Source: Archaeoglobus sulfaticallidus PM70-1
GTDB taxonomy: Archaea; Halobacteriota; Archaeoglobi; Archaeoglobales; Archaeoglobaceae
DNA length: 64,000 nt
Direction of reading: 5' to 3'
Assembly (NCBI RefSeq): GCF_000385565.1
Contig: NC_021169.1
Coordinates: forward strand, 1,718,571 to 1,782,570
Shown: piece by piece, positions 1 through 64,000 of the stretch
Layout: each line of letters starts with the position of its first letter
How positions within the stretch are numbered: the first letter of the stretch is position 1
Program-made: the position numbers and the translations under genes
The notes under the pieces: generated by a model
What the model saw: only the letters and a program-made list of their open reading frames with translations
The model's database searches: none
What the model was told of the DNA's origin: nothing

Positions 1-491
1 CAGTCCTGCTACTGCTTGTAACGGTTACAGGAGGATACATCCTCTACTTCTTCAAGATTTCGATGGATTCTTTGAAGATTGCCGGTGGCATTCTGCTCTT
101 CGCCGTATCTGTAGATATCCTGATGGGAAGCAGAAGGAAGGAAGCGTATGTGGAAAAAAGCAAAGAGAGTGTTGATGTCGATTCGCTGGCTGTATTTCCG
201 ATAGCCCTGCCACTCTACTCTGGCCCCGGAGCAATAACGGCAGCCATAGTGCTTTACTCAACCGCTGAGACTCCAGTTATGAAGCTGATGGTCATACTGA
301 GCATTCTGCTGACATACGCCATTGTCAGACTAACACATATATATACGAATCAAATTATCAGGGTACTCGGAAAGAGTGGTTCGGATATAGTTGCGAGACT
401 GATGGCGATATTTCTTGCTGCGATAGCTGTTGAGTACACATTCTCAGGCCTAGAAGGAAAGATCGAACTGATCATGAAGGGGATAAAATGA
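1..491 (+). CDS. MarC-family integral membrane protein (5' truncated by window)
   Basis: The reading frame is open from base 3 to the stop at 491, so the gene begins before the window and the ATG at 63 is internal. The visible part has about four hydrophobic segments and the small-residue-rich stretch PLYSGPGAITAAIVLY, typical of the MarC/UPF0056 family (usually about 200 residues, six helices). MarC proteins are inner-membrane proteins of unsettled function; the old antibiotic-resistance assignment is not supported. The stop overlaps the start of the Nudix gene by 4 bases (ATGA), suggesting translational coupling. Family assignment is good; the function is unknown. Confidence 0.8.
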   Translation, partial: VLLLLVTVTGGYILYFFKISMDSLKIAGGILLFAVSVDILMGSRRKEAYVEKSKESVDVDSLAVFPIALPLYSGPGAITAAIVLYSTAETPVMKLMVILSILLTYAIVRLTHIYTNQIIRVLGKSGSDIVARLMAIFLAAIAVEYTFSGLEGKIELIMKGIK

Positions 492-925
492 GAGAGAATC
501 CAGTGAGGCCTATGGTTGGTGTTGGAGCAGTTATAATACAGAACGGAAAGGTTTTGCTGGTTAAGAGAGCCAATGAGCCAAACAAGGGCTACTGGTCTGT
601 TCCTGGAGGATTAGTTAGGGTTGGTGAGTCTCTCAGGTCAGCACTCGCCAGAGAGGTTAAGGAGGAGACCGGGCTTGAGATAGAGATTGGAGATGTTGCC
701 TGTGTGAGCGAGGAGATAATCGGGAATGGGGAAGTAAGGTTCCACTATGTGATAATCGATTTCTTTTCAGAGATTAAGGGTGGAGAACCAAAGGCCGGAA
801 GTGATGCTCTTGAGGTTAGATGGTTCGACATAAACAGCATAGATAGCTCAGAGAAGGTTGTTGACTTTGTCAAAAAGTTGATGAAAAACTTAAAGCATAA
901 AGACAGAACAGTTTATCTAAAATAA
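488..925 (+). CDS. Nudix hydrolase
   Basis: A protein of 145 residues with a complete Nudix box at about residues 40-62: GGLVRVGESLRSALAREV followed by KEETGLEI, matching G-x5-E-x7-R-E-x2-E-E-x-G. This box binds the catalytic divalent metal. Nudix enzymes hydrolyse nucleoside diphosphates linked to another moiety. Length and the PxxxGxW-like start (YWSVPGG) resemble archaeal ADP-ribose pyrophosphatase or 8-oxo-dGTPase-like members, but the substrate cannot be told from sequence. It overlaps the upstream MarC gene by 4 bases and precedes the rRNA/tRNA methyltransferase gene by 18 bases, so the three probably form one transcript. Confidence 0.88.
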   Translation: MRENPVRPMVGVGAVIIQNGKVLLVKRANEPNKGYWSVPGGLVRVGESLRSALAREVKEETGLEIEIGDVACVSEEIIGNGEVRFHYVIIDFFSEIKGGEPKAGSDALEVRWFDINSIDSSEKVVDFVKKLMKNLKHKDRTVYLK

Positions 926-943
926 ATAGATATAGTCAGTATT

Positions 944-1636
944 ATGATAATCTCAGACATCAACTCGATAATCGAGGCCCTGAAGGCTGATAGGGTCAAC
1001 AAGATATATTACAACCCAGAAAAAGCCAGTGCAAGAATAAAAGAGGTTATTTCGCTCTGTAAAAAGAGGGGTGTTCCTGTAAAAAAATCTGTAATCAAAG
1101 GTGAGCATCCAATCAAGGCTGAGGTCTCTCCAGTCCCGTACGCTTCACTGGATCACATAATAGAGAGAGCATTGCTTAAAAGTTCACCCATAGTTATATT
1201 AGATGGGGTTAAAGACCCGAACAACCTCGGAGCGGTTATCAGAACGGCAGAATTCTTCTCCTGTGCCGGAGTGGTTATAAGAAAGCGTAGGAGTGCTGGA
1301 ATCAACGAAACTGTTGCAAAGGTCTCCACAGGAGCGGTTTTCCACATACCCATTGCGAGAGAGAACCCCGTTAATGCCGTGAAAAAAATCAAAAATGCGG
1401 GGATTGAAGTATATTCAGCAGAGAACTTTGGAGAAGATATATCTCAGTTTGATCTAACCCCACCCATTGCTTTTGTGATAGGAGAAGAGGATAAGGGAGT
1501 GTCCAAACCAGTTTTGAAGGTTTGTGATGGGGTTCTGAAAATCAGAGGGTTTGGCAAAGTGAATTCATTAAATTTATCCAACGCGACATCAATCCTTATC
1601 TACGAATCGTTGAGACAGGGTGGAAAGTTCGGGTGA
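944..1636 (+). CDS. SpoU/TrmH-family RNA 2'-O-methyltransferase
   Basis: A 230-residue protein with the SPOUT fold motifs: motif 1 around residue 90 (LDGVKDPNNLGAVIRTA), motif 2 (IAFVIGEEDKGVS) and motif 3 near the C terminus (GKVNSLNLSNATSILIYE). These motifs form the trefoil-knot S-adenosylmethionine site. The N-terminal 80 residues look like the SpoU_sub_bind domain, as in RlmB-type 23S rRNA guanosine 2'-O-methyltransferases. The exact RNA target is not determinable. The gene overlaps the next coding region's upstream signals and appears to be co-transcribed with it. Confidence 0.88.
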   Translation: MIISDINSIIEALKADRVNKIYYNPEKASARIKEVISLCKKRGVPVKKSVIKGEHPIKAEVSPVPYASLDHIIERALLKSSPIVILDGVKDPNNLGAVIRTAEFFSCAGVVIRKRRSAGINETVAKVSTGAVFHIPIARENPVNAVKKIKNAGIEVYSAENFGEDISQFDLTPPIAFVIGEEDKGVSKPVLKVCDGVLKIRGFGKVNSLNLSNATSILIYESLRQGGKFG

Positions 1637-1640
1637 TCTC

Positions 1641-2993
1641 ATGGATCTTGAGGGTTTTGTTAGGAGAATGATAAAGCGAATGGATGAGGATAGAGTTAAA
1701 AAAGTTCTTGCAGAGAGAATTGCTGAAATAAAAGGATGGGATACAGACAAAGCTCTGAAGTGGGCTGAAGCTGTTATTCTGGAAGTTAAAAATGCTGATT
1801 CAAAGAGCAACTACATCCTCGAGTACTACCGTTCAGGAGTTAAGATGGGTGAGTTCGGTGTTGGTTCAAGAGGTAGAGGAGACTTTTATGTTCACAGGAA
1901 GATCGCCGAAGTTATTGGGGATAGCTCGGCAGTTCTATCAACCAAAGACCTAGATGATGCCGGGGTTATGAAATACAAAGACTTTTACATCTCAATCGCT
2001 ATAGATGGCATCCATTCGAGGCTCAGCGAATATCCTTTCATTGCAGGATTCCATGTTACCCGTGCGGCAATGAGGGATGTCTATGTCATGGGTGCTAGGC
2101 CTTTAGCTGTCTTCTCAGACATACATGTTGCAGATGATGGAGATGTCTCCAAGATATTCGACCATATCGCAGGAATAACGGCCGTCTGCGATTTAATCAA
2201 TGTTCCGCTCGTCAGCGGAAGCACACTGAGGATTGGCGGGGATATGGTTATCGGAGAGAGGATGACAGGTGGTGTCGGATGTGTTGGTATATCGGAACAC
2301 ATAACCCCCAGAAAAAATGCGAGGAAGGGAGATGTGATCCTGCTTACAGAGGGTGCAGGAGGGGGGACTGTTGTAACCACCGCAATATACTATGGTATGC
2401 ACGAGGTTATCGAGGAAAGCCTCAACATCGACTTCCTGCTCGCATGTGAATCCATCTTCAAAGAAAATCTTGTCGGGAAGATTCATTCAATGAGCGATGT
2501 TACGAACGGCGGGATAAGGGGAGATGCTGAAGAGATTTCTGCGGTATCGAAGAAGGCTATAGTTTTCGATTATGAGAAGGTCAGGAAAGCTGTCAATCCC
2601 AAAGTCTTGAAGATGCTCGAAAAGCTGGAGATAGACTTTATGGGAGTTTCAATAGACTCTCTGATGGTTATCTGCCCTCCAGATGTTGCTGATGAGGTTA
2701 AGAAAGCTGTCAGGAAGTTCGTTAACATCCACGAGGTTGGGTGGGTAGAGGATGGCGAGGGAGCTTTCGTGATTGACGATACTGCTGAGAAGAGACCACT
2801 GAAGCCAAGGTTCAGAGAATCAGCCTATACTCCGCTGAAAAAGGTTGTAGGGGAACAGACTCCACCAGACTTTGAAGAGATGAGGGAGAAAGTGGATAAA
2901 GCTGTAGAGCACGCCATAAATAAAAAGAAGAGAATTGTCGAGAAAATCAGGAGCAAATTACTCAACCTCAGTTCTGCTGAATCTGATCGCTGA
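1641..2993 (+). CDS. AIR synthase-related (PurM-like) protein
   Basis: The PurM/SelD/HypE-type ATP-binding fold is visible: an N-terminal glycine-rich region (GEFGVGSRGRGDFY), STKDLDDAGV, then GGDMVIGERMTGGVGCVG and MSDVTNGGIRGDAEEIS, which matches the phosphate-binding and metal-binding segments of AIR-synthase relatives. An extra helical N-terminal domain of about 75 residues and a charged C-terminal tail distinguish it from PurM itself. Archaeal relatives are annotated only as AIR synthase-related, and the reaction is unknown. I prefer the ATG at 1641 (GGTGAT 5 bases upstream) over the GTG at 1620, which lies inside the methyltransferase gene. Confidence 0.82.
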   Translation: MDLEGFVRRMIKRMDEDRVKKVLAERIAEIKGWDTDKALKWAEAVILEVKNADSKSNYILEYYRSGVKMGEFGVGSRGRGDFYVHRKIAEVIGDSSAVLSTKDLDDAGVMKYKDFYISIAIDGIHSRLSEYPFIAGFHVTRAAMRDVYVMGARPLAVFSDIHVADDGDVSKIFDHIAGITAVCDLINVPLVSGSTLRIGGDMVIGERMTGGVGCVGISEHITPRKNARKGDVILLTEGAGGGTVVTTAIYYGMHEVIEESLNIDFLLACESIFKENLVGKIHSMSDVTNGGIRGDAEEISAVSKKAIVFDYEKVRKAVNPKVLKMLEKLEIDFMGVSIDSLMVICPPDVADEVKKAVRKFVNIHEVGWVEDGEGAFVIDDTAEKRPLKPRFRESAYTPLKKVVGEQTPPDFEEMREKVDKAVEHAINKKKRIVEKIRSKLLNLSSAESDR

Positions 2994-3743
2994 GAACAAT
3001 ATTGCGAAAATTGAGAAAGCTATCAGCACAATCAGATCCAAAGCAGGATTGAATTCATTAAAACCCGTCAGGCTGTACCTCAAACCATCTACTCCATAAG
3101 TTAAGGGATCGAAATAGGATACCAGCCTGACATATGCTGGCAGTTCGTCCAGGGGATAAAGAGCACCGGATAAAAAGAAGACGGGAAAAACAAAGAAGTT
3201 TATAACAAGCTGGAATCCGTGAATGTCCTCCATTAAGGTAGATATTATTATTCCCAATCCTGTAAAAGATACCGCTATCAGAAACATGAAAACCAGGGCT
3301 AAAGCGATGCCATAAATGTTCGGTCTGAAACCGATAAGCAGACTTAATGCAAACATCATCAACCCCTGAATTATGGCTGTTGTCGCCCCACCAAAATTTC
3401 TGCCGATGGATATCGCTGTCCTGCTTATCGGAGAGACCATTATCTCCCTCAAAAAACCGAACTGCCTGTCCCAGACAATAGAAACTCCTGAAAAGGTTCC
3501 TGTAAAAAGTATAACCATCGCGATTATTCCCGGGGCCAGGAAATCGATATAGTTCATTCCCTCCAGTGAGGGGATGTTAGCCCTTCTAAATCCCATGCCA
3601 AGAAAAGCTAAGAAAAACACCGGCATCCCAAGTGATCCAATAATCCTGCTCCTCGCCCTTACGTACCTCTTCAGATCCCTGAGCCAGAGCGTGTATACCC
3701 CGTTCAGCTCCTTTCTAATCTTGACTTCCATTCCGATTGTCAA
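2958..3743 (-). CDS. ABC-2 type transporter permease (DrrB-like)
   Basis: About 260 residues with six hydrophobic helices; YIDFLAPGIIAMVILF and FFVFPVFFLSGALYPLDELP are the conserved segments of ABC-2 permeases of the daunorubicin/multidrug exporter type. It follows the ATPase gene directly, making a two-gene exporter. The frame is open to a TTG at 3749 that touches the Shine-Dalgarno sequence, so it is unlikely as start. A TTG at 3743 lies 6 bases after AGGTGA and fits best; an ATG at 3731 is the alternative. The 3' end overlaps the convergent PurM-like gene by 36 bases. The exported substrate is unknown. Confidence 0.87.
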   Translation of the reverse strand: MTIGMEVKIRKELNGVYTLWLRDLKRYVRARSRIIGSLGMPVFFLAFLGMGFRRANIPSLEGMNYIDFLAPGIIAMVILFTGTFSGVSIVWDRQFGFLREIMVSPISRTAISIGRNFGGATTAIIQGLMMFALSLLIGFRPNIYGIALALVFMFLIAVSFTGLGIIISTLMEDIHGFQLVINFFVFPVFFLSGALYPLDELPAYVRLVSYFDPLTYGVDGLRYSLTGFNEFNPALDLIVLIAFSIFAILFSAIRFSRTEVE

Positions 3744-3749
3744 ATTCAA

Positions 3750-4721
3750 TCACCTTCTCCTTGCAATAACAAATCTGCTAATATCTGATCCTCCACCCCG
3801 TATCGTCCTACCAGTCAGCCTGATGAAGACATCCTCGAGGCTCGATTTTTTGAGACTTATTGAGTTGATGGCAACACCATTTTCATTTGCAAGCGTAACG
3901 ATCTTCGGAATTAACTTCTCTCCCTCGTTGGCACTTATCAGCACGCCATAATCTGTTTTAAAAACAGATTCATCGTATTCGGCCAGTGCTGCGATCAGCT
4001 TTTCTCCATCTCTGGTATATACTTCAATTGAGTCCCTTCCGACCAAGCTCCTCAGACTCTCCACCGTATCGAGGGCAATGATTCTGCCGTGATCGATGAT
4101 CGCCACTCTATCGCACAGCCTTTCGGCCTCTTCTATATAGTGAGTTGTAAGGATTATCGTGACATTTTCCATGCTCTCAATATATTCCCAAATATTCCTC
4201 CTCGTCTGAACATCGAGCCCGAGGGTCGGCTCATCCAAGAATAGCACCTGAGGTGAGTGCATCAGACCTCTCGCTATCTCAAGCCTCCTCTGCATGCCAC
4301 CGCTGAACTTCTTAACAAGCTCATCAGCCTTATCTAACAGCCCCACAAGAGAGAGAACTTCATCAATCCGTTCTTTCCTCAGTTGTCCGTCCATTCCATA
4401 GATCCTTCCATGAAAGTCCAAGTTCTCCCTTGCTGTAAGTTCAAGATCTAGAGTCGGCTCCTGAAAGACTATTCCGATGTTCTGCCTTACTCTGGATGGT
4501 TCATCAGTTATACTGTATCCGGCAACAAACGCTTTACCCTCACTCGGCTTCAGGAGTGTCGAGAGGATCTTTATCAAAGTTGTCTTTCCAGCCCCGTTTG
4601 GGCCCAGAAGACCAAAAATCTCTCCTCGTTCAACCCTGAAAGAAACTCCTTTAAGGGCATAAAGATTGCCAAACCGTTTTCCGATGCTATCCACGACAAT
4701 TATGTCATCCATCGATGTCAT
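3750..4721 (-). CDS. ABC transporter ATP-binding protein (DrrA-like)
   Basis: 323 residues. Walker A GPNGAGKTT (about residue 39), Q-loop VFQEP, signature FSGGMQRRLE, Walker B VLFLDEPTLGLD and the switch histidine in LTTHYIEEAE are all intact. The C-terminal 90 residues (IEVYTRDGEKL onward) are the DUF4162-like extension seen in DrrA-type ATPases for daunorubicin, lipid or multidrug exporters. It pairs with the permease encoded immediately downstream. An in-frame ATG at 4712 is a possible alternative start. Confidence 0.92.
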   Translation of the reverse strand: MTSMDDIIVVDSIGKRFGNLYALKGVSFRVERGEIFGLLGPNGAGKTTLIKILSTLLKPSEGKAFVAGYSITDEPSRVRQNIGIVFQEPTLDLELTARENLDFHGRIYGMDGQLRKERIDEVLSLVGLLDKADELVKKFSGGMQRRLEIARGLMHSPQVLFLDEPTLGLDVQTRRNIWEYIESMENVTIILTTHYIEEAERLCDRVAIIDHGRIIALDTVESLRSLVGRDSIEVYTRDGEKLIAALAEYDESVFKTDYGVLISANEGEKLIPKIVTLANENGVAINSISLKKSSLEDVFIRLTGRTIRGGGSDISRFVIARRR

Positions 4722-4733
4722 CCATCACTATCG

Positions 4734-5087
4734 CTATCTGTGCAGATCCTTTTCAGAAGCTCTCATCAAAGCCAAGCAGATGTTAGCCTTAAGTGTTATC
4801 TCGAAATAGTCTTTATCTGGCTCGAGAACTGCAAACTTTTTTGGTATTGGAATTAACAGTGGATCATCACAACAGTAGCTCAGATTTCCATTATGATCGA
4901 CAAAAAGGCTCACCTTCTCGGGATTTCTCTTGCTGACCATTATGTATATGTTCTTCGAGCTATTTTTTCTCGTAATATCCATTATCTCCTCGATTGAGTA
5001 CTTGTTCACAAGACAGAACATAATCTGATTTGCCAGATCGGTTGTTTCGGGAGTCGTGGTGTAGCCGAGTTCCTCAACCCGTGACAT
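4734..5087 (-). CDS. Hypothetical protein (117 aa)
   Basis: I do not recognise this family. The protein is soluble, with a helical N-terminal half and a beta-rich C-terminal half containing VSLFVDHNGNLSYCCDDP. The adjacent cysteines could bind metal, but no complete motif is present. It lies 12 bases upstream of the ABC ATPase on the same strand, so it may be the first gene of that transcript and could be a small cytoplasmic sensor or regulator for the exporter; this is only an inference from position. Confidence 0.6.
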   Translation of the reverse strand: MSRVEELGYTTTPETTDLANQIMFCLVNKYSIEEIMDITRKNSSKNIYIMVSKRNPEKVSLFVDHNGNLSYCCDDPLLIPIPKKFAVLEPDKDYFEITLKANICLALMRASEKDLHR

Positions 5088-5247
5088 TTCAGTGAAATTA
5101 TGAGAGCTAAGTTAAAAAGCTTTCTGATTTAAATTTACGGACATATCTTTATAGGACCTCCCTTTATCCGATCTCTCTATTTTAACAAATCCAGCATTTA
5201 ACAACTCCAAATCAAAAATAAACAACTCCAGAAAAGTGCCCTATGAT

Positions 5248-6409
5248 TTACAACCTTCTCCCTCTCAAATGCTCTATGATAACGTCAGCTTTAAGTCCAT
5301 TCTCAATGCAGAACTGCATAAACAGAGATCCAGCGTACAGACACATAGTAACCCTTGGAATCGCCAGATCTCTGTAATAGATGTGCAAATCCTTCAATCC
5401 AAAAAGAGCTTTTGTCGCTTTAAATAGAATCTCAATCTCAGCCCTCATCTCAGCAAAATCCTCGTAATCGTTGATTGCTTGAAGGGTCGTTTTTATTATC
5501 TCATTCAAATCTTTAACCAGATCATCAAAAACGCTTGAATACCTCGAATTTAGCCAGTCAAAGTTGACTAGCATAGCCTTAATAACCCTTTCAAGTTTCT
5601 TCAGGTTATTTTTGGGTTTAACAATCGGTATTATTCTGTACGACATTGACATCTCATACACTTTGTAGCAGCTAAATCCTGCATCCGCTATTACGGCCTT
5701 TATTTTACCGTTTAGAGTTCCCAGATTCGATATCACCATTTCATCCGCTTTAACCTTTGAAGTTTTCTTTGAGAAGATTCTAACATCAACCAGGCTTAGA
5801 TTGGAGAGATTTATTAAAACAGCAACTATATAGCCGACTGTTGTTCCCTTTAACGAATCGAAGACGAACTCAGCATCAAATTCCTGAGCTATCTTCTTTC
5901 CATTTCTACGTTTGTTCAAATCAACTGGAACGATAAAAGTATCGAGAACGTATATCTCACCTTCTTTAACCTTCAGATTCCTGAATATCATTCTGTCCAT
6001 GTGATAAGAGAGATTTTTCCTCTTTTTGTGGTATTCTGCATAGTCTGTTATCGTTTCAGCTTTAGATCGAGAATTTCTCTCAATTTCTCATCAAAGCTTA
6101 AATAGAGGTAGAAGAAGGCTGGAATCATTCCATAAGCCTTATTGTCTCAACTTTGAAGTAGTCAATGAAGGTATCATCTTCAATCTCTTTTCTTTTGAAC
6201 AGCTTTCTTGCAGTTATGCTTATTGTTTGAGCGAAGCTGTAAACGAGAATTCTCAATTCTTCTTCGTAGATTTCTCCTCTGTTTATTTTCTCCCTTATCT
6301 CATCCGTAATCATGAAAAGGAATTTGGTGCTTCTGTTTTTAAACTTTTTCGATTTATTTGACTTCTTTTTTGATTTTGATTGTTTTTGAGTTTTATTTCT
6401 TGCAGACAC
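5248..6409 (-). pseudogene. Decayed DDE transposase (IS4/IS5-like), copy A
   Basis: Three fragments in different frames make one transposase. Residues from 6409 down to about 6130 end in VETIRLME, then the frame shifts to IPAFFYLYLSFDEK (about 6120-6050), then shifts again to ETITDYAEYHKKRK and continues to the stop at 5248. The long 3' fragment holds VLDTFIVPVDL and VIADAGFSCYK, plausible first and second catalytic aspartates, and EIEILFKATKALFGL, like the third acidic region of IS4-type transposases. The basic N terminus is lysine-rich. Two frameshifts make it non-functional. A related, more decayed copy lies at 12559-13640. I could not define the terminal inverted repeats. Confidence 0.78.
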
Positions 6410-6599
6410 TCTTCTGGAATAGAGAGATAAAAATATGGAGTTGTAAGAGTTGTTATTTGATTTTATTCGGAAAGCTTATAAAGGGAAGCCCTATCTTAAT
6501 ACTAAAGCAGTAAGCTCTCGGAATAAGTTTCTTATCAAGCGGTACAGTATTTTTATTTTTATCAATGTCGAAATTTAACAATGACGAGGTGAAAAGAAA
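6410..6599. other. AT-rich intergenic stretch with likely promoter
   Basis: No gene is seen. The left part (to about 6480) is probably the outer end of the decayed transposon: it aligns by eye with the equivalent flank of the second copy near 13640. The right part contains a T/A-rich box (tatttttatttttatc, about 6548-6563) followed by GAGGTG at 6591-6596, giving a plausible archaeal promoter and Shine-Dalgarno site for the broken membrane gene that begins at 6600. Confidence 0.4.
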
Positions 6600-6959
6600 A
6601 TGAAACTATAAAATCCACCGCTATGGCTCTGGGTTGCGATAGGGGTTGGATACTTTATTTTAGGTGTCGTTGGATTCCTGAAGAATCGTGTCGATATGTA
6701 TTGGCAGATGATGTTGATCTTCGGAGTTCTTTGGCTGATAGTTGTAGTCTATGATTTAAAGACAAACAAATTCACAAAAAAGCCAACTCCTGAAGATATT
6801 CTCGCTCTTGGTACCTTAGCTACGATATTCCTAGCTTCTGTTGTTGTTGCTATCACAAACAGCATAATAATGTTTCTTGCAGCGTTTATAAGCAGGATGT
6901 TGATAACCTATACAGCCTATAAAAAAGAAAAGAAACATAATGAAAGCAATCAAAAATAA
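6600..6959 (+). pseudogene. Small three-helix membrane protein, interrupted by an early stop
   Basis: A good ribosome-binding site (GAGGTG) precedes ATG at 6600, but the frame reads M-K-L-stop (TAA at 6609) and then stays open as N-P-P-L-W-L-W and a hydrophobic helix into the ATG at 6696, ending at 6959. A single TTA-to-TAA change would explain it. The remaining 87-residue open frame from 6696 has two to three membrane helices and a charged tail (AYKKEKKHNESNQK). Without the first helix, insertion may fail. I do not recognise the family. If the stop is real the gene is inactive or restarts at 6696, where no good ribosome-binding site is visible. Confidence 0.6.
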
Positions 6960-7083
6960 AAAGGTTGTTGAAAAATATGTTAAAGGGTTAAAATGAATAA
7001 GCTTCAAGAAATAATTAAATTCGTGCTTACAGCAAGGCTTGAAAATTTAATTTGTGATTACTAATAAGAGGAGGTAGAAAGGA

Positions 7084-7234
7084 ATGAAAGATAAAAACAG
7101 TTCCTCTAAAATGGATTGGAGATCCTAAGAAATCTACATTGTTCGTATTTACTACAGGATGTATGGTCGGTTCTCTCGGAGCTATAACCTTCAAACATGC
7201 TCAATCGATTGGTTTACTGGAAACTTTTGAATAA
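7084..7234 (+). pseudogene. Small membrane peptide gene with a one-base frameshift in an A-run
   Basis: GAGGAGGTAG at about 7069-7078 precedes ATG at 7084. Read directly, the frame ends after 14 codons. Removing one A from the five-A run at 7093-7097 joins the start to an open frame: M-K-D-K-T-V-P-L-K-W, then KKSTLFVFTTGCMVGSLGAI and a tail ending at TAA 7232-7234, about 49 residues with one membrane helix. The restored frame is coherent, so this is a real gene with an indel, or one using slippage on the A-run. It lies between two other small membrane genes on the same strand. Confidence 0.55.
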
Positions 7235-7250
7235 TAGAAAATGTCAATGA

Positions 7251-7679
7251 GTGAAAAAAATGAATTGGCTGAGAGATATCAAATTTGGTATTTTATTTGG
7301 ACTCGTAGGTTTCACTCTTACTCTTTTAACCATGTACTCAGCAACAGGCATACTTGACTGGAGATTTCCTGCTGTAATAGGAACTGGATTTTTCGGTGGA
7401 GGGTTTTTGGGTTCACTGATGAGAAGATTGTATAAAGGTGGTGAAGAAAGAAAAGCAAATCTTATTTTGCTGGTATGTGCTTTATGTCTTATTCCTGTAA
7501 TAATCGAGAATTTGTACGACGTATTTACTGGGAACTGGAGGACATGGAAGGCTATTAGCGTAGTTGGTGGCGTATATTTGATATGTTTTGCAATCTTCCG
7601 TGTGGCAAGGTGTGAAGATGAAGATTGTCAAGATAAAAGCCAAGAAAGCCTTTGCTCCAACCAAAATTCCTGGAGCTAA
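7251..7679 (+). CDS. Small polytopic membrane protein (142 aa)
   Basis: Four hydrophobic helices are visible: FGILFGLVGFTLTLLTMY, a glycine-rich helix (VIGTGFFGGGFLGSLM), LILLVCALCLIPVII and VVGGVYLICFAIF, ending in a cysteine- and acid-containing tail (CEDEDCQDKSQ). The family is not recognised. It is the third member of a run of small membrane genes whose first two members are broken. Its 3' end overlaps the start of the radical SAM gene by about 60 bases in another frame, so the C-terminal residues may not be conserved; a GTG at 7251 or ATG at 7260 are possible starts. Confidence 0.55.
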   Translation: MKKMNWLRDIKFGILFGLVGFTLTLLTMYSATGILDWRFPAVIGTGFFGGGFLGSLMRRLYKGGEERKANLILLVCALCLIPVIIENLYDVFTGNWRTWKAISVVGGVYLICFAIFRVARCEDEDCQDKSQESLCSNQNSWS

Positions 7680-8412
7680 ATGGGTTGTAAATCAATATAT
7701 TGGCTGCCAGCACGCATGTAAGTACTGTTATGCCAAGTTCATGTGCAGATGGTATAATCACGGAAAGTGGGGATCTTGGGTAGTTGTTAAAGAAAATATG
7801 GCAGATCTTGTTAAAAAGCAGGTAGTTAACGGTTCCGTTTATATGAGTAGTGTTAGCGATCCTTACCAGCCAATTGAAAAGGAGTTTAGGTTAACGAGGA
7901 ATGTTTTGAAAAATATGGATAAAAGAATAAAACTATCTATTCTAACAAAATCCGATTTAGTTTTAAGGGATATAGACTTGTTTAAGAAGTTTAACGATAT
8001 AGAAGTTGGTCTCACAATTAACAGCTTTGAAGGTGCGATTAAAAAGAAAGTTGAACCGTTTTCTTCGAGTAATAAGAGAAGAATAGAAGCATTTAAAGAA
8101 CTTCGTGAAAACGGGGTTAGAAATTACGCATTTATTTCTCCGATAATTCCTCATTTGACTGATATAGAACATTTAATAGAAGAAACGAAAAGTTTTACGA
8201 ATTTTTACTGGTTTGAGTTTCTGAATCTAAAGGCTTCTGGTAAGGAGTTTAGAGAATGGCTAAAGCAAAATTATCCAGAAAGCTATGAAATACTTTCTGA
8301 TAAAACCAAAGCTGAAAAGTATGTGAAAGAAGTAATAAATGCTATAAAGAAGGCTGAAATTTTTGTTAAAGGTATTTGTGTTCATTATCCAAAGCTTATG
8401 GTGGTGAAATAA
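7618..8412 (+). CDS. Radical SAM protein, spore photolyase-like (SplB-related)
   Basis: About 264 residues. GCQHACKYCYAKF gives a C-x3-C-x2-C radical SAM [4Fe-4S] motif; SVSDPYQPIEKEF and LSILTKSDLVLRD are segments typical of the SplB-like DNA repair photolyase COG family (COG1533). Members of this COG are broadly distributed and mostly uncharacterised, so real photoproduct repair is not established. I choose ATG 7618, 4 bases after AAGGTG; the frame is open further to 7588 inside the upstream gene. A 31-residue charged peptide gene follows directly. Confidence 0.85.
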   Translation: MKIVKIKAKKAFAPTKIPGAKWVVNQYIGCQHACKYCYAKFMCRWYNHGKWGSWVVVKENMADLVKKQVVNGSVYMSSVSDPYQPIEKEFRLTRNVLKNMDKRIKLSILTKSDLVLRDIDLFKKFNDIEVGLTINSFEGAIKKKVEPFSSSNKRRIEAFKELRENGVRNYAFISPIIPHLTDIEHLIEETKSFTNFYWFEFLNLKASGKEFREWLKQNYPESYEILSDKTKAEKYVKEVINAIKKAEIFVKGICVHYPKLMVVK

Positions 8413-8413
8413 A

Positions 8414-8509
8414 ATGACAAAGAAAAAAGAAATTAAGGAGTTGAAAGAAGAGATTGAGCTATTGGATGATATACTTTCTGCTTTGGTTGAATTGCTTGAA
8501 GAGAAATGA
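8414..8509 (+). CDS. Small charged coiled-coil peptide (31 aa)
   Basis: ATG at 8414 directly follows the radical SAM stop and encodes a lysine/glutamate-rich peptide with heptad-like leucines (EIKELKEEIELLDDILSALV). A second basic frame follows at about 8513-8584 from a TTG start (LKYEEWKKRMKEK, 23 residues). Both are on the plus strand with no gaps, as in a compact operon. They could be small regulatory or structural partners, or chance frames in A-rich DNA. No family is recognised. Confidence 0.35.
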   Translation: MTKKKEIKELKEEIELLDDILSALVELLEEK

Positions 8510-8624
8510 GTTTTGAAGTATGAAGAATGGAAGAAAAGGATGAAAGAGAAGATAAAAGAGGGTGAAAAGTTGAAGAGGATTTAAGCATTAAAACAATATA
8601 AAGCAAACCAGAAAGGTGTAGAAA

Positions 8625-10697
8625 ATGAAGGGAAATGTGAAAAACAATAGAAAAATACCCGGTATGCTCTATATACTTATTTCTTTTGTTCCATGGGTTG
8701 TTTACTGGGTATTATGTGGAATGGGAAACATGTTGGGCGTAGTCATTCCCTTAGTTATTATTTTACTGCTTATAATCCCTCAAATCTGCAGAAGAGATTT
8801 CAATCTGATGGATGTTACCTCTCTTCTCTACTTCAGCATAGCCACTACTGCTACATTTATCTTCAACCTGAACATATTTGTTGAGAAAAGCGGTTTTCTC
8901 GGTTACTTTACTTTGTTTCTAATGGCATTATTTTCTCTAATCATCAAACAACCTTACACCCTTCAGGTTTCGAAAAGGGATTATCCTGAAATCTACTGGA
9001 AGGAGAAATCATTTCTGGCCATCAACAACATAATTACTGGGGTCTGGGCAGTAATCTTCATAGCAAACGCAACCATATTTTTACTTCTCGACATACCCTT
9101 TACCATAATACTTTCAAACACTTTAATTGCTCTTGGTATAGCGTTTTCAATTGTTTTTCCCTTGAAAGCACCCGCTTACTTTGCTTCAAAGGAATTCAAG
9201 AAATATGATTGGAGCGTTGAGGTAACTCAAAAGCTAAAAGGAGAAAACGAATACGATGTCATCATCGTTGGCTCTGGCATTGCTGGCTTAACCTGCGGTG
9301 CTTTACTCTCAAAAAGAGGATACAAGGTTTTAGTTTTGGAGCAACATTATCAGGTTGGAGGCTACTGCTCATCCTTTAAAAGGAGGGATTTTGTCTTTAA
9401 TGCTGGTGTCTCAGATGTAAGCGGTTTATGGGAAAAAGGTCCTATCGCCTATCTTCTCAGAGAGCTTGGGTTAAAAAGAGAAGATTTGTTTGTGAGAAAT
9501 ACAATAAGATACGTCTTCAAAGACGAGGAAGTAGAAGTACAAAACCTGGAGGAATTCATGAGAAAGCTTTCAGATATGTTTCCAGAAGAAAAAGAGAACA
9601 TTTACGCCTTCTTCGATGAAGCTAAAAAAGCCTATGAGGAGTGTTACAAAGACGCTGAAGCTTATGGCATTCCCTTGCCAGCTGAACTAATCGTCAAGGT
9701 TTTTGGAGCTAAAAAGCTCTTGGATTATCCTAAGGAGCATCCACACTTTTACGACTGGATGAACAAAACATTCAGGCAAAAACTCGATGAATACTTCAAA
9801 AATGAGGATTTAAAGACTTTACTTGGCGCTTTGTTAGGCTATATAGGAACAGAAGCAGATAAAACTCCTGCAAGCAACGCACTTACTGCTGTAGTTTCAT
9901 ACTACATCCATGGGGGGTACTTTCCAAGAGGAGGAGCTCAAAGGTTTGCAAACAGCTTGAAGGAGGTTATTGAGGGGCACGGTGGTAAAGTCTTGCTTAG
10001 GCATAAAGCAGATAAGATACTGATCGGGAACGGAAAGGTTGAGGGTATAAAGGTTGGAGACAAAGTTTTTAGAGCTTCGATTGTTGTGGCAAATGCAAAC
10101 GCAAAAACCACTTTCTTAGAACTCGTTGGAGAGAAGCACTTGGATGCGAGATTCATTGAATACTTAAAAACCCTGAAGATGTCTCCTTCCTGCTTTGCGG
10201 TGTTCTTAGGAGTTGATGCAGACCTAACTGAATATCCAACGATTGTCGTAGATTTGGATGATGGATATTATGTTGTGATAAACTCGAATGCTGACTCAAG
10301 CTTAGCGCCAAATGGTAAAGCGAGCGTTACAATACTGACTCTCGCCAACTATCACGATTTTCCAGAGAGAGGAACAGAAGAGTATTTGCAGAAGAAGAAG
10401 GAATTTGCCGAAATGTTGATCAAGAAGGCTGAAAAAGTCATTCCGGATTTAAGCAAGCGTATAATCGTTCAGGATGCAGCAACACCAAAGACGTTCGAGA
10501 GATACACCTCTATGCCGGAAGGAGCAATCTACGCTTTTGATCAATCGATTGACACCAAGAGACCGTACTTTAAAACCCCAATAAGGGGCTTGTATCTGGC
10601 AAGTGCTTCAACTTTCCCGGGTGGTGGAATAGAAGCAGTGGTAATATCAGGAATGATCTGTGCAAACGATATATGTAACTGGGAGGTTAAGCAATGA
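8625..10697 (+). CDS. Phytoene dehydrogenase/carotenoid isomerase-like flavoprotein fused to a six-helix membrane domain
   Basis: 690 residues. Residues 1-190 contain about six membrane helices (for example VVIPLVIILLLIIP and FTIILSNTLIALGIAFSIVF). From about 208 begins an FAD-binding domain: YDVIIVGSGIAGLTCGALL, LEQHYQVGGYCSSF, then GGYFPRGGAQRFANSL and a C-terminal RGLYLASASTFPGGGIEAV. This is the pattern of the CrtI/CrtISO/retinol-saturase family, which act on polyprenyl or carotenoid chains. In an archaeon a likely substrate is an isoprenoid lipid or quinone chain, but that is inference. The membrane domain is not part of typical CrtI and would anchor the enzyme in the bilayer. Start ATG 8625 follows AAAGGTG. 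Confidence 0.85.
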   Translation: MKGNVKNNRKIPGMLYILISFVPWVVYWVLCGMGNMLGVVIPLVIILLLIIPQICRRDFNLMDVTSLLYFSIATTATFIFNLNIFVEKSGFLGYFTLFLMALFSLIIKQPYTLQVSKRDYPEIYWKEKSFLAINNIITGVWAVIFIANATIFLLLDIPFTIILSNTLIALGIAFSIVFPLKAPAYFASKEFKKYDWSVEVTQKLKGENEYDVIIVGSGIAGLTCGALLSKRGYKVLVLEQHYQVGGYCSSFKRRDFVFNAGVSDVSGLWEKGPIAYLLRELGLKREDLFVRNTIRYVFKDEEVEVQNLEEFMRKLSDMFPEEKENIYAFFDEAKKAYEECYKDAEAYGIPLPAELIVKVFGAKKLLDYPKEHPHFYDWMNKTFRQKLDEYFKNEDLKTLLGALLGYIGTEADKTPASNALTAVVSYYIHGGYFPRGGAQRFANSLKEVIEGHGGKVLLRHKADKILIGNGKVEGIKVGDKVFRASIVVANANAKTTFLELVGEKHLDARFIEYLKTLKMSPSCFAVFLGVDADLTEYPTIVVDLDDGYYVVINSNADSSLAPNGKASVTILTLANYHDFPERGTEEYLQKKKEFAEMLIKKAEKVIPDLSKRIIVQDAATPKTFERYTSMPEGAIYAFDQSIDTKRPYFKTPIRGLYLASASTFPGGGIEAVVISGMICANDICNWEVKQ

Positions 10698-11119
10698 ATG
10701 ACCTACTCGCAATAGATTCTCCTCTTTGATTTCCTGTATGTATAGTTGAAAATTTAGCCCAGTAAAACGCTCCCTAGCAAATACGCAAGTGAAAATAAAA
10801 AATTTCATCTACCGGAAATAACCGAAATTTGTTATTTGTTTTATCACCCTTGCTTGCAAGACCTCATACGGGGGTAGTTCACATCACATATAGACCTCTA
10901 CAATATTGTGTGGGATTTTAAGTTGAAAAACACTTTTATGCAGAATGAAGAGCTCTTCCTGATTGCTTTGAGAATTAAACCTCCTTAGTATCAAGTACTT
11001 TGGAAGTCATAGGATTTCCAAGTTCACCAAATTTTTGCTTACTGCCTACAACAATGAACGCAACTACACAAACCTACAACTACACAAACTTAAAATCTCC
11101 ATACATCCAGTAAATCCAT
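10698..11119. other. Gene-poor stretch with possible transposon remnants
   Basis: No intact gene. At 10846-10863 the sequence CCCTTGCTTGCAAGACC closely matches the left end of the TnpB element at 20229-20244 (reverse strand) and a third site at 47799-47815, so it may be a solitary IS605-type end. Around 10980-11080 a frame reads KYFGSHRISKFTKF then LLTAYNNERNYTNL, which looks like degraded coding sequence but matches nothing I know. In other archaea this position, upstream of the Brix gene, usually holds rpl37ae and rpoP; neither is here. Confidence 0.35.
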
Positions 11120-11593
11120 GTGATCCTCACAACCTCAAGAAAGCCGGGGAGGAAAACCAGAACGCTTGCCAAATTTCTCGCAAAATTCATGAACTGGAAG
11201 TACATTTCAAGGGGAAAAAAGAGTCTTGAAAAGGTCTATTCTCTGTCCCCTGATGTTGCGATACTAGAAGAGATAAAAGGAAATCCATCTATCCTCAGGA
11301 TCATAAAAAATGGACGGGAAGTTTTTTCAATGAGATTCAATCCCGGGAAGATAGAAAAAGTTAAGATGGATAACTCCCCTGTCTTCTTTAGCGGGGATGT
11401 GTGGTTCGATCCTTTAATATTTGATGCTGTTCCAGTAAGTTTTGCCGGGAAAAAGATGAAGAAAAAGTTCAAGGCCATGGGAGCATTAAAGAAAGAGATT
11501 CTTGTAAAGAAAGACAGGAATAAATACCACATGCTTTTCAACTACAGTGGCAGGCTCGTGGGCAAGCTTATTGTCATGAGATCCATGAGGTGA
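11120..11593 (+). CDS. Brix-domain ribosome biogenesis protein (archaeal Imp4-like)
   Basis: 157 residues starting MILTTSRKPGRKTRTLAKF, the hallmark N terminus of archaeal Brix/Imp4-like proteins, in which the anticodon-binding-like fold contacts pre-rRNA during small-subunit assembly. The length matches archaeal members, which carry only the core domain. The start is an ATC/ATG-type codon at 11120 preceded by a weak site; a later start would remove the conserved TTSRKPG segment. It sits 4 bases upstream of pcc1, followed by prefoldin beta, which is a conserved archaeal gene order. Confidence 0.85.
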   Translation: MILTTSRKPGRKTRTLAKFLAKFMNWKYISRGKKSLEKVYSLSPDVAILEEIKGNPSILRIIKNGREVFSMRFNPGKIEKVKMDNSPVFFSGDVWFDPLIFDAVPVSFAGKKMKKKFKAMGALKKEILVKKDRNKYHMLFNYSGRLVGKLIVMRSMR

Positions 11594-11597
11594 AAGA

Positions 11598-11846
11598 TTG
11601 AACTATAAAGGTGATTTCGAGTTCAAGATTGAGAATTACAAGAAGGCAGAACTGATATTTAATGCGCTGAAAGTTGAGGGGGGTAGAGGGATAAGAAGCG
11701 AGGCAAAGATTTATTTAAAGGGAGGGTCTTTAATCTTAAAAATCGAAGCAGAAGATCTAACTTCATTTAGAGCCAGCCTGAATTCGTGGTTACGGCTTAT
11801 AAGAATATGTAATGAAATATTGAATGTAATCGATGAAGTAGAGTAG
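11598..11846 (+). CDS. KEOPS complex subunit Pcc1
   Basis: 82 residues matching archaeal Pcc1 in length and pattern: an N-terminal beta strand, a helix around KAELIFNALKVEG, then LILKIEAEDLTSFRASLNSW, the conserved segment that forms the dimer interface. Pcc1 is the dimerisation subunit of KEOPS, which makes t6A37 in ANN-decoding tRNAs together with Kae1 and Bud32. The context between Brix and prefoldin beta is typical for archaea. The start codon is TTG at 11598 after GGTGAAAG. Confidence 0.82.
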   Translation: MNYKGDFEFKIENYKKAELIFNALKVEGGRGIRSEAKIYLKGGSLILKIEAEDLTSFRASLNSWLRLIRICNEILNVIDEVE

Positions 11847-11857
11847 AGGTGTTCGAG

Positions 11858-12208
11858 ATGAGTGTTGAACTTCCACCCCAGGTACAGAATATGGTTGCTC
11901 AGCTTCAGCAGATCCAACAGCAGCTTCAGGTTGTGGTTGCTCAGAAAGCACAGGTTGATGCTGGACTGAAAGAAGCTGAAATGGCGCTGGAAGAGCTGAA
12001 AAAAAAGGAAGATACTACTGTTTACAAAACAGTTGGTAATATACTCGTAAAAACAAGCAAGGAAGAGATGCTAAAGGAGCTTGAGGAGAAGAAGGAGACT
12101 CTGGAGATCAGAATAAAAACCCTGCAGAGGCAGGAAGAGAAGCTCAGAGAGAGATTTGTCGAACTGCAGAAAAAGATTCAATCAATGCTCGGGCCTCAGG
12201 CCGGGTAG
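11858..12208 (+). CDS. pfdB: Prefoldin beta subunit
   Basis: About 116 residues with two long helices joined by the conserved beta-hairpin region (AEMALEELKKKEDTTVYKTV then GNILVKTSKEEMLKELEEK), the diagnostic prefoldin beta pattern. Prefoldin is a hexameric holdase (two alpha, four beta) that passes unfolded proteins to the thermosome, also encoded in this window at 49010-50668. I choose ATG 11858 after AGGTG; a GTG at 11849 is in frame but overlaps that site. Confidence 0.92.
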   Translation: MSVELPPQVQNMVAQLQQIQQQLQVVVAQKAQVDAGLKEAEMALEELKKKEDTTVYKTVGNILVKTSKEEMLKELEEKKETLEIRIKTLQRQEEKLRERFVELQKKIQSMLGPQAG

Positions 12209-12228
12209 CAGATTGGACAGGCAGCGAG

Positions 12229-12426
12229 ATGTCGAGAGAGTTCGATGTAATAATAGCTTTCGCACTTTTCCATTTCGGAATATTTTCAACTATTTTTTTA
12301 ATTGCGATATCGATATTTTTTCTGACATATCCATATAACCTGATCGTTAGCACGATTGGGATAACTGCCGGGCTTGTTTTGATATACAAAGGAATAAAGT
12401 TAGGAAAATCACTGAAATCTTCCTGA
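12229..12426 (+). CDS. Small two-helix membrane protein
   Basis: 65 residues with two membrane helices (VIIAFALFHFGIFSTIFLIA and LIVSTIGITAGLVLIYKGI) and a basic end. It starts 20 bases after prefoldin beta on the same strand and so probably shares its transcript. The family is not recognised and nothing in the sequence shows a function. Confidence 0.5.
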   Translation: MSREFDVIIAFALFHFGIFSTIFLIAISIFFLTYPYNLIVSTIGITAGLVLIYKGIKLGKSLKSS

Positions 12427-12558
12427 AGCTGAGATACCTGAAGTAGAACATTTTTTAAACGAAATAGAGGTCTCTTTCTTTCAATCTATCTATAAAATTA
12501 AATAACCATCCAGACAATTTTTCATAGAAATTGAAAGTTTCCAACAATGTGTTCGCTA

Positions 12559-13640
12559 TCAGACCCTTCTCCTCCTAACCCTCTCAACGAACCTCTCTAT
12601 ATTTATCCCATTCTTCAAGCAGAACTGGCAGAATAACTGTGTAGCATAAAATATCATCCTAATATATGTAATAGCGTACTTGCAGTAGTAAACGTGTAAA
12701 TCTCCTAATTCGAACATTGCTTTTGCTACTTTGAAGAAGAGCTCTATCCTGTTCCTTATTTCTGCGAATTCCTCTATCTACGTTTCTTTTCACCTAGATT
12801 ACTGGAATTATTCTGTAGTTTAAAGGTAACAAAACGTTGTCGTAGGCGAAAAAACTAGCATCTGCTATAACAACCTCTATCTTGCCACTTTCAGTTCCCA
12901 AATTCGATATTACCCTTTCTACCCAAATCTCCTTCTTCTTGTTCTTCGGATAAATTTTAATGTCGACAACCGAGAAATTGGTCAGATAGAGCAGAGTGCA
13001 GACAAAGTATCCTACCTCAACGCCTCTAACAGAATCGTAGCAGAACTCTGCATCGAAAATCTTTTGTCTTCTTTCCGTGTCTTAGTCTGTTTAAATCTAC
13101 CGTTGCTACTGTTGTATCCAGTCTGTAGATTTCATCCACTTTTCCTTAAACATTCCTCTATTATTGTATTGTTGATTCTAACTTTTAGTATGGAGTCTTT
13201 TCCTGAAATCTTCGTAGTTTGAGAATGTCTTTAGTACCTAAGGTTGAGAATGTCTTTCAACTTTTTTGTGATCTCTGAGAAATACATAAAAGAGAATTAG
13301 AGGAAATCCGAAGAAGAACTTAATTGTCTCAACTTTATAATAGTCGATTAAATAAGCATCATGCTTCTCTTTTCTCCTGAATAATCCGGTAGCTTTTTCT
13401 GATACAATTTTAGCATTCCAAAGCCACTATCCAGAAATCATCTTCTGTCATATCCCCACTGTTTATTTTCTCCACTACACTCCTCAGAATCATAAAAAGA
13501 AACGATGTAATTCTATTTTTAAATTTTTCTATTTTTATGGATTATTTTCTTGATTTAATCTCTCAATTTTGTTATTTCTGAGTTACACTTTGATGGAGAT
13601 GAAGAATAAAAATATGGATCTGTCTGTCTTAGTTAATTTT
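12559..13640 (-). pseudogene. Heavily decayed DDE transposase related to the one at 5248-6409, copy B
   Basis: No long frame survives, but the reverse strand from the stop at 12559-12561 translates in pieces that align with copy A: IELFFKVAKAMFELGDLHVYY against EIEILFKATKALFGLKDLHIYY, then QFCLKNGINIERFVERV against QFCIENGLKADVIIEHL. Further matches continue to about 13600, where both copies share a run like AATAAAAATATGGA upstream of the coding region. Sequence divergence is large, so these are two related elements rather than recent duplicates. The rest of 12427-13750 holds nothing else I can identify. Confidence 0.7.
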
Positions 13641-13750
13641 ATTGAGGGTTTGGAAGAAAGTGACCTTATATCCGATAAGTTTTGACAGCACCCTAAAATC
13701 TTCGGGGAAATGATAATATCTAATCACGAAGAACTTTAACTAGTGATAGT

Positions 13751-14350
13751 ATGTTTCCGGTTGAAGAGTGGGTTACTGTCGTTTCCGGTCTCGCTTTTAC
13801 AGCTGTGGCAGTTTTGCTGTACTCAAGAACAAAGCAGATCTCAGCTCTGCTGTGGACGATAGCTGCGGCGTCGTTTTTGGTAATCTCAATAGCTCTGGCT
13901 GTAATGGGACTCAACGCTCTGCAGCTTGCGGTAACACCGTACCTCGGATCGATATATCCGGGATTGCTTGCAGCAGGCATAATTGCGAGCAAGAGCAAAG
14001 CTTGGAGGTACTACTTCGCGTTTGTGATCGTGGCGCTTGTCCTGATGGCGGCGGGCAGCGAAGGATTGGTGAAGATATCAAGGGTTCTGCTGCACTCGGT
14101 ATCGGGACTCATCATAGTCTTTCTGCCTCTTGTTTTCGCTGTCAAGCGCCTCGCTCCTGCATCGTCAATTTTCGTCAGCATCGGCGGTCTGCTGATCTCG
14201 ATAGGTGGATTAGCCTTGGCTACGCTGATGGCAGGGAAACCGCTGCTGCCATTTGAAACGGTAGTGTTCATCCTCCACCCGCTGCTGTTCCTCTCAGCGT
14301 TCGTTATGGCTGCAGGGCTTTATGTGAGTAGAGGCCTCGGGCTCGAGTGA
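13751..14350 (+). CDS. Polytopic membrane protein (199 aa), unknown family
   Basis: Six to seven hydrophobic helices cover almost the whole protein (for example VVSGLAFTAVAVLLY, PYLGSIYPGLLAAGIIA, VLLHSVSGLIIVFLPLVFAV and VFILHPLLFLSAFVMAAGL). Histidines occur within or at the edge of helices (LLHSVSG, ILHPLLF), which could be heme ligands. The gene is only 6 bases from the next, larger membrane gene and shares its GC-richer codon use, unlike the AT-rich DNA upstream, so the two form a unit. GTGATAGT precedes the ATG. Function is not recognised. Confidence 0.6.
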   Translation: MFPVEEWVTVVSGLAFTAVAVLLYSRTKQISALLWTIAAASFLVISIALAVMGLNALQLAVTPYLGSIYPGLLAAGIIASKSKAWRYYFAFVIVALVLMAAGSEGLVKISRVLLHSVSGLIIVFLPLVFAVKRLAPASSIFVSIGGLLISIGGLALATLMAGKPLLPFETVVFILHPLLFLSAFVMAAGLYVSRGLGLE

Positions 14351-14356
14351 GGGATT

Positions 14357-15712
14357 ATGGAAGCGAGATACCACATGGTTATCGCCTTCACACTCGCAGT
14401 GCTGCTTGTGGGTTTTGGTGTACTCCTCTCTCCACCGTTCAAAGATCTGCGGAAGTCTATCGGTCTTCCAGAGGATTTGCCTGGATCGAGATACGCGAAT
14501 GGTGTGGCGGAGATAATAAACCCCGACATCGATCAGGCAGAGCTGTACCTTACGAGGATTGCCCATATCTACCATGCGGTCTTTGCAGTGCTTATCTATG
14601 CAACCATCGCAGCCCTCGTTAAGATCTATCGCATGGAAACCGATATTCTGCTGCTGATGCTGACTGGTGTGCTGATGGTCGTAGCAGGCAGTATAGTTTA
14701 CGCTTACATCGATCACACGTTCTTCTGGCACGGGCTGTTCATAGCAGGTTTAGCAGTTATTTTCTCCAGCGCTTTGCTGCTGCTTTTCAGGTTCAAGCCA
14801 TCCGAAAAACTCGACTGGGCTGTGCTGGTTGCAGGACTGCTCCTGCTCGGCGGTGCGGTAATAGGCGGGTGGGTTGGCAGCAGCTTTATAGACAGCAATC
14901 TCGCCCACGAGTTCCTCATAGCAAAGATCCAGAGCAGGTTCAATCCCGATCTGGCTGAGGAGAGCACAGTCTGGAGAGCTATGACCGGGCATCTGCATGC
15001 GATGGTTGCTTTATCTCTCGCTTTAGCCTTCGTAGTTGCCGTGAAGGCAGTTGGGGTCAGACAGAGTAGATTGACGCAGATGGCAGTATATGCCGTGATA
15101 TTCGGCGAGACTGTAATGGCTCTCGCATCCTACTCCGTGTGGTTTGCCGGAAAGATTGCTCACCTCATAATCACACCTGCAGCTTTGGCTCTGATCTTCG
15201 GCACCCTAATGTTGTCCTTCAGAACCGAGAGACCTGAAGCTGCAAGCCCAAAGGGAGCTTTGAGCTGGGGATTGAGGCTGGGAAACCTCTGGGTCTGGGC
15301 TTTCGTAGCCGTTCCGGGAGCGATAGTTGCGATAAGTCTCAGAAAGCCCAAATTCTTTAACCCCGAGTTTCGGGCTGAGAGCTGGGACTGGGCAGAGCTT
15401 GCTTACAACATAGGTCACTGGCACATACTCCTTGCGATCTGGGGTGTCACTCTTCTGCTGGTTTACTTAGCCATCGTCAGCAAGTCGAGGTTCGCTGCTA
15501 TAGCCGGATGGACTGCAACTATCGGCATGCTCGGATCAATCGCTGCTGTAAATCTTTACATGCTCGCCAACCCGCCGCTACCGTATGTGCCCAACCCCTA
15601 CGACAACTTCTGGTTGCAGTACTTCGTAGAGCCGTCGATGGCTATAATGAGTCTTGGTGTTGCAGCCTCCTACTTTGTATTCCTGAAGGATGCGCTTAAA
15701 GGAGACACTTAA
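14357..15712 (+). CDS. Large polytopic membrane protein with paired histidines, candidate heme-binding
   Basis: 451 residues and about twelve membrane helices. Histidine pairs lie in helices at IAHIYHAVFAVL (about residue 75), DHTFFWHGLF (about 120), MTGHLHAMVALSLALA (about 215), GKIAHLIITPAALAL and NIGHWHILLAIWG (about 360). The H-x-H within G-H-x-H-x-x-x-x-A/L is reminiscent of the heme-copper oxidase/NorB and NnrS membrane superfamilies, but HPEVY and the paired HH of true oxidases are absent. I infer a b-type heme membrane redox protein or heme-dependent sensor; no family is certain. Probably translated with the preceding membrane gene. Confidence 0.55.
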   Translation: MEARYHMVIAFTLAVLLVGFGVLLSPPFKDLRKSIGLPEDLPGSRYANGVAEIINPDIDQAELYLTRIAHIYHAVFAVLIYATIAALVKIYRMETDILLLMLTGVLMVVAGSIVYAYIDHTFFWHGLFIAGLAVIFSSALLLLFRFKPSEKLDWAVLVAGLLLLGGAVIGGWVGSSFIDSNLAHEFLIAKIQSRFNPDLAEESTVWRAMTGHLHAMVALSLALAFVVAVKAVGVRQSRLTQMAVYAVIFGETVMALASYSVWFAGKIAHLIITPAALALIFGTLMLSFRTERPEAASPKGALSWGLRLGNLWVWAFVAVPGAIVAISLRKPKFFNPEFRAESWDWAELAYNIGHWHILLAIWGVTLLLVYLAIVSKSRFAAIAGWTATIGMLGSIAAVNLYMLANPPLPYVPNPYDNFWLQYFVEPSMAIMSLGVAASYFVFLKDALKGDT

Positions 15713-15874
15713 GAGGTAATTTTTAATTACTATTTTGCTATCTTTGGACTACGGAAAATATAGGAGAGTGTGAGCAAGAAAAAGATCTGAAAGAGCAAGA
15801 TATGGAGGTATCGCTAATTTCTTCCACCCAACAAAACCTTTTGGAGAGCTTTATACTAGAACACATTGCAGGAT

Positions 15875-16423
15875 TCACACCACTCCAGACTTCTGTGTAA
15901 TTTGATCCAGTAGCCCCAAGTCCTTAATCTTTTTTAAAACCTCCTCAACCTCCTCCTCAACGCTCATCCTGTCAGTATCAAGTATCAGCTCAGGACTTTC
16001 AGGCTCCTCGTATTCACCATCCAAGCCTGTTAGCTCCTTAACCTCTCCCTTCAGAGCTTTCGCATACAAACCCTTGGGATCCCGTTCAATCCTAACCTCA
16101 AGCGGGCATCTGAGATACACTTCAACAAAGCTCCCAATTTCTTTCCTCGCGTACTCCCTCCAGGCTCTATACGGAGCTATTACAGATACTATAGTTATAA
16201 CTCCATTCTTGGCCAGTAGCTTGGCCATTTCAGTGACAACCCGGTTGTGCATCTCCCTCTCCTGCTTGCTGAAGCCCAGATCAGGATAAAGCCTCGATCT
16301 AATTCCATCACCATCCAGAACTTCAGCCTGACAACCCATCTCCTGCAACTTCTCAGCCAGTGCCATCGCAAGTGTAGTCTTACCAGCCCCACTCGGACCG
16401 GTTAGCCATATAACGAAGCTCAT
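15875..16423 (-). CDS. cysC: Adenylylsulfate (APS) kinase
   Basis: 182 residues. P-loop GPSGAGKTTLA at residue 10, then LDGDGIRSRLYPDLGFSKQE (the APS-binding DGDN/R-like loop and lid) and IAPYRAWREYARKEIG are all diagnostic of APS kinase. It phosphorylates APS to PAPS in the cytoplasm. Archaeoglobales use APS directly in dissimilatory sulfate reduction, so PAPS made here more likely serves sulfotransferases. It overlaps the upstream phosphodiesterase gene by 4 bases, implying coupled translation. Confidence 0.9.
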   Translation of the reverse strand: MSFVIWLTGPSGAGKTTLAMALAEKLQEMGCQAEVLDGDGIRSRLYPDLGFSKQEREMHNRVVTEMAKLLAKNGVITIVSVIAPYRAWREYARKEIGSFVEVYLRCPLEVRIERDPKGLYAKALKGEVKELTGLDGEYEEPESPELILDTDRMSVEEEVEEVLKKIKDLGLLDQITQKSGVV

Positions 16424-17781
16424 ATCAGACTTCTCCCCCTCAGGTCATGCTTTATTCCAAAAAGGGATAGCACAGTTGGGGCGAAATCGTAAATAGAGCA
16501 CTCCACCATCTTGCTATCGATATCAGGTATATGTAGGGTGAATACTCCATACTCAGAATGGACAGCATCATCCGGGCCGGTATCGTTTTCTGGCAGGTAC
16601 AGAGAATCATGACCTACTGTACCGGCAGACCTCCAGTACAGATCGTCAAAGTAAACCATCATATCTGGCTTATCACCCTTTGCAACCGGATATATATCCT
16701 CTGGGTAAAATACCTTTGTGTCCCATCTCTCTCCATCCGGCCCCTTTATGGATTTCACCATATCAGCAATCTCATCCCTGAACCTGTCATACTCTGAAAG
16801 CCTGATAACTCCATTTTTCTCCCTGCCCTTGATGTTCAGAAAGATCCTTGCGTAGTATCCACCCCATGCCCATGCTATGGTATCGCTCCAGCTTGTTTTC
16901 AGCTCTTCGAGCCTTTTTACATTTCCATACTCGTACTCTGCCTTAAGCAACCCCTCATCGATCAGCCATTGATTTACGGCAAAACAGCCTTTCATCCTTT
17001 TTATGCCATGATCTGAGACTATCATCACAGCAGTATCCTCATCCAGCAGTTTCAGCGTTTTTCCTATTTCCTTGTCCAGCAGTTTGTAGTAATCAGGGAT
17101 CACATTCCTGTACTTGCTATCCGGCTCATGCAGGTGATGGTTCTCATCGAAGTACTTCCAGAATGCATGATGAATCCTGTCAAGCCCTATCTCCACAAAC
17201 TCAAAGTAGTTCCAGTCCTTTGTTTCGATTAAATGCCTCACAAGCTCAAATCTCTTTTCTGTCATCTCCCAGATTTTGTCCTTAACTTCATCTCGCTCAT
17301 CCTTTCTGAAGACCACATCGAATATGTAATCTCCAACAACCTTCTCAACCTCGGCCTTGAGGTTTTGAGGGTAGGTGTAACTGACAGATGAGTCCGGAGT
17401 TATGAAGCAGCTAACAAGCCATCCATTGATCTTCTTTGGAGGATAGGAAGGAGGGACTCCCACCAGAACTGATTTGTATCCCTTCTCCCCAAGATAATCC
17501 CATACTGCTTTTTCCTTGACCATCAAGCTGTGGGCTATCCATATATCGCTGTAGCTGTTTCCCTTGCGATGTCTGAAACCATACAGTCCCATTTCTCCCG
17601 GAGTTTTTCCGGTAGCCATGACCATCCAAGCAGGGATCGTTATGGCTGGTATGCAGCTTTTCATCGCCCCGTATATAGAGTTCTCGAGTAGTTTCCTTAT
17701 GTTGGGCAGATCGTTGATAAACTCGTGGAACAGCAACTCGGGTGGAGCAGAATCCAAACCGATCACGAAAACCTTACGCAT
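16420..17781 (-). CDS. Alkaline phosphatase-superfamily phosphodiesterase (type I nucleotide pyrophosphatase-like)
   Basis: About 453 residues. The start VFVIGLDSAPPELL gives the first metal-binding aspartate; AITIPAWMVMATGKTPGEMG contains the catalytic threonine; IVSDHGIKRMKGCFAVNQWL gives the second D-H metal pair; and GTVGHDSLYLPEND with HSEYGVF supply further histidines. This is the AP-superfamily fold found next to APS kinase in several archaea, where the substrate is unknown and could be a sulfated or phosphorylated sugar or nucleotide. No signal peptide, so cytoplasmic. ATG 17781 follows GGGGTG by 6 bases; it overlaps the DHH gene. Confidence 0.82.
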   Translation of the reverse strand: MRKVFVIGLDSAPPELLFHEFINDLPNIRKLLENSIYGAMKSCIPAITIPAWMVMATGKTPGEMGLYGFRHRKGNSYSDIWIAHSLMVKEKAVWDYLGEKGYKSVLVGVPPSYPPKKINGWLVSCFITPDSSVSYTYPQNLKAEVEKVVGDYIFDVVFRKDERDEVKDKIWEMTEKRFELVRHLIETKDWNYFEFVEIGLDRIHHAFWKYFDENHHLHEPDSKYRNVIPDYYKLLDKEIGKTLKLLDEDTAVMIVSDHGIKRMKGCFAVNQWLIDEGLLKAEYEYGNVKRLEELKTSWSDTIAWAWGGYYARIFLNIKGREKNGVIRLSEYDRFRDEIADMVKSIKGPDGERWDTKVFYPEDIYPVAKGDKPDMMVYFDDLYWRSAGTVGHDSLYLPENDTGPDDAVHSEYGVFTLHIPDIDSKMVECSIYDFAPTVLSLFGIKHDLRGRSLI

Positions 17782-18713
17782 TTCAGGCACCCCATCAGAA
17801 TTTCCAACACATCATTCAACCTATCTCTTTCGCAAACACACCCAAAAACATCCTTCTTTCCACCAGCGTTAAAATCCTTAAGGCTGGAAATTATTTCATC
17901 CATTTTTACCCTTTCGGCCATATCGGGAGATACTCTGAAGTAAAGCTGGGCTTTTCCATGGAAGTTTCTGTTAACGGCTACAGCCCCATTATATCCCAAC
18001 TCCCAGACGAGCTTTCTGGCAACCTTTGAAATTATGTTGAAGTCACTGGAGAATTCAGCGAGAGCGAGACCATCTTCAACCACCACATTCGACAGCACAT
18101 TGTCAATCTCGCTCTCTATTGCCTCGAGATTGTTCAGCCATGGTTCAAATTCCAGCAACTCAGTCAGCGATTTCTCAAGCAATACCTTTACAGCATCTTC
18201 AACCTTATTTCTGTCCATCACGATATAATTGGAGTCGATAAGCTCCACAATCTTTTCCGCCTCATTTCTGGTTATTCCCTCTTTTTTCAATAGTTCTATA
18301 ACCCTCTGGATTTCAAAAGCTCTCCTACCAACATCTCCAATTGCACCCAGCGCGCTCCAGGCGTTCCAGAGATTATAATACTCCGACACAACGAAAGTAG
18401 TTGAAGGTGAGGTTTTACCATCAAGAACGGGATTTATCTGCCTGATTCGTGAGTTCTTTATTTTCGGCTGAATGTGGTGGTCGATGAACACAGCATCCCT
18501 GTCCAGAGCTTCCACCTCATCTGGAAGATTCAAATCAAGAATGAACAGTTTTTCTGCATTTGCCATGTATTTTTTTATGCGTTCATCAAGTCTGAATTTC
18601 CCTATAGGAGGAACCAAGTTCCTGAAATCCGATGTTTCATCTAAAGCTTTCACAACCAAGGCTGCAGATGCAACACCATCTGTATCCCAGTGGTGGATGA
18701 TTAAAGCCGACAT
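17763..18713 (-). CDS. DHH-family phosphoesterase
   Basis: 316 residues. IIHHWDTDGVASAALV near the N terminus is the first metal motif (HxxxDxD), LFILDLNLPDE the second, and VFIDHHIQPK the DHH motif; a DHHA1-like C terminus with GYNGAVAVNRNFHGKAQLY follows. Such archaeal proteins are single-strand-specific nucleases or oligoribonuclease/nanoRNase-like enzymes; the substrate here is unknown. GGTGATTC just upstream of ATG 18713 acts as ribosome-binding site and lies at the very edge of the TnpB element, so the native upstream region has been displaced. Confidence 0.84.
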   Translation of the reverse strand: MSALIIHHWDTDGVASAALVVKALDETSDFRNLVPPIGKFRLDERIKKYMANAEKLFILDLNLPDEVEALDRDAVFIDHHIQPKIKNSRIRQINPVLDGKTSPSTTFVVSEYYNLWNAWSALGAIGDVGRRAFEIQRVIELLKKEGITRNEAEKIVELIDSNYIVMDRNKVEDAVKVLLEKSLTELLEFEPWLNNLEAIESEIDNVLSNVVVEDGLALAEFSSDFNIISKVARKLVWELGYNGAVAVNRNFHGKAQLYFRVSPDMAERVKMDEIISSLKDFNAGGKKDVFGCVCERDRLNDVLEILMGCLKCVRFS

Positions 18714-18714
18714 A

Positions 18715-20245
18715 GTGAATCACCCCTCGCTCACACAAGGGGCTTCGGGATGGGTTTGAGCTAAGCCCCTTACCATCCCAAGGGGGACACAACCCCTTGC
18801 TACTCCTATCTGTCCCAGAACGGGGACAGACTCGGAGCTACCTCTCAGCCTGTGGAAGACTCTTAACCTGATTATTTGTTTGAGGCCAGACGCCATATCC
18901 CTCAAAAACCCATGATCCGTCTGGCCAATCTCGTACAGGTACTTTTTCAGGATGTTTCTTGCGGAGTTGACATCTGCGTTGATGATACCGATCACGGATT
19001 TGAACAGACCCCTCTTTACCCTTTTTCGAGGTTCGTAGTACTCTCTTGAGGGATACTCGTGCTTAACAGAGTCCACACCGGATGTATACTCCTCGCTTAC
19101 TTCTACGATATCCCCAAACTTGTACTTGAGGTGCTTTACTACTTTACCATGAGGGAGTAAAGAGAACATCTGGTTTACGAGGTCGGGCAACTTGCTTTCC
19201 TTGTTCTTGGATGAGTGAACATTTCCTACAACGATCCTTGTTACCCTGAACTTCTTGGCAAGCTCCACAATCAGGTTTGATACACGGTGAGAGAAATCTC
19301 TCAGCAAATTTCTCACCCGCTTCCAGAGCTTGGCAATTCTTTCGTCGAGTTTGTGGTGTGGTAAGCCCTCGTTCAGGTTGTCTCTTTTAGACTGCAATCT
19401 GGAGATTTTCTTGAGGTATTTTCTTAGAAGGGACATTAGACCTCTGCCATCGATGATGTATGACACAGGATGGCCCTCGATAACGATAACAGCGAAGTTG
19501 GAAGTGTTGAAGTCGATGCTCATCAACATCTCTTTTTCTGGTTGTTGGGTTTGCTCTTGCTCTACAGAGTAAACGATTCCTATTTGGTAGAATATCCTGC
19601 CAGAGTACTTGAGAGGAGTTATCTGGATGTTTCTTACATCGTAACCAGTTAAGTCAATACCAGTATCAATCCACAAGTACTTCTTATCGTAGCCGTACTC
19701 CTCTTTCAAGTATTCTCTCAGTTGTTTTGGTATGGATAACCTGATCTTACTCCCGAGCACCTTGAAACCTGTTTTGTCGTAAACGATAGTACGATGGGGC
19801 TTCTTCTTATCCATGAATCCTGGCCTTCTTACGGGAGAACTGTAATTCTCAGGATTCTTCAGGTAGTCGAAATACTTTTCCCAGCCCTCAACGAGCTGAC
19901 CCATGAGGATTTGGGCTGACCTTGAGTGAATGTTCCTGACGAAGAAGTTGTCTTTGAGTTTGTTGTAGATGTCGTAAACGTTGAACTTGAGGTTTCCGTT
20001 TATGAGGTGGTGGTTGACAACATTCCACACCTTGCCCGCGTTGTAGCAGAGGTTGCCGATGACTATCTCCTGCTCCCTGGTTAGTCTGGGCTGAATGACT
20101 ATGCATCGGTTTTCCTGCACATACATACGTCTGCGTTTGGGCATATAGATGTTGAGAGTAGTGTGAAAGTGAAAAGGATATATCAACCCGCCCACCTCTC
20201 CTTGCGTATCCCCTCGCTTCGCAAGGGGTCTTGCAAGCAACGGGA
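18715..20245 (-). mobile_element. IS200/IS605-type element carrying only tnpB (element 1)
   Basis: Both ends carry matching hairpins when read on the minus strand: CCCCTTGCGAAGCGAGGGG near the left end (about 20212-20230) and CCCCTTG-tgtga-GCGAGGGG at the right end (about 18723-18742). The left flank of the gene has GTGTGAAAGTGAAA at 20161-20174, identical to a site at 53591-53604 in the second element. The 3' region holds further inverted repeats (CTGTCCC/GGGACAG near 18810-18830, GGGATGG/CCATCCC near 18748-18780), consistent with a guide (omega) RNA scaffold. No tnpA is present, so movement would need a transposase in trans. Exact cleavage points are inferred. Confidence 0.7.
18720..20144 (-). 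CDS. tnpB: TnpB-like RNA-guided nuclease, RuvC-II glutamate and zinc ribbon not seen
   Basis: About 474 residues from MPKRRRMYVQEN; longer starts would read into the element's left-end motif. The N-terminal helix-turn-helix/WED-like region is followed by the split RuvC domain: LMSIDFNTSNFAVIV (first Asp), RIVVGNVHSSKNKES where the canonical I-E-D-L would be, and GIINADVNSARNI (third Asp). The expected TSxxCxxCG zinc ribbon is replaced by EEYTSGVDSVKHEYPS with no cysteines. TnpB cleaves DNA beside the transposon end guided by RNA. Loss of the ribbon and the usual glutamate suggests a rearranged or inactive active site; an E two residues before YTS may substitute. Confidence 0.83.
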   Translation of the reverse strand: MPKRRRMYVQENRCIVIQPRLTREQEIVIGNLCYNAGKVWNVVNHHLINGNLKFNVYDIYNKLKDNFFVRNIHSRSAQILMGQLVEGWEKYFDYLKNPENYSSPVRRPGFMDKKKPHRTIVYDKTGFKVLGSKIRLSIPKQLREYLKEEYGYDKKYLWIDTGIDLTGYDVRNIQITPLKYSGRIFYQIGIVYSVEQEQTQQPEKEMLMSIDFNTSNFAVIVIEGHPVSYIIDGRGLMSLLRKYLKKISRLQSKRDNLNEGLPHHKLDERIAKLWKRVRNLLRDFSHRVSNLIVELAKKFRVTRIVVGNVHSSKNKESKLPDLVNQMFSLLPHGKVVKHLKYKFGDIVEVSEEYTSGVDSVKHEYPSREYYEPRKRVKRGLFKSVIGIINADVNSARNILKKYLYEIGQTDHGFLRDMASGLKQIIRLRVFHRLRGSSESVPVLGQIGVARGCVPLGMVRGLAQTHPEAPCVSEG

Positions 20246-20261
20246 AGATAAAAATTATTAA

Positions 20262-20492
20262 TTAATCGAGATAACCCAGAGCCCTCAACCTCTCCTTAAC
20301 TTTCTCCTCTTCCTCCTCGCTGAAAACCTCTTCTTTATCCTCTTCCTCCAGGCTTGCGAGAACCTCCCTCAGAACATAGGTTACATAATCTGAAACCGAA
20401 GTGAAACCCGTACCCTCGATTCTACTCTTTATCTTGTCATATAAAGGCTTTGGAATCGAAACCGTGGTATACTTTCTCCCCTCATCGCTCAT
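20262..20492 (-). CDS. Ribbon-helix-helix (CopG/MetJ-type) DNA-binding protein
   Basis: 76 residues. An N-terminal strand YTTVSIPKPLYDKI, helix TGFTSVSDYVTYVLREVLAS and an acidic C-terminal tail (EEEDKEEVFSEEEEE) give a typical RHH dimeric DNA binder with an extra tail. It lies upstream, on the same strand, of the DHH/phosphodiesterase/APS kinase set, from which the TnpB element now separates it. RHH proteins of this type occur beside AP-superfamily phosphatase genes in archaea; it may have been the local regulator. Start ATG 20492 with GGTGATGTT upstream. Confidence 0.8.
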   Translation of the reverse strand: MSDEGRKYTTVSIPKPLYDKIKSRIEGTGFTSVSDYVTYVLREVLASLEEEDKEEVFSEEEEEKVKERLRALGYLD

Positions 20493-20616
20493 AACATCAC
20501 CCAGCTATGTTTAATTAAATGTAATTAAAATCTTTTGCTGGAAAAAGCAGTTTCAGTAGAAACCTCAACCAGAAAAACTGAGAAAAATTTATTAAATACC
20601 ACGGAGTTTCATCGAT

Positions 20617-21252
20617 ATGCCTCTCAATAACTTCCGAGTGATTATCGATGGCAAACTTGCTGGAATGGGACTACCAGACAGGGAAGCACTGATACAGCTC
20701 AAGGATATGGGTTTCAAAGGAATTCTAACCCTAACTGAAAAACCCCTTATGTATGATGAGATAAGATACTTCCAGTACCATCACATCCCTTTGAAGAATT
20801 TTAAAGCTCCCTATTTGGATCAGATGGTCGAGGCTGTTGAATTCATAGACAATGTCGATGGGCCGGTGGCGGTTCACTGTCAGTTCGGAAAAGGCAAGAC
20901 CGGCTGTATTTTAGGAGCATATTTGATATACAAGTTCAATATGTGCACAGATGAGGTAATCCGAAGGCTGAAAGCCATTTTCAACAGCTATATTGAACTT
21001 TCCGAGCAGGTAGAAGCTCTAAAGGATTTTGAGAGGTTTTTAAGAACGAAATCCTATTACGAAGATGGATGTAGCGGGAAAATCATCGTTAAAAGGGACT
21101 ATTCGATGTTCGAAGAGTGCATACACCACTTCAAGGTTTGCGTTTATGAAGATGAAACCGAAATGATTCTCAAAACAGATAGTGGGGAGATAGTTCTTTC
21201 ATTTAAGGGGGATATCGGAAGGAAGATGACAAAATCCATCTGCCATCTGTAA
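20617..21252 (+). CDS. Dual-specificity phosphatase-like protein with Cys-x5-Lys loop
   Basis: 211 residues. Residues 1-150 follow the archaeal DSP/cyclin-dependent kinase inhibitor 3-like fold; the P-loop reads VHCQFGKGKTGCILGAYLIY, i.e. H-C-x5-K-T-G, where the canonical phosphate-binding arginine is lysine. FKAPYLDQMVEAVEFID is the usual preceding helix. The C-terminal 60 residues (SMFEECIHHFKVCVYEDE onward) form an added beta-rich domain. Canonical members remove phosphate from Tyr/Ser/Thr or other substrates in the cytoplasm; the lysine could lower activity or change substrate. Confidence 0.75.
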   Translation: MPLNNFRVIIDGKLAGMGLPDREALIQLKDMGFKGILTLTEKPLMYDEIRYFQYHHIPLKNFKAPYLDQMVEAVEFIDNVDGPVAVHCQFGKGKTGCILGAYLIYKFNMCTDEVIRRLKAIFNSYIELSEQVEALKDFERFLRTKSYYEDGCSGKIIVKRDYSMFEECIHHFKVCVYEDETEMILKTDSGEIVLSFKGDIGRKMTKSICHL

Positions 21253-21298
21253 TCAGGTTCTGTTTTTAAAATTGCTTTTTAAAATCAATTAACCGATT

Positions 21299-21541
21299 TC
21301 AGCCAATCTTCAACTTGCCAACAATCTCCCCTATCTCAAGCCACGCCCAAGCCCATACTATACACTCAAAAGCCCTTACCAGATCCCCCTTTTCCAAAAA
21401 ATAGGTAGAGTCTAATATGTAAGCTCGAATGTTCCTTAGAAAATCCTCATCTCCGCTTACATTCTTCATTTTCTCCTCGATTTTAGCCTTCCACTTCTCA
21501 GTTTCCTTCCTAAGCTCTTCTTCCACATTCATGCTGCTCAC
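21299..21541 (-). CDS. DUF357 protein
   Basis: 80 residues, all helical, with the family's pattern EKWKAKIEEKMKN then YILDSTYFLEKGDLVRAFEC and VWAWAWLEIG. DUF357 is a small archaeal family of unknown function with a HEPN-like helical look. The gene follows nfeD with a 4-base overlap on the minus strand, so the two are translated together. Confidence 0.82.
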   Translation of the reverse strand: MSSMNVEEELRKETEKWKAKIEEKMKNVSGDEDFLRNIRAYILDSTYFLEKGDLVRAFECIVWAWAWLEIGEIVGKLKIG

Positions 21542-22824
21542 TTTATTCTTTTAACAGACAGTATCAGTCCATCTCTCCCTGTAACAATAACTTCATCTCC
21601 TTCCCTTAATTCGTCATCACTTTCTATCTTCCATATCTCCCCATCTATTTTTGCCAGACCGCTTCCATCTGAAAACTCCATAACTTTACCCCTCTTGCCA
21701 ATCAAAGCCTCCCCACCAACCTTCTTCTTTTCCTTCCTTAGCTGAACTAACTTCATTAGCATAAATGTCACTAAAGCACCCATCCCTATTCCAATTCCTG
21801 CAATGAGCATTCTGAAAGAACTGTAAAAGTTCGAGGGCATTAACGGCTCATCAATCAGCATAATGGCTCCCAGAGTTATACATATTACCGATGCTGACCC
21901 AAGGACTCCATAGGTAGGCGTTGCCAGTTCTGCGATGAGGAACAGTACGCCCAGGGCTATCAGTAGTATCCCTAGGGCGTTTATTCCGATCGCTCCGAAT
22001 CCAACTAACGATAGAACGAGGCTTATCGCCCCTATGGTTTCCGGAAGTATGCCCGGAGAGGTTAAACCGAATATCAGTCCATACAGACCAACCAGAAAGA
22101 GTATCGTTGCAACCTGAGGATTGGATATAAATCCAAATATCTTTGCCTGAACGGGCTTTTCAGCTGTAACAATTTCATAATCGAGTTTAACATCAAGCAA
22201 TCCCTTTTCATTGATTTTTCTTATTAAATCTTCCTTTGAATCTGTAACAAGATCTATAACTCCCTTTTTATATGCCTCCCTAGATGTAAGGCTCAGGCTT
22301 TCCGTTACAAACTTCTCTGCTATGTCTGCCGGTCTCCCCCTTTTTTCAGCTATGCTTCTCGCATAACTGGCAATGTAGTTTATGGTCTTGTTCTCCACCT
22401 TCCCGAACCCAACTGTGACTGGAGTTGCTGCCCCGACAGATGTCCCGTTGCACATCGCTGAGACTTCTCCTGACAGCAGGATAAAAGATCCGGCAGAGGC
22501 TGAAAATGCTCCCTGAGGATAAACATAGGTGATAACAGGAATATCGCTCGTCAGAATCATACTTACAATTTTCTCCGTTGACGAGACCAGCCCCCCAGGA
22601 GTATTGATAACAACAAGAACAGCATCAGCTTGGATATTTTCAGCCATGTCGAATGCATTCTCAACATAGACGACGGTTCCCTCATTTATCTCCCCATCGA
22701 TGTTAACCTCAACAATAGTTGCGGTTGCTACACCAGAGGCGGAGAAGATCAGTAACAGTATTAAAAGCCTAGACAGTAAAGGTATGGATACATAGCATAT
22801 CACATTTTTCATGCCATTCTCCAT
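21538..22824 (-). CDS. NfeD/STOPP-type membrane-bound serine protease
   Basis: About 428 residues. A signal/anchor helix (LLILLLIFSASGVATA) precedes a ClpP-like protease domain with ADAVLVVINTPGGLVSSTEK, GAFSASAGSFILLSG (catalytic Ser) and a Lys-bearing helix (SIAEKRG). Four to five membrane helices follow, then an OB-fold NfeD domain (GKRGKVMEFSDGSGLAKIDG). Such proteases cleave stomatin and other membrane proteins. No stomatin gene is adjacent; a lipoprotein gene precedes and DUF357 follows. The frame is open to 22863, but ATG 22824 just after AAGGTG and the lipoprotein stop is the likely start. Confidence 0.87.
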   Translation of the reverse strand: MENGMKNVICYVSIPLLSRLLILLLIFSASGVATATIVEVNIDGEINEGTVVYVENAFDMAENIQADAVLVVINTPGGLVSSTEKIVSMILTSDIPVITYVYPQGAFSASAGSFILLSGEVSAMCNGTSVGAATPVTVGFGKVENKTINYIASYARSIAEKRGRPADIAEKFVTESLSLTSREAYKKGVIDLVTDSKEDLIRKINEKGLLDVKLDYEIVTAEKPVQAKIFGFISNPQVATILFLVGLYGLIFGLTSPGILPETIGAISLVLSLVGFGAIGINALGILLIALGVLFLIAELATPTYGVLGSASVICITLGAIMLIDEPLMPSNFYSSFRMLIAGIGIGMGALVTFMLMKLVQLRKEKKKVGGEALIGKRGKVMEFSDGSGLAKIDGEIWKIESDDELREGDEVIVTGRDGLILSVKRIK

Positions 22825-22825
22825 A

Positions 22826-23203
22826 CTACACCTTAAATACGATTCTTTTAATTTCTTTGCCATTCACCTCGACTATCGCTTTATAAACACCCTCCCCAAG
22901 GACGCCAAGGTTCTCGCTGTGATTGTAATAAGCGATCCTATCACTCTCACAATTCTTTTTTGCCGTGTAAGTGAAGTACAGCACAATCTCGTCTTTCGTG
23001 ACCTTTTTTCCAACATACTTCATCTCATGGCACATGGGATGTGGTTGAACGACATTCATTATCCAGGAGTCGTTCTTTTTTATAACCACGATACTGGGAG
23101 TTGTTTTCGGGGTAACTGGATAAATATTCTCCTGATTAGATATACATCCCAAAGATATACCCACAGCCAGCAAAACCAGCAAGATTCCCAATCTTGAGAC
23201 CAT
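22826..23203 (-). CDS. Small secreted lipoprotein (125 aa)
   Basis: The N terminus LGILLVLLAVGISLGCISNQ is a signal peptide with a lipobox (L-G-C), so the protein is probably anchored outside the membrane through Cys 20. The mature part is beta-rich with three cysteines and YYNHSENLG, ending IKRIVFKV. No known domain recognised. Its stop lies 1 base before the nfeD start, so it leads the nfeD-DUF357 operon. Confidence 0.65.
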   Translation of the reverse strand: MVSRLGILLVLLAVGISLGCISNQENIYPVTPKTTPSIVVIKKNDSWIMNVVQPHPMCHEMKYVGKKVTKDEIVLYFTYTAKKNCESDRIAYYNHSENLGVLGEGVYKAIVEVNGKEIKRIVFKV

Positions 23204-23298
23204 TGATTTTTGTTAAACAGTTCACATTTAAATCTTCCCCACCCCCTCCCAAAAACAGTTCCAACAAACATTAATATCTAAGCCGACAACAAGTAACC

Positions 23299-23505
23299 AT
23301 GCGAATGGACTACATCATTTTCGGTTTTGGGTTAATCATGATCGGTCTGGCTATGCTGTCACTCTCCACTCATGCAAATGTAGGAGGGATTATCCTGATA
23401 GGGCCAATACCGATAGTTTTTGGCAGCTCTCCAGAGTCTGCTAGCCTGGCACTTATCTTGGGATTGTTCTTTTTCGTGATGATGTTCGCTCTGATGAGAA
23501 GGTGA
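23299..23505 (+). CDS. TIGR00304/DUF131 membrane protein (paralogue 1)
   Basis: 68 residues: two membrane helices around the family motif GGIILIGPIPIVFGSS. DUF131 is an archaeal family of small membrane proteins with no known role. The adjacent gene encodes a second member with the same motif, so this is a tandem pair. Confidence 0.85.
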   Translation: MRMDYIIFGFGLIMIGLAMLSLSTHANVGGIILIGPIPIVFGSSPESASLALILGLFFFVMMFALMRR

Positions 23506-23518
23506 TGGAGGAGATAGC

Positions 23519-23833
23519 ATGCTTGGCATAATCGCTATGCTGATAATCCTGACAGGAATCCTGCTTATATTCTTCGGTTTAATCTCCCGGCCACCAGATT
23601 ATGAAGAATGGAGGGATTGGGATGAAGAGATGGAAGAAATAGATTACAGGAAAGTTGATGCTAAAAAGATGGATACCGAACCGAGAAGAGAGGTAAAATC
23701 TGCTGGAATCGTTATGATAGGACCGATACCGATAATTTTTGGGGACTCGAGAATGGCATTGTATCTTGCTATTCTGGCAATATTCATGATGTTCCTATTT
23801 CTGATAACCATAAGGGGGTGGTTTGCTGTCTGA
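23519..23833 (+). CDS. TIGR00304/DUF131 membrane protein (paralogue 2)
   Basis: 104 residues. An N-terminal helix ([16 protein letters not shown]), an acidic/basic loop ([18 protein letters not shown]) absent from the first paralogue, then the motif [16 protein letters not shown] and a second helix. Start ATG 23519 follows GATGGAGGAGATAG. The 3' end overlaps the next gene by 11 bases, so all three plus-strand genes from 23299 form one unit. Confidence 0.85.
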
Positions 23834-24395
23834 AATATGGTACTTCGAGAAACCCGGAAAGCAGAATACAGAACGAACACTCGAGCTTGCTGTAAAAAGG
23901 GCTGAAGAGCTTGGAATAAGGTACATTGTGGTTGCATCTTCGACCGGAGAGACCGCTTTAAAGCTGATAGAATTGGTTGAGGGGAAGAACATAAAGCCCG
24001 TAGTTGTAACATATCATCGCGGGTTCTACAGAGAAGGAGAAGACTCAATGGATAAAAGCACCGAGGAGAGAATAAGAGAGAAGGCAATACTTGTAAGGCA
24101 ATCGCACATTCTTTCAGGTCTGGAGAGAAGCATATCCAGAAAGCTGGGAGGTGCTTCAAGGACTGAGGCTATAGCAGAGGCTCTGAGATCTCTGTTCGGG
24201 CACGGACTTAAGGTTTGCGTTGAAATAACCATAATGGCTGCAGACAGCGGAGCGATACCGATTGAAGAGGTCATAGCTGTAGGTGGAAGAGCCAGAGGTG
24301 CTGACACAGCGGTTGTTATCCGTCCGGCACACATGAACAACTTCTTCGACATGCAGATAAAGGAAATAATCTGCATTCCGAGGGAAAAGAGATAA
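23823..24395 (+). CDS. Pyruvate kinase C-terminal (alpha/beta)-like protein
   Basis: 190 residues resembling the stand-alone pyruvate-kinase C-terminal domain family (PF02887-like): [33 protein letters not shown], then [13 protein letters not shown] and [20 protein letters not shown]. No catalytic barrel is present, so it is not pyruvate kinase. Such archaeal proteins are uncharacterised; the fold could bind a small effector. It overlaps the upstream DUF131 gene by 11 bases. A GTG/TTG start close to 23823 follows AAGGGGGTGG. Confidence 0.75.
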
Positions 24396-24460
24396 CGAAT
24401 CTCAGATGAACCCGAAGATTAAAAAATAAATTCTAAAAATGTTTTTGATTCTTTACTTAT

Positions 24461-26152
24461 TTAATCCTTCTTTTTCATCTCCTCTTCCTTGAGGACTCTC
24501 CTCAAAACCTTGCCAACATTCGATTTCGGAAGCTCTTTCTTGAACTCTATGATCCTCGGAACCTTGTATGCTGCGAGATGCTGTCTGCAGAACTTCTCAA
24601 TATCTTCAGCAGTAACATTCGCTCCCTCTCGCAGCACAACGAATGCCTTTACGGTTTCACCTCTCTTCGGATCGGGAACACCAATAACAGCCGCCTCAAC
24701 AATATCTGGATGCTCGTACAAAACTTCTTCAACCTCTCTTGGATATATGTTGTACCCTCCAGCGATGATCATATCCTTCTTCCTGTCAACGATGTAGAAG
24801 TATCCATCCTCATCTATCTTGGCTATGTCTCCAGTTAGCAGCCATCCATTGATTAGCGTGTTCTTCGTTTCTTCTTCCATCTTGTAATATCCTTTCATAA
24901 CCTGGGGTCCTTTTATTGCCAGTTCTCCAGTCTCTCCGATCGGAAGGATGTTACCCTCAGAATCAACAACCACCGCGATGGTATCGGGAATTGGTAAGCC
25001 GATGCTTCCCTCCTTGTTGACTCCATTTATTGGATTCGCATGGGTAACAGGAGATGTCTCACTTAATCCATAACCTTCAACGAGCTTTCCACCTGTGAGT
25101 TCCTCAAACTTTCTCTTTACCTCAAGCGGCAAAGGAGCTGCACCACTCACACACGCCCTTATCGAGCTCAGATCGTACTTGTTTACCTCCGGGTAGTTGT
25201 TTATCGCATTGTACATCGTGGGCACTCCACAGTAAAGCGTTACTCTGTGCTTCTGGATCGACTCAAGAACCCTTTTCAGGTCTCTGGGATCGGGTATAAG
25301 AACGATCTTTGCACCAACTGCGATGGGCAAATTCATGCTCGTTGTCATACCATATGAGTGGAAGTAGGGCAGAGCACCCATGATAACATCGTTTTCATTC
25401 ACCTCTGGCAGCCACTCCATAAGCTGATAAATGTTTGCTACCAAGTTAAAGTGTGTGAGCATAACCGCCTTTGGAAGGCCTGTAGTCCCTCCAGTGTACT
25501 GGAAGACCGCTACATCTTCTTTCGGATTTACATTCACCCGCTTATCTGTTGGTGGGTATTTCATAACATCCTTCCAGTACATCACCTTCCTATCGATGCT
25601 GACCTTCTGTTTCTTCAAAGAATAAAGAAAGTTGAGCGGGAACTTGAGGTAATCCTCTATCTTGCAAATGACCACATCCACAAGCAAACCCTCATCCAGC
25701 AATGCCTTAAGCCTCGGGAACATGGGCTCAAAGGCGAACATGATTTTCGATTCGCTATTTTCCGCAATATGTCTCAGCTCTCTCTCGGTATACATTGGAT
25801 TGCACTGGACAACTATGGAGCCTGCCTTAAGGATACCATAATATGTTGCAACATAATGTGGAGTGTTCGGACATCCAAGGATAACCCTGCTCTTCTCGTA
25901 TCCGTTCTCGTACAAAAAGCTTGCAACCCTGTTGGCAATATCATCCAGCTCTCTGTATTTGATTGCCTTGCCTATAAAGTCGAGGGCCACATTTTCCGGA
26001 TATTTGCTTGCAGAGTTCTCCAGCAGCTCATACAGAGGGATCTCAGGATACTCTATGCTCGGCCTGACGCCCTCATCATAGCTTTTCGTCCAGAACCTGT
26101 CTATTTCCTCACCAGAAACTTCTCGTATGTTCTTCCCAACAACATTTTCCAT
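24461..26152 (-). CDS. Long-chain fatty-acid-CoA ligase (AMP-forming)
   Basis: About 563 residues from MENVVGKNIREV; the open frame runs further upstream but that part is unlike the family. AMP-binding signature YTGGTTGLPKAVMLTH, VEGYGLSETSPVTH, WLLTGDIAKIDEDGYFYIVD and the C-terminal PKSNVGKVLRR catalytic lysine region are intact. It activates a carboxylic acid to acyl-AMP and then acyl-CoA, feeding beta-oxidation, which Archaeoglobales are well stocked for. Chain-length preference cannot be read. GTGATTAATAGGATAG lies upstream. Confidence 0.9.
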   Translation of the reverse strand: MENVVGKNIREVSGEEIDRFWTKSYDEGVRPSIEYPEIPLYELLENSASKYPENVALDFIGKAIKYRELDDIANRVASFLYENGYEKSRVILGCPNTPHYVATYYGILKAGSIVVQCNPMYTERELRHIAENSESKIMFAFEPMFPRLKALLDEGLLVDVVICKIEDYLKFPLNFLYSLKKQKVSIDRKVMYWKDVMKYPPTDKRVNVNPKEDVAVFQYTGGTTGLPKAVMLTHFNLVANIYQLMEWLPEVNENDVIMGALPYFHSYGMTTSMNLPIAVGAKIVLIPDPRDLKRVLESIQKHRVTLYCGVPTMYNAINNYPEVNKYDLSSIRACVSGAAPLPLEVKRKFEELTGGKLVEGYGLSETSPVTHANPINGVNKEGSIGLPIPDTIAVVVDSEGNILPIGETGELAIKGPQVMKGYYKMEEETKNTLINGWLLTGDIAKIDEDGYFYIVDRKKDMIIAGGYNIYPREVEEVLYEHPDIVEAAVIGVPDPKRGETVKAFVVLREGANVTAEDIEKFCRQHLAAYKVPRIIEFKKELPKSNVGKVLRRVLKEEEMKKKD

Positions 26153-26461
26153 AATATCTATCCTATTAATCACAATAAATAATTTTCTGATTCGATCATT
26201 CTGATTCCACCGTTTTTGAAATCCTCTTGAAGTCTTCCAGCACTTCTTGCTGATAATAGAAAAGTTTATGTGCAATGTTATCTAAAAGAATTTGTGATAG
26301 AAACCTGTAAAGCGCTGTATATGGATTTTGATTGGCAATATAACTGGAAATCTGCATTCTATGATGGGTTGGAGTTCCTTTGTGTTCCGATAACAACTCC
26401 AATCAGTTCTGAAACAAGATCAAATTGTTTAATAATAATCGGAAATTTTTGAGGTGATTGC

Positions 26462-28336
26462 ATGGAGCGATCAGAGTATTCAGCCAAGGATATCGCGATA
26501 CTGTCAGATCTTGAGGCAGTGAGAAAGAGACCGGGGATGTATATAGGGGGAGTTGGGATAAGAGGTCTGCATCATCTTCTGTGGGAGATCGTAGATAACT
26601 CCATAGACGAGGCTTTAGCGGGCTACTGCAAGAATATAAAGGTCACGCTTCATACCGATGGTTCTGCGAGTGTTGAAGATGATGGTAGAGGGATTCCAAC
26701 GGAAAGGCACAGCAGCGGGAAAACAGCCTTAGAACTCGTTCTGACAAAGCTTCATGCTGGAGGAAAGTTCGATAAAAAGGCGTATAAGGTCTCTGGAGGG
26801 TTACATGGCGTTGGATTGAGTGTCGTAAACGCTCTCTCGGAGTGGCTAGAGGTATGGGTCAAGAGAAACGGTAGGATCTTTTATCAGAGGTACAGAAGGG
26901 GTGTGCCAGAGGGAGATGTTGAGGTTATAGGGGAAACCGATTCCAGCGGAACAACCATAAGATTCAAGCCTGATGAGGAGATCTTTGAGGTTACAGAGTT
27001 CAGATACGATATAGTATCAAAAAGACTTAAAGAACTGGCTTTTCTGACAAAAGGGATCAGAATTGAGCTATATGATGAAAGAAGTGGAAAAAATGAGGTT
27101 TTCTACTCCGAGAAAGGTATTTCCGAATATATTGCGATCATAAACAAAAACAAGCATCCGATTCACGATGTTATTTATTTTGAGACTGAGAAAGAAAATA
27201 TTCAGATCGAGATTGCCATACAGTTCACCAATACAGATTTCGAGAACATTCTGGCCTTTGCAAACAACATTCACACGATTGAAGGGGGCACTCATGTAAT
27301 TGGATTCAGATCCGGGCTGACGAGGGCTATAAACGAGTATGGAAAAAGATTCGTGAAAAAGTATCAACCTCTGAGTGGACAGGATATCAGAGAAGGCTTA
27401 ACAGCAATAATATCTGTCAAAATCCTGGAACCTCAGTTTGAGGGTCAGACGAAGACCAAGCTAACCAATTCAGAGGTGAAGACTGCCGTAGAGTCAGCAG
27501 TTTACAGTGAAATGCTGAGGTGGCTTGAGGAGCATCCGAACTCGGCGAATGCAATAATAGAGAAATGCCTGCTGGCGTTGAAAGCTAGGCAAGCTGCTAA
27601 AAGGGCGAGAGAGCTTGTAAAAAGAAAGAACGATATAGCAATAACACTCCCGGGCAAACTGGCGGACTGCTCATCAAAGAATGTCGAGGAGAGGGAGCTA
27701 TACATCGTAGAGGGAGAATCTGCAGGAGGTTCTGCAAAGCAGGCAAGAGACAGAACCTTTCAGGCGATTTTGCCGCTTAGAGGAAAGATTCTGAATGTCG
27801 AGAAGGCTGGACTATCCAAAGCTTTGAAGAATGAGGAGATCAGGGCGATAGCATCCGCAATAGGTGCGGGAATCGGCAGCGACTTCGACATAACCAAAGC
27901 GAGGTACAAGAGAATAATCATAATGACCGATGCCGATGTCGATGGCTCGCACATAAGAACCCTTCTGCTGACCTTCTTCTACAGGCACATGAGGCCGCTC
28001 ATAGAGAATGGCTACCTGTATATTGCCCAGCCACCTCTGTACAGAATAAAGAAGAAGAACAAGCTGTACTATGCCTACTCCGAAAAGGAGCTGGAGGATT
28101 TGCTGAAAAGGATTGGTAATGCTGAAGTGCAGAGATACAAGGGTCTTGGAGAGATGAATCCCGAGCAGCTATGGGAGACCACCATGAACCCGAAAACGAG
28201 AATTCTGCTTCAGGTTACGATAGAAGAGGCGCTTCAAGCAGAAGAACTGTTTTCAATTTTAATGGGCGAGGATGTGGAAGCGAGAAGGCAGTTCATAATT
28301 GAAAATGCCAAGAGTGTTAGAAATCTTGACATTTAG
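26462..28336 (+). CDS. gyrB: DNA gyrase subunit B
   Basis: 624 residues, a compact bacterial-type GyrB. GHKL ATPase motifs: VDNSIDEALAGYCK, VEDDGRGIPTERH and GGLHGVGLSVVNALSEW. TOPRIM: YIVEGESAGGSAKQARDR and TDADVDGSHIRTLLLTFFYR. C-terminal QRYKGLGEMNPEQLWETTM is the GyrB hallmark. With GyrA it introduces negative supercoils using ATP. Archaeal gyrases were gained from bacteria and occur only in some Euryarchaeota including Archaeoglobales. ATG 26462 follows GAGGTGATTGC; an AT box (TTTAATAAT, about 26428) is a likely TATA element. gyrA follows after 13 bases. Confidence 0.96.
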   Translation: MERSEYSAKDIAILSDLEAVRKRPGMYIGGVGIRGLHHLLWEIVDNSIDEALAGYCKNIKVTLHTDGSASVEDDGRGIPTERHSSGKTALELVLTKLHAGGKFDKKAYKVSGGLHGVGLSVVNALSEWLEVWVKRNGRIFYQRYRRGVPEGDVEVIGETDSSGTTIRFKPDEEIFEVTEFRYDIVSKRLKELAFLTKGIRIELYDERSGKNEVFYSEKGISEYIAIINKNKHPIHDVIYFETEKENIQIEIAIQFTNTDFENILAFANNIHTIEGGTHVIGFRSGLTRAINEYGKRFVKKYQPLSGQDIREGLTAIISVKILEPQFEGQTKTKLTNSEVKTAVESAVYSEMLRWLEEHPNSANAIIEKCLLALKARQAAKRARELVKRKNDIAITLPGKLADCSSKNVEERELYIVEGESAGGSAKQARDRTFQAILPLRGKILNVEKAGLSKALKNEEIRAIASAIGAGIGSDFDITKARYKRIIIMTDADVDGSHIRTLLLTFFYRHMRPLIENGYLYIAQPPLYRIKKKNKLYYAYSEKELEDLLKRIGNAEVQRYKGLGEMNPEQLWETTMNPKTRILLQVTIEEALQAEELFSILMGEDVEARRQFIIENAKSVRNLDI

Positions 28337-28349
28337 TTAAGGTGATTTT

Positions 28350-30683
28350 ATGGAGTTAATAAGGGACATTAGCGAGGAATTGAAGACTTCCTATATCGAT
28401 TATGCAATGAGCGTAATCATTGGAAGAGCGATTCCTGATGTGCGGGATGGTCTGAAGCCCGTCCAGAGGAGGATCCTCTACGCGATGTATGAGATGAATC
28501 TCACGAGCAACAGACCTCACAGGAAGTCGGCGAGAATAGTTGGTGATGTTCTCGGTAAGTACCACCCGCATGGAGACTCCGCAGTTTACGATGCTCTTGT
28601 GAGAATGGCCCAGGACTTCAGCATGAGGTACCCGCTGATAGACGGGCAGGGAAACTTCGGATCAATAGATGGAGATGTTCCCGCTGCGATGCGATATACT
28701 GAGGCGAGGCTGACCAAGATAGCGGAAGAGTTGCTGGAGGATATCGACAAGGATACCGTTGACTTCGTCCCGAACTTCGACTCAACACTCGAAGAGCCTT
28801 CAGCCCTTCCAGCAAAGATACCAAACCTGCTGATCAATGGTTCAAGTGGCATTGCGGTTGGAATGGCAACGAACATGCCACCTCACAACATATCTGAGAT
28901 CTGCAGGGCCATTATAGCCTACATAGAGAACCCACTGATCAGCATCAAGGATCTCATGAAGATCGTTAAGGGCCCTGATTTCCCGACTGGCGGGATAATA
29001 GTCGGAAAGGATGGCATAAAGGATGTTTACGAGACCGGAAAGGGCAAGCTCATCGTGAGAGGGAGAGTTGAGTTCGAGGGCAATGCGATCATAATAAAGG
29101 AGATACCGTATCAGGTCAACAAAGCCAAACTTGTGGAGAAGATTGCCGAACTCGTTAGGGATGGCAAGCTTGAAGAGGTTAAGTTCGTAAGAGATGAGTC
29201 GGACAGGGAGGGCATAAGAGTTGTAATCGAGCTGAGGCGTGGGGATTTTGATACGGTTGTGAACAAGCTCTACGCATACACTCAGCTTCAAACTACCTTC
29301 GGTGTTATAAATCTGGCCATCGTTAACGGAACACCAAAGATACTGAACCTGAAGGAGTTGATTTCAGAGTTCGTCAACCACAGAAGGAATGTTATCTACA
29401 GAAGAACGCAGTATCTCCTGAAAAAAGCTGAAGAGAGATACCACATCCTTGAGGGGCTCATGATAGCATTGAGAAACATCGATGAGGTCATAAGCATTAT
29501 CAAATCCTCTGAATCTCCAGATACAGCTAAAAAATCGCTGATGGAGAGGTTTGAGCTGTCTGAGGTTCAGGCCAACTCAATCCTGCAGATGAGACTGCAG
29601 AGGCTGACAGCCCTTGAGATGGAAACTCTGACAAGAGAATACAGCGAACTGAAAGACAAAATAAAGGATTTCAAGGACATAATCTCTTCCGAAAGGAGAA
29701 TTGACGACATAATCATCAAAGAGCTAAAAGAAATTATAGAGAAATACGGTGATGAGAGAAGAACGAAAATCGTATCAGAGCTGGAGGAGATATCCTTTGA
29801 GGACCTCGTAACTCAGGAGGATAACATAATCGTCATCACCTCAGAGGGGTATGTGAAGAGGATGGACATCGAAACATTCAGAACTCAAAGAAGGGGTGGG
29901 GTGGGTGTGATAGGAGTGTCCCTCAGACAGAACGACTATCCCGAGATAGTCTCGGTTTGCAACACCCACCACAAGCTGCTCTTCTTCACGAAAAGCAAGG
30001 CGTACTGGATTAATGCCTACGAGATACCAAAGCAGGATAGGAACGGGAAAGGAATCCACCTGAAGAATTTCATATCGCTATCTGAGGGAGAGAAAGTCGT
30101 ATCTGTTGTATCTGTTCCAGATTTCGATGGAGAGGTAGTCATCCTAACAGAAGATGGATACATAAAGAGAACGAAGCTGTCCGAGTTCGAGAATGCGAAG
30201 AGAGGTGGTGTTTCATGCAATTCAGCCTTTGTCAGATTACTGAAGGGAGATATTATCCTGATCTCCACGAAGATGGGACTTACAGCAAAGATCCCTGTGA
30301 GCAATGTCCCGAGATACAGCAGAACGGCCAAGGGCGTTAGGGCAATAAACATGCAGAAAGGAGATTCCATAGCTGGTTTAACCTTCGCAGACGGTGATGG
30401 TTACCTCCTGACCCTGACAGAGAAGGGTTTCGGAAAGAGGACTCCAGTAGAGGAGTACAGGCTAACGAGAAGAGGTGCAAAAGGAGTCAGAAACATAAGA
30501 ATCACATCCAAAAACGGACATGTAGTGTTCGCTGAATTCGTGAAAGGTGGAGAGGAGCTTCTAACGATGAGCGAGGATGGATATGCAATAAAAATATCGG
30601 TGGACGAGATACCGGTATATTCAAGAAATTCTGCCGGGGTTTCAGTGAGCAAGAAAGGTATTAAATGTGCTGTCTTGATCTAA
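28350..30683 (+). CDS. gyrA: DNA gyrase subunit A
   Basis: 777 residues. The breakage-reunion domain contains [37 protein letters not shown] and [18 protein letters not shown] with the catalytic tyrosine in RYTEAR. The coiled-coil region precedes a C-terminal beta-pinwheel with the GyrA-box-like [12 protein letters not shown] (consensus QRRGGKG, here V for K), a determinant of DNA wrapping and negative supercoiling. Repeated blades ([18 protein letters not shown]) complete the pinwheel. Co-transcribed with gyrB. Confidence 0.96.
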
Positions 30684-30715
30684 TTTTTTTTGATTTAACT
30701 TTTATTTAACTTTTC
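30684..30715 (+). terminator. T-rich terminator after gyrA
   Basis: Directly after the gyrA stop the plus strand reads TAATTTTTTTTGATTTAAC and a second T-run, the type of oligo-T signal at which archaeal RNA polymerase stops without needing a hairpin. The next gene has its own spacing and promoter-like AT-rich sequence, supporting an end of transcription here. Confidence 0.5.
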
Positions 30716-30756
30716 TAAAACGGTAAACTTTTAGAATTTAGGATTAAATTGTTTAC

Positions 30757-31572
30757 ATGCATAGGTTAAGTAAACATGTATATCTAATAGAGAAAAATGG
30801 AGGAAAATATCCCTTCTGTAATTGCGTGTATATAAAGGACAGAAAAACCTGTCTGATTGATACCGGAGCGGGAGATGAAGTGATAAAGCTCAAGCCAGAT
30901 TTTGTACTCAACTCCCACTGGCATGAGGACCACATCACCAACAACCACCTGTTCAGAGCAAAAATCGGTGTGCATGAACTCGATGCAGAAGCTGTGGAGT
31001 CATATGAAGAGTTCAAAAAAAGATACGGGCTGTCAGATAAGCTTGTAAAGATATTCATAAATTTCGAGTTTACGAAGGTGGACTTTACTTTTAGAGTCGG
31101 GGATGTACTCAATTTTGGAGATACTGAAGTGGAGGTCATCCACACCCCAGGACATTCAGCGGGGCACTGCTGCTTTCTGATAGATGGTGAAATGATATAT
31201 CTGGGGGATATCGATCTGACCTCCTTCGGGCCTTGGTATGGGTGTCTGGACTGTGATGTGAATGATTTCATCGAATCCATCCATACTGTGTTGAAAATCG
31301 TCGATAGGAGAGGGATTGAGATGGCAGTTTCCGGGCATAAGGGGGTTGTTACTGGCGAGGATATCAAATCAAAGCTTGAAGAATACTTGAAGAGGCTGCT
31401 AGATAGAGAGAGCAAAATTCGAGATATGCTGAGTAAAGGGATTGATCCTGAAAACATGATAGGAAAGGGCTTGATCTACAGGAAGCTTCCCGATCCAGTC
31501 GAAGTTTTCAAGCATTTCGAGAGAGTGATGGTCAGAAAGCACATAGAGCGTTTCGATACACTGCAGCAATAG
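30757..31572 (+). CDS. Metallo-beta-lactamase-fold hydrolase
   Basis: 271 residues. The zinc motif appears as LNSHWHEDHITNNH (HxHxDH pattern), followed by IHTPGHSAGHCCFLID and LGDIDLTSFGPWYG, which give the further His/Asp ligands, and AVSGHKGVVTG. This is the glyoxalase II-like/lactonase branch of the fold, cytoplasmic. The substrate is unknown. ATG 30757 is preceded by an A/T-rich promoter region. Confidence 0.85.
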   Translation: MHRLSKHVYLIEKNGGKYPFCNCVYIKDRKTCLIDTGAGDEVIKLKPDFVLNSHWHEDHITNNHLFRAKIGVHELDAEAVESYEEFKKRYGLSDKLVKIFINFEFTKVDFTFRVGDVLNFGDTEVEVIHTPGHSAGHCCFLIDGEMIYLGDIDLTSFGPWYGCLDCDVNDFIESIHTVLKIVDRRGIEMAVSGHKGVVTGEDIKSKLEEYLKRLLDRESKIRDMLSKGIDPENMIGKGLIYRKLPDPVEVFKHFERVMVRKHIERFDTLQQ

Positions 31573-31622
31573 GTGTAAAAATCATAACAAAAAATTAATA
31601 AACTTTAAAAAAGATTAGCTTT

Positions 31623-32510
31623 ATGTTCCGGCATTTGAAGGTGATGCTGGTTGCTTTTGTATTGGTGTTCCTAACCATGCCATCAGATGCCTATCCGGTG
31701 TATCCGAATACTGATTCACCTCCTGTTCTCGAGTTCATATGGAACAAAACGAATCCCCTAAACCTGTCAACGGACATCTATGCCTGTGGACCTTTTGGCA
31801 TAGATGAGGGTGGTGGCTTTCTGAATCAGGAGATGGCAATATTCTTTGCCAACAGATCACGTGATCCGATTTATGCTCCATGTAATGGAACCGTTACCTA
31901 TTTCCTTCCATGGGAGTACTTCGAAAATGCTTCCGAGCCTGGAAAAGGAGGAGAGATCTGGATAAGGTATGGTGAAAACTATGCTGTTGCATACAGGCAC
32001 ATCGTAACTGTCGGACTGAACCTGAGTGAGGGCGATATAGTCAAACAGGGTGATGTAATAGGATATGTTGCCGACTGGTATCCAGAGCCCAACTTCCATG
32101 GTGGCTTTATGGAGTTTCTTGTAGCTGGCAGGGAAAATGGCAGCTACTACTATTACAGACCATTCGACTTCTTCAGCAACCAGTCAAAGGCTTTACTTCT
32201 CCAGATATGGAACCACTCGCAGGTTAAGAACGATTTCGGGTATAACACCGTAACCCATCCATGGGGTGATGTTGTAAAGTTCTCGTCTACCAGTGGGGAT
32301 CAGGAGATACCGCACAAGAGTGATTTTACCATTAAAGGAGATTTCAACGATAATGGCAAAGTTGATTTTGAGGATGCCATGCATGTTGCTGGAATGGTGA
32401 TGAAAAAGGTCAAGCCTGATCTGTCTGCTGACTTCAACAACAATGGCAGGATAGATGTTGGAGATCTGGCAAAGATTGTTTACCATATCATGGGAATGGC
32501 GAAACTTTAG
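31623..32510 (+). CDS. Secreted peptidase M23-like protein with C-terminal dockerin domain
   Basis: 295 residues. A signal peptide (VMLVAFVLVFLTMPSDAY) is followed by a LytM/M23-like beta domain: GTVTYFLPWEYFENA, YAVAYRHIVTVG, EGDIVKQGDVIGYV. The usual zinc ligands HxxxD and HxH are not intact (FHGGFMEF instead of HLHFE), so it is probably not an active peptidase. Residues 235-295 form a dockerin: GDFNDNGKVDFEDAMHVAG and SADFNNNGRIDVGDLAKIVY, two calcium-binding repeats. A dockerin predicts a cohesin partner on the cell surface; none is in the window. Confidence 0.8.
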   Translation: MFRHLKVMLVAFVLVFLTMPSDAYPVYPNTDSPPVLEFIWNKTNPLNLSTDIYACGPFGIDEGGGFLNQEMAIFFANRSRDPIYAPCNGTVTYFLPWEYFENASEPGKGGEIWIRYGENYAVAYRHIVTVGLNLSEGDIVKQGDVIGYVADWYPEPNFHGGFMEFLVAGRENGSYYYYRPFDFFSNQSKALLLQIWNHSQVKNDFGYNTVTHPWGDVVKFSSTSGDQEIPHKSDFTIKGDFNDNGKVDFEDAMHVAGMVMKKVKPDLSADFNNNGRIDVGDLAKIVYHIMGMAKL

Positions 32511-32680
32511 CTTTCCTTTTGCCCACATTTTACTCACATTTTTCCCACGGCCTACACGACAAACCTACTGGATTAAGAGACCAATTTAAACCAGGTTCAA
32601 AACTAAAATTATGGTCATTCTTGTAAAATTGGTAAGACCATAACCAGAAAATTAAAAATCCCTCAACTCAATCCCGGATC

Positions 32681-33172
32681 ATGCGGAAATATCTGCTACT
32701 GCTATTCATAATAGTAATCTCACCATTACTAATCTCCCAGTATATGCCTAAATCAGTATATCTGCACATAACTGGAGAAAATAAGGAGTGTTTTTTTCCG
32801 ATCAAAGATAATGAAACATTATCCATCTCCTTTATCCATTCAGTTGAGCTTACAAGGGAAATTGACTTCTACAGGGTTGAAGGAAACAGTTTTATACTAT
32901 TCAAAACCCTGACAAAAACAGCTGGGTGGGGTCTCCCAAGCACGGAGAAAAACTTTTCAATAACAACATACAAGGGCGAAGAGTGGTTTGAATACCGCAT
33001 TATCAGGTATCTAAAAGCTATCGAAATTTTAGGATATCCCTTGAACAAGTACAGTCTCGAAACTGAAAATTATTCGATCAATCTGACAGAATTCGGAAAC
33101 AGGTTAAGGATTGACATCGTCAGAGAAAACAAAATTTACGGAATGTTTAGGGGGTGTTTGAGTGAGAAATGA
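32681..33172 (+). CDS. DUF1850 protein of TRAP transporter cluster
   Basis: 163 residues with an N-terminal membrane/signal helix (LLLLFIIVISPLLISQY) and the DUF1850 pattern SISFIHSVELTREIDFYRV, TKTAGWGLPSTE. DUF1850 proteins are found almost only beside fused TRAP permeases and TAXI receptors and may be an accessory extracytoplasmic subunit. The 3' end overlaps the permease by 11 bases. Confidence 0.82.
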   Translation: MRKYLLLLFIIVISPLLISQYMPKSVYLHITGENKECFFPIKDNETLSISFIHSVELTREIDFYRVEGNSFILFKTLTKTAGWGLPSTEKNFSITTYKGEEWFEYRIIRYLKAIEILGYPLNKYSLETENYSINLTEFGNRLRIDIVRENKIYGMFRGCLSEK

Positions 33173-35204
33173 CATAAATGATGACATAAACGAGAACATA
33201 GATGTAACCGAACTGGAGAAAAAGTTTCTTCATGAGAGAGAGTTGAAAGGCAAACACGCGATTATAGTTTCGATTATCGCGATATTATTCTCATCGTTTC
33301 ACATAATAAACGGTTCATACACTGGAATTCTGCAGTACGATATCGTTAAATCGGTTCATCTCGCTTTTGCTGTTGCGCTTGCCTTCCTTGTGTTCCCCAT
33401 GCGAAAAAACAAGAATAGCAACAAAATTCCATTCTACGACTTCATACTCGCTGGAATAGGATTCTATCTGGCAATCTATCTTGCCATGAACTATAGAGAA
33501 CTGCTGTTCAAGGCTGCAATTGGATATTCGACCTTCGACTACATCATAGCCGGGCTTGCAGTCATATTCGTTCTTGAAGCAACAAGAAGGGTTGTAAATC
33601 CAGCACTTGTAGTTATTGCTCTCGTTTTCATATTCTATGCCAAATATGGTGCAAACCTTCCTGGTGTGCTTTCTCATCCCGAATATACATGGAAAGAAGT
33701 ACTCGAGCACCTCTACTTCACCAAGGAGGGAATATTTGGAACGCCTCTTGCCGTATCATCGAGCTTCGTGGTTCTATTCGTCATATTCGGTGCATTCCTA
33801 GAGAAATCCGGGGCTGGAAAGTTCTTTATAGATCTGGCTTACGCTTTTACAGGCTGGATGGTTGGTGGTCCGGCAAAAGCTGCTGTGGTGTCTTCCGCCC
33901 TGATGGGAACCATATCCGGAAGTTCAGTGGCCAACACCGTAACAACAGGAGCTTTCACGATACCGCTGATGAAAAAGGTTGGATACAAGCCTGAATTTGC
34001 CGGGGCTGTTGAGCCTGCCGCTTCTACGGGTGGGCAGATAATGCCACCGATAATGGGTGCTGCAGCGTTCGTTATGGCAGAATTCGTAGGGATTCCATAC
34101 ATCCACATCGTATATGCTGCAATAATTCCAGCCTTCCTTTACTTCTTCGGAGTCTTCTCGGCGGTTGATTTTGAGGCGAGAAAGGAGAATCTGAGAGGGA
34201 TTCCCAGGAGTGAGCTTAAGAGTCCATTACAGGTTTTAAAAGAAGGCTGGTTCTATCTCGTTCCTCTCTTTATAATCATATACATGCTCGTAAACGGTTA
34301 CACGCCAATTCTGGCTGCCGTATATTCGATATTCTCAGTTATAGCAATAATAATCCTCGAACCGATAATAAGAAACAAGAGGGCCCCAGAAGGAGAAAAG
34401 CTTACCGGAAATGAGATTTTGAGAAATATAATAAAAACGATACTCTCAGCTTTAGAGCATGGTGGAAGAAGTGCTGTAACCGTAGCAATGGCCTGTGCAT
34501 CAGCTGGAATAATCGTTGGAGTTGTTACCCTGACTGGCCTGGGATTCAAACTCGCGTCATCGGCAATATCAGTATCTCAGGGATACATTCTAATAATACT
34601 CGTAATAACGATGTTCGTATCGCTAATTCTCGGAATGGGGGTTCCAACCACCGCAAACTACATCATAACAAGCACAATTGCCGCCCCAGCAATCATAACA
34701 TTCATGGCTCATGGGTATGGCATGAGTGTCAGAGATTTCCTAACAGCCTATCCTGAACTCGTTCTGCCAGCACACATGTTCGTGTTCTACTTTGGAGTTG
34801 CTGCAGACCTAACACCCCCGGTAGCCTTAGCAGCTTATGCTGGATCAGCCATAGCCAAATCCGATCCCTGGAAGACTGGAATAAACGCTGTCAAAATAGG
34901 GATAGGCAAGTACCTAGTTCCATACCTATTCATATTCTCTCCAGCAATACTGCTGATTGGTGTGAGGGATCTCGAAAGCATTCTGAACCTGATACTTCTG
35001 ATCCTAAGCATTATGTTCGGAATAATGGCCATAAACGCCACAACTATCGGATGCCTGATCAAGAAGCTGAGTAGAGAGATGAGACTCGCAATGCTGATTG
35101 CGGGAATATTACTGCTTATTCCAAACGGTTATACCAAAATTATCGGTTTTTTGATTTTTACAGCAATTTTTTTAAACCAGTATGGTATTTTTATTAAAAG
35201 GTGA
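33162..35204 (+). CDS. Fused TRAP transporter permease (DctQM-type, 4TM/12TM)
   Basis: 680 residues with about 16-18 helices. The N-terminal part (to about residue 150) is the DctQ-like four-helix domain; the remainder is DctM-like with KAAVVSSALMGTISGSSVAN, PAASTGGQIMPPIMGAAAF and LILGMGVPTTANYIITSTI, all typical of fused TRAP permeases. It uses an ion gradient to import substrates delivered by the TAXI receptor encoded next. Start GTG 33162 lies within the DUF1850 gene. The substrate is not predictable; dicarboxylates or amino acids are known for relatives. Confidence 0.92.
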   Translation: MRNDINDDINENIDVTELEKKFLHERELKGKHAIIVSIIAILFSSFHIINGSYTGILQYDIVKSVHLAFAVALAFLVFPMRKNKNSNKIPFYDFILAGIGFYLAIYLAMNYRELLFKAAIGYSTFDYIIAGLAVIFVLEATRRVVNPALVVIALVFIFYAKYGANLPGVLSHPEYTWKEVLEHLYFTKEGIFGTPLAVSSSFVVLFVIFGAFLEKSGAGKFFIDLAYAFTGWMVGGPAKAAVVSSALMGTISGSSVANTVTTGAFTIPLMKKVGYKPEFAGAVEPAASTGGQIMPPIMGAAAFVMAEFVGIPYIHIVYAAIIPAFLYFFGVFSAVDFEARKENLRGIPRSELKSPLQVLKEGWFYLVPLFIIIYMLVNGYTPILAAVYSIFSVIAIIILEPIIRNKRAPEGEKLTGNEILRNIIKTILSALEHGGRSAVTVAMACASAGIIVGVVTLTGLGFKLASSAISVSQGYILIILVITMFVSLILGMGVPTTANYIITSTIAAPAIITFMAHGYGMSVRDFLTAYPELVLPAHMFVFYFGVAADLTPPVALAAYAGSAIAKSDPWKTGINAVKIGIGKYLVPYLFIFSPAILLIGVRDLESILNLILLILSIMFGIMAINATTIGCLIKKLSREMRLAMLIAGILLLIPNGYTKIIGFLIFTAIFLNQYGIFIKR

Positions 35205-35210
35205 TAAATT

Positions 35211-36221
35211 ATGAGGTGGAAAGTACTATTGATTCTGATCCTGTCAGCGTTACTGCTGGCAGGATGTGCCCAGGAGGAAGAGAAAAAAGCGACTCCAACA
35301 CCTACACCAACAGCAACTCCAACTGTAGAGGAGGCCAAGGCTGTTGAGGTAACGATAGTCACTGGTGGATCTGCTGGCACATATTACCCAATTGGAGGTG
35401 CAATGGCTCAGGCAATTAACCAGTACGCCAAGGGCGTGAAAGCCACTGCAGTAACATCCGGAGCTTCTGTTGTTAATGCGAGGAAGATAGGAAATCTGGA
35501 GGCTGAATTCGGATTGCTGCAGAATGATGTAGCATACTATGCATACAACGGACTTGAAATGTTCAAGGATGCTAAGATCGACAAGATAAGAGGTGTAGCA
35601 ACCCTCTATCCAGAAATAATACAGATCGTAACGCTGAAGGAGAACAACATAAAGACAATATATGATCTAAAAGGAAAGAGAGTTGCTGTCGGTGCTCCGG
35701 GATCAGGAACGGCTGTTGATGCGATGCAGATACTGAAGGCTGCTGGCATTGATGAGTCAAACACGGATATAAGATACCTGAATTTCAAGGAGGTTTCTGA
35801 TGCCCTCAAGGACAAGACAATCGATGCTGGATTTATAGTGGCTGGAGTACCAACCTCAGCAGTAACAGACATATCTGCCGTGAGAGATGTCGCGATAGTA
35901 GAGGTTCCAGATGAGATCTACGAAAAGCTCAAGGCAGATTATCCGTTCTATGTACAGGTTACAATACCAGCAGGCACATATAAGGGTGTAGATCAGGATG
36001 TCAAGACAGTTTCAGTCCTCGCAATGCTCGCTACAAATGCCGATGTCAGCGAAGATGTTGTTTATGAAGTCACAAAAGCCATCTTCGAGCACAAAGATGT
36101 TCTTGAAGCTGCCCACAAGAGGGCTGAGGACATAACCCTTGAAACAGCACTCGATGGTATGCCAATACCACTGCATCCGGGTGCTGAGAAGTACTATAAA
36201 GAAAAGGGTTTGATTGAGTAA
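35211..36221 (+). CDS. TAXI-family TRAP solute receptor (lipoprotein)
   Basis: 336 residues. Lipobox LLAGCAQEEE at residues 17-26, a threonine/proline linker (TPTPTPTATPT), then the TAXI domain: TIVTGGSAGTYYPIGGAM, then GKRVAVGAPGSGTAVDAMQI and an aspartate-rich C-terminal half. Anchored outside the membrane by Cys, it hands ligand to the fused permease encoded 6 bases upstream. TAXI receptors bind carboxylates such as glutamate in the few studied cases. Confidence 0.92.
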   Translation: MRWKVLLILILSALLLAGCAQEEEKKATPTPTPTATPTVEEAKAVEVTIVTGGSAGTYYPIGGAMAQAINQYAKGVKATAVTSGASVVNARKIGNLEAEFGLLQNDVAYYAYNGLEMFKDAKIDKIRGVATLYPEIIQIVTLKENNIKTIYDLKGKRVAVGAPGSGTAVDAMQILKAAGIDESNTDIRYLNFKEVSDALKDKTIDAGFIVAGVPTSAVTDISAVRDVAIVEVPDEIYEKLKADYPFYVQVTIPAGTYKGVDQDVKTVSVLAMLATNADVSEDVVYEVTKAIFEHKDVLEAAHKRAEDITLETALDGMPIPLHPGAEKYYKEKGLIE

Positions 36222-36299
36222 AGAAAAATTTTTTCTTTTTTATTTTGTGTTTCAATTAATTGGTGATGTAACACCATAGGTGTAAATTCACCTCCCATT
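36222..36299 (+). terminator. T-rich transcription end after the TRAP operon
   Basis: AAAGAAAAATTTTTTCTTTTTT at 36221-36243 is both a short A/T inverted repeat and a T-run on each strand, suitable as a terminator for the plus-strand TRAP operon and for the converging minus-strand remnants. The rest of this short stretch to 36299 holds no gene. Confidence 0.5.
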
Positions 36300-36598
36300 T
36301 TATATCCTTATGTCGTCTTTCGTTCCGCAGCGGAGATATTTCTTGAATTCAACGAATAATCTTGCTCTCAAGTCTTCATCGGATTCTCCTTGCTGTCGGG
36401 TTATGTTAAACAGCTTAGCGATATAGTCAAGTGATTTCCTTGAGCTGTTTCGACGAAATGAGCTTTTCTAACATCCTCAAGCACCCTCTCAAGCTCGTCG
36501 AATCCGCTCGCTATTATTGCTATGATTTTGTAGTTGTTCGAGTCCGGATCCTTGCGAAAAGCTGTTGAAAGAAGTTTTATCATTCTATCGGCCGACAT
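36300..36598 (-). pseudogene. Frameshifted phage baseplate/tail-like protein remnant
   Basis: From ATG at 36598 the frame encodes KIIAIIASGFDELERVLEDV then AHFVETAQG and then leaves frame. Adding one A after CAAGGAAA restores KSLDYIAKLFNITRQQGESD, EDLRARLFVEFKKYL and a stop at 36300. The restored segment (A/T-x-G-x-x-L-D-x-I-A/G, then R-x-x-G-E-S-D-E-D-x-R-x-R) is the conserved core of baseplate J-like phage proteins. So this is a virus-derived tail gene with a one-base deletion. It overlaps the upstream small membrane gene by 14 bases, as in a compact viral operon. Confidence 0.62.
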
Positions 36599-36812
36599 CC
36601 GAAATCAACTCGATTAGCTTCCAGGATAACCACATCAACACGATTACGGTTAGCAAAAACCAGCTCTCGACAGCCACGTATGCAAGTGGTATCTTACTGA
36701 GCATATTCTCGCTGACAAAGTATTCTCCTACTGTTTTGTAGTGATAGAAGGCTGTAAGCCAGACACAAATCCAGGATGTAGCCCAAATGACTTTTGCGAT
36801 CTTAGTTTTCAT
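36585..36812 (-). CDS. Two-helix membrane protein in viral remnant operon (holin-like?)
   Basis: 75 residues, with two membrane helices (IWATSWICVWLTAFYHYKTV and WFLLTVIVLMWLSWKLIEL). Its ATG overlaps the stop of the baseplate-like fragment upstream (TAATG), and its 3' end overlaps the next tail-like fragment. The location inside a phage-like operon and the small two-helix shape are compatible with a holin or a membrane-anchoring factor, but there is no sequence motif to prove it. Confidence 0.5.
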   Translation of the reverse strand: MKTKIAKVIWATSWICVWLTAFYHYKTVGEYFVSENMLSKIPLAYVAVESWFLLTVIVLMWLSWKLIELISDVGR

Positions 36813-37094
36813 TAGACCACCGTTACCGTTACATTTCCAGCCTGAGCTTTTTCAGTTTCTGCAATTGCTATCGACTCTCCAAAAGCGTTGATTGTGGTAG
36901 TCCCCTGTTGCTTCTAAGCTTACAATGTCGTCAACGCCTTCAACTTGCAAAATCACTTTAGCCAGATCACTGTAAACTACGTCCTCGCCGATGTGGAGAT
37001 CGTTTAAGTAATTAGTTACAGCGTTCTGGACATTACTATGGACTTCTGAAGCGTCATAATCTTCTAAAATTTTTAAATTTAAATAGAAAAAATT
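36812..37094 (-). pseudogene. C-terminal fragment of baseplate J-like protein
   Basis: The reverse strand from about 37094 reads VQNAVTNYLNDLHIGEDVVY then SDLAKVILQVEGVDDIVSLE, the characteristic C-terminal module of baseplate J proteins (v-x-x-a-v-x-x-Y-L-x-x-L-x-I-G-E-x-V-x-Y-S-x-L-x-x-x-I-x-x-V-x-G-V). One surplus G near 36925 breaks the frame; after it the sequence continues as GTTTINAFGESIAIAETEK and ends at TAA 36812-36814. No start codon or N-terminal part is present upstream: the 239-residue surface protein gene abuts it. The gene is therefore truncated and frameshifted. Confidence 0.68.
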
Positions 37095-37098
37095 GAAG

Positions 37099-37818
37099 CT
37101 ATCTTCTCCTTATATATGCTACCGCTCCAATCGTTGCAAGTATTATTGCAGCTATAAGAATCGTCCAAGTTGGCTGTTGCCACGATGGTACTTCAGCTGA
37201 TGTAGTCGGTTTAGCTGGAGCAGTCGGCTTTGCTGTTGGTGATACAATAGATTCGCCAGTTGCGCCAGTTCCACTTTCAGTTGTGCCACCTCCTGCACCA
37301 GCTGTTGTCGGATTTGGTGTTGAGGCTGTGGTGCCAGTTCCACTAGTTGTGCCACCTCCTGCACCACCTCCAGCACCAGCTCCACCTCCTGCACTAGCTA
37401 TAGTAGCTGCTGCAGATGTTGGCGTGACTGTAGCACCTGTTTCAGTTGCTGGGGAATAATACAAATCATACTGCCCAACCTCCCCAGAGATCCATGGAAT
37501 TTCTTCAGCAACTTTTATTTCTGTTCCATCAACGACTACATATAGATCGAAAGCTTCGCATTCATCAACAATCATTCTTTTGGTTGCCAGCTCACCATTG
37601 AATCCATTTTCAACTACAGCTTGTCCAATAACCACATCAGTTCCACTTACTTTGGCAACTACAAGTGTGCCTTCTGGAGCGGGCTCATTTGTATCGCTGT
37701 TTATAACACTTCCATGCAGAAGCATTGGAAGTGATGGCGGAGATTCCTGTGCAGTGGCTAGGGATGTAATTAATACAAATAGCAATAGCAAGATCGCTGT
37801 TTTTCTCATTTTCACCAC
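37099..37818 (-). CDS. Secreted, C-terminally anchored surface protein (239 aa)
   Basis: Signal peptide ILLLLFVLITSLATAQE; a beta-sandwich resembling carboxypeptidase regulatory/transthyretin-like repeats (LLHGSVINSDTNEPAPEGTL); a glycine/threonine/serine low-complexity linker (GGGAGAGGGAGGGTTSGTGT), likely glycosylated; then a membrane helix WTILIAAIILATIGAVAYI with a terminal arginine cluster (RRR). The topology is that of an archaeal cell-envelope protein standing on a flexible stalk. Part of a run of three secreted proteins on this strand. Confidence 0.75.
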   Translation of the reverse strand: MVKMRKTAILLLLFVLITSLATAQESPPSLPMLLHGSVINSDTNEPAPEGTLVVAKVSGTDVVIGQAVVENGFNGELATKRMIVDECEAFDLYVVVDGTEIKVAEEIPWISGEVGQYDLYYSPATETGATVTPTSAAATIASAGGGAGAGGGAGGGTTSGTGTTASTPNPTTAGAGGGTTESGTGATGESIVSPTAKPTAPAKPTTSAEVPSWQQPTWTILIAAIILATIGAVAYIRRR

Positions 37819-37889
37819 CTTTTTTGGTTTTTAATTTTCTTTATTTTTTAATATTATAATGTAGTAGATAAAAAAAATATCTACAAAAT

Positions 37890-39803
37890 TTAACTTTCCA
37901 AAGCCTCCAACGTTGTTTCACTCGTCACATGTATCCAGTAGCCAGCGTGTGGTTGCATTACGAAGTCCTCTGTTGTAACATGTTCACCCGACACCAGCGG
38001 TGGACATGGATATGGCCAGACATTGCAGTTGTAGCCGTAGAGATCGTGGGTCTGCTCTTCTGCATTCCATACCCATATTCTGTCATAGCTTTCATCAATC
38101 ATGAATAACGTGGTTTCTGCTGAAGCTGGCGATTTTAAGAGGTGTCCAATGATGTTCCATCCTTCGCAAAGCTGCATTGATGGTGGAACCGATGCCCCAC
38201 ACTCAAGGTTCGTTATGACTTGCATGCTTTCGACTTTGATCCAGTAAGCTTTGAGTGGTTCAATATCTGTTACGCTCTCCCATCCTCCATTGCATGCGTT
38301 GTAGGATATTACTGCTTCATAGTCAATGCCTTCAAGCACATGATCAACACTTGAGTTGTCTAGCCCACATACTACTGAGATCAGATTCCAGCCTGGATGT
38401 AGAACAATACTACCTGAAACAACTGTGATCGTGATTGTTTCTTCTGCAGAGCTGCAGGTATCGTACATTGTAGCTCTGATCAGGTATTCTCCATCTTCCA
38501 CTCCACTTGCGTTCCAGTCAACACTCCATCCATCGCTTCCGTCAGTATCTTCGCCTATAAGCGTCCAAGTTGTGTCTGCTGCTGGCGCATATTCGAATAC
38601 ACTCTTAACTACATCATTCTGACCGCTGTCATCAACAGCTTCAATTGTAATTGTACCAGCAACACTAGCACCATCTCCCGGATTCGGTATGCTTGGTTCT
38701 GGTGGGTTGCATGCTATAACACTGGTCTGATCTGAGCCTGTCAGCCCCTCGTCATCGCCCATTGTTGCACGGATTATGTAGCACCCATCTGGAACTGTTA
38801 CTGTGTCCCATTCAGCACTCCATCCATCATCTCCATTTGTATCATTGTATATTTCTACCCAGCCAGCGCCATCGTTTGCTTTGCCATCGCAGTTCAGGTC
38901 TGGATAGTACTCGAACAAGTTGTAGGTTATGTTTCTTCCACTTTCATCTACTTCTACAATTGTAGCCATACCACTGAGCATATCACCTTTTGATGGTTGG
39001 GCTATGGTTGGTTGTGGACCTTCTGCAACTTCAACACTGCTATCACAGCTTATTGGTGCTGGATTATCCATTCCCTGCATCTGGAAATCTCCGCTGAATG
39101 TGTAAGTGCCTTCTGCTGCACCTTCTGGAACTCTAACCTGGTACGTGTAGGTCGTATCTTCCGCATTTTGTAGTGCTATCCACTTTATGTGGCCTGGGTC
39201 GGCTGTATTTCCTCCACCGGCATCAACGATCTCCCATCCTGCTGGTAGAACTTCATCTATTGCATAGAAGTCTGCACCGTCAACCGTTACTGTTAGCGTT
39301 ACGGTTGCTGTTGAGCCCGGTGCTAGAGATCCATCTGGTAGGTCTCTGCATACGTTCATTCCCTCTGGTGGAGGTACCTGAACTGTTTCCACCTGAACTT
39401 CAACACTGCTATCACAGCTTATTGGTGCTGGATTATCCATTCCCTGCATCTGGAAATCTCCGCTGAATGTGTAAGTGCCTTCTGCTGCACCTTCTGGAAC
39501 TCTAACCTGGTACGTGTAGGTCGTATCTTCCGCATTTTGTAGTGCTATCCACTTTATGTGGCCTGGGTCGGCTGTATTTCCTCCACCGGCATCAACGATC
39601 TCCCATCCTGCTGGTAGAACTTCATCTATTGCATAGAAGTCTGCACCGTCAACCGTTACTGTTAGCGTTACGGTTGCTGTTGAGCCCGGTGCTAGAGATC
39701 CATCTGGTAGGTCTCTGCATACGTCTTGTGCTGATGCAGAAGCTATTGCAATCATTGCCAAGAGCAGAATTGCTCCAACTACGGTTTTTCTCATTTTTTT
39801 CAC
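37890..39803 (-). CDS. Secreted multidomain Ig-like surface protein with exact 123-aa tandem repeat
   Basis: 637 residues. Signal peptide VVGAILLLAMIAIASASAQD, then two copies of a DUF11-like beta domain of 123 residues (each begins VCRDLPDGSLAPGSTATVTL and contains GADFYAIDEVLPAGWEIVDA); their DNA is identical over 329 bases. Two bacterial-Ig-like domains follow (each with NGDDGWSAEWD or DGSDGWSVDWN and then YxIRATM). A C-terminal module has two PGWNLIS/EGWNIIG repeats. Many cysteines suggest disulfides. No membrane anchor is seen at the C terminus, so it may associate with the S-layer. Confidence 0.75.
   Translation of the reverse strand: MKKMRKTVVGAILLLAMIAIASASAQDVCRDLPDGSLAPGSTATVTLTVTVDGADFYAIDEVLPAGWEIVDAGGGNTADPGHIKWIALQNAEDTTYTYQVRVPEGAAEGTYTFSGDFQMQGMDNPAPISCDSSVEVQVETVQVPPPEGMNVCRDLPDGSLAPGSTATVTLTVTVDGADFYAIDEVLPAGWEIVDAGGGNTADPGHIKWIALQNAEDTTYTYQVRVPEGAAEGTYTFSGDFQMQGMDNPAPISCDSSVEVAEGPQPTIAQPSKGDMLSGMATIVEVDESGRNITYNLFEYYPDLNCDGKANDGAGWVEIYNDTNGDDGWSAEWDTVTVPDGCYIIRATMGDDEGLTGSDQTSVIACNPPEPSIPNPGDGASVAGTITIEAVDDSGQNDVVKSVFEYAPAADTTWTLIGEDTDGSDGWSVDWNASGVEDGEYLIRATMYDTCSSAEETITITVVSGSIVLHPGWNLISVVCGLDNSSVDHVLEGIDYEAVISYNACNGGWESVTDIEPLKAYWIKVESMQVITNLECGASVPPSMQLCEGWNIIGHLLKSPASAETTLFMIDESYDRIWVWNAEEQTHDLYGYNCNVWPYPCPPLVSGEHVTTEDFVMQPHAGYWIHVTSETTLEALES
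39027..39724 (-). repeat. Exact direct duplication, 329 bp copies with 369-bp period
   Basis: Copy 1 at 39027-39355 and copy 2 at 39396-39724 are identical as read here, separated by a 40-base unique linker (encoding QVETVQVPPPEGM-type residues on the minus strand). The period is exactly 123 codons, so the duplication preserves frame and adds one complete domain. Identity at synonymous positions implies a very recent duplication or ongoing conversion. Confidence 0.9.
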
Positions 39804-39833
39804 CTGTCCTTATCTAAAATTAAAATAAAAAAA

Positions 39834-42455
39834 TTATATGCAGTAGACACAGTACTTTTGTCCCGCATACCAATAGTTTACTAGTTCCATCAGACCAGAC
39901 ATTGAAAGATCTCCTTTATTCCAGTCAGCTACTGCATTCAAAAGTTCGTCCATTTCGATCTCGTAGTTCTTGTTTGCGTCGTATGGGTTGTATGGCTCAT
40001 GTGGATTATATGGGTTCGATGGCGTCGAATTACCGCCTTCAATCCTGTTCACATAGATGTCTGTTGGATCGCTTGGATCGTACCAGAACTTGACGCGGTT
40101 TACAAATCCATGTGCAATAGGTGCAATAGGTCCATCGTCTTCTTCTTCACCATCCCAGATGTGGTAGCTTGCTTCAGGTGCATACCATGAAAGCGTTACC
40201 AGATAAAGCTCTCCCCTTGGAAGCACGAATTCTGTGTACTGGTCTGGGTAGGTGTAGAACCATTCAATTAGCCAGCGTTCTTTTTCTTTACACCATTCAT
40301 CGTTTGTAGGATGTGGATTTGAACATTCTCTTATCTTCATCTCATCGTATATCTCCTTGAGCTCTCCCTTGTATCTCTCTTCAACATCTTCCTTAACATA
40401 CTTGATCTCAAGCGGTGGTCTTGCTACTTTTTCACCTATCTTGTCTTGCTGTGATTCTGGCTTTGTCCAGGTTGGCTGCACATCAACAAAGATCTCGTGT
40501 TCTTCGTTGAACGGTGGCATCTCTGGCAGGACTGTATTTGGCTCCCAGACTTCGAGATGCTTACCGTACAGCTTGATTTCATCCTTAGGTAGCTTCTCTC
40601 TAATCACTATGTACTTGACGCAGTTGTCCTTGGCCTTTATTCCAGCAATCTCATAGAGCACTCCATCAACCATGAATGCCTTCTGGTTCCAGTCGATGTT
40701 TGCCCCAATGTTTGCTCCAGCCTGGCCAAACATTCTGCCCATTTCAACTATCGCCTTAGTCTTCTCTGAATCTGTTGCTATAAGCTTTAGATAGAATGTC
40801 GTTCCACTTGTATCTTCTAGAGCTCTGTAGAAGCGCTTGTACTCTCCAACTCCAATTGCCACATTCATGGTTGATCTTTGAGTTCCTCCTCCTTCGTTGT
40901 CATACACATTGAATATTGCTTGGTCGCCAAGAACTTCTACAAGCTCTACTACGTGGTCAAACATCTGTACTTTAGCACCCTGGCCTAGTAGCTTGTTCTT
41001 AAGCACTAAAACGAGTGTTTCATCTCCGCTCAGCTCTTTTCTATCCCTATCCATTGATTCTTTTCTTCTTCCATCTTGGTCTATGTCTATTCCAACTGTT
41101 CTTTCGCTTTCAACATACAGTGCATCTCTCTTATTATCTCCATCTGCATCAAAGCTGTCAATACCGTCTCCAGCTGTCCAAGATGCCATTGGTATCAGGA
41201 CTCTGCTTCCATCCTGTATCATGATTGGCATCGTGTTTGTGTCAAGGAACATGTAGGTAAACTCCTGAACAATTGCTGGGCCGTAAATGTCTCCAAGTGC
41301 TGGATCGTTGTTGTGCTCTTTGATTGTGTAGCCCAACGTGAACATTTCATGTACATCTTCAAAGTCTTCTGGGCCACATACTTCTACTTTCTTAGTATAG
41401 CTATCCCTTACCATAACAATGTCCCAGCATCCATCCTTGTCTTCATCCTTGAACCATAGCTTTTCATACCACATTCTCTTGAATACCTTCTCCTTTGGTT
41501 GCTGTACGTCATTACCGTCCTGCACAAAACTCTCGCATTGCCTGAAGCTTAGCTCCGGATAGCCCTGGTTGTGATCCATGATTGCCGGGTTGAACGTTAT
41601 GAAGTCCTTTTTTGGAGCTTGCCCAGATTGCGGATAGAATGGAGCGACTGGATCTGTATATGGTGGGTTCTCAGGTTTTAGTCCTGTTTCTGGGTCTTTA
41701 AAGCCAAGATCTCCAGCTCCCATGTCAAATGTTCCATAAAGCCTTAATGTACAGTTTTCGCATGGCTCAAACACTACCCTTACCTCTTTTGATACCGAGG
41801 TACACAGCCCATCGTTATCGCAGCCGCTAAGTGTAACTGTGTATGTTCCCTCTGCCGGGAACTGGTGTAGCATGGCCCCCGGAGCTCCGGAATCTGTTAT
41901 TGTTGGTCCATCACCAAAGTCCCATGTGTGATTTACAATCGATCCATCCGGATCGATTCCCACGCCAACGAATCTCACAGTAAGGTTGCACTCCTGACTC
42001 CAGGTGAAGTCAAAGGTCGGTGGTTCTGGCATTAGAACTTCTGAAGTCTTTCCAACTGAAGAATAAATATATTCTGCAGGAGTAGCATTATTGTAGCCCT
42101 CCACCCTAAGGGTATTCCAGATGTGGTTGCCATCTGTTATGTCAGCCGCGTTTACTACATAAGATATGTAATATGTCTTGCTCTCGCCTGGTAGTAGCGT
42201 TAAGTCATTTTCTAGCAATACGGTAGTTGCGTTAGGAAGATCATCAAATACGTCTAATGTAAATGAGTAGTCTTCGCTTGGATTAGTAACTGTCATCGTG
42301 TAGTTAACCGTATCACCGATCTTATAGACGGCATCAGACGGTATTGTTTCCTTAGATAATTGGATGTCCGCAGCGCTTGCTGCGTGCGTCGCTGCAAGCA
42401 ATACAAGCACTAAAATCGCTGCTTTCGCTAATTCCTTACATTTTTTATTACTCAT
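39834..42455 (-). CDS. Probable S-layer protein with PKD domain (873 aa)
   Basis: Signal peptide ILVLVLLAATHAASAAD, a DUF11-like domain (VNYTMTVTNPSEDYSFTLDV), a PKD domain (DPDGSIVNHTWDFGDG, then YTVTLSGCDNDGLC), acid-rich calcium-binding-like loops (DKDGCWDIV, DADGDNKRDALY, DIDQDGRRKES), and a C-terminal EF-hand/dockerin-like segment (YDANKNYEIEMDELLNAV). GKHLEVWEPNTVLPE and the surrounding region resemble methanogen/Archaeoglobus S-layer domains. Several N-x-S/T sequons suit glycosylation. The strong Shine-Dalgarno AAAGGAGGT and TATA box suggest high expression. No C-terminal membrane helix. S-layer identity is inferred from architecture. Confidence 0.7.
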   Translation of the reverse strand: MSNKKCKELAKAAILVLVLLAATHAASAADIQLSKETIPSDAVYKIGDTVNYTMTVTNPSEDYSFTLDVFDDLPNATTVLLENDLTLLPGESKTYYISYVVNAADITDGNHIWNTLRVEGYNNATPAEYIYSSVGKTSEVLMPEPPTFDFTWSQECNLTVRFVGVGIDPDGSIVNHTWDFGDGPTITDSGAPGAMLHQFPAEGTYTVTLSGCDNDGLCTSVSKEVRVVFEPCENCTLRLYGTFDMGAGDLGFKDPETGLKPENPPYTDPVAPFYPQSGQAPKKDFITFNPAIMDHNQGYPELSFRQCESFVQDGNDVQQPKEKVFKRMWYEKLWFKDEDKDGCWDIVMVRDSYTKKVEVCGPEDFEDVHEMFTLGYTIKEHNNDPALGDIYGPAIVQEFTYMFLDTNTMPIMIQDGSRVLIPMASWTAGDGIDSFDADGDNKRDALYVESERTVGIDIDQDGRRKESMDRDRKELSGDETLVLVLKNKLLGQGAKVQMFDHVVELVEVLGDQAIFNVYDNEGGGTQRSTMNVAIGVGEYKRFYRALEDTSGTTFYLKLIATDSEKTKAIVEMGRMFGQAGANIGANIDWNQKAFMVDGVLYEIAGIKAKDNCVKYIVIREKLPKDEIKLYGKHLEVWEPNTVLPEMPPFNEEHEIFVDVQPTWTKPESQQDKIGEKVARPPLEIKYVKEDVEERYKGELKEIYDEMKIRECSNPHPTNDEWCKEKERWLIEWFYTYPDQYTEFVLPRGELYLVTLSWYAPEASYHIWDGEEEDDGPIAPIAHGFVNRVKFWYDPSDPTDIYVNRIEGGNSTPSNPYNPHEPYNPYDANKNYEIEMDELLNAVADWNKGDLSMSGLMELVNYWYAGQKYCVYCI

Positions 42456-42512
42456 ACTTACTAACCTCCTTTCAACTCTAACGGTTAATAGTAATTTTAG
42501 AATATATATATC
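42456..42512 (-). promoter_or_regulatory. Core promoter and ribosome-binding site of the S-layer gene
   Basis: On the minus strand a TATA element lies at about 42501-42511 (ATATATATATT), some 25 bases before a likely start site near 42480. AAAGGAGGT at 42464-42473, 8 bases before ATG 42455, is an unusually complete Shine-Dalgarno sequence for this genome. The tandem 52-bp array begins directly upstream of the TATA box. Confidence 0.65.
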
Positions 42513-43119
42513 ATATGAAATTATGTTTAGAAGCAGATCTTAGGAACCTAATTTTCTAAGTTACATATGAAATTATGTTTAGAAGCAGATCTTAGGAACC
42601 TAATTTTCTAAGTTACATATGAAATTATGTTTAGAAGCAGATCTTAGGAACCTAATTTTCTAAGTTACATATGAAATTATGTTTAGAAGCAGATCTTAGG
42701 AACCTAATTTTCTAAGTTACATATGAAATTATGTTTAGAAGCAGATCTTAGGAACCTAATTTTCTAAGTTACATATGAAATTATGTTTAGAAGCAGATCT
42801 TAGGAACCTAATTTTCTAAGTTACATATGAAATTATGTTTAGAAGCAGATCTTAGGAACCTAATTTTCTAAGTTACATATGAAATTATGTTTAGAAGCAG
42901 ATCTTAGGAACCTAATTTTCTAAGTTACATATGAAATTATGTTTAGAAGCAGATCTTAGGAACCTAATTTTCTAAGTTACATATGAAATTATGTTTAGAA
43001 GCAGATCTTAGGAACCTAATTTTCTAAGTTACATATGAAATTATGTTTAGAAGCAGATCTTAGGAACCTAATTTTCTAAGTTACATATGAAATTATGTTT
43101 AGAAGCAGATCTTAGGAAC
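42513..43119. repeat. Tandem array of eleven identical 52-bp units plus a partial twelfth
   Basis: Units begin at 42513, 42565, 42617, 42669, 42721, 42773, 42825, 42877, 42929, 42981 and 43033, with no base differences seen between complete copies; the twelfth (43085) matches for 35 bases and then diverges. Each unit contains TTAGGAACCTAA (a 5-bp inverted repeat around AA), CTTAG...CTAAG as a wider inverted repeat, and AGATCT. Each also contains a 14-codon frame from ATG to TAA without a ribosome-binding site. There are no unique spacers, so this is not a CRISPR. The position just upstream of the S-layer promoter suggests a regulatory or structural role. Confidence 0.95.
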
Positions 43120-43133
43120 TTAGTTTCTGATTT

Positions 43134-43820
43134 GGGCAGTGTCAAAATAACAAAAAATAAATAAAGAAAATACAAATTATGCAACCCAAACTAAGTCAAT
43201 TAGTGGATCACATCAAAGCTGCAAAAGTCTTTCGTCGCAATAAGAAAAATGTAGAACTGAAAATATTAGCAGCTCCACCATACTTTTTTTGCACTTTCTT
43301 TAAGAAAAACAAGTCAATTTCTATCTCTTTTCGAGGAAATAAGCCATGAATCAGTTAGAATTTACTACCAAAACTTAAAACGGTCCTAAATCCACCGGTA
43401 AAGAGAAAAAGAAGGATTATTGCAATAGATGAAACAAAAATAAAACTGGAAAATAAACAGATTTTTGTATGGGCAGCCTTGATCGATACTAAGGAATGTC
43501 TTACCATATGGGCTTCAGAAGGAAGAGGGAGCTTTGAAGCTTATGTTTTTTAAGAGATGCTCAAATACTGGAAAATAAACCAGAGATCATTGTTGATAGA
43601 GGATTCTAGTATTTATGGGCTCTACAAAGGTTAGGGTTAAATTATAAACATGAAACCTTTGGAACAAGAAATGCTGTATAAGGATTCTTTTCAAGGTTCA
43701 AGGAGAGAACAAAGAGATTTGAAACAGATTTCCCTTCAATAGTTCTTTTGAGTCTTCAGAGCTGGATTGAGAGCTTTATAATGTTTTATAATTATTAGAA
43801 GTGTTAACTTGACATGCCCC
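43134..43820 (+). mobile_element. IS6-like insertion sequence, decayed
   Basis: About 685 bp bounded by imperfect inverted repeats: GGGCAGTGTCAAAATAAC on the left and the reverse complement of GTTAACTTGACATGCCC on the right. The flank CTGATTT occurs on both sides (43127-43133 and 43821-43827), a 7-8 bp target duplication as made by IS6-type elements. The insertion lies just beyond the partial twelfth repeat unit. The transposase inside is broken, so this copy is immobile on its own. Confidence 0.72.
43179..43800 (+). pseudogene. Broken IS6/IS240-type DDE transposase
   Basis: From ATG at about 43179 the pieces read MQPKLSQLVDHIKAAKVFRR, then after frameshifts RRIIAIDETKIKLENKQIFV (first Asp), WAALIDTKECLTIWASEGRG, KPEIIVDRGF (second Asp), YLWALQRLGLNYKHETFGTR and RFKERTKRF. 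At the position of the catalytic glutamate the sequence is N-A-V-stop-G-F-F (TAA in place of GAA). Several frameshifts and stops make it clearly dead. The length, about 210 residues when restored, fits archaeal IS6-like transposases. Confidence 0.75.
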
Positions 43821-43885
43821 CTGATTTGATAATATAATTTGATAATATATTCCGTTGCAATCTGCTCTAAATATAACTTGGTTAA

Positions 43886-44112
43886 AGAATTGGAGGAAAA
43901 CCAAGCGATCATATTATCCCAGCTGTTTCCGCTAAGCTACCTGTGTATGACGTTAATGGCACACCAATCGAACCATTTACCGTTTATGGTGGTGGAACAA
44001 AAACAGTTCTCCTCAAATTTCAATTCCTTCAACAGCCCCAAATGTGATTACAAGTTTAAGGGTGTATTTCGTCTCAAGAATGAATACAAATGTTCTAAGG
44101 TATGACACTTGA
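43886..44112 (+). pseudogene. Frameshifted gene remnant, unknown (possibly viral or surface)
   Basis: After a TAA at 43883 the frame reads RIGGKPSDHIIPAVSAKLPV then YDVNGTPIEPFTVYGGGTKT, and after a one-base shift near 44010 continues ISIPSTAPNVITSLRVYFVS, RMNTNVLRYDT and stop at 44112. The two parts make one plausible beta-rich protein of about 75 residues, truncated at the 5' side by or near the insertion sequence. Its stop overlaps the next start (TATGACACTTGA), which supports a former operon. I do not recognise the family. Confidence 0.45.
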
Positions 44113-44224
44113 AGATTTGCTCGATAGGGCTCTTGCTTCAGGATACATTAACCAAAGCCAGCATGAGGACATCTGGAATGAAGTCTACAAGAAGGGTGCA
44201 AGAGTTTTTTGTTGGAGGGTTTGA
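44102..44224 (+). CDS. Small protein fragment (40 aa) in remnant operon
   Basis: ATG 44102 overlaps the preceding stop and encodes TLEDLLDRALASGYINQSQH then EDIWNEVYKKGARVFCWRV. The first part resembles helical domains of small virion or tail-accessory proteins in shape only. It probably lost its 3' part: the following 200 bases contain no continuation in a single frame. Function not recognised. Confidence 0.35.
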   Translation: MTLEDLLDRALASGYINQSQHEDIWNEVYKKGARVFCWRV

Positions 44225-44421
44225 GATTCACCATATAGTTGGTATATTGTAGCTTGGGCAACCGATTTGGGAGGAGCGATAGTGAGAAATATTGCAACTT
44301 TTTTGTGGTTGTAACAGTACTTACATACAGAACAGACTTTAATAGTATCTCCTTTGATAAACCAAATATAAAGCAGCGGTGATGAAGATCTTAACACACC
44401 CGACCTTACCCACACTTAAGA

Positions 44422-44756
44422 ATGATGGGAAATGCTATGATTGCACTCGCAGCACACGACATGTGGGGTGCAACATCACAAGACACGAATGTACCTAAGA
44501 CATTTGAGGACGTGTTCGACGTGAGATTCCTTGACGAACAAATTATACTGCAAACAAGCACGTTGCAACCTTTGGAGGGCTTTTGCCCCATGCAGCTCCA
44601 CGCAAGTAGATTTTTCAATCCACTTGCCAGAGGGAGGGATTGCCAGCCGGAAATTACACTGGAATGATAGAGCTTGAAATAATATCAGTAATCTACCCAT
44701 ACAAAATTCCAGAGATAATAGCGGAACTGTGTGATGGTGGATATTGTAGAGAGTAA
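44422..44756 (+). pseudogene. Frameshifted unknown gene (about 110 aa when restored)
   Basis: ATG 44422 opens MIALAAHDMWGATSQDTNVP and DVFDVRFLDEQIILQTSTL, then LEGFCPMQLHASRFFNPLAR; skipping one G in the run near 44631-44636 gives EGLPAGNYTGMIELEIISVI and YPYKIPEIIAELCDGGYCRE, stop at 44754-44756. The restored beta-rich protein looks like a secreted or virion component but matches no family I know. The uninterrupted frame ends at 44667. Confidence 0.45.
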
Positions 44757-44823
44757 CAAATTTTTAATTTTATTTTTTAAATAACTATTTTAGAATCGGA
44801 TTTTTACTCAAAAAGCTAAAGCT

Positions 44824-45078
44824 TTAAGGCTTCATATCCTCACTAATTTCAGAAAATTTCCTTACCAAATCTTTACCTTTTTCAGTCGCTCTATAGGTTG
44901 TTTTACCGTTTATCAATTCAAGCTCTAAATACTCCAAATCAACCAAATACACAAGATACTTTTCTGCAATTTTAAAATTTAAATTGGCACCATACACTAT
45001 TTTGGTTTTATTACACCTACCATTTTGAGTAACCACTTTTATTATATCTATGACAATATCAAATCTTGTTCGTCTCAT
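44824..45078 (-). CDS. Winged-helix transcriptional regulator (archaeal, COG3432-like)
   Basis: 84 residues: RFDIVIDIIKVVTQNGRCNK then TKIVYGANLNFKIAEKYLVY (recognition helix region) and a wing with ELINGKTTYRATEKGKDLVR. This is the compact single-domain wHTH pattern common in archaea and their viruses and plasmids. It lies at the edge of the decayed mobile region, so it may have regulated an integrated element or a host surface gene. Confidence 0.75.
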   Translation of the reverse strand: MRRTRFDIVIDIIKVVTQNGRCNKTKIVYGANLNFKIAEKYLVYLVDLEYLELELINGKTTYRATEKGKDLVRKFSEISEDMKP

Positions 45079-45146
45079 AATAAATAATCATTAATTGGCT
45101 TTGCTGATATTTAAAATTTTTCCAACATTTGATTTTTGGGACAAAA

Positions 45147-45715
45147 TTACCCCACCACCCTGACAGCAAACACGTTGTGCCACAGCCCAATTGCAAACAG
45201 AGCCATCTTCCTCCTATCCTCCTCTTCTACCTTATCAACCATCCAAACCTTTTCTTATCCAGAGAGATTGAATTGATCTTTACTCCCATCTCTTTGAGCA
45301 TTCTTATTGCCTTCTCGAAGGCGCCCTTCTCAGATCTGTTTGAGTAGCCCAATCCAACGTACATTCCCGTCTTAAGGTCAATTATCCTGAAAACATAGCG
45401 GAAGTCTTTACCTTTCTTCTCAAGATTGCTCCTGTAGTGCTTAGTAATAGTCAAGCTATAACCAGCCCCTCTCTTGAAAAGCCCCCAGATACTCCTTCTT
45501 CCTTTAACAACGAGGTTGTGCAGAGCAAGCTTGACCTCCTCATCTGAATAAAGCCTCTCTATTGTTTTGTAGCTAACCTTTATCCCGAATAAAGGTTCAA
45601 ATAGCTCTAAAAGCTCTTCAACATCCCTGTTCGATTTATCCATTAACCTTGCAAAAAGGAAAAGCGTAACCCCCTTCTCCAGATCAACCTTCTTGGGTCT
45701 TCCTCTTTTGCACAT
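45147..45715 (-). pseudogene. Transposase with internal deletion
   Basis: The 162-residue frame from 45715 has a basic start (CKRGRPKKVDLEKG), a helical region (LLELFEPLFGIKVSYKTIER) and a first catalytic-type segment (YVFRIIDLKTGMYVGLGYSN), then KINSISLDKKRFG and a premature end. After it, in another frame, comes the C-terminal end KVEEEDRRKMALFAIGLWHN then VFAVRVVG and a stop at 45147. The middle of the protein, including most of the catalytic core, has been deleted. The family is not assigned; it looks like a DDE type. Confidence 0.68.
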
Positions 45716-45718
45716 TTA

Positions 45719-45814
45719 TCACAGAAACAGCTTCCCTAGCAGCACTCTTGCTATTGCAAGAACGATGAGGACGATGGTTGTTAGGGAAATCTTTTTATCG
45801 TATTCGATCGTCAA
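45719..45814 (-). CDS. Possible 31-aa membrane peptide
   Basis: From a TTG at 45814 the reverse strand encodes TIEYDKKISLTTIVLIVLAI and ARVLLGKLFL, a single membrane helix, ending 3 bases before the transposase remnant start. It could be a leftover of another gene whose start was lost, or a small frame of the insertion element. No ribosome-binding site is clear; low certainty. Confidence 0.25.
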   Translation of the reverse strand: MTIEYDKKISLTTIVLIVLAIARVLLGKLFL

Positions 45815-45946
45815 AGTTATTGCAGGTATTTAGCGAAGCCACATTGGGTAGGGTTAACGCTCCACCCTTTAAAATTTCCACCCTTGTTGTTACAGTACCA
45901 ATTTATTGATTTTTTGCCGGCCAGCGATCCGCCTGCAATCAGCCTG

Positions 45947-46444
45947 TCAGCTTATAACTACTTTCTCAACACCATCAACATCAAGAAATTCATCCACAAG
46001 TCTTCCCGGTATTTTTGTGTCCGTTACCACAGTAAGCTTGGATTCGACGCTCAGCTCTGGATCTTCTGCAAGAATGTATCTTATCGATATACCCTCTCTG
46101 GTCAGAATAGATGTTATTCCAGAAACAATCCCGATCTTCTTGCTCTCAGCGTAGATCTCAAGCACACCATAGCCGTAATACCTGGCAACATCCGCTATGT
46201 TCGCTACTGGCTTTAGCGATGAGAAAACCTTTCTCAGCTCCTCATCACCCTCGATGTTCTGTATGGCAGACACAACCACCTTTCTGTCAACATTTATAGC
46301 TTCTGCAATTTTCGCCGGAATTAGTTCAATGTTACCGCAGTAGGCCTTGCCATCCCTGATTGATATCCCAAGCCTGAGGAATTCTTTAACAACGACTATC
46401 TGAGAAGGATACCTTTCAAATTTCTCGACTATCTTGCTCCACAT
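45947..46444 (-). CDS. ACT-domain regulator of amino-acid metabolism (COG2150-like)
   Basis: About 165 residues from MWSKIVEKFERYPSQIVVVK, the typical beginning of this archaeal family; the frame opens to 46504 but a TATA-like ATAATATAA (about 46515-46523) would place transcription start near or inside that extension, favouring the later ATG. An N-terminal HTH-like part (GISIRDGKAYCGNIELIPAK, VDRKVVVSAIQNIE) is followed by an ACT domain (VLEIYAESKKIGIVSGITSI). Expected to bind an amino acid and act on transcription. Divergent from cetZ. Confidence 0.78.
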   Translation of the reverse strand: MWSKIVEKFERYPSQIVVVKEFLRLGISIRDGKAYCGNIELIPAKIAEAINVDRKVVVSAIQNIEGDEELRKVFSSLKPVANIADVARYYGYGVLEIYAESKKIGIVSGITSILTREGISIRYILAEDPELSVESKLTVVTDTKIPGRLVDEFLDVDGVEKVVIS

Positions 46445-46565
46445 CATTGTCTGATAAATCTGGGAAGATATAACATTTTTGCACTCTATGATCACAAAAG
46501 CCATAGCAAAAGCTTATATTATCATCGGATAGTTTTTAGTCTAAAGGATTGCTGAAGGTGAAATA

Positions 46566-47735
46566 ATGAGATTCTTTGCCATTGGATTCGGTCAGGCAGG
46601 GAGTAAGATACTTGACTTATTTGTGGATAACGAGAAACAAAGAGGAGCAGGTATCAAACACAATGTGCTGGCGATAAATTCCGCAAGAACGGATCTATTA
46701 GGATTGAGACATATCGATCATAAAGATAGAATTCTGATCGGACAGACACTGGTTAAAGGACATGGAGTCGGAACGGATAACAAGCTTGGAGCAAAGGTTG
46801 CCCAAGAGGATATAGAAACGATACTGAGTGCCATCGATGAAAGGGGTACTCATGATGTTGATGCTTTCCTGATCATAGCTGGGCTCGGAGGTGGAACTGG
46901 AAGTGGTGGAGCCCCTGTACTGGCAAGATACCTGAGCGAGATGTATGCCGAGCCCGTGTATGCAGTGGGAATTCTTCCCGCCCCCGAAGAGGGCAAGCTT
47001 TACTCGCTAAACGCTGCAAGAAGCATGATCACTCTCCTGAAATATGTTGATAACCTCATTCTCGTAGATAACGGTGCGTGGAAGTTCGAAGGGGCAAGCC
47101 TGAAGGAGTCATTCGCGAGAATAAATGAGGAGATAGTCAGGAGACTGACCATTTTAGCAAGAGCTGGCGAGCCTATTGAAGAGGGAATGGTTGGAGAGAT
47201 GGTTGTTGATAGCTCTGAAGTTATAAACACTTTTAAGGGTGGAGGGATCTCCTCTATAGGATACGCAACAACCACCGCTGAGCCGGAAAAGAAGAAGAAA
47301 TTTGGGTTCAGCCTATTCAAGAAATCCCGTGAAGAAGCGAGCTTTGAAGAGGATAAATCTATGAAAATTGCCTCCCTCGTCAGGAGGGCTGCGCTTGGTA
47401 GATTATCTGTTCCATGCAACATAAGAAGTGCAGAGAGAGCATTGGTTCTCGTAGCTGGCCCACCGGAGCATCTTGACAGGAAGGGCATAGAGAAGGCAAA
47501 ACTGTGGCTTGAAGATCAGATTGCAGGTGTTGAGGTTAGAGCAGGAGATTATCCAACGAGAAAGACCAAGTATGTGGCTGCACTGGTTGTTCTCGCAAAT
47601 GTTACCGATATACCGAGGGTAAAACAGCTCCAGAAGCTTGCAGTTGAGGCGCGAGAAGAAGTCGAGGATGCCGAGAAGATAAGGCTTGAGAAAACCCTTG
47701 AGCTTTTTGATGAAGATATAGATCCACTCTTCTAA
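46566..47735 (+). CDS. cetZ: CetZ tubulin-superfamily GTPase
   Basis: 389 residues. IGFGQAGSKILDLF at the N terminus, the GTP-binding tubulin signature AGLGGGTGSGGAPVLARYL (about residue 108) and NSLNAARSM-like T5 region. The GFGQAG start and overall length place it in the CetZ (FtsZ3) group rather than FtsZ1/2. A lysine-rich insertion (EKKKKFGFSLFKKSREEA) occurs near residue 240. CetZ proteins control cell shape in haloarchaea; the role in Archaeoglobales is not known. ATG 46566 follows GAAGGTGAAATA. Confidence 0.88.
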   Translation: MRFFAIGFGQAGSKILDLFVDNEKQRGAGIKHNVLAINSARTDLLGLRHIDHKDRILIGQTLVKGHGVGTDNKLGAKVAQEDIETILSAIDERGTHDVDAFLIIAGLGGGTGSGGAPVLARYLSEMYAEPVYAVGILPAPEEGKLYSLNAARSMITLLKYVDNLILVDNGAWKFEGASLKESFARINEEIVRRLTILARAGEPIEEGMVGEMVVDSSEVINTFKGGGISSIGYATTTAEPEKKKKFGFSLFKKSREEASFEEDKSMKIASLVRRAALGRLSVPCNIRSAERALVLVAGPPEHLDRKGIEKAKLWLEDQIAGVEVRAGDYPTRKTKYVAALVVLANVTDIPRVKQLQKLAVEAREEVEDAEKIRLEKTLELFDEDIDPLF

Positions 47736-48104
47736 TTTTTAATTTTCAATCTTTTCACAACATAAATCTTATAATGATTTATTACAATAAATTATGGTAC
47801 CCTTGCTTGTAAGATTGGTTACTCTCAGAAATGCTCACCCCATACCTCAGCAAAGTCTATCTGATTCAGTGCTTGAGCTGTGCATTATGCATGCCTTGCT
47901 ATGGTTATCGCAACCCCAGTAACGCTTACTGGGCTGATAGGATAGGAAGTACAGACCGAATATGTGGAGGATTCCAGTAAACCGGAGAGTACGGGGAGAG
48001 TTCATGCATGGTGCTGCAAATGCCCAGCTGGTAAAGAAGTTTCAGAGAGATAGCAGAGAATAACTTAAGAATAACTTAAAATACAAATCGACCAGAAATC
48101 CTAT
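47736..48104. other. Intergenic stretch with decayed coding remnants
   Basis: Apart from the cysteine-rich remnant listed separately, there is CCCTTGCTTGTAAGAT at 47800-47815, similar to the TnpB element's left end and to 10847-10862. A second short frame near 48000-48064 (EFMHGAANAQLVKKFQRDSR) could be the continuation of the same lost gene. AT-rich sequence before 48105 probably carries the PfkB promoter. Confidence 0.4.
47831..47980 (+). pseudogene. Cysteine-rich [4Fe-4S]-type remnant
   Basis: The 49-codon frame MLTPYLSKVYLIQC continues LSCALCMPCYGYRNPSNAYW and ends GSTDRICGGFQ. C-x2-C-x2-C-x2-C with M-P-C is reminiscent of the ferredoxin-like tail of some aldo/keto reductases (C-x-x-C-x-x-C-M-P-C-P). 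No ribosome-binding site and no upstream domain exist, so it is probably the leftover of a longer oxidoreductase. Confidence 0.35.
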
Positions 48105-48989
48105 ATGATTGCCGGATTCGGGCCTGCTCTCGTGGATTACACTCACCTGATCGACAAATACCCCCCTGCTGGAGGGCATGCGATAGTCAGAAAAACAGAG
48201 AGGTTTGCCGGAGGAGCTGCCGGGAATGTTATCTTCGGACTTTCAAAACTCGGATTGAGGTGCAGATTTTACACAACACTGGGAGAGGATGATGATTCCA
48301 GATTCTACCTCAGCGAGATGAGAAGTGCTGGAGTTGAGGTTGTTTACACCATCTCTCACCGATATGCTGGAAAGTGCGATATATATGTTGATCCCAGTGG
48401 TGAGAGAACCTTTTTCGTGCATCCCAACTCTGCGGGAATTATCAACCTCGATGTAAGCTCTGAAGACTTTAAAGAGATCGATTATGTTTATCTAGATCCT
48501 TTTCCTGCTGAGATGAGCTTTGAATTCCATCTGAGCGTTGCAAAAAAGGCCAGGAAGGAGAATTGCTGTGTTATGATCAATCCTGGATTTCCCTATATTT
48601 CTCTGGGATTCAAGAGGTTGAAGGAGTTATTGAAATATTGTGATATCGTCTTCATGTCCAGAGATGAGCTTGAAGCCATAGACGCCAGCACAGGGGACTT
48701 TCTAGAATATGTCGAGATTCTGGTTGTTACGATGGGAAAGGAAGGAAGTTCAGCCTACACTAGAGACAAAAGATTTTTTGAGAGAGCGTTTGAAGTTAAG
48801 ACAGTAGACACAACCGGAGCAGGAGATGCTTTTGCAGCTGGCTTTATCTACGCATATACAAAGGGATATGATTTAGAGAAATGTCTGAAAACCGGAAACT
48901 ATGTTGCATCGGTTAATGTCCAGAAGGTGGGTGCAAGAAACTTTCCAGACAGAACAGAGCTTGATAAGTTTCTGAAAATAACTGATTGA
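48105..48989 (+). CDS. PfkB/ribokinase-family sugar or nucleoside kinase
   Basis: 294 residues. N-terminal signature FAGGAAGNVIFGLSKLGLRC (PfkB motif 1) and C-terminal VDTTGAGDAFAAGFIYAYTK (motif 2, containing the catalytic Asp in GAGD). A cytoplasmic kinase transferring phosphate from ATP or ADP to a sugar, nucleoside or related alcohol. The substrate cannot be told; it stands alone between cetZ and the thermosome gene. Confidence 0.87.
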   Translation: MIAGFGPALVDYTHLIDKYPPAGGHAIVRKTERFAGGAAGNVIFGLSKLGLRCRFYTTLGEDDDSRFYLSEMRSAGVEVVYTISHRYAGKCDIYVDPSGERTFFVHPNSAGIINLDVSSEDFKEIDYVYLDPFPAEMSFEFHLSVAKKARKENCCVMINPGFPYISLGFKRLKELLKYCDIVFMSRDELEAIDASTGDFLEYVEILVVTMGKEGSSAYTRDKRFFERAFEVKTVDTTGAGDAFAAGFIYAYTKGYDLEKCLKTGNYVASVNVQKVGARNFPDRTELDKFLKITD

Positions 48990-49009
48990 AAATAAATTAA
49001 ATGGGAATG

Positions 49010-50668
49010 TTACATCATTCCCATTCCGCCCATTCCTCCCATGTCTCCCATGCCTTCCATGCCTTCGCCCTTGTCCTTCTCCTTGCTCAGTTCCTTGGCA
49101 GCAATGACATCATCGATTCTCAGTATCATCACAGCGACTTCAGTTGCTGAAGCGATTGCCTGTGTCTTAACCCTGAGTGGCTCAACTACTCCATTCTCCT
49201 TCATGTCCTCAACCTTGCCGGTCTCTACATTAACACCAGCATACTTGTTTCCTTTCTCGTGGGCACTCTTGAGTTCAACAAGCACATCGATTGGATCAAG
49301 TCCAGCATTCTCTGCAAGAGTCTTTGGAATGATTTCCATAGCCTTGGCGAAAGCCTCAACCGCAAGCTGCTCCCTGCCACCAAGGGTTGGAGCCCACTCC
49401 TTCAGCTTGAGTGACACATCAATTTCCGGAGCGCCACCGCCAGCGAGAACCTTTCCATCCTCCAGTGCACACTCGACGACCCTTATAGCATCCTCAATTC
49501 CTCTTGCAATCTCCTCAACGACATGCTCTGTGCCTCCCCTTATCAGGATTGTCACGGCCTTTGGATTCTTGCATCCGGTTATGAACACCATCTTCTCATC
49601 GCCGATCTTCCTCTCCTCGACGAGTTCTGCGGCACCGAGATCCTCTGGCTTAACATCCCTGAGTTCGGTAAGCACCTTCGCACCAGTTGCCTTCGAGAGC
49701 TTCTCAATGTCGCTCTTCTTGACCCTCCTTACTGCAAGCACTCCGGCCTTTGCCAGGTAGTACTGTGCAAGATCATCGATACCCTTCTGGCATATAACCA
49801 CATTAGCACCAGCATTCACTATCTTGTCAACCATGTCCTTCAGCATCTTCTCTTCCTGCTCGATGAACTTCTGGAGCATCTCTGGATCGGTTATTCTTAT
49901 CTTAGCATCGGTCTCGGTCTCCTTGACTTCAAGAGCACTGTTTATGAGAAGGATCTTGGCATCCTTAACCTTCTTCGGCATTGATGGATGCACGACTTCC
50001 TTATCGAGCACAACACCATCTATAAGCTCTGTCTCATCGATACTTCCGCCCTGTCTCTTCTCAATTTTGATGTACTCCGCATCAACCTCGACCTCTCCAT
50101 TGACCTCCTCAGCAACGCTCTTCACAGCCCTGACGGCGATCTCAGCAAGCTTGTCAAGGGCAACTTCAGCACCCTTTCCGGTCATTGCCGTCATTGCGAT
50201 CTTCTTCAGCATCTCATCATCATCCTTGCTTACCGGGATTGCAAGCTCGTTGAGAATCTCCATCGCTTTTTCAGATGCGAGCCTGTAACCGCTTGAGATG
50301 ATCGCAGAGTGAATGTCCTGTTCGAGCAGTTCCTCAGCTTTCTTGAGGAACTCACCAGCGAGAACTACAGCAGTAGTTGTACCGTCTCCAACCTCATCCT
50401 CCTGTGTCTTTGCAACCTCTATGATCATTTTTGCAGCTGGATGCTCAACATCCATCTCTTTGAGGATTGTAACTCCATCATTCGTGATGACAACATCACC
50501 CAGACTGTCAACAAGCATCTTGTCCATACCCCTTGGGCCAAGAGTGCTCCTAACGGCCTCAGCAATAACCTTCGCAGCCATTATGTTCAAAGTCTGAGCA
50601 TCCTTGCCTCTCGTTCTCTCCGTTCCTTCCCTCAAAATCAAAACTGGCTGACCCTGTAGTGTAGCCAT
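49010..50668 (-). CDS. Thermosome subunit (group II chaperonin)
   Basis: 552 residues. Equatorial motifs [38 protein letters not shown] and [20 protein letters not shown], plus [15 protein letters not shown] and the glycine/methionine-rich end GGMGGMGMM. It folds proteins in the cytosol with prefoldin (beta subunit at 11858). Upstream, TATTTATATAG (about 50716-50726) is a TATA box and GGAGGTGATG the ribosome-binding site, fitting strong, heat-inducible expression. I see no clear heat-shock operator palindrome. Only one subunit gene lies here; most genomes have a second elsewhere. Confidence 0.97.
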
Positions 50669-50759
50669 TTACATCACCTCCATTGTGTAGTTTTTTATGG
50701 ATTTGTTGTTCTATATAAATATTTTGGTAAGTTTGGTAAAGTAGCTGAATTCCACCAAC

Positions 50760-52265
50760 TCATTCAAGCGCATCAAGCTCCGAATCGATCTCTTTTGTGA
50801 GTTTTCTAACAACATCTTCCCCTATTGTGCCCCTAATAGCCAGATCTCTTATTACACTCTTCTGGATGTGCAATATTCTCTTTCTAGCCTTCAAAAGAAG
50901 ATCTCTTTCTGCAACATCTATTTCGAGGAGCTTTGAAGATATTTCTTCAAGCTCTACTTTAATCTCTGAGATTATCTTCTCTGCCACATTTCCTGTTATC
51001 TCACCATCTCTTCTCATCCTCTCGATCTCCATGATGCTCCTCTTCAACGCAATCCGTCTGGCTATATGCTCCTCATAGATTGATTCTTCTCTCCTGAAGA
51101 TCCTCTTGACTATATACTCCAAGCTCAGTCCCTGAACTATAAGTGAGAAAAGCACCACTCCGAATGTCATGCTCGCAATCATATCCCTATGGGGGATGTC
51201 AGACAGCGATAATGCGAGAGCTACAGGAATGGTACCATGCAGTCCGCCCCAGAATACTATATGCTTCCATCTGGCAGGAATTCTTTCAGATATCTTATCT
51301 GTGAGCGTTAGCAGGGGATAAACTGCAAGAGCCCTGCCTGCTATCACCACTGGAATTGCGAGCAGAGTCTCCATAGAATAAACGAATATCTTCTCACCAC
51401 TGACATCTATCCCTATCAGCAGGAAAACTATGGAGTTCACGATGAAAACGAACAGAGCCCAGAAATCTGTCAGAGCTATCCTAGTCGATGGAGACATCGA
51501 AAACAGCCTTCCATAGTTTCCAATTATCAGACCAGCGGTAACCACAGCAATTACACCGCTAACATGAACGCTTTCAGCGAAAAGATATGTGGAGTATGCG
51601 AGGATTATGGTAATCGTTATCTCGATCAAATGATCATCGATGTACCTCAAAATCCTGTAAGCCGTATAGCCAAAGGAGAATCCCACCACAATACCGCCAA
51701 CAGTCACGAAACCGAACTCAACCATTCCAGATACCAGGCTAAAATGACCTGTGCGAACCATTTCGAGTATGAGACCGAATATCACCACGCCAGTTCCATC
51801 GTTCAGTATGCTCTCGCCCTCAATTATCGTTGAAAGTCTCTTTGGAGCTTTAAGCTCCCTGAATGTCGCAAGAACCGAGACCGGATCTGTGGGGGTTATC
51901 ATCGCCCCAAATAAGAGAGCAATTGATAAGGGAATGCTGAGAAGCCATCTGACAAGGAATCCTGTAACAACCACAGAGACCAAAACACCCACAATTGCCA
52001 GACACAAGATAGGTTTGAAGTTCGATCTAAGTTCTCCAAGATCAGTGTTCAATGCTCCCTCAAACAGCAGAGGAGGAAGTATCAAAAGAAAAATGAGATC
52101 CTCTGAGAGTTTTATTTCGGGGAATATGTTCGCCAAACCTACCAGAAGGCCAACAACCACAAGCGCAATAGTATATGGCAGTCTAACATACTTAACCACT
52201 ATAGCCACAGCTACAGAAATCATGAGCAAAGCGATGAATTCGTAAAGTTGGAACGCAAGATCCAT
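50760..52265 (-). CDS. Na+/H+ antiporter, CPA1 (NhaP-type)
   Basis: About 501 residues from MDLAFQLYEFIALLM. Twelve to thirteen helices, with ITPTDPVSVLATFRELKAPK, EGESILNDGTGVVIFGLILE (the conserved N-D pair of the ion site) and FWGGLHGTIPVALALSL. A charged cytosolic tail of about 110 residues (helical, HIARRIALKRSIMEIERM) follows. The frame is open to 52334 inside the TnpB element, but ATG 52265 preceded by GAGGTGAG is the true start. That ribosome-binding site sits in a hairpin at the element's edge. Confidence 0.92.
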   Translation of the reverse strand: MDLAFQLYEFIALLMISVAVAIVVKYVRLPYTIALVVVGLLVGLANIFPEIKLSEDLIFLLILPPLLFEGALNTDLGELRSNFKPILCLAIVGVLVSVVVTGFLVRWLLSIPLSIALLFGAMITPTDPVSVLATFRELKAPKRLSTIIEGESILNDGTGVVIFGLILEMVRTGHFSLVSGMVEFGFVTVGGIVVGFSFGYTAYRILRYIDDHLIEITITIILAYSTYLFAESVHVSGVIAVVTAGLIIGNYGRLFSMSPSTRIALTDFWALFVFIVNSIVFLLIGIDVSGEKIFVYSMETLLAIPVVIAGRALAVYPLLTLTDKISERIPARWKHIVFWGGLHGTIPVALALSLSDIPHRDMIASMTFGVVLFSLIVQGLSLEYIVKRIFRREESIYEEHIARRIALKRSIMEIERMRRDGEITGNVAEKIISEIKVELEEISSKLLEIDVAERDLLLKARKRILHIQKSVIRDLAIRGTIGEDVVRKLTKEIDSELDALE

Positions 52266-52269
52266 GTTG

Positions 52270-53605
52270 ACACTCACCTCACTAAAAGTGGGGTGATTCT
52301 TGCTTCTGAGGGTCTCACGCTCATCCGCACCCACATCGAGCTTTTACTCTCAGGTGCGTCGTCCACCCTCAGAAGCAAGGGGTGAGCCAGCACCCCGTTA
52401 AACCCTTCTCCGTGGAGAAGGGCTATATTTAACACACCAACAACATCTCTGTGAGCCTTAACGCCGCAGTTCAGACATTTAAACAGCCTCTTGTGCTTCT
52501 TAACGTTTTTAGAATGACACCACGGACATTCTGATGAAGTGTATGCTTCATCGACGGGTTTAACCTTAATTCCGAAGTTCTCTGCTGTTGTTCTCAGTCT
52601 TTCCATTATGTAGCCGAAAGACCAGAAGTTGTGGATCATGGAGTTGACTTTGCTTCCGTTGTCGTTGTTATCTCTGATGTGTGTGATATCTCCGATAACG
52701 ATCTCTCCAACGCTCTTCGCATGGCAGAGCCTAACAAAGCGATACACTATCGTGTTGATGTTGTGTCTGAACCTTCGTTTTCTCTTGCGGTACAGCCTTT
52801 TGAGTCGTTTCGAGGTGTTTTTGTTGTTCACTTGCTTGAGGTGGGACTGACACCTGGCTATCTTCTTAGACCAGTACCACCAGTCTGCTAACAACGGTTT
52901 CCCGCTGAAAGCGATGGGTTGTCTTTCGCCTTCGATACAAGCTGTTATGATGTTGATCACGCCGAGGTCGGCGTACGCCCTCTTGGTTGATCTGACTTCT
53001 TCAACTTCAACCTCAACAGACTGAAGGGCATACCACCGACCCGTTAAATCGTCATAATGAATCTCCAGCCTGCCTTGTTTCCCTCTCCACTTTACACAAC
53101 CGGTTATCCTAATCTTCAAACCTTTAGGCAGGATTAACCACTTCTTTCCTCTCACCTCCTCTATGCGATAGCAATCATTCCGGATGATGGTCATTAATTT
53201 CTTTTTTCCAGTTCTGCGATTCTTCCAGTAGCGTGGTGGGGAAACCTTGTGTACGTGTTTTGGGAGCTTATCCTGTTGCTTGAGCCTCAGAAGCTTAAGG
53301 AAGCTCCTCCATGCCTCATCGTTCTTCCTGATTATCTGTTGAGTGGTGGCTGAGCCCAGTATTCGCTTGAACTCGTTGTATTCTTCTTCTGTATTCCAAT
53401 CAATTTCGCCAGCGAAGAAAGACTGTCTTCGCTTGTAGTTTACCCTGTTCCATAGAACGGCAGACATCTCGCAGAGAGAGAAGAGTACTTTCTCTTGCTT
53501 TTTTGTCGGTCTCAGACGGAATTTGTTTACCCTTCTGACCTTCATGAGCATATTATGTTTGGACTTTGGAGTATTTAAGTCTGGGGAGTGGTGTGAAAGT
53601 GAAAG
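52270..53605 (-). mobile_element. IS200/IS605-type element carrying only tnpB (element 2)
   Basis: The left-end motif GTGTGAAAGTGAAA (53591-53604) is identical to that of element 1. At the other end a hairpin CACCTCACTAAAAGTGGGGTG (about 52274-52295) and a perfect 15-bp inverted repeat (52299-52313 with 52365-52379, CTTGCTTCTGAGGGT) form a structured region overlapping the 3' end of tnpB, as expected for a guide RNA scaffold. No tnpA. The boundaries are estimated. Confidence 0.66.
52274..53551 (-). CDS. tnpB: TnpB-like RNA-guided nuclease with zinc ribbon
   Basis: 425 residues. FRLRPTKKQEKVLFSLCEMS is the usual N-terminal start; then RAYADLGVINIITACIEG (first RuvC Asp), EIVIGDITHIRDNNDNG in place of the canonical I-E-D-L, DEAYTSSECPWCHSKNVKKH with FKCLNCGVKAHRDVVGVLNI giving a full four-cysteine ribbon and the third Asp. 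The glutamate that normally lies in I-E-D-L is G here; the E in D-E-A-Y-T-S may replace it. The extreme C terminus (VDDAPESKSSMWVRM) overlaps the structured right end. Confidence 0.9.
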   Translation of the reverse strand: MLMKVRRVNKFRLRPTKKQEKVLFSLCEMSAVLWNRVNYKRRQSFFAGEIDWNTEEEYNEFKRILGSATTQQIIRKNDEAWRSFLKLLRLKQQDKLPKHVHKVSPPRYWKNRRTGKKKLMTIIRNDCYRIEEVRGKKWLILPKGLKIRITGCVKWRGKQGRLEIHYDDLTGRWYALQSVEVEVEEVRSTKRAYADLGVINIITACIEGERQPIAFSGKPLLADWWYWSKKIARCQSHLKQVNNKNTSKRLKRLYRKRKRRFRHNINTIVYRFVRLCHAKSVGEIVIGDITHIRDNNDNGSKVNSMIHNFWSFGYIMERLRTTAENFGIKVKPVDEAYTSSECPWCHSKNVKKHKRLFKCLNCGVKAHRDVVGVLNIALLHGEGFNGVLAHPLLLRVDDAPESKSSMWVRMSVRPSEARITPLLVR

Positions 53606-53852
53606 TGCCTACCCGCCTCCCCTATTTCATTCCCTGATAAAGTGGCTGTCCAGCAATTCAAATTTGTGTGAAAAAGGAAGTCGTTCAGGCCTGCAATTTA
53701 AAAATAAACGGGATGAATTATTATTCTCAGTAATTATCGGACAGCCTCTGAAAGCGGGGAGCTTTCTTAGCGACTTTTTGTAAAAATTATACTGACAATT
53801 TAATAACATTTCAGGGGTTAGCTTTTTAATCCGATTTATACAAGCATACAAG
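53606..53852. other. Intergenic stretch left of the TnpB element
   Basis: No gene. GGCTGTCC (53644-53651) and GGACAGCC (53739-53746) form an 8-bp inverted pair about 90 bases apart, possibly ends of a tiny lost element. TTTATACAAGCATACAAG just before 53853 may be the TATA/initiator of the ArsA gene, which lacks a strong ribosome-binding site. Confidence 0.3.
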
Positions 53853-55061
53853 ATGATCAAAAAAATTCTTTCTGGAGAAACCAAAGATAAATCCGATTCA
53901 AAAGATAAGCCAAAAACGAGGATTATTCTCTTCACAGGAAAGGGTGGTGTTGGTAAAACCACAGTTGCCTCAGCAACAGCAATAAAGACATCAAAGCTTG
54001 GAAAGAAAACACTCATAATATCCACAGACCCGGCCCACAGCCTTTCCGACTCATTCGGCATTGAACTCGGCCCTGAGCCCACGAAAGTGAGGGACAACCT
54101 CTTTGCAATGGAAGTCAATATTGAATACGAGCTTGAAAAGCACTGGGAGACCATAAAAGAGTATCTGAAGATCTTTTTCCAGTCACAGGGAATAGATGAT
54201 GTTGTTGCTGAGGAGCTTGCCATATTCCCCGGATTCGATGAGCTCGCGAGCCTGCTGCACCTTCTGGACAATTACGAGAAAGGAACTTATGAAGTAATAA
54301 TCCTCGACTGCGCTCCAACCGGAGAGACCTTGAGGTTGCTCAGCGTTCCGGAGATCGCGAAGTGGTACATGAACAGGTTCTTCGGAATCGAGAGAAGGCT
54401 TCTGAAAATCGTTAAGCCAATTGCCGAGCCAGTCTTGGATGTTCCGCTGCCATCAGAAGAGGTTCTCGATAAGATACAGGATCTCTATATGAGAATTGGA
54501 AGGCTCAAGGAAATACTTGAGAGTCCTCAAACGAGTGTCAGAATCGTAATGAACCCGGAGAAAATGGTTATCAGGGAGTCAGAAAGAGCGTTCACATATC
54601 TCAACCTGTTCGGATACAGGGTTGATGCCGTGATCATAAATAAGTACATCCCGGAAGAGGCTGGAGATTACTTCAAGAAGTGGATAGAGATTCAGAAGGA
54701 GTACCTGAAAGAGATATACGAAAGATTTCCAGTAAAGAAGTTCATGCTCAAGTTCAAGTCGGAAGAGGTTGTTGGAAGCTTGCTTGATGAGATAGCGGAC
54801 GAACTCTACGATTCAGACCCATCGCAGGTTTTCACAGAGATGAAGCCCATGGAAATATTCTCAGAAAATGGAGACTTCTACCTGTCGATAAAAGCTCCTT
54901 TCGTTAAAAAGGAAGATATAAAGCTTTTGAAGAGGGGCGAGGAACTGATAGTTGTTGCCGGGCAGTGGAAGAGGATTATATATCTGCCCCAGTCTCTCGC
55001 CTTAAAGGAGCCTGTTTCAGCAAAATTTATGAGCGGTGAAATAAGAATTAAGTTTAAATAG
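53853..55061 (+). CDS. ArsA/Get3-family ATPase with C-terminal Hsp20-like domain
   Basis: 402 residues. P-loop FTGKGGVGKTTVASATA (with the deviant lysine), switch I STDPAHSLSDSFG, switch II LDCAPTGETLRLL and MNPEKM-type A-loop. Single ATPase domain, so like Get3/TRC40 dimers rather than duplicated arsenite pumps. The last 70 residues (FYLSIKAPFVKKEDIKLLKR, then a YLPQSLALKEPVSAKF segment) form the ArsA_HSP20 domain. Likely role: targeting tail-anchored membrane proteins; no ars genes lie nearby. Confidence 0.9.
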   Translation: MIKKILSGETKDKSDSKDKPKTRIILFTGKGGVGKTTVASATAIKTSKLGKKTLIISTDPAHSLSDSFGIELGPEPTKVRDNLFAMEVNIEYELEKHWETIKEYLKIFFQSQGIDDVVAEELAIFPGFDELASLLHLLDNYEKGTYEVIILDCAPTGETLRLLSVPEIAKWYMNRFFGIERRLLKIVKPIAEPVLDVPLPSEEVLDKIQDLYMRIGRLKEILESPQTSVRIVMNPEKMVIRESERAFTYLNLFGYRVDAVIINKYIPEEAGDYFKKWIEIQKEYLKEIYERFPVKKFMLKFKSEEVVGSLLDEIADELYDSDPSQVFTEMKPMEIFSENGDFYLSIKAPFVKKEDIKLLKRGEELIVVAGQWKRIIYLPQSLALKEPVSAKFMSGEIRIKFK

Positions 55062-55077
55062 ACAAAAAGGTGGTAAA

Positions 55078-55275
55078 ATGAAGGAAATAAAGATAAAAGT
55101 TCCGGATATTGATGAAATCCTTCCAGAAGAGGTTATGAAACACCTGCTTCAGTCATACAAGGAACTGCTGATGGCTTTTAAGAAGGGTATCGAATACAAG
55201 ATTGAAAGGATCGATAGAATTGAGGAAAAAATGACCACGAAAAAGAAAGAACTGAAAAAAATAGATATCGAATAA
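55078..55275 (+). CDS. Small helical protein following the ArsA-like gene
   Basis: 65 residues: IDEILPEEVMKHLLQSYKEL and YKIERIDRIEEKMTTKKKEL form two amphipathic helices with a charged C terminus. It starts 16 bases after the ATPase with AGGTGG upstream, so it is almost certainly in the same transcript. It may be a small partner of the ATPase; the family is not recognised. Confidence 0.65.
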   Translation: MKEIKIKVPDIDEILPEEVMKHLLQSYKELLMAFKKGIEYKIERIDRIEEKMTTKKKELKKIDIE

Positions 55276-55308
55276 AATTTTTTTAATTCAGAGATACAGC
55301 GACCTTCA

Positions 55309-55365
55309 ATGAAGATGCGGGAGAAGTGTAAGGACTGTATGACATGCTTCAAACAGAAGAAGTGA
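55309..55365 (+). CDS. Possible 18-aa cysteine microprotein
   Basis: ATG 55309 to TGA 55363 encodes MKMREKCKDCMTCFKQKK, with C-x2-C-x2-C. The stop lies 6 bases before the ATG of the next gene, giving operon-like spacing, but no clear ribosome-binding site precedes it. It could be a metal-binding peptide, a regulatory leader or chance. Confidence 0.25.
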   Translation: MKMREKCKDCMTCFKQKK

Positions 55366-55371
55366 TTGTTG

Positions 55372-56301
55372 ATGGATTCCATTTATTTTCTTGATCATTA
55401 TGGATTTTTTCCATACAGAAGAAAGTCAGGGAAAGGTGCCAAACCTCATATAAGCCTCAGATTCAATTTTGGAGAGGTTTTTGATGTCCACATCGACACA
55501 TATGCCGGCAAGGGATCCAGCTATATCAACCTCATAACCCATGCCCATTCAGACCACTACGGACAGTACAATCTCGATAATCCAAACGCCATCGCATCTC
55601 AGGAGACTGCCAGAATGCTTTCCGTTCTGAACGGTAAGAGATTCATCGGGAGAACCTTTGAAATCGGTAAAGAGATCAAACTCAACGGCTTAAGGATTAA
55701 AACATATCCCACCGAGCACATCTTCGGCTCCTCAGCCTTCCTGATAGAATCAGAATCCAGAATTCTCATTACCGGAGATGTCAAGGATTATAGAAAGCTT
55801 CCCAGATGTGATGTGCTGATAACCGAAGCAACCTATGGAAAGCCGGACTTTACATTCGAGGAAGAGATCGATAAGCTCATAAATGAAGCTAAGAACTCCG
55901 TGCTTGGAGTCTATCCAATAGGAAAGGCTCAGAGGACAGCAAAAATTCTTTCGGAGAATGGCTACTCTGTTTCAGGAGAGGATAAGATCACAAAGCTTTG
56001 CAAGGCGTTTGACATAGATGTGTCAAACGAGGGAGATGTTAAGCTCGTATCTCCAAGAAATCTGTACAGCCATAGTGGTAGGAAATACATCCTGACCGCC
56101 CAGAGGTTCTACAGGATCCCAAGGATTGTGATAAGCGACCATCTTGACTTCAACGGGCTGATTGACATGATCGAGCACTGCAATCCCGAGCATGTTATAT
56201 TCTACCACGGCAAACCCTCTGAAGAGCTTTTGCAGAGGTTCAGGAGTTCAATTTTAAAAGATTTTGCAGTATTGAGCGAAGAAAAGTTAGCTAACAGCTA
56301 A
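55372..56301 (+). CDS. Beta-lactamase-fold nuclease (mRNA 3'-processing/SNM1-like exonuclease)
   Basis: About 309 residues. THAHSDHYGQYN is the HxHxDH metal motif; SSAFLIESESRILITGDVKD gives the next His/Asp region; VLITEATYG, LGVYPIGKAQRTAKIL and VIFYHGKPSEEL follow the beta-CASP/SNM1-like pattern (COG1236-type). Such enzymes degrade or process RNA or DNA ends in the cytoplasm. ATG 55372 follows GAAGTGAT; TTG codons at 55366 and 55369 are less likely. Confidence 0.82.
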   Translation: MDSIYFLDHYGFFPYRRKSGKGAKPHISLRFNFGEVFDVHIDTYAGKGSSYINLITHAHSDHYGQYNLDNPNAIASQETARMLSVLNGKRFIGRTFEIGKEIKLNGLRIKTYPTEHIFGSSAFLIESESRILITGDVKDYRKLPRCDVLITEATYGKPDFTFEEEIDKLINEAKNSVLGVYPIGKAQRTAKILSENGYSVSGEDKITKLCKAFDIDVSNEGDVKLVSPRNLYSHSGRKYILTAQRFYRIPRIVISDHLDFNGLIDMIEHCNPEHVIFYHGKPSEELLQRFRSSILKDFAVLSEEKLANS

Positions 56302-56380
56302 CCAGCAGCCAGCCAACAGTCAACCAACTACAGCCAACTGACTGAAAAAATTATAAGAAAAAGTTGTAACAAATAGCTCT

Positions 56381-57154
56381 ATGCCTGAAGCATTCGATGA
56401 AGCATTCAACGAAGTAGTGGACATGCTCAAGGAATCCAAGCATGCAATAGTGCTTACCGGAGCGGGAATCTCAGCAGAAAGCGGTATACCCACCTTCAGG
56501 GGCAAGGATGGGCTGTGGAACAAGTACAGACCAGAAGAACTCGCAACTCCGGAAGCTTTCAGGCGAAATCCTGCTCTTGTGTGGGAATGGTATGCCTGGA
56601 GGATGAACCTGGTTTTCAGCAGGGAGCCCAATTACGCCCATAGAGCAATAGCCAAGCTGGAAGACACGGGCTACATAAAGCATGTAATAACCCAGAATGT
56701 GGATGACTTACATGAGAGGGCAGGAAGCAGGAATGTAACACATCTCCACGGAAAGCTGAAAGAAGTCAAATGCTGGAACGGATGTATTCAAATTGCCTTA
56801 CCGTCTGACCTCGTAGATCTATCCAGAATACCGGAAGAGCTTCCGAAATGCCCTGAATGCAGTGGACTTCTTCGCCCCGCAGTGGTCTGGTTTGGTGAAA
56901 GGCTTGATCCAGATGTACTGATGAGATCGTTCGATCTTGCAGAAAAAAGCGATCTGATACTGGTTGTTGGTACTTCAGCGGTCGTTCAGCCAGCAGCATC
57001 AGTACCGATGATGACCAAGAGGAGTGGGGGTAAAATTATCGAGATAAACCCTGACGAGACTCCACTCACACCATACTCTGATATATCCCTGAGGTTATCA
57101 GCTGTCAAGGCGTTTGAAGGTATAATGAAAGAACTGGAGCTTGATCAAATCTGA
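56381..57154 (+). CDS. Sir2-family NAD-dependent protein deacylase
   Basis: 257 residues. GAGISAESGIPTFRGKDGLW (NAD site), TQNVDDLHERAGSRNVTHLH (catalytic His), zinc cysteines in C-W-N-G-C and CPECSGLL, and VVGTSAVVQPAASVP. The EWYAWRM segment provides the Y-x-x-R pair that in SIRT5-like class III sirtuins binds succinyl or malonyl groups, so desuccinylase activity is plausible. An archaeal use is deacylation of chromatin proteins such as Alba. Upstream bases 56285-56345 are a loose AACCAGC/AGCCAAC repeat. Confidence 0.92.
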   Translation: MPEAFDEAFNEVVDMLKESKHAIVLTGAGISAESGIPTFRGKDGLWNKYRPEELATPEAFRRNPALVWEWYAWRMNLVFSREPNYAHRAIAKLEDTGYIKHVITQNVDDLHERAGSRNVTHLHGKLKEVKCWNGCIQIALPSDLVDLSRIPEELPKCPECSGLLRPAVVWFGERLDPDVLMRSFDLAEKSDLILVVGTSAVVQPAASVPMMTKRSGGKIIEINPDETPLTPYSDISLRLSAVKAFEGIMKELELDQI

Positions 57155-57215
57155 GATAGCATCATAAGATATTACCATCAAAAATATTTTAAAAGTGAAA
57201 GTTTAATGAAGATGC

Positions 57216-57620
57216 ATGAGATTCGGTGGCGGGGAAATTACAAGAAGATTCTACATAAACATCGCACTTTCTCTCCTCTCGGGTTTCATAATCTTTTTCT
57301 GGGGCTATGGATTGTATGAAATCCTCACAACATTCCAGATATACTTCAGATTATCATACATCCTGCTTGCATTCACAATAGCGTTCATCTTCTTCACAGC
57401 CTTTCTCGAGCACAGGGGGGTTGAGATACCCTACCTGTTCGTTAGCTCAGCTCTGCTTGCGTCGCTTTTCACATTCATCGGACTGTGCATAGTCAATGGT
57501 GTGATATCAATCTACAAATCCTTCCCGCCGATAGACAACTTTCTGATAATGTTCTCCATAAGCATAATCGTGGGCTTTATTTTCATCAAGATGGTTTTCA
57601 CACAGCAGATGTTCGAGTAG
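57216..57620 (+). CDS. Four-helix membrane protein (134 aa)
   Basis: Helices LSLLSGFIIFFWGYGLYEIL, LSYILLAFTIAFIFFTAFLE, LFVSSALLASLFTFIGLCIV and FLIMFSISIIVGFIFIKMVF. The short GG-rich basic N terminus faces the cytosol by the positive-inside rule. I do not recognise the family. It lies between sir2 and mch with its own promoter-like A/T sequence upstream (TATTTTAAAAG). Confidence 0.6.
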   Translation: MRFGGGEITRRFYINIALSLLSGFIIFFWGYGLYEILTTFQIYFRLSYILLAFTIAFIFFTAFLEHRGVEIPYLFVSSALLASLFTFIGLCIVNGVISIYKSFPPIDNFLIMFSISIIVGFIFIKMVFTQQMFE

Positions 57621-57693
57621 ATCTCGATCAGATGCCCGATTAAAAACAAAATATTGAAGTACTATAATGGCTCTTATCCGTAGTGGTGATAGT

Positions 57694-58638
57694 ATGGTTA
57701 GCATAAACGAAATGGCCATGGATATTGTTGAGGACATGCTCGATTTCGAAGAAGAACTGAGGATCGAGTCAAAGAAGCTCGAGAACGGAGCGACAGTAAT
57801 AGATTGCGGTGTTAATGTACCCGGTGGTTACGAGGCAGGAATACTCTACACGCAGATCTGCATGGGTGGACTTGCCGAGATAGAGATAGTCACGGATACG
57901 ATAAACGATGTACCATTTGCGTTCATAACTGAATACACAGATCATCCTGCAGTGGCATGCCTTGGAAGCCAGAAAGCAGGGTGGGCTATCAGCGTTGGGA
58001 AGTACTTTGCCATGGGGAGTGGGCCAGCAAGAGCTTTGGCTCTCAAGCCAAAGAAGACTTACGAGAAAATAGAATATCAAGATGACTCCGAATATGCCGT
58101 AATAGCTCTTGAGGCTTCAAAACTGCCGAATGAAGAGGTAATGGAATTCATAGCCAAAGAGTGTGATGTCGATCCCGAGAATGTGTATGCTGTAGTTGCT
58201 CCAACAGCCTCAATTGTTGGAAGCGTTCAGATCTCAGGTAGAATCGTCGAGACCGCGATATACAAGATGACGGAGATCGGATATGATCCAAAGCTCATCG
58301 TCAGCGGTGCTGGCAGGTGCCCGATAGCGCCCATCGTTGGAGATGACCTAAAGGCAATGGGTTCAACCAATGACAGCATGATGTACTATGGAAGCGTTTT
58401 CCTCACAGTCAAGGAATACGATGAGATCCTGAAGAATGTACCATCCAACACCTCAAAGGATTATGGAAAGCCGTTCTACGAGATATTCAAGGACGCCAAC
58501 TTCGACTTCTACAAGATAGATCCAAACCTCTTTGCTCCGGCACAGATTGCCGTGAACGATCTCTCTACCGGAAAGACCTATGTCCATGGAAAGCTGAATG
58601 CTGAGGTTCTGTTCAAATCCTACAATATCCAGCTTTGA
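57694..58638 (+). CDS. mch: Methenyltetrahydromethanopterin cyclohydrolase
   Basis: About 314 residues from [16 protein letters not shown], the family's normal start; an ATG at 57667 is in frame but adds nine non-conserved residues, and GGTGAT lies 4 bases before 57694. Conserved segments: [40 protein letters not shown] and [20 protein letters not shown]. Mch interconverts N5-formyl- and N5,N10-methenyl-tetrahydromethanopterin in the C1 (reverse methanogenesis/Wood-Ljungdahl methyl) branch used by Archaeoglobales for CO2 or acetyl-CoA metabolism. Cytoplasmic. Confidence 0.97.
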
Positions 58639-58775
58639 TTTTGTTATTTTATTTTTCAATTTATTAGCGCATAGCTTTGTCCTCGCGCTCTGTTACTGGA
58701 AGTGTTCATCCCTGCCACTACCTACCTAGAGAACATCAGGAAACCTTAATAGCCAAAAAATAATCAACCACGAGC

Positions 58776-59474
58776 ATGAAGCTCGTAACCGTTGGCACAG
58801 GAACTGCTGTGGCTGATGGGCGATGTCAGAGCTGTGTGCTGATTGATGACAGGATAGCGGTTGATGTAGGGATTGGAAGCCTTCTAAGGATCGGAAAGCT
58901 AACAAACAACCTCTCAGCGATTCTCTTGACTCACAACCACCTCGATCACAATGGAGATGTTCTGGCCATCCTGAAATCGAGATGGCTCAGCGGGATTGAG
59001 GAGAGGCCCAAAATAATAGGCCCAGCAGGCACAATAAACCACATCGAATCTCTTTTTGAGAGCTATCCTTATCTAAGAAAGAAACTCTCCTTTGAGTTGA
59101 TGGAGGTTGAAAACGAGAAATTTGAGGTTGATGGGTTCGAGGTTGAGGCCATAGCAACCAAGCACTCGATAAAAAGCACAGCTTACCTAATAGACTCCGA
59201 GGTTCTGATAAGCGGGGACACGAGAGCCATGAAAGAAGTTGTCGGTAGGGAATGTAAGGTTCTGATCCACGAGATGTCCCTGCCATTTGGCTTCAAGGCA
59301 GTCGATCACACGACTCCTGAAAATTTCAAAGAAGTCCTTGACTCATGCACGGCTGAAAAGATCCTGCTGACCCATATCTACCCAAATGCGATGGAGCAGA
59401 TTGACACCATACTCGAGTATCTGGATGATGAAAGGATTGAGGTAGCAAGAGATGGCGACGAATTCGTAGTCTGA
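58776..59474 (+). CDS. RNase Z-like beta-lactamase-fold hydrolase
   Basis: 232 residues. LLTHNHLDHNGDVLAI is the HxHxDH motif; IATKHSIKSTAYLIDSEVLI and SGDTRAM, then LIHEMSLPFGF and LLTHIYPN complete the zinc ligands. The pattern is that of RNase Z/arylsulfatase-like members, but the exosite arm of true tRNase Z is not seen at this length, so the substrate is open. The ATG at 58776 has no strong ribosome-binding site, and CCTTAATAGCC (about 58743) may be part of its promoter. Confidence 0.8.
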   Translation: MKLVTVGTGTAVADGRCQSCVLIDDRIAVDVGIGSLLRIGKLTNNLSAILLTHNHLDHNGDVLAILKSRWLSGIEERPKIIGPAGTINHIESLFESYPYLRKKLSFELMEVENEKFEVDGFEVEAIATKHSIKSTAYLIDSEVLISGDTRAMKEVVGRECKVLIHEMSLPFGFKAVDHTTPENFKEVLDSCTAEKILLTHIYPNAMEQIDTILEYLDDERIEVARDGDEFVV

Positions 59475-59482
59475 GCTTCCTG

Positions 59483-60649
59483 CTACCTGAACAGCATATT
59501 CAGAAAAGGAATAAATGCTGAAGCGACCCTGAGCTTTAAAGGAACCTTGCTGTGCAGGATCTTCCACATATCCTTTTCGCTTATCAGCCTCATATACCTG
59601 GATAGCCTCGAATCGCTGTCGGAAATGCGATCCCACAAGCTCTTTATGTAGTAGCTGTCCAGCATAGCCTTCAGCATCGCCATCTTCCACATTTCATCGA
59701 ATTTCTCAAGCCTTGAAAAGTCGTTGCGGTCAAAACACTCGTTTATAATCTTTCCGGCGAAATCTCCTGCCAGCATGGATGTTGGAATTCCTGCCCCAAC
59801 ATGGCTTATCACCATCCCTGCAGCATCTCCGAGGAGAATTGTTCGCCCATGAACAGCTTTTTCCAGTGGGAGATCTACAGGCACAACTGCACCGATCTCA
59901 CTCACAACTTTGGAGTTCCTGAGGAACTTCGATGAGTGAGGATACTCCCTGACAAACCTTTCAAGAGCCTTTTTTGCGTTGTCTCCCTTCTCCCCTTTGG
60001 CTCTAACGAATCCAACACCAACATTCGCCAAGCCATCTCCTTTAGGAATTATCCACGCGTAACCACCGGGGCATATCCTTTTGCCAACATACATGTAAAC
60101 CACATCCTCATCGCACTCAACGCCCTCCATGACATACTGCTTTGCCGGGACGGTGAATCTCTTAAACCCCAGAGCTGAAGAAATTCTTGAGTTGGCTCCA
60201 TCACATCCCGCAACAACCTCAGCCTTTATCCTTTTGCCACCAAAAAGCTCAACCTCGTTTTTAGATGGATTGTACCTTATAATTCTCTCTCCTTTCATGA
60301 TGCTGTGTCCACTCTTCTCAGCAATATCCGTGATCATCTCATCTCTCTCAACAACATGCATCTCAAAATCGACTGTTATCTCCCTTCCATCCGGAGTGAT
60401 AAAGGACATATATTTTGTCCGATTGCTCTCGTATTTTCGGGGAATGTCAAACAGAGAGTAATCTTCCAGATCCGGAAGAAGGATTTTCATTTCATCTTTT
60501 GTTGGAACTATCTCTCCACATTCAACCGGATAGCCGAGTTTCTGTCTCTTATCTATGCCAATTACATCCAAATCCTTCAGGCTCCTGAGCAGAAAAGCTC
60601 CAGCTATACCAACACCGGCAACACAGACATCGTGATTTTGAGCGGGCAT
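59483..60649 (-). CDS. Geranylgeranyl reductase-family flavoprotein
   Basis: About 388 residues. DVCVAGVGIAGAFLLRSL is the FAD Rossmann motif; LGYPVECGEIVPTKDE matches the PxxCxE-type catalytic motif of geranylgeranyl reductases; GGYAWIIPKGDGLANVGVGF and TILLGDAAGMVISHVGAGIP are the second FAD motif. It saturates the isoprenoid chains of archaeal ether lipids or a related prenyl chain. The frame opens at 60670, but ATG 60649 with a TATA-like TTTTTAAAT at 60674-60682, about 27 bases upstream, fits a leaderless transcript. Confidence 0.9.
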   Translation of the reverse strand: MPAQNHDVCVAGVGIAGAFLLRSLKDLDVIGIDKRQKLGYPVECGEIVPTKDEMKILLPDLEDYSLFDIPRKYESNRTKYMSFITPDGREITVDFEMHVVERDEMITDIAEKSGHSIMKGERIIRYNPSKNEVELFGGKRIKAEVVAGCDGANSRISSALGFKRFTVPAKQYVMEGVECDEDVVYMYVGKRICPGGYAWIIPKGDGLANVGVGFVRAKGEKGDNAKKALERFVREYPHSSKFLRNSKVVSEIGAVVPVDLPLEKAVHGRTILLGDAAGMVISHVGAGIPTSMLAGDFAGKIINECFDRNDFSRLEKFDEMWKMAMLKAMLDSYYIKSLWDRISDSDSRLSRYMRLISEKDMWKILHSKVPLKLRVASAFIPFLNMLFR

Positions 60650-60667
60650 GATGTAGATATCATTGTT

Positions 60668-60684
60668 CAATTTTTAAATCTGGT
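60668..60684 (-). promoter_or_regulatory. TATA box for leaderless geranylgeranyl reductase transcript
   Basis: On the minus strand ATTTAAAAATT is centred about 27 bases upstream of ATG 60649, the normal TATA-to-start distance in archaea, and no Shine-Dalgarno site precedes that ATG. This supports leaderless translation from 60649. Confidence 0.45.
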
Positions 60685-60788
60685 GTTAGTGTTGATTTTT
60701 GTGTTCATTTGCTTATTGCATCAAAATATAAATTTTTCAGATTTCAAAGAGAAAAATTCAAGTAATGATAAAGCCCTGCCAATCTTAA

Positions 60789-61094
60789 ATGAGTGATTGT
60801 CTCGATAGGAAAGAGATGCTGAAAAAGATAATGGACTCTTTTGAGCACATCAAAAAAGCTCTCAGGGAGAAATCTGTATGCGAGGGCAGGAAGGTAATAA
60901 TCTTCGACCCGCCGTACACACTGCACCTGATGAAGGATGAGTATATTGCTCTCTACTACGAAAATGAGGAGTTAGCCTGCCTGACCTATGAGAGATTCAG
61001 CTTCTGCGATGATGTGGCCTGCCAGATAATGGACTCATGGCTGAAAACCCTGACATCCTTTGGATTCAAGAGGTTTTTGTTGCGGAGGAGATAG
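60789..61094 (+). CDS. Hypothetical protein, first gene of the MutS-like cluster
   Basis: 101 residues, helical N terminus (DSFEHIKKALREKSVCEGRK) then VIIFDPPYTLHLMKDEYIAL and a cysteine-containing SFCDDVACQIMDSW helix. Not recognised. It is followed after 21 bases by another small unknown gene and then the MutS-like ATPase, whose start overlaps that gene, so the three likely act together. The segment D-P-P-Y also occurs in DNA methylases but no other methylase motif is present. Confidence 0.6.
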   Translation: MSDCLDRKEMLKKIMDSFEHIKKALREKSVCEGRKVIIFDPPYTLHLMKDEYIALYYENEELACLTYERFSFCDDVACQIMDSWLKTLTSFGFKRFLLRRR

Positions 61095-61115
61095 GAAGAG
61101 ATAGGAGGTGTTTGC

Positions 61116-61397
61116 ATGGGTATCAAAACCATAGAGTTCACGGTCGATGAGTTTGGGGAGTGGCTTAAAGACAGGGGCTATCAGAACCTGATGGGGGAGG
61201 AGAACTTCGAGATCTTTCTCAGCCAGGGACTGGCCTTCATGCTGTTCACGAGCAGCAACCTTCTTATGAGTTTCATATTCAACAAGCTCGGACTCCCTTC
61301 TGAGAGGCTGAACGAGAGAATAAGGCTGGAAGTTGGAAAGAGGGTTAAGGAGATATTTGCTGATGGTAGCAACTTCAGAATAGTTCTGGATGTTTGA
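61116..61397 (+). CDS. Hypothetical protein, second gene of the MutS-like cluster
   Basis: 93 residues, mostly helical, with IEFTVDEFGEWLKDRGYQNL and AFMLFTSSNLLMSFIFNKLG. A charged region (RLNERIRLEVGKRVKEIF) may form an amphipathic helix. Not recognised. GGAGGTG just upstream of ATG 61116 is a strong ribosome-binding site and the stop overlaps the MutS-like start by 4 bases (ATGA-type), indicating translational coupling. Confidence 0.6.
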   Translation: MGIKTIEFTVDEFGEWLKDRGYQNLMGEENFEIFLSQGLAFMLFTSSNLLMSFIFNKLGLPSERLNERIRLEVGKRVKEIFADGSNFRIVLDV

Positions 61398-63091
61398 GCA
61401 TGTTTGTGGACTTTGATTTCAACACAAGGCAATGTAAGTTGAGTAGAGATGCAAAAGAAATATACAGAGCAATCTTATCTGAGATTCGGGACAGACTAAT
61501 CTTCGAAGAGTCTAGGGACTTTTTGAGTCTTTTCAAGCCAGTAGCAGACAAGAACGAAATTCTCAAGAGACAGAATTATTTTAAAAAAATTTTTGAGAAA
61601 ATAAACTCTGTTGAGCTACATAAGTTCGATCCACTGAACTTCAGGCTAAAGCGGCTCAACGATAGAGTTGTTTTTACAGAGGAACCTGAAAAAGCTATAT
61701 CACTCGGGTTATGTGATGTTAATGTTGTGGGGGATTACCCATTAGTTCTATCACCTGATGGGGGTAGATTTAACAGAATTGAAATACAGGAAGTCTCTGC
61801 TGAGGAAATAGCTCCAGAGGTTTTTGTTGAAGAGCTGTACTCAAAAAGAGATACCTTACTTGCAGTCGAGAAAATAATGAACTCTATAAGTATAAACAGC
61901 GTAGCTCCAGAGATTTTAAGAGAAATTGATCGATATGAAGAGATAGTCGGGAAAGAAAACAGGATAAAAGAGTTTGAAGAGTTCGTCCATAAAAAGCTTG
62001 GTGAGATCAAGGAGAGCATAGAGAAAAGGCTCGAGAAGGAGAAGATCGTGCTCAGTGGCAGGGATATTCTTGAGTTCATGCAGAAGGGGAGCTTTGATGT
62101 CTTTTCGATAATTGAGGATGCGATTTTTGAAGAAGTTTTAAAAGCTGAGCAGGAGATCGCTGAAAAATTTGGTTTTCGTGCTGAGTTTTTTGTCAGAAAG
62201 GTAATGCCGGAGATCAATTTTGATGAGCTTGAGAGAGTGAAGCAGGAGCTTGAGCGAGAATTGACTGTTGAAAGATATATGCTGGCGAGAGACATAATGA
62301 GAAAGATAAAACACATTCTGCCCAAGTTAAAGGAGGAATTTGAGATTGTTTATGAGCTGGATATCGCCAGAGCCATCAGAAGCTACCTCGGTGAATTCAT
62401 CTTTCCGCAAATCGGAAACTGCATTTACTTCAGAGAGGCGAGAAATCTTTTCATCAGGGATCCACAGCCAGTAACCTACTTCGTAGGGTTCGATACAATC
62501 GAAAATTTCTCAGAAGATTTGGCAAAGGGTGTTGTCGTGCTTACGGGAGCTAACAGCGGTGGAAAGACATCGCTGCTAATGCTCATTGTCCAGATACAAG
62601 TGCTGGCTCAGATGGGTTTTCCTGTTCCGGCTGAGCAGGCTGTGGTGAATGTTCTGGATGAGATCTTCTTTTTCAAGAAAAAGAAATCCGTGTACGGTGC
62701 TGGAGCATTTGAAACAGCTTTGAAAAGTTTGATAAATGCCTTAAAGGGCAAAGGGAGGAAACTGATACTCCTTGACGAATTCGAGGCTATAACCGAGCCC
62801 GGAGCGGGTGTGAAAATACTTTCTGCCTTGCTTAAGGTAGCGTACGAGAAAAGGTTCTACACGGTTGTGGTCTCGCATTTAGGTCATGAGCTTGAGCTGG
62901 ATTTCGTCAGGGTTGATGGGATATACGCAAAGGGGCTGGATGATGAGCTCAATCTGATAGTTGACAGGCAGCCGAAGTTTGGAGCTATAGGGAGGAGCAC
63001 TCCTGAGCTAATTGTCGAGAGAATATACCTGATGAGCAAGGGAGAGGAGAAAAAGATCGTTGAGATGGTGCGAAAGGTCTTTCAGGAGTAA
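61394..63091 (+). CDS. MutS-like ATPase (archaeal, MutS2-related)
   Basis: 565 residues. The C-terminal MutS domain V has Walker A LTGANSGGKTSLLMLI, a following Q/S region MGFPVPAEQAVVNVLDEIFF, Walker B RKLILLDEFEAITEPGAG and a VVVSHLGHEL switch histidine. The N-terminal 350 residues hold long helices and coiled coil (VKQELERELTVERYM) of the clamp/lever type, without a MutS mismatch-binding domain I. The Smr nuclease tail of bacterial MutS2 is absent. Likely role in DNA recombination or structure processing; the two small upstream genes may be partners. Confidence 0.85.
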   Translation: MSMFVDFDFNTRQCKLSRDAKEIYRAILSEIRDRLIFEESRDFLSLFKPVADKNEILKRQNYFKKIFEKINSVELHKFDPLNFRLKRLNDRVVFTEEPEKAISLGLCDVNVVGDYPLVLSPDGGRFNRIEIQEVSAEEIAPEVFVEELYSKRDTLLAVEKIMNSISINSVAPEILREIDRYEEIVGKENRIKEFEEFVHKKLGEIKESIEKRLEKEKIVLSGRDILEFMQKGSFDVFSIIEDAIFEEVLKAEQEIAEKFGFRAEFFVRKVMPEINFDELERVKQELERELTVERYMLARDIMRKIKHILPKLKEEFEIVYELDIARAIRSYLGEFIFPQIGNCIYFREARNLFIRDPQPVTYFVGFDTIENFSEDLAKGVVVLTGANSGGKTSLLMLIVQIQVLAQMGFPVPAEQAVVNVLDEIFFFKKKKSVYGAGAFETALKSLINALKGKGRKLILLDEFEAITEPGAGVKILSALLKVAYEKRFYTVVVSHLGHELELDFVRVDGIYAKGLDDELNLIVDRQPKFGAIGRSTPELIVERIYLMSKGEEKKIVEMVRKVFQE

Positions 63092-63098
63092 GCTGCCA

Positions 63099-64000
63099 TC
63101 ACACCTCCCTTCTTAAAATGAAGAACAGTGCTACAAGAATCCCGCCAATAACTGCAATGGTTATACTGCCAGCGAACAGTCCCGGCAAACCCTTGGTATC
63201 GCTTTTTGAAGTCTCTGACATCTCAGAAGTCTTCTCATTTGACTTCTCTTTTGGATTTATTGTAAGGTGTGGCAGTGACTCGAAATCATTGCTTTCCAGC
63301 TTTTTCAGCATGTCTCTTTCTGCAAGATTCATCTGATCCACAACATTTATGCTGTTGTTTGCAGCGATATCAACAACTCTCTTTCTATCTTCGCCCATCA
63401 CGATCTTTTTTGTTTCGTAGCCAATAACCCAGATTCTGTGATTGGATGGAGCAAATATCACAAGTTTAGCCTTTTTACCGTCAAAGCTTTCAACCTTCAC
63501 ATCCAAAAACGACTTCTGAACCTCTAGGGGCAATTTCAGATAATCAGAATTCTTGCTGTTGTTCACGGCAATCGAGATGCTGTAGTCTCCCGGTTTAAGC
63601 CATAAATCATCGAACTCGATTTCTCCAGTTAGAGAGCTAAATCTCGCAGTTTTCTCCAGCATATAGCTCTCGTTTTGGAGTACAACTCTTGTGAAGAACT
63701 CAGCGTTCGTTTTGATAATGATGGTAATTGGCTCACCCACATAAATTTCTGATGGGGCTTTAACAGACTCGATCTTGAATTTTTCGACATAGACCTTCGT
63801 CTCGTTAAGCACGAGCGAGCCAAAAATAACCTTCAGGTTGTATATCCCTTCTGGAACATCAAAACTCACCTCAAACTTTCCATCATTTACCTCCACCTCT
63901 TTCTCCACGCTGTTAAGTCTTATCTTTAGCTTGTATCCATTTGGAATATTTGTCTCTCCCAAAACAACCACTTTTCCAGAAATTTTTGATTTTATGCTTA
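63099..64000 (-). CDS. Secreted surface protein with C-terminal membrane anchor (5' truncated by window)
   Basis: The reverse frame stays open from the stop at 63099 to the window edge (the last codons read S-I-K-S-K-I-S-G-K-V-V-V), so the N terminus lies outside. Three Ig-like/beta-sandwich segments are visible: EVSFDVPEGIYNLKVIFGSL, EIYVGEPITIIIKTNAEF and FDDLWLKPGDYSISIAVNNS. A serine/threonine/lysine-rich stalk (SNEKTSEMSETSKSDTKG) then leads to the membrane helix GSITIAVIGGILVALFFIL with terminal arginines. A cell-surface adhesin-like or exported protein of unknown function. Confidence 0.75.
   Translation of the reverse strand, partial: SIKSKISGKVVVLGETNIPNGYKLKIRLNSVEKEVEVNDGKFEVSFDVPEGIYNLKVIFGSLVLNETKVYVEKFKIESVKAPSEIYVGEPITIIIKTNAEFFTRVVLQNESYMLEKTARFSSLTGEIEFDDLWLKPGDYSISIAVNNSKNSDYLKLPLEVQKSFLDVKVESFDGKKAKLVIFAPSNHRIWVIGYETKKIVMGEDRKRVVDIAANNSINVVDQMNLAERDMLKKLESNDFESLPHLTINPKEKSNEKTSEMSETSKSDTKGLPGLFAGSITIAVIGGILVALFFILRREV

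Follow-up and report, generated by a model that had tools for sequence, protein, structure and literature searches.

The window analysed here, meaning the whole 64,000-nucleotide stretch of DNA, covers positions 1,718,571-1,782,570 of the 2,076,931-base single-contig genome of Archaeoglobus sulfaticallidus PM70-1. A cluster of three genes for exported proteins, all on the minus strand, lies on one side of the locus. The first of them (39834-42455) encodes an 873-aa exported protein with a signal peptide, DUF7507/DUF11, a PKD domain and an EF-hand/dockerin-like C-terminus, the last of which was assigned by inspection; the PDB matches of its PKD domain are mainly PKD domains of collagenases, and no C-terminal membrane segment or anchor was found in it. 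The second gene of this putative operon (37890-39803) encodes a 637-aa exported repeat protein, and the third (37099-37818) a 239-aa exported protein with a Thr/Ser/Gly-rich stalk and a C-terminal membrane segment. Within the 637-aa protein, a perfect internal tandem duplication of 369 bp (123 aa) occupies 39027-39724, while its homologues in other archaea (L075 and L076) carry 2.8-2.9 diverged copies of a 354-360-bp repeat, and these differences in repeat copies indicate that the domain duplicates repeatedly.

The sequence-only reading had taken the 873-aa protein for an S-layer protein, which is unproven. PF07752 is absent from this protein and from the whole genome. Three genomes from a different family of the same phylum (G029, G038, and G078) carry homologues of the 637-aa gene alongside separate PF07752 genes; in G038 and G078, the gene preceding the homologue has a similar C-terminal end. 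Among near-full-length relatives of the 873-aa protein, the best is a 1474-aa exported protein of Methanophagales (L112, 213-4637), in which the main domain is present twice in tandem, with 52-54% identity to the 873-aa protein over both copies. DUF11-like and apparently cohesin/dockerin-like genes come after it, an arrangement suggestive of gene exchange or of a common ancestry for this surface cassette. Given the absence of PF07752 and this Methanophagales relative, we refer to the 873-aa product as a large exported protein, for which S-layer is a candidate label and other S-layer types are conceivable.

The 52-bp array and its promoter edge

Directly upstream of the 873-aa gene lies a tandem array of a 52-bp unit (CATATGAAATTATGTTTAGAAGCAGATCTTAGGAACCTAATTTTCTAAGTTA). 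When cut in register, it comprises 11 full copies without a single difference (42512-43083) and a partial 12th copy whose first 36 bases match the unit (43084-43119) and which diverges beyond, giving a total of 608 bp or 11.7 copies; Tandem Repeats Finder called period 52, 11.8 copies and 99% matches over 42512-43126. The eleven perfect repeats noticed earlier, at 42513-43119, are thus confirmed, with their span correct to within one base. Divergence is confined to the distal end copy, and the inner copies are uniform. A full 12th copy, continuing past base 43119 if the insertion sequence described below is cut out, was rejected; its alignment was no better than shuffles (26%), so the claim is limited to 36 bp. 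Among the stretches read, this is the only non-coding array of such size. Its period is not a multiple of three, the units are perfect, and no ORF of at least 80 aa runs across it, which sets it apart from protein-coding repeats. Each unit holds a 14-codon ATG-to-stop frame, MKLCLEADLRNLIF (e.g., 42515-42559, plus strand), without a visible ribosome-binding site, which is probably due to chance.

The lower edge of the array (42512) abuts a TATA-like tract, ATATATATAT (42502-42511, minus strand), located 46 nt upstream of the start of the 873-aa gene and presumed to be its core promoter. This 10-mer occurs only once in the 64 kb, where 0.07 would be expected. The tract was assigned by inspection, because the two promoter models trained de novo returned purine motifs resembling ribosome-binding sites and no TATA box. 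A Shine-Dalgarno-like GGAGGT (42464-42469, minus strand), also recognized by inspection, stands 8 nt before the ATG at 42455, and the promoter and leader of the gene look like ordinary archaeal ones. Both the TATA-like tract and the ribosome-binding site are outside the array. The geometry proposed earlier, in which the array abuts the TATA-like tract in front of an exported-protein gene, is therefore supported; the exactness of this placement is striking, and the presumed BRE bases would fall inside the first copy.

The number of copies is less certain than the sequence of the unit. According to the genome report (PMC3703591), PM70-1 was sequenced with 454 reads and 8-kb pairs (386,142 reads, 50x), and 20 contigs were closed by PCR and Sanger sequencing of the products. 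From these figures and a genome of 2.08 Mb, we computed a mean read of ~269 bp, which cannot span the 608-bp array, and we infer that the array was one of the gaps so closed. The copy count or the perfect identity might then be partly a product of assembly, with a different true number or minor differences between copies, which we regard as improbable: Sanger reads of ~700-900 bp could just span the array, while the diverged end copy and the unique flanks on both sides argue for a genuine locus. This alternative bears on the count of the array and not on its existence.

Decayed flank and searches for related sequences

On its far side, the array borders decaying DNA, with an insertion sequence relic and fragments of exported-protein genes. 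The relic (43135-43820, plus strand) is an IS6/IS240-like element with a DDE_Tnp_IS240 remnant and imperfect terminal inverted repeats, flanked by a perfect 8-bp target-site duplication, CTGATTTG (43127-43134 and 43821-43828). It is followed by a collapsed pseudogene block (43944-44750, plus strand), the remains of two exported-protein genes whose intact counterparts lie side by side in another Archaeoglobaceae genome (L111). Further on, 44824-45078 encodes an 84-aa winged-helix protein (HTH_45) that weakly matches phage protein families and is a candidate for binding the unit, and 45227-45715 holds a 162-aa ORF resembling a truncated transposase (weak match, E 0.18). A CetZ-like gene (46566-47735) is the only match to the sister species at this place and the array locus is not syntenic, which indicates that the neighbourhood of the array is lineage-specific.

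The unit itself was found nowhere else. In its own genome, BLAST with E up to 10 returned only chance matches of 15-18 bases outside the array, and the inner motif recurred no more than expected by chance, with no copy at any other promoter. The comparison with other Archaeoglobales that had been proposed was run on 54 other Archaeoglobaceae genomes and gave nothing above noise (best E ~0.02, hits of 15-37 bp). No exact match to the unit core was present in GTDB representative genomes or IMG/VR, no similarity was detected in plasmid and phage collections, and an Rfam search of the unit matched no RNA family. No comparable array was seen upstream of the homologous gene pairs of L075 and L076 or near other PKD-protein loci (L077-L084) wherever the DNA was readable. 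This comparison of orthologous upstream regions is limited, and the contig from Methanophagales stops close to the gene or within it.

An integrated plasmid or virus might also have left the array behind as an iteron, origin or partition site, an alternative suggested earlier; the direct repeats are perfect and lie next to relics of mobile elements, with a small winged-helix gene of weak phage-family similarity nearby. Such a remnant is very improbable here: matches to orc1/cdc6 are located at 1.19, 1.26, 1.30, and 1.90 Mb, far from the array at 1.761 Mb (the closest ~143 kb away), which disfavours a replication iteron. In addition, no replication or partition gene was found in the flank examined, plasmid, phage and viral-contig collections contained no similar sequence, and the decayed neighbours are exported-protein genes rather than replicon genes.

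Regulation and origin of the array

The position of the array led the sequence-only reading to propose a phased multi-site operator, in which palindromes within the units would face the same side of the DNA. More broadly, the units could bind a transcription factor or an architectural protein, so that copy number tunes the surface-protein operon as a VNTR-type expression switch. The array adjoins the putative operon at its TATA-like tract, a small winged-helix gene (HTH_45, as above) lies 1.7 kb away, and the period is indeed close to five helical turns (computed as 4.95-5.0), but a near-integer number of turns carries little weight, since it has a sizeable chance of arising with any period. 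The inner palindrome is present, yet it is not distinctive, as 28% of simulated random units of matched composition contain one as good. Folding of a single unit was no better than that of shuffles (z -0.7 and -1.3); a two-unit stretch folded better (z -2.7), which tandem repetition makes easier. There is thus no stand-out binding motif in the unit (palindromes are at chance level, non-palindromic sites being compatible with this result), neither the unit nor its inner motif is repeated at other or orthologous promoters, and the homologous operons lack an array where their upstream DNA is readable. The phased operator is accordingly unsupported, and an upstream regulatory array of any kind appears unlikely. 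Less likely still is a recently evolved copy-number switch tuning this archaeal surface-protein operon, in which slippage would alter the number of protein-binding units beside the core promoter; if it were true, the altered unit number would vary the surface between cells.

We consider it probable instead that the array is a non-coding minisatellite, specific to this lineage and amplified recently, within an intergenic region that is decaying. The recent amplification inferred earlier from perfect identity is supported, since 11 full copies are identical base for base. A single AT-rich, unconstrained segment of 52 bp just upstream of the TATA-like tract would have been amplified head to tail, presumably as copies slipped during replication or recombined unequally, and the same process would keep the inner copies uniform while the end copy diverges. 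Its promoter-side position may be significant, or it may simply follow from the spare intergenic, non-coding DNA available there. The exact abutment on the TATA-like tract and the better folding of two units weigh against this reading, and selection for copy number is compatible with the sequence. The array is probably a genuine but ordinary repeat without a dedicated function, and control of the adjacent gene by it is only putative. Of the original proposals, the geometry, the recent amplification and the alternative of a neutral satellite stand, the last with a unique unit, palindromes at chance level and a flank of pseudogenes and IS relics, while the phased operator is unsupported, the S-layer label is unproven and the iteron is disfavoured.

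The array offers a clean case of a young minisatellite in contact with what is presumably an archaeal core promoter, and a simple copy-number reporter test on it could show whether such repeats influence archaeal transcription. If neutral, it could serve directly as a marker for typing strains of A. sulfaticallidus.

Comparison with known repeat systems

Direct repeats with a constant unit length are shared with the iteron arrays of plasmids and other replicons, from which the 52-bp array differs in having no initiator gene (orc1/cdc6) nearby and no plasmid or viral relatives. Regularly spaced repeats in an archaeon also recall CRISPR arrays, but a CRISPR array was rejected here because the entire unit is identical in the 11 copies, without variable or unique spacers, and the unit is found nowhere else in the genome.

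In bacterial promoter VNTRs, the copy number of repeats tunes expression. The array resembles them in placing tandem repeats just ahead of a surface-protein gene, and differs in being known from the sequence of one strain alone.

The closest likeness is to prokaryotic satellites, which were defined as regular arrays of at least four tandem copies with a unit of 10-200 bp (Subirana and Messeguer 2019, PMC6749651). In that study, 39.9% of archaeal satellites had a unique sequence, and these were regarded as having developed spontaneously. With 11.7 copies of 52 bp, identical in all full copies, the array belongs among the prokaryotic satellites or minisatellites by copy number, unit length, internal regularity, intergenic position and species-unique sequence, and it differs from them in being unusually perfect and in lying directly against a presumed core promoter.
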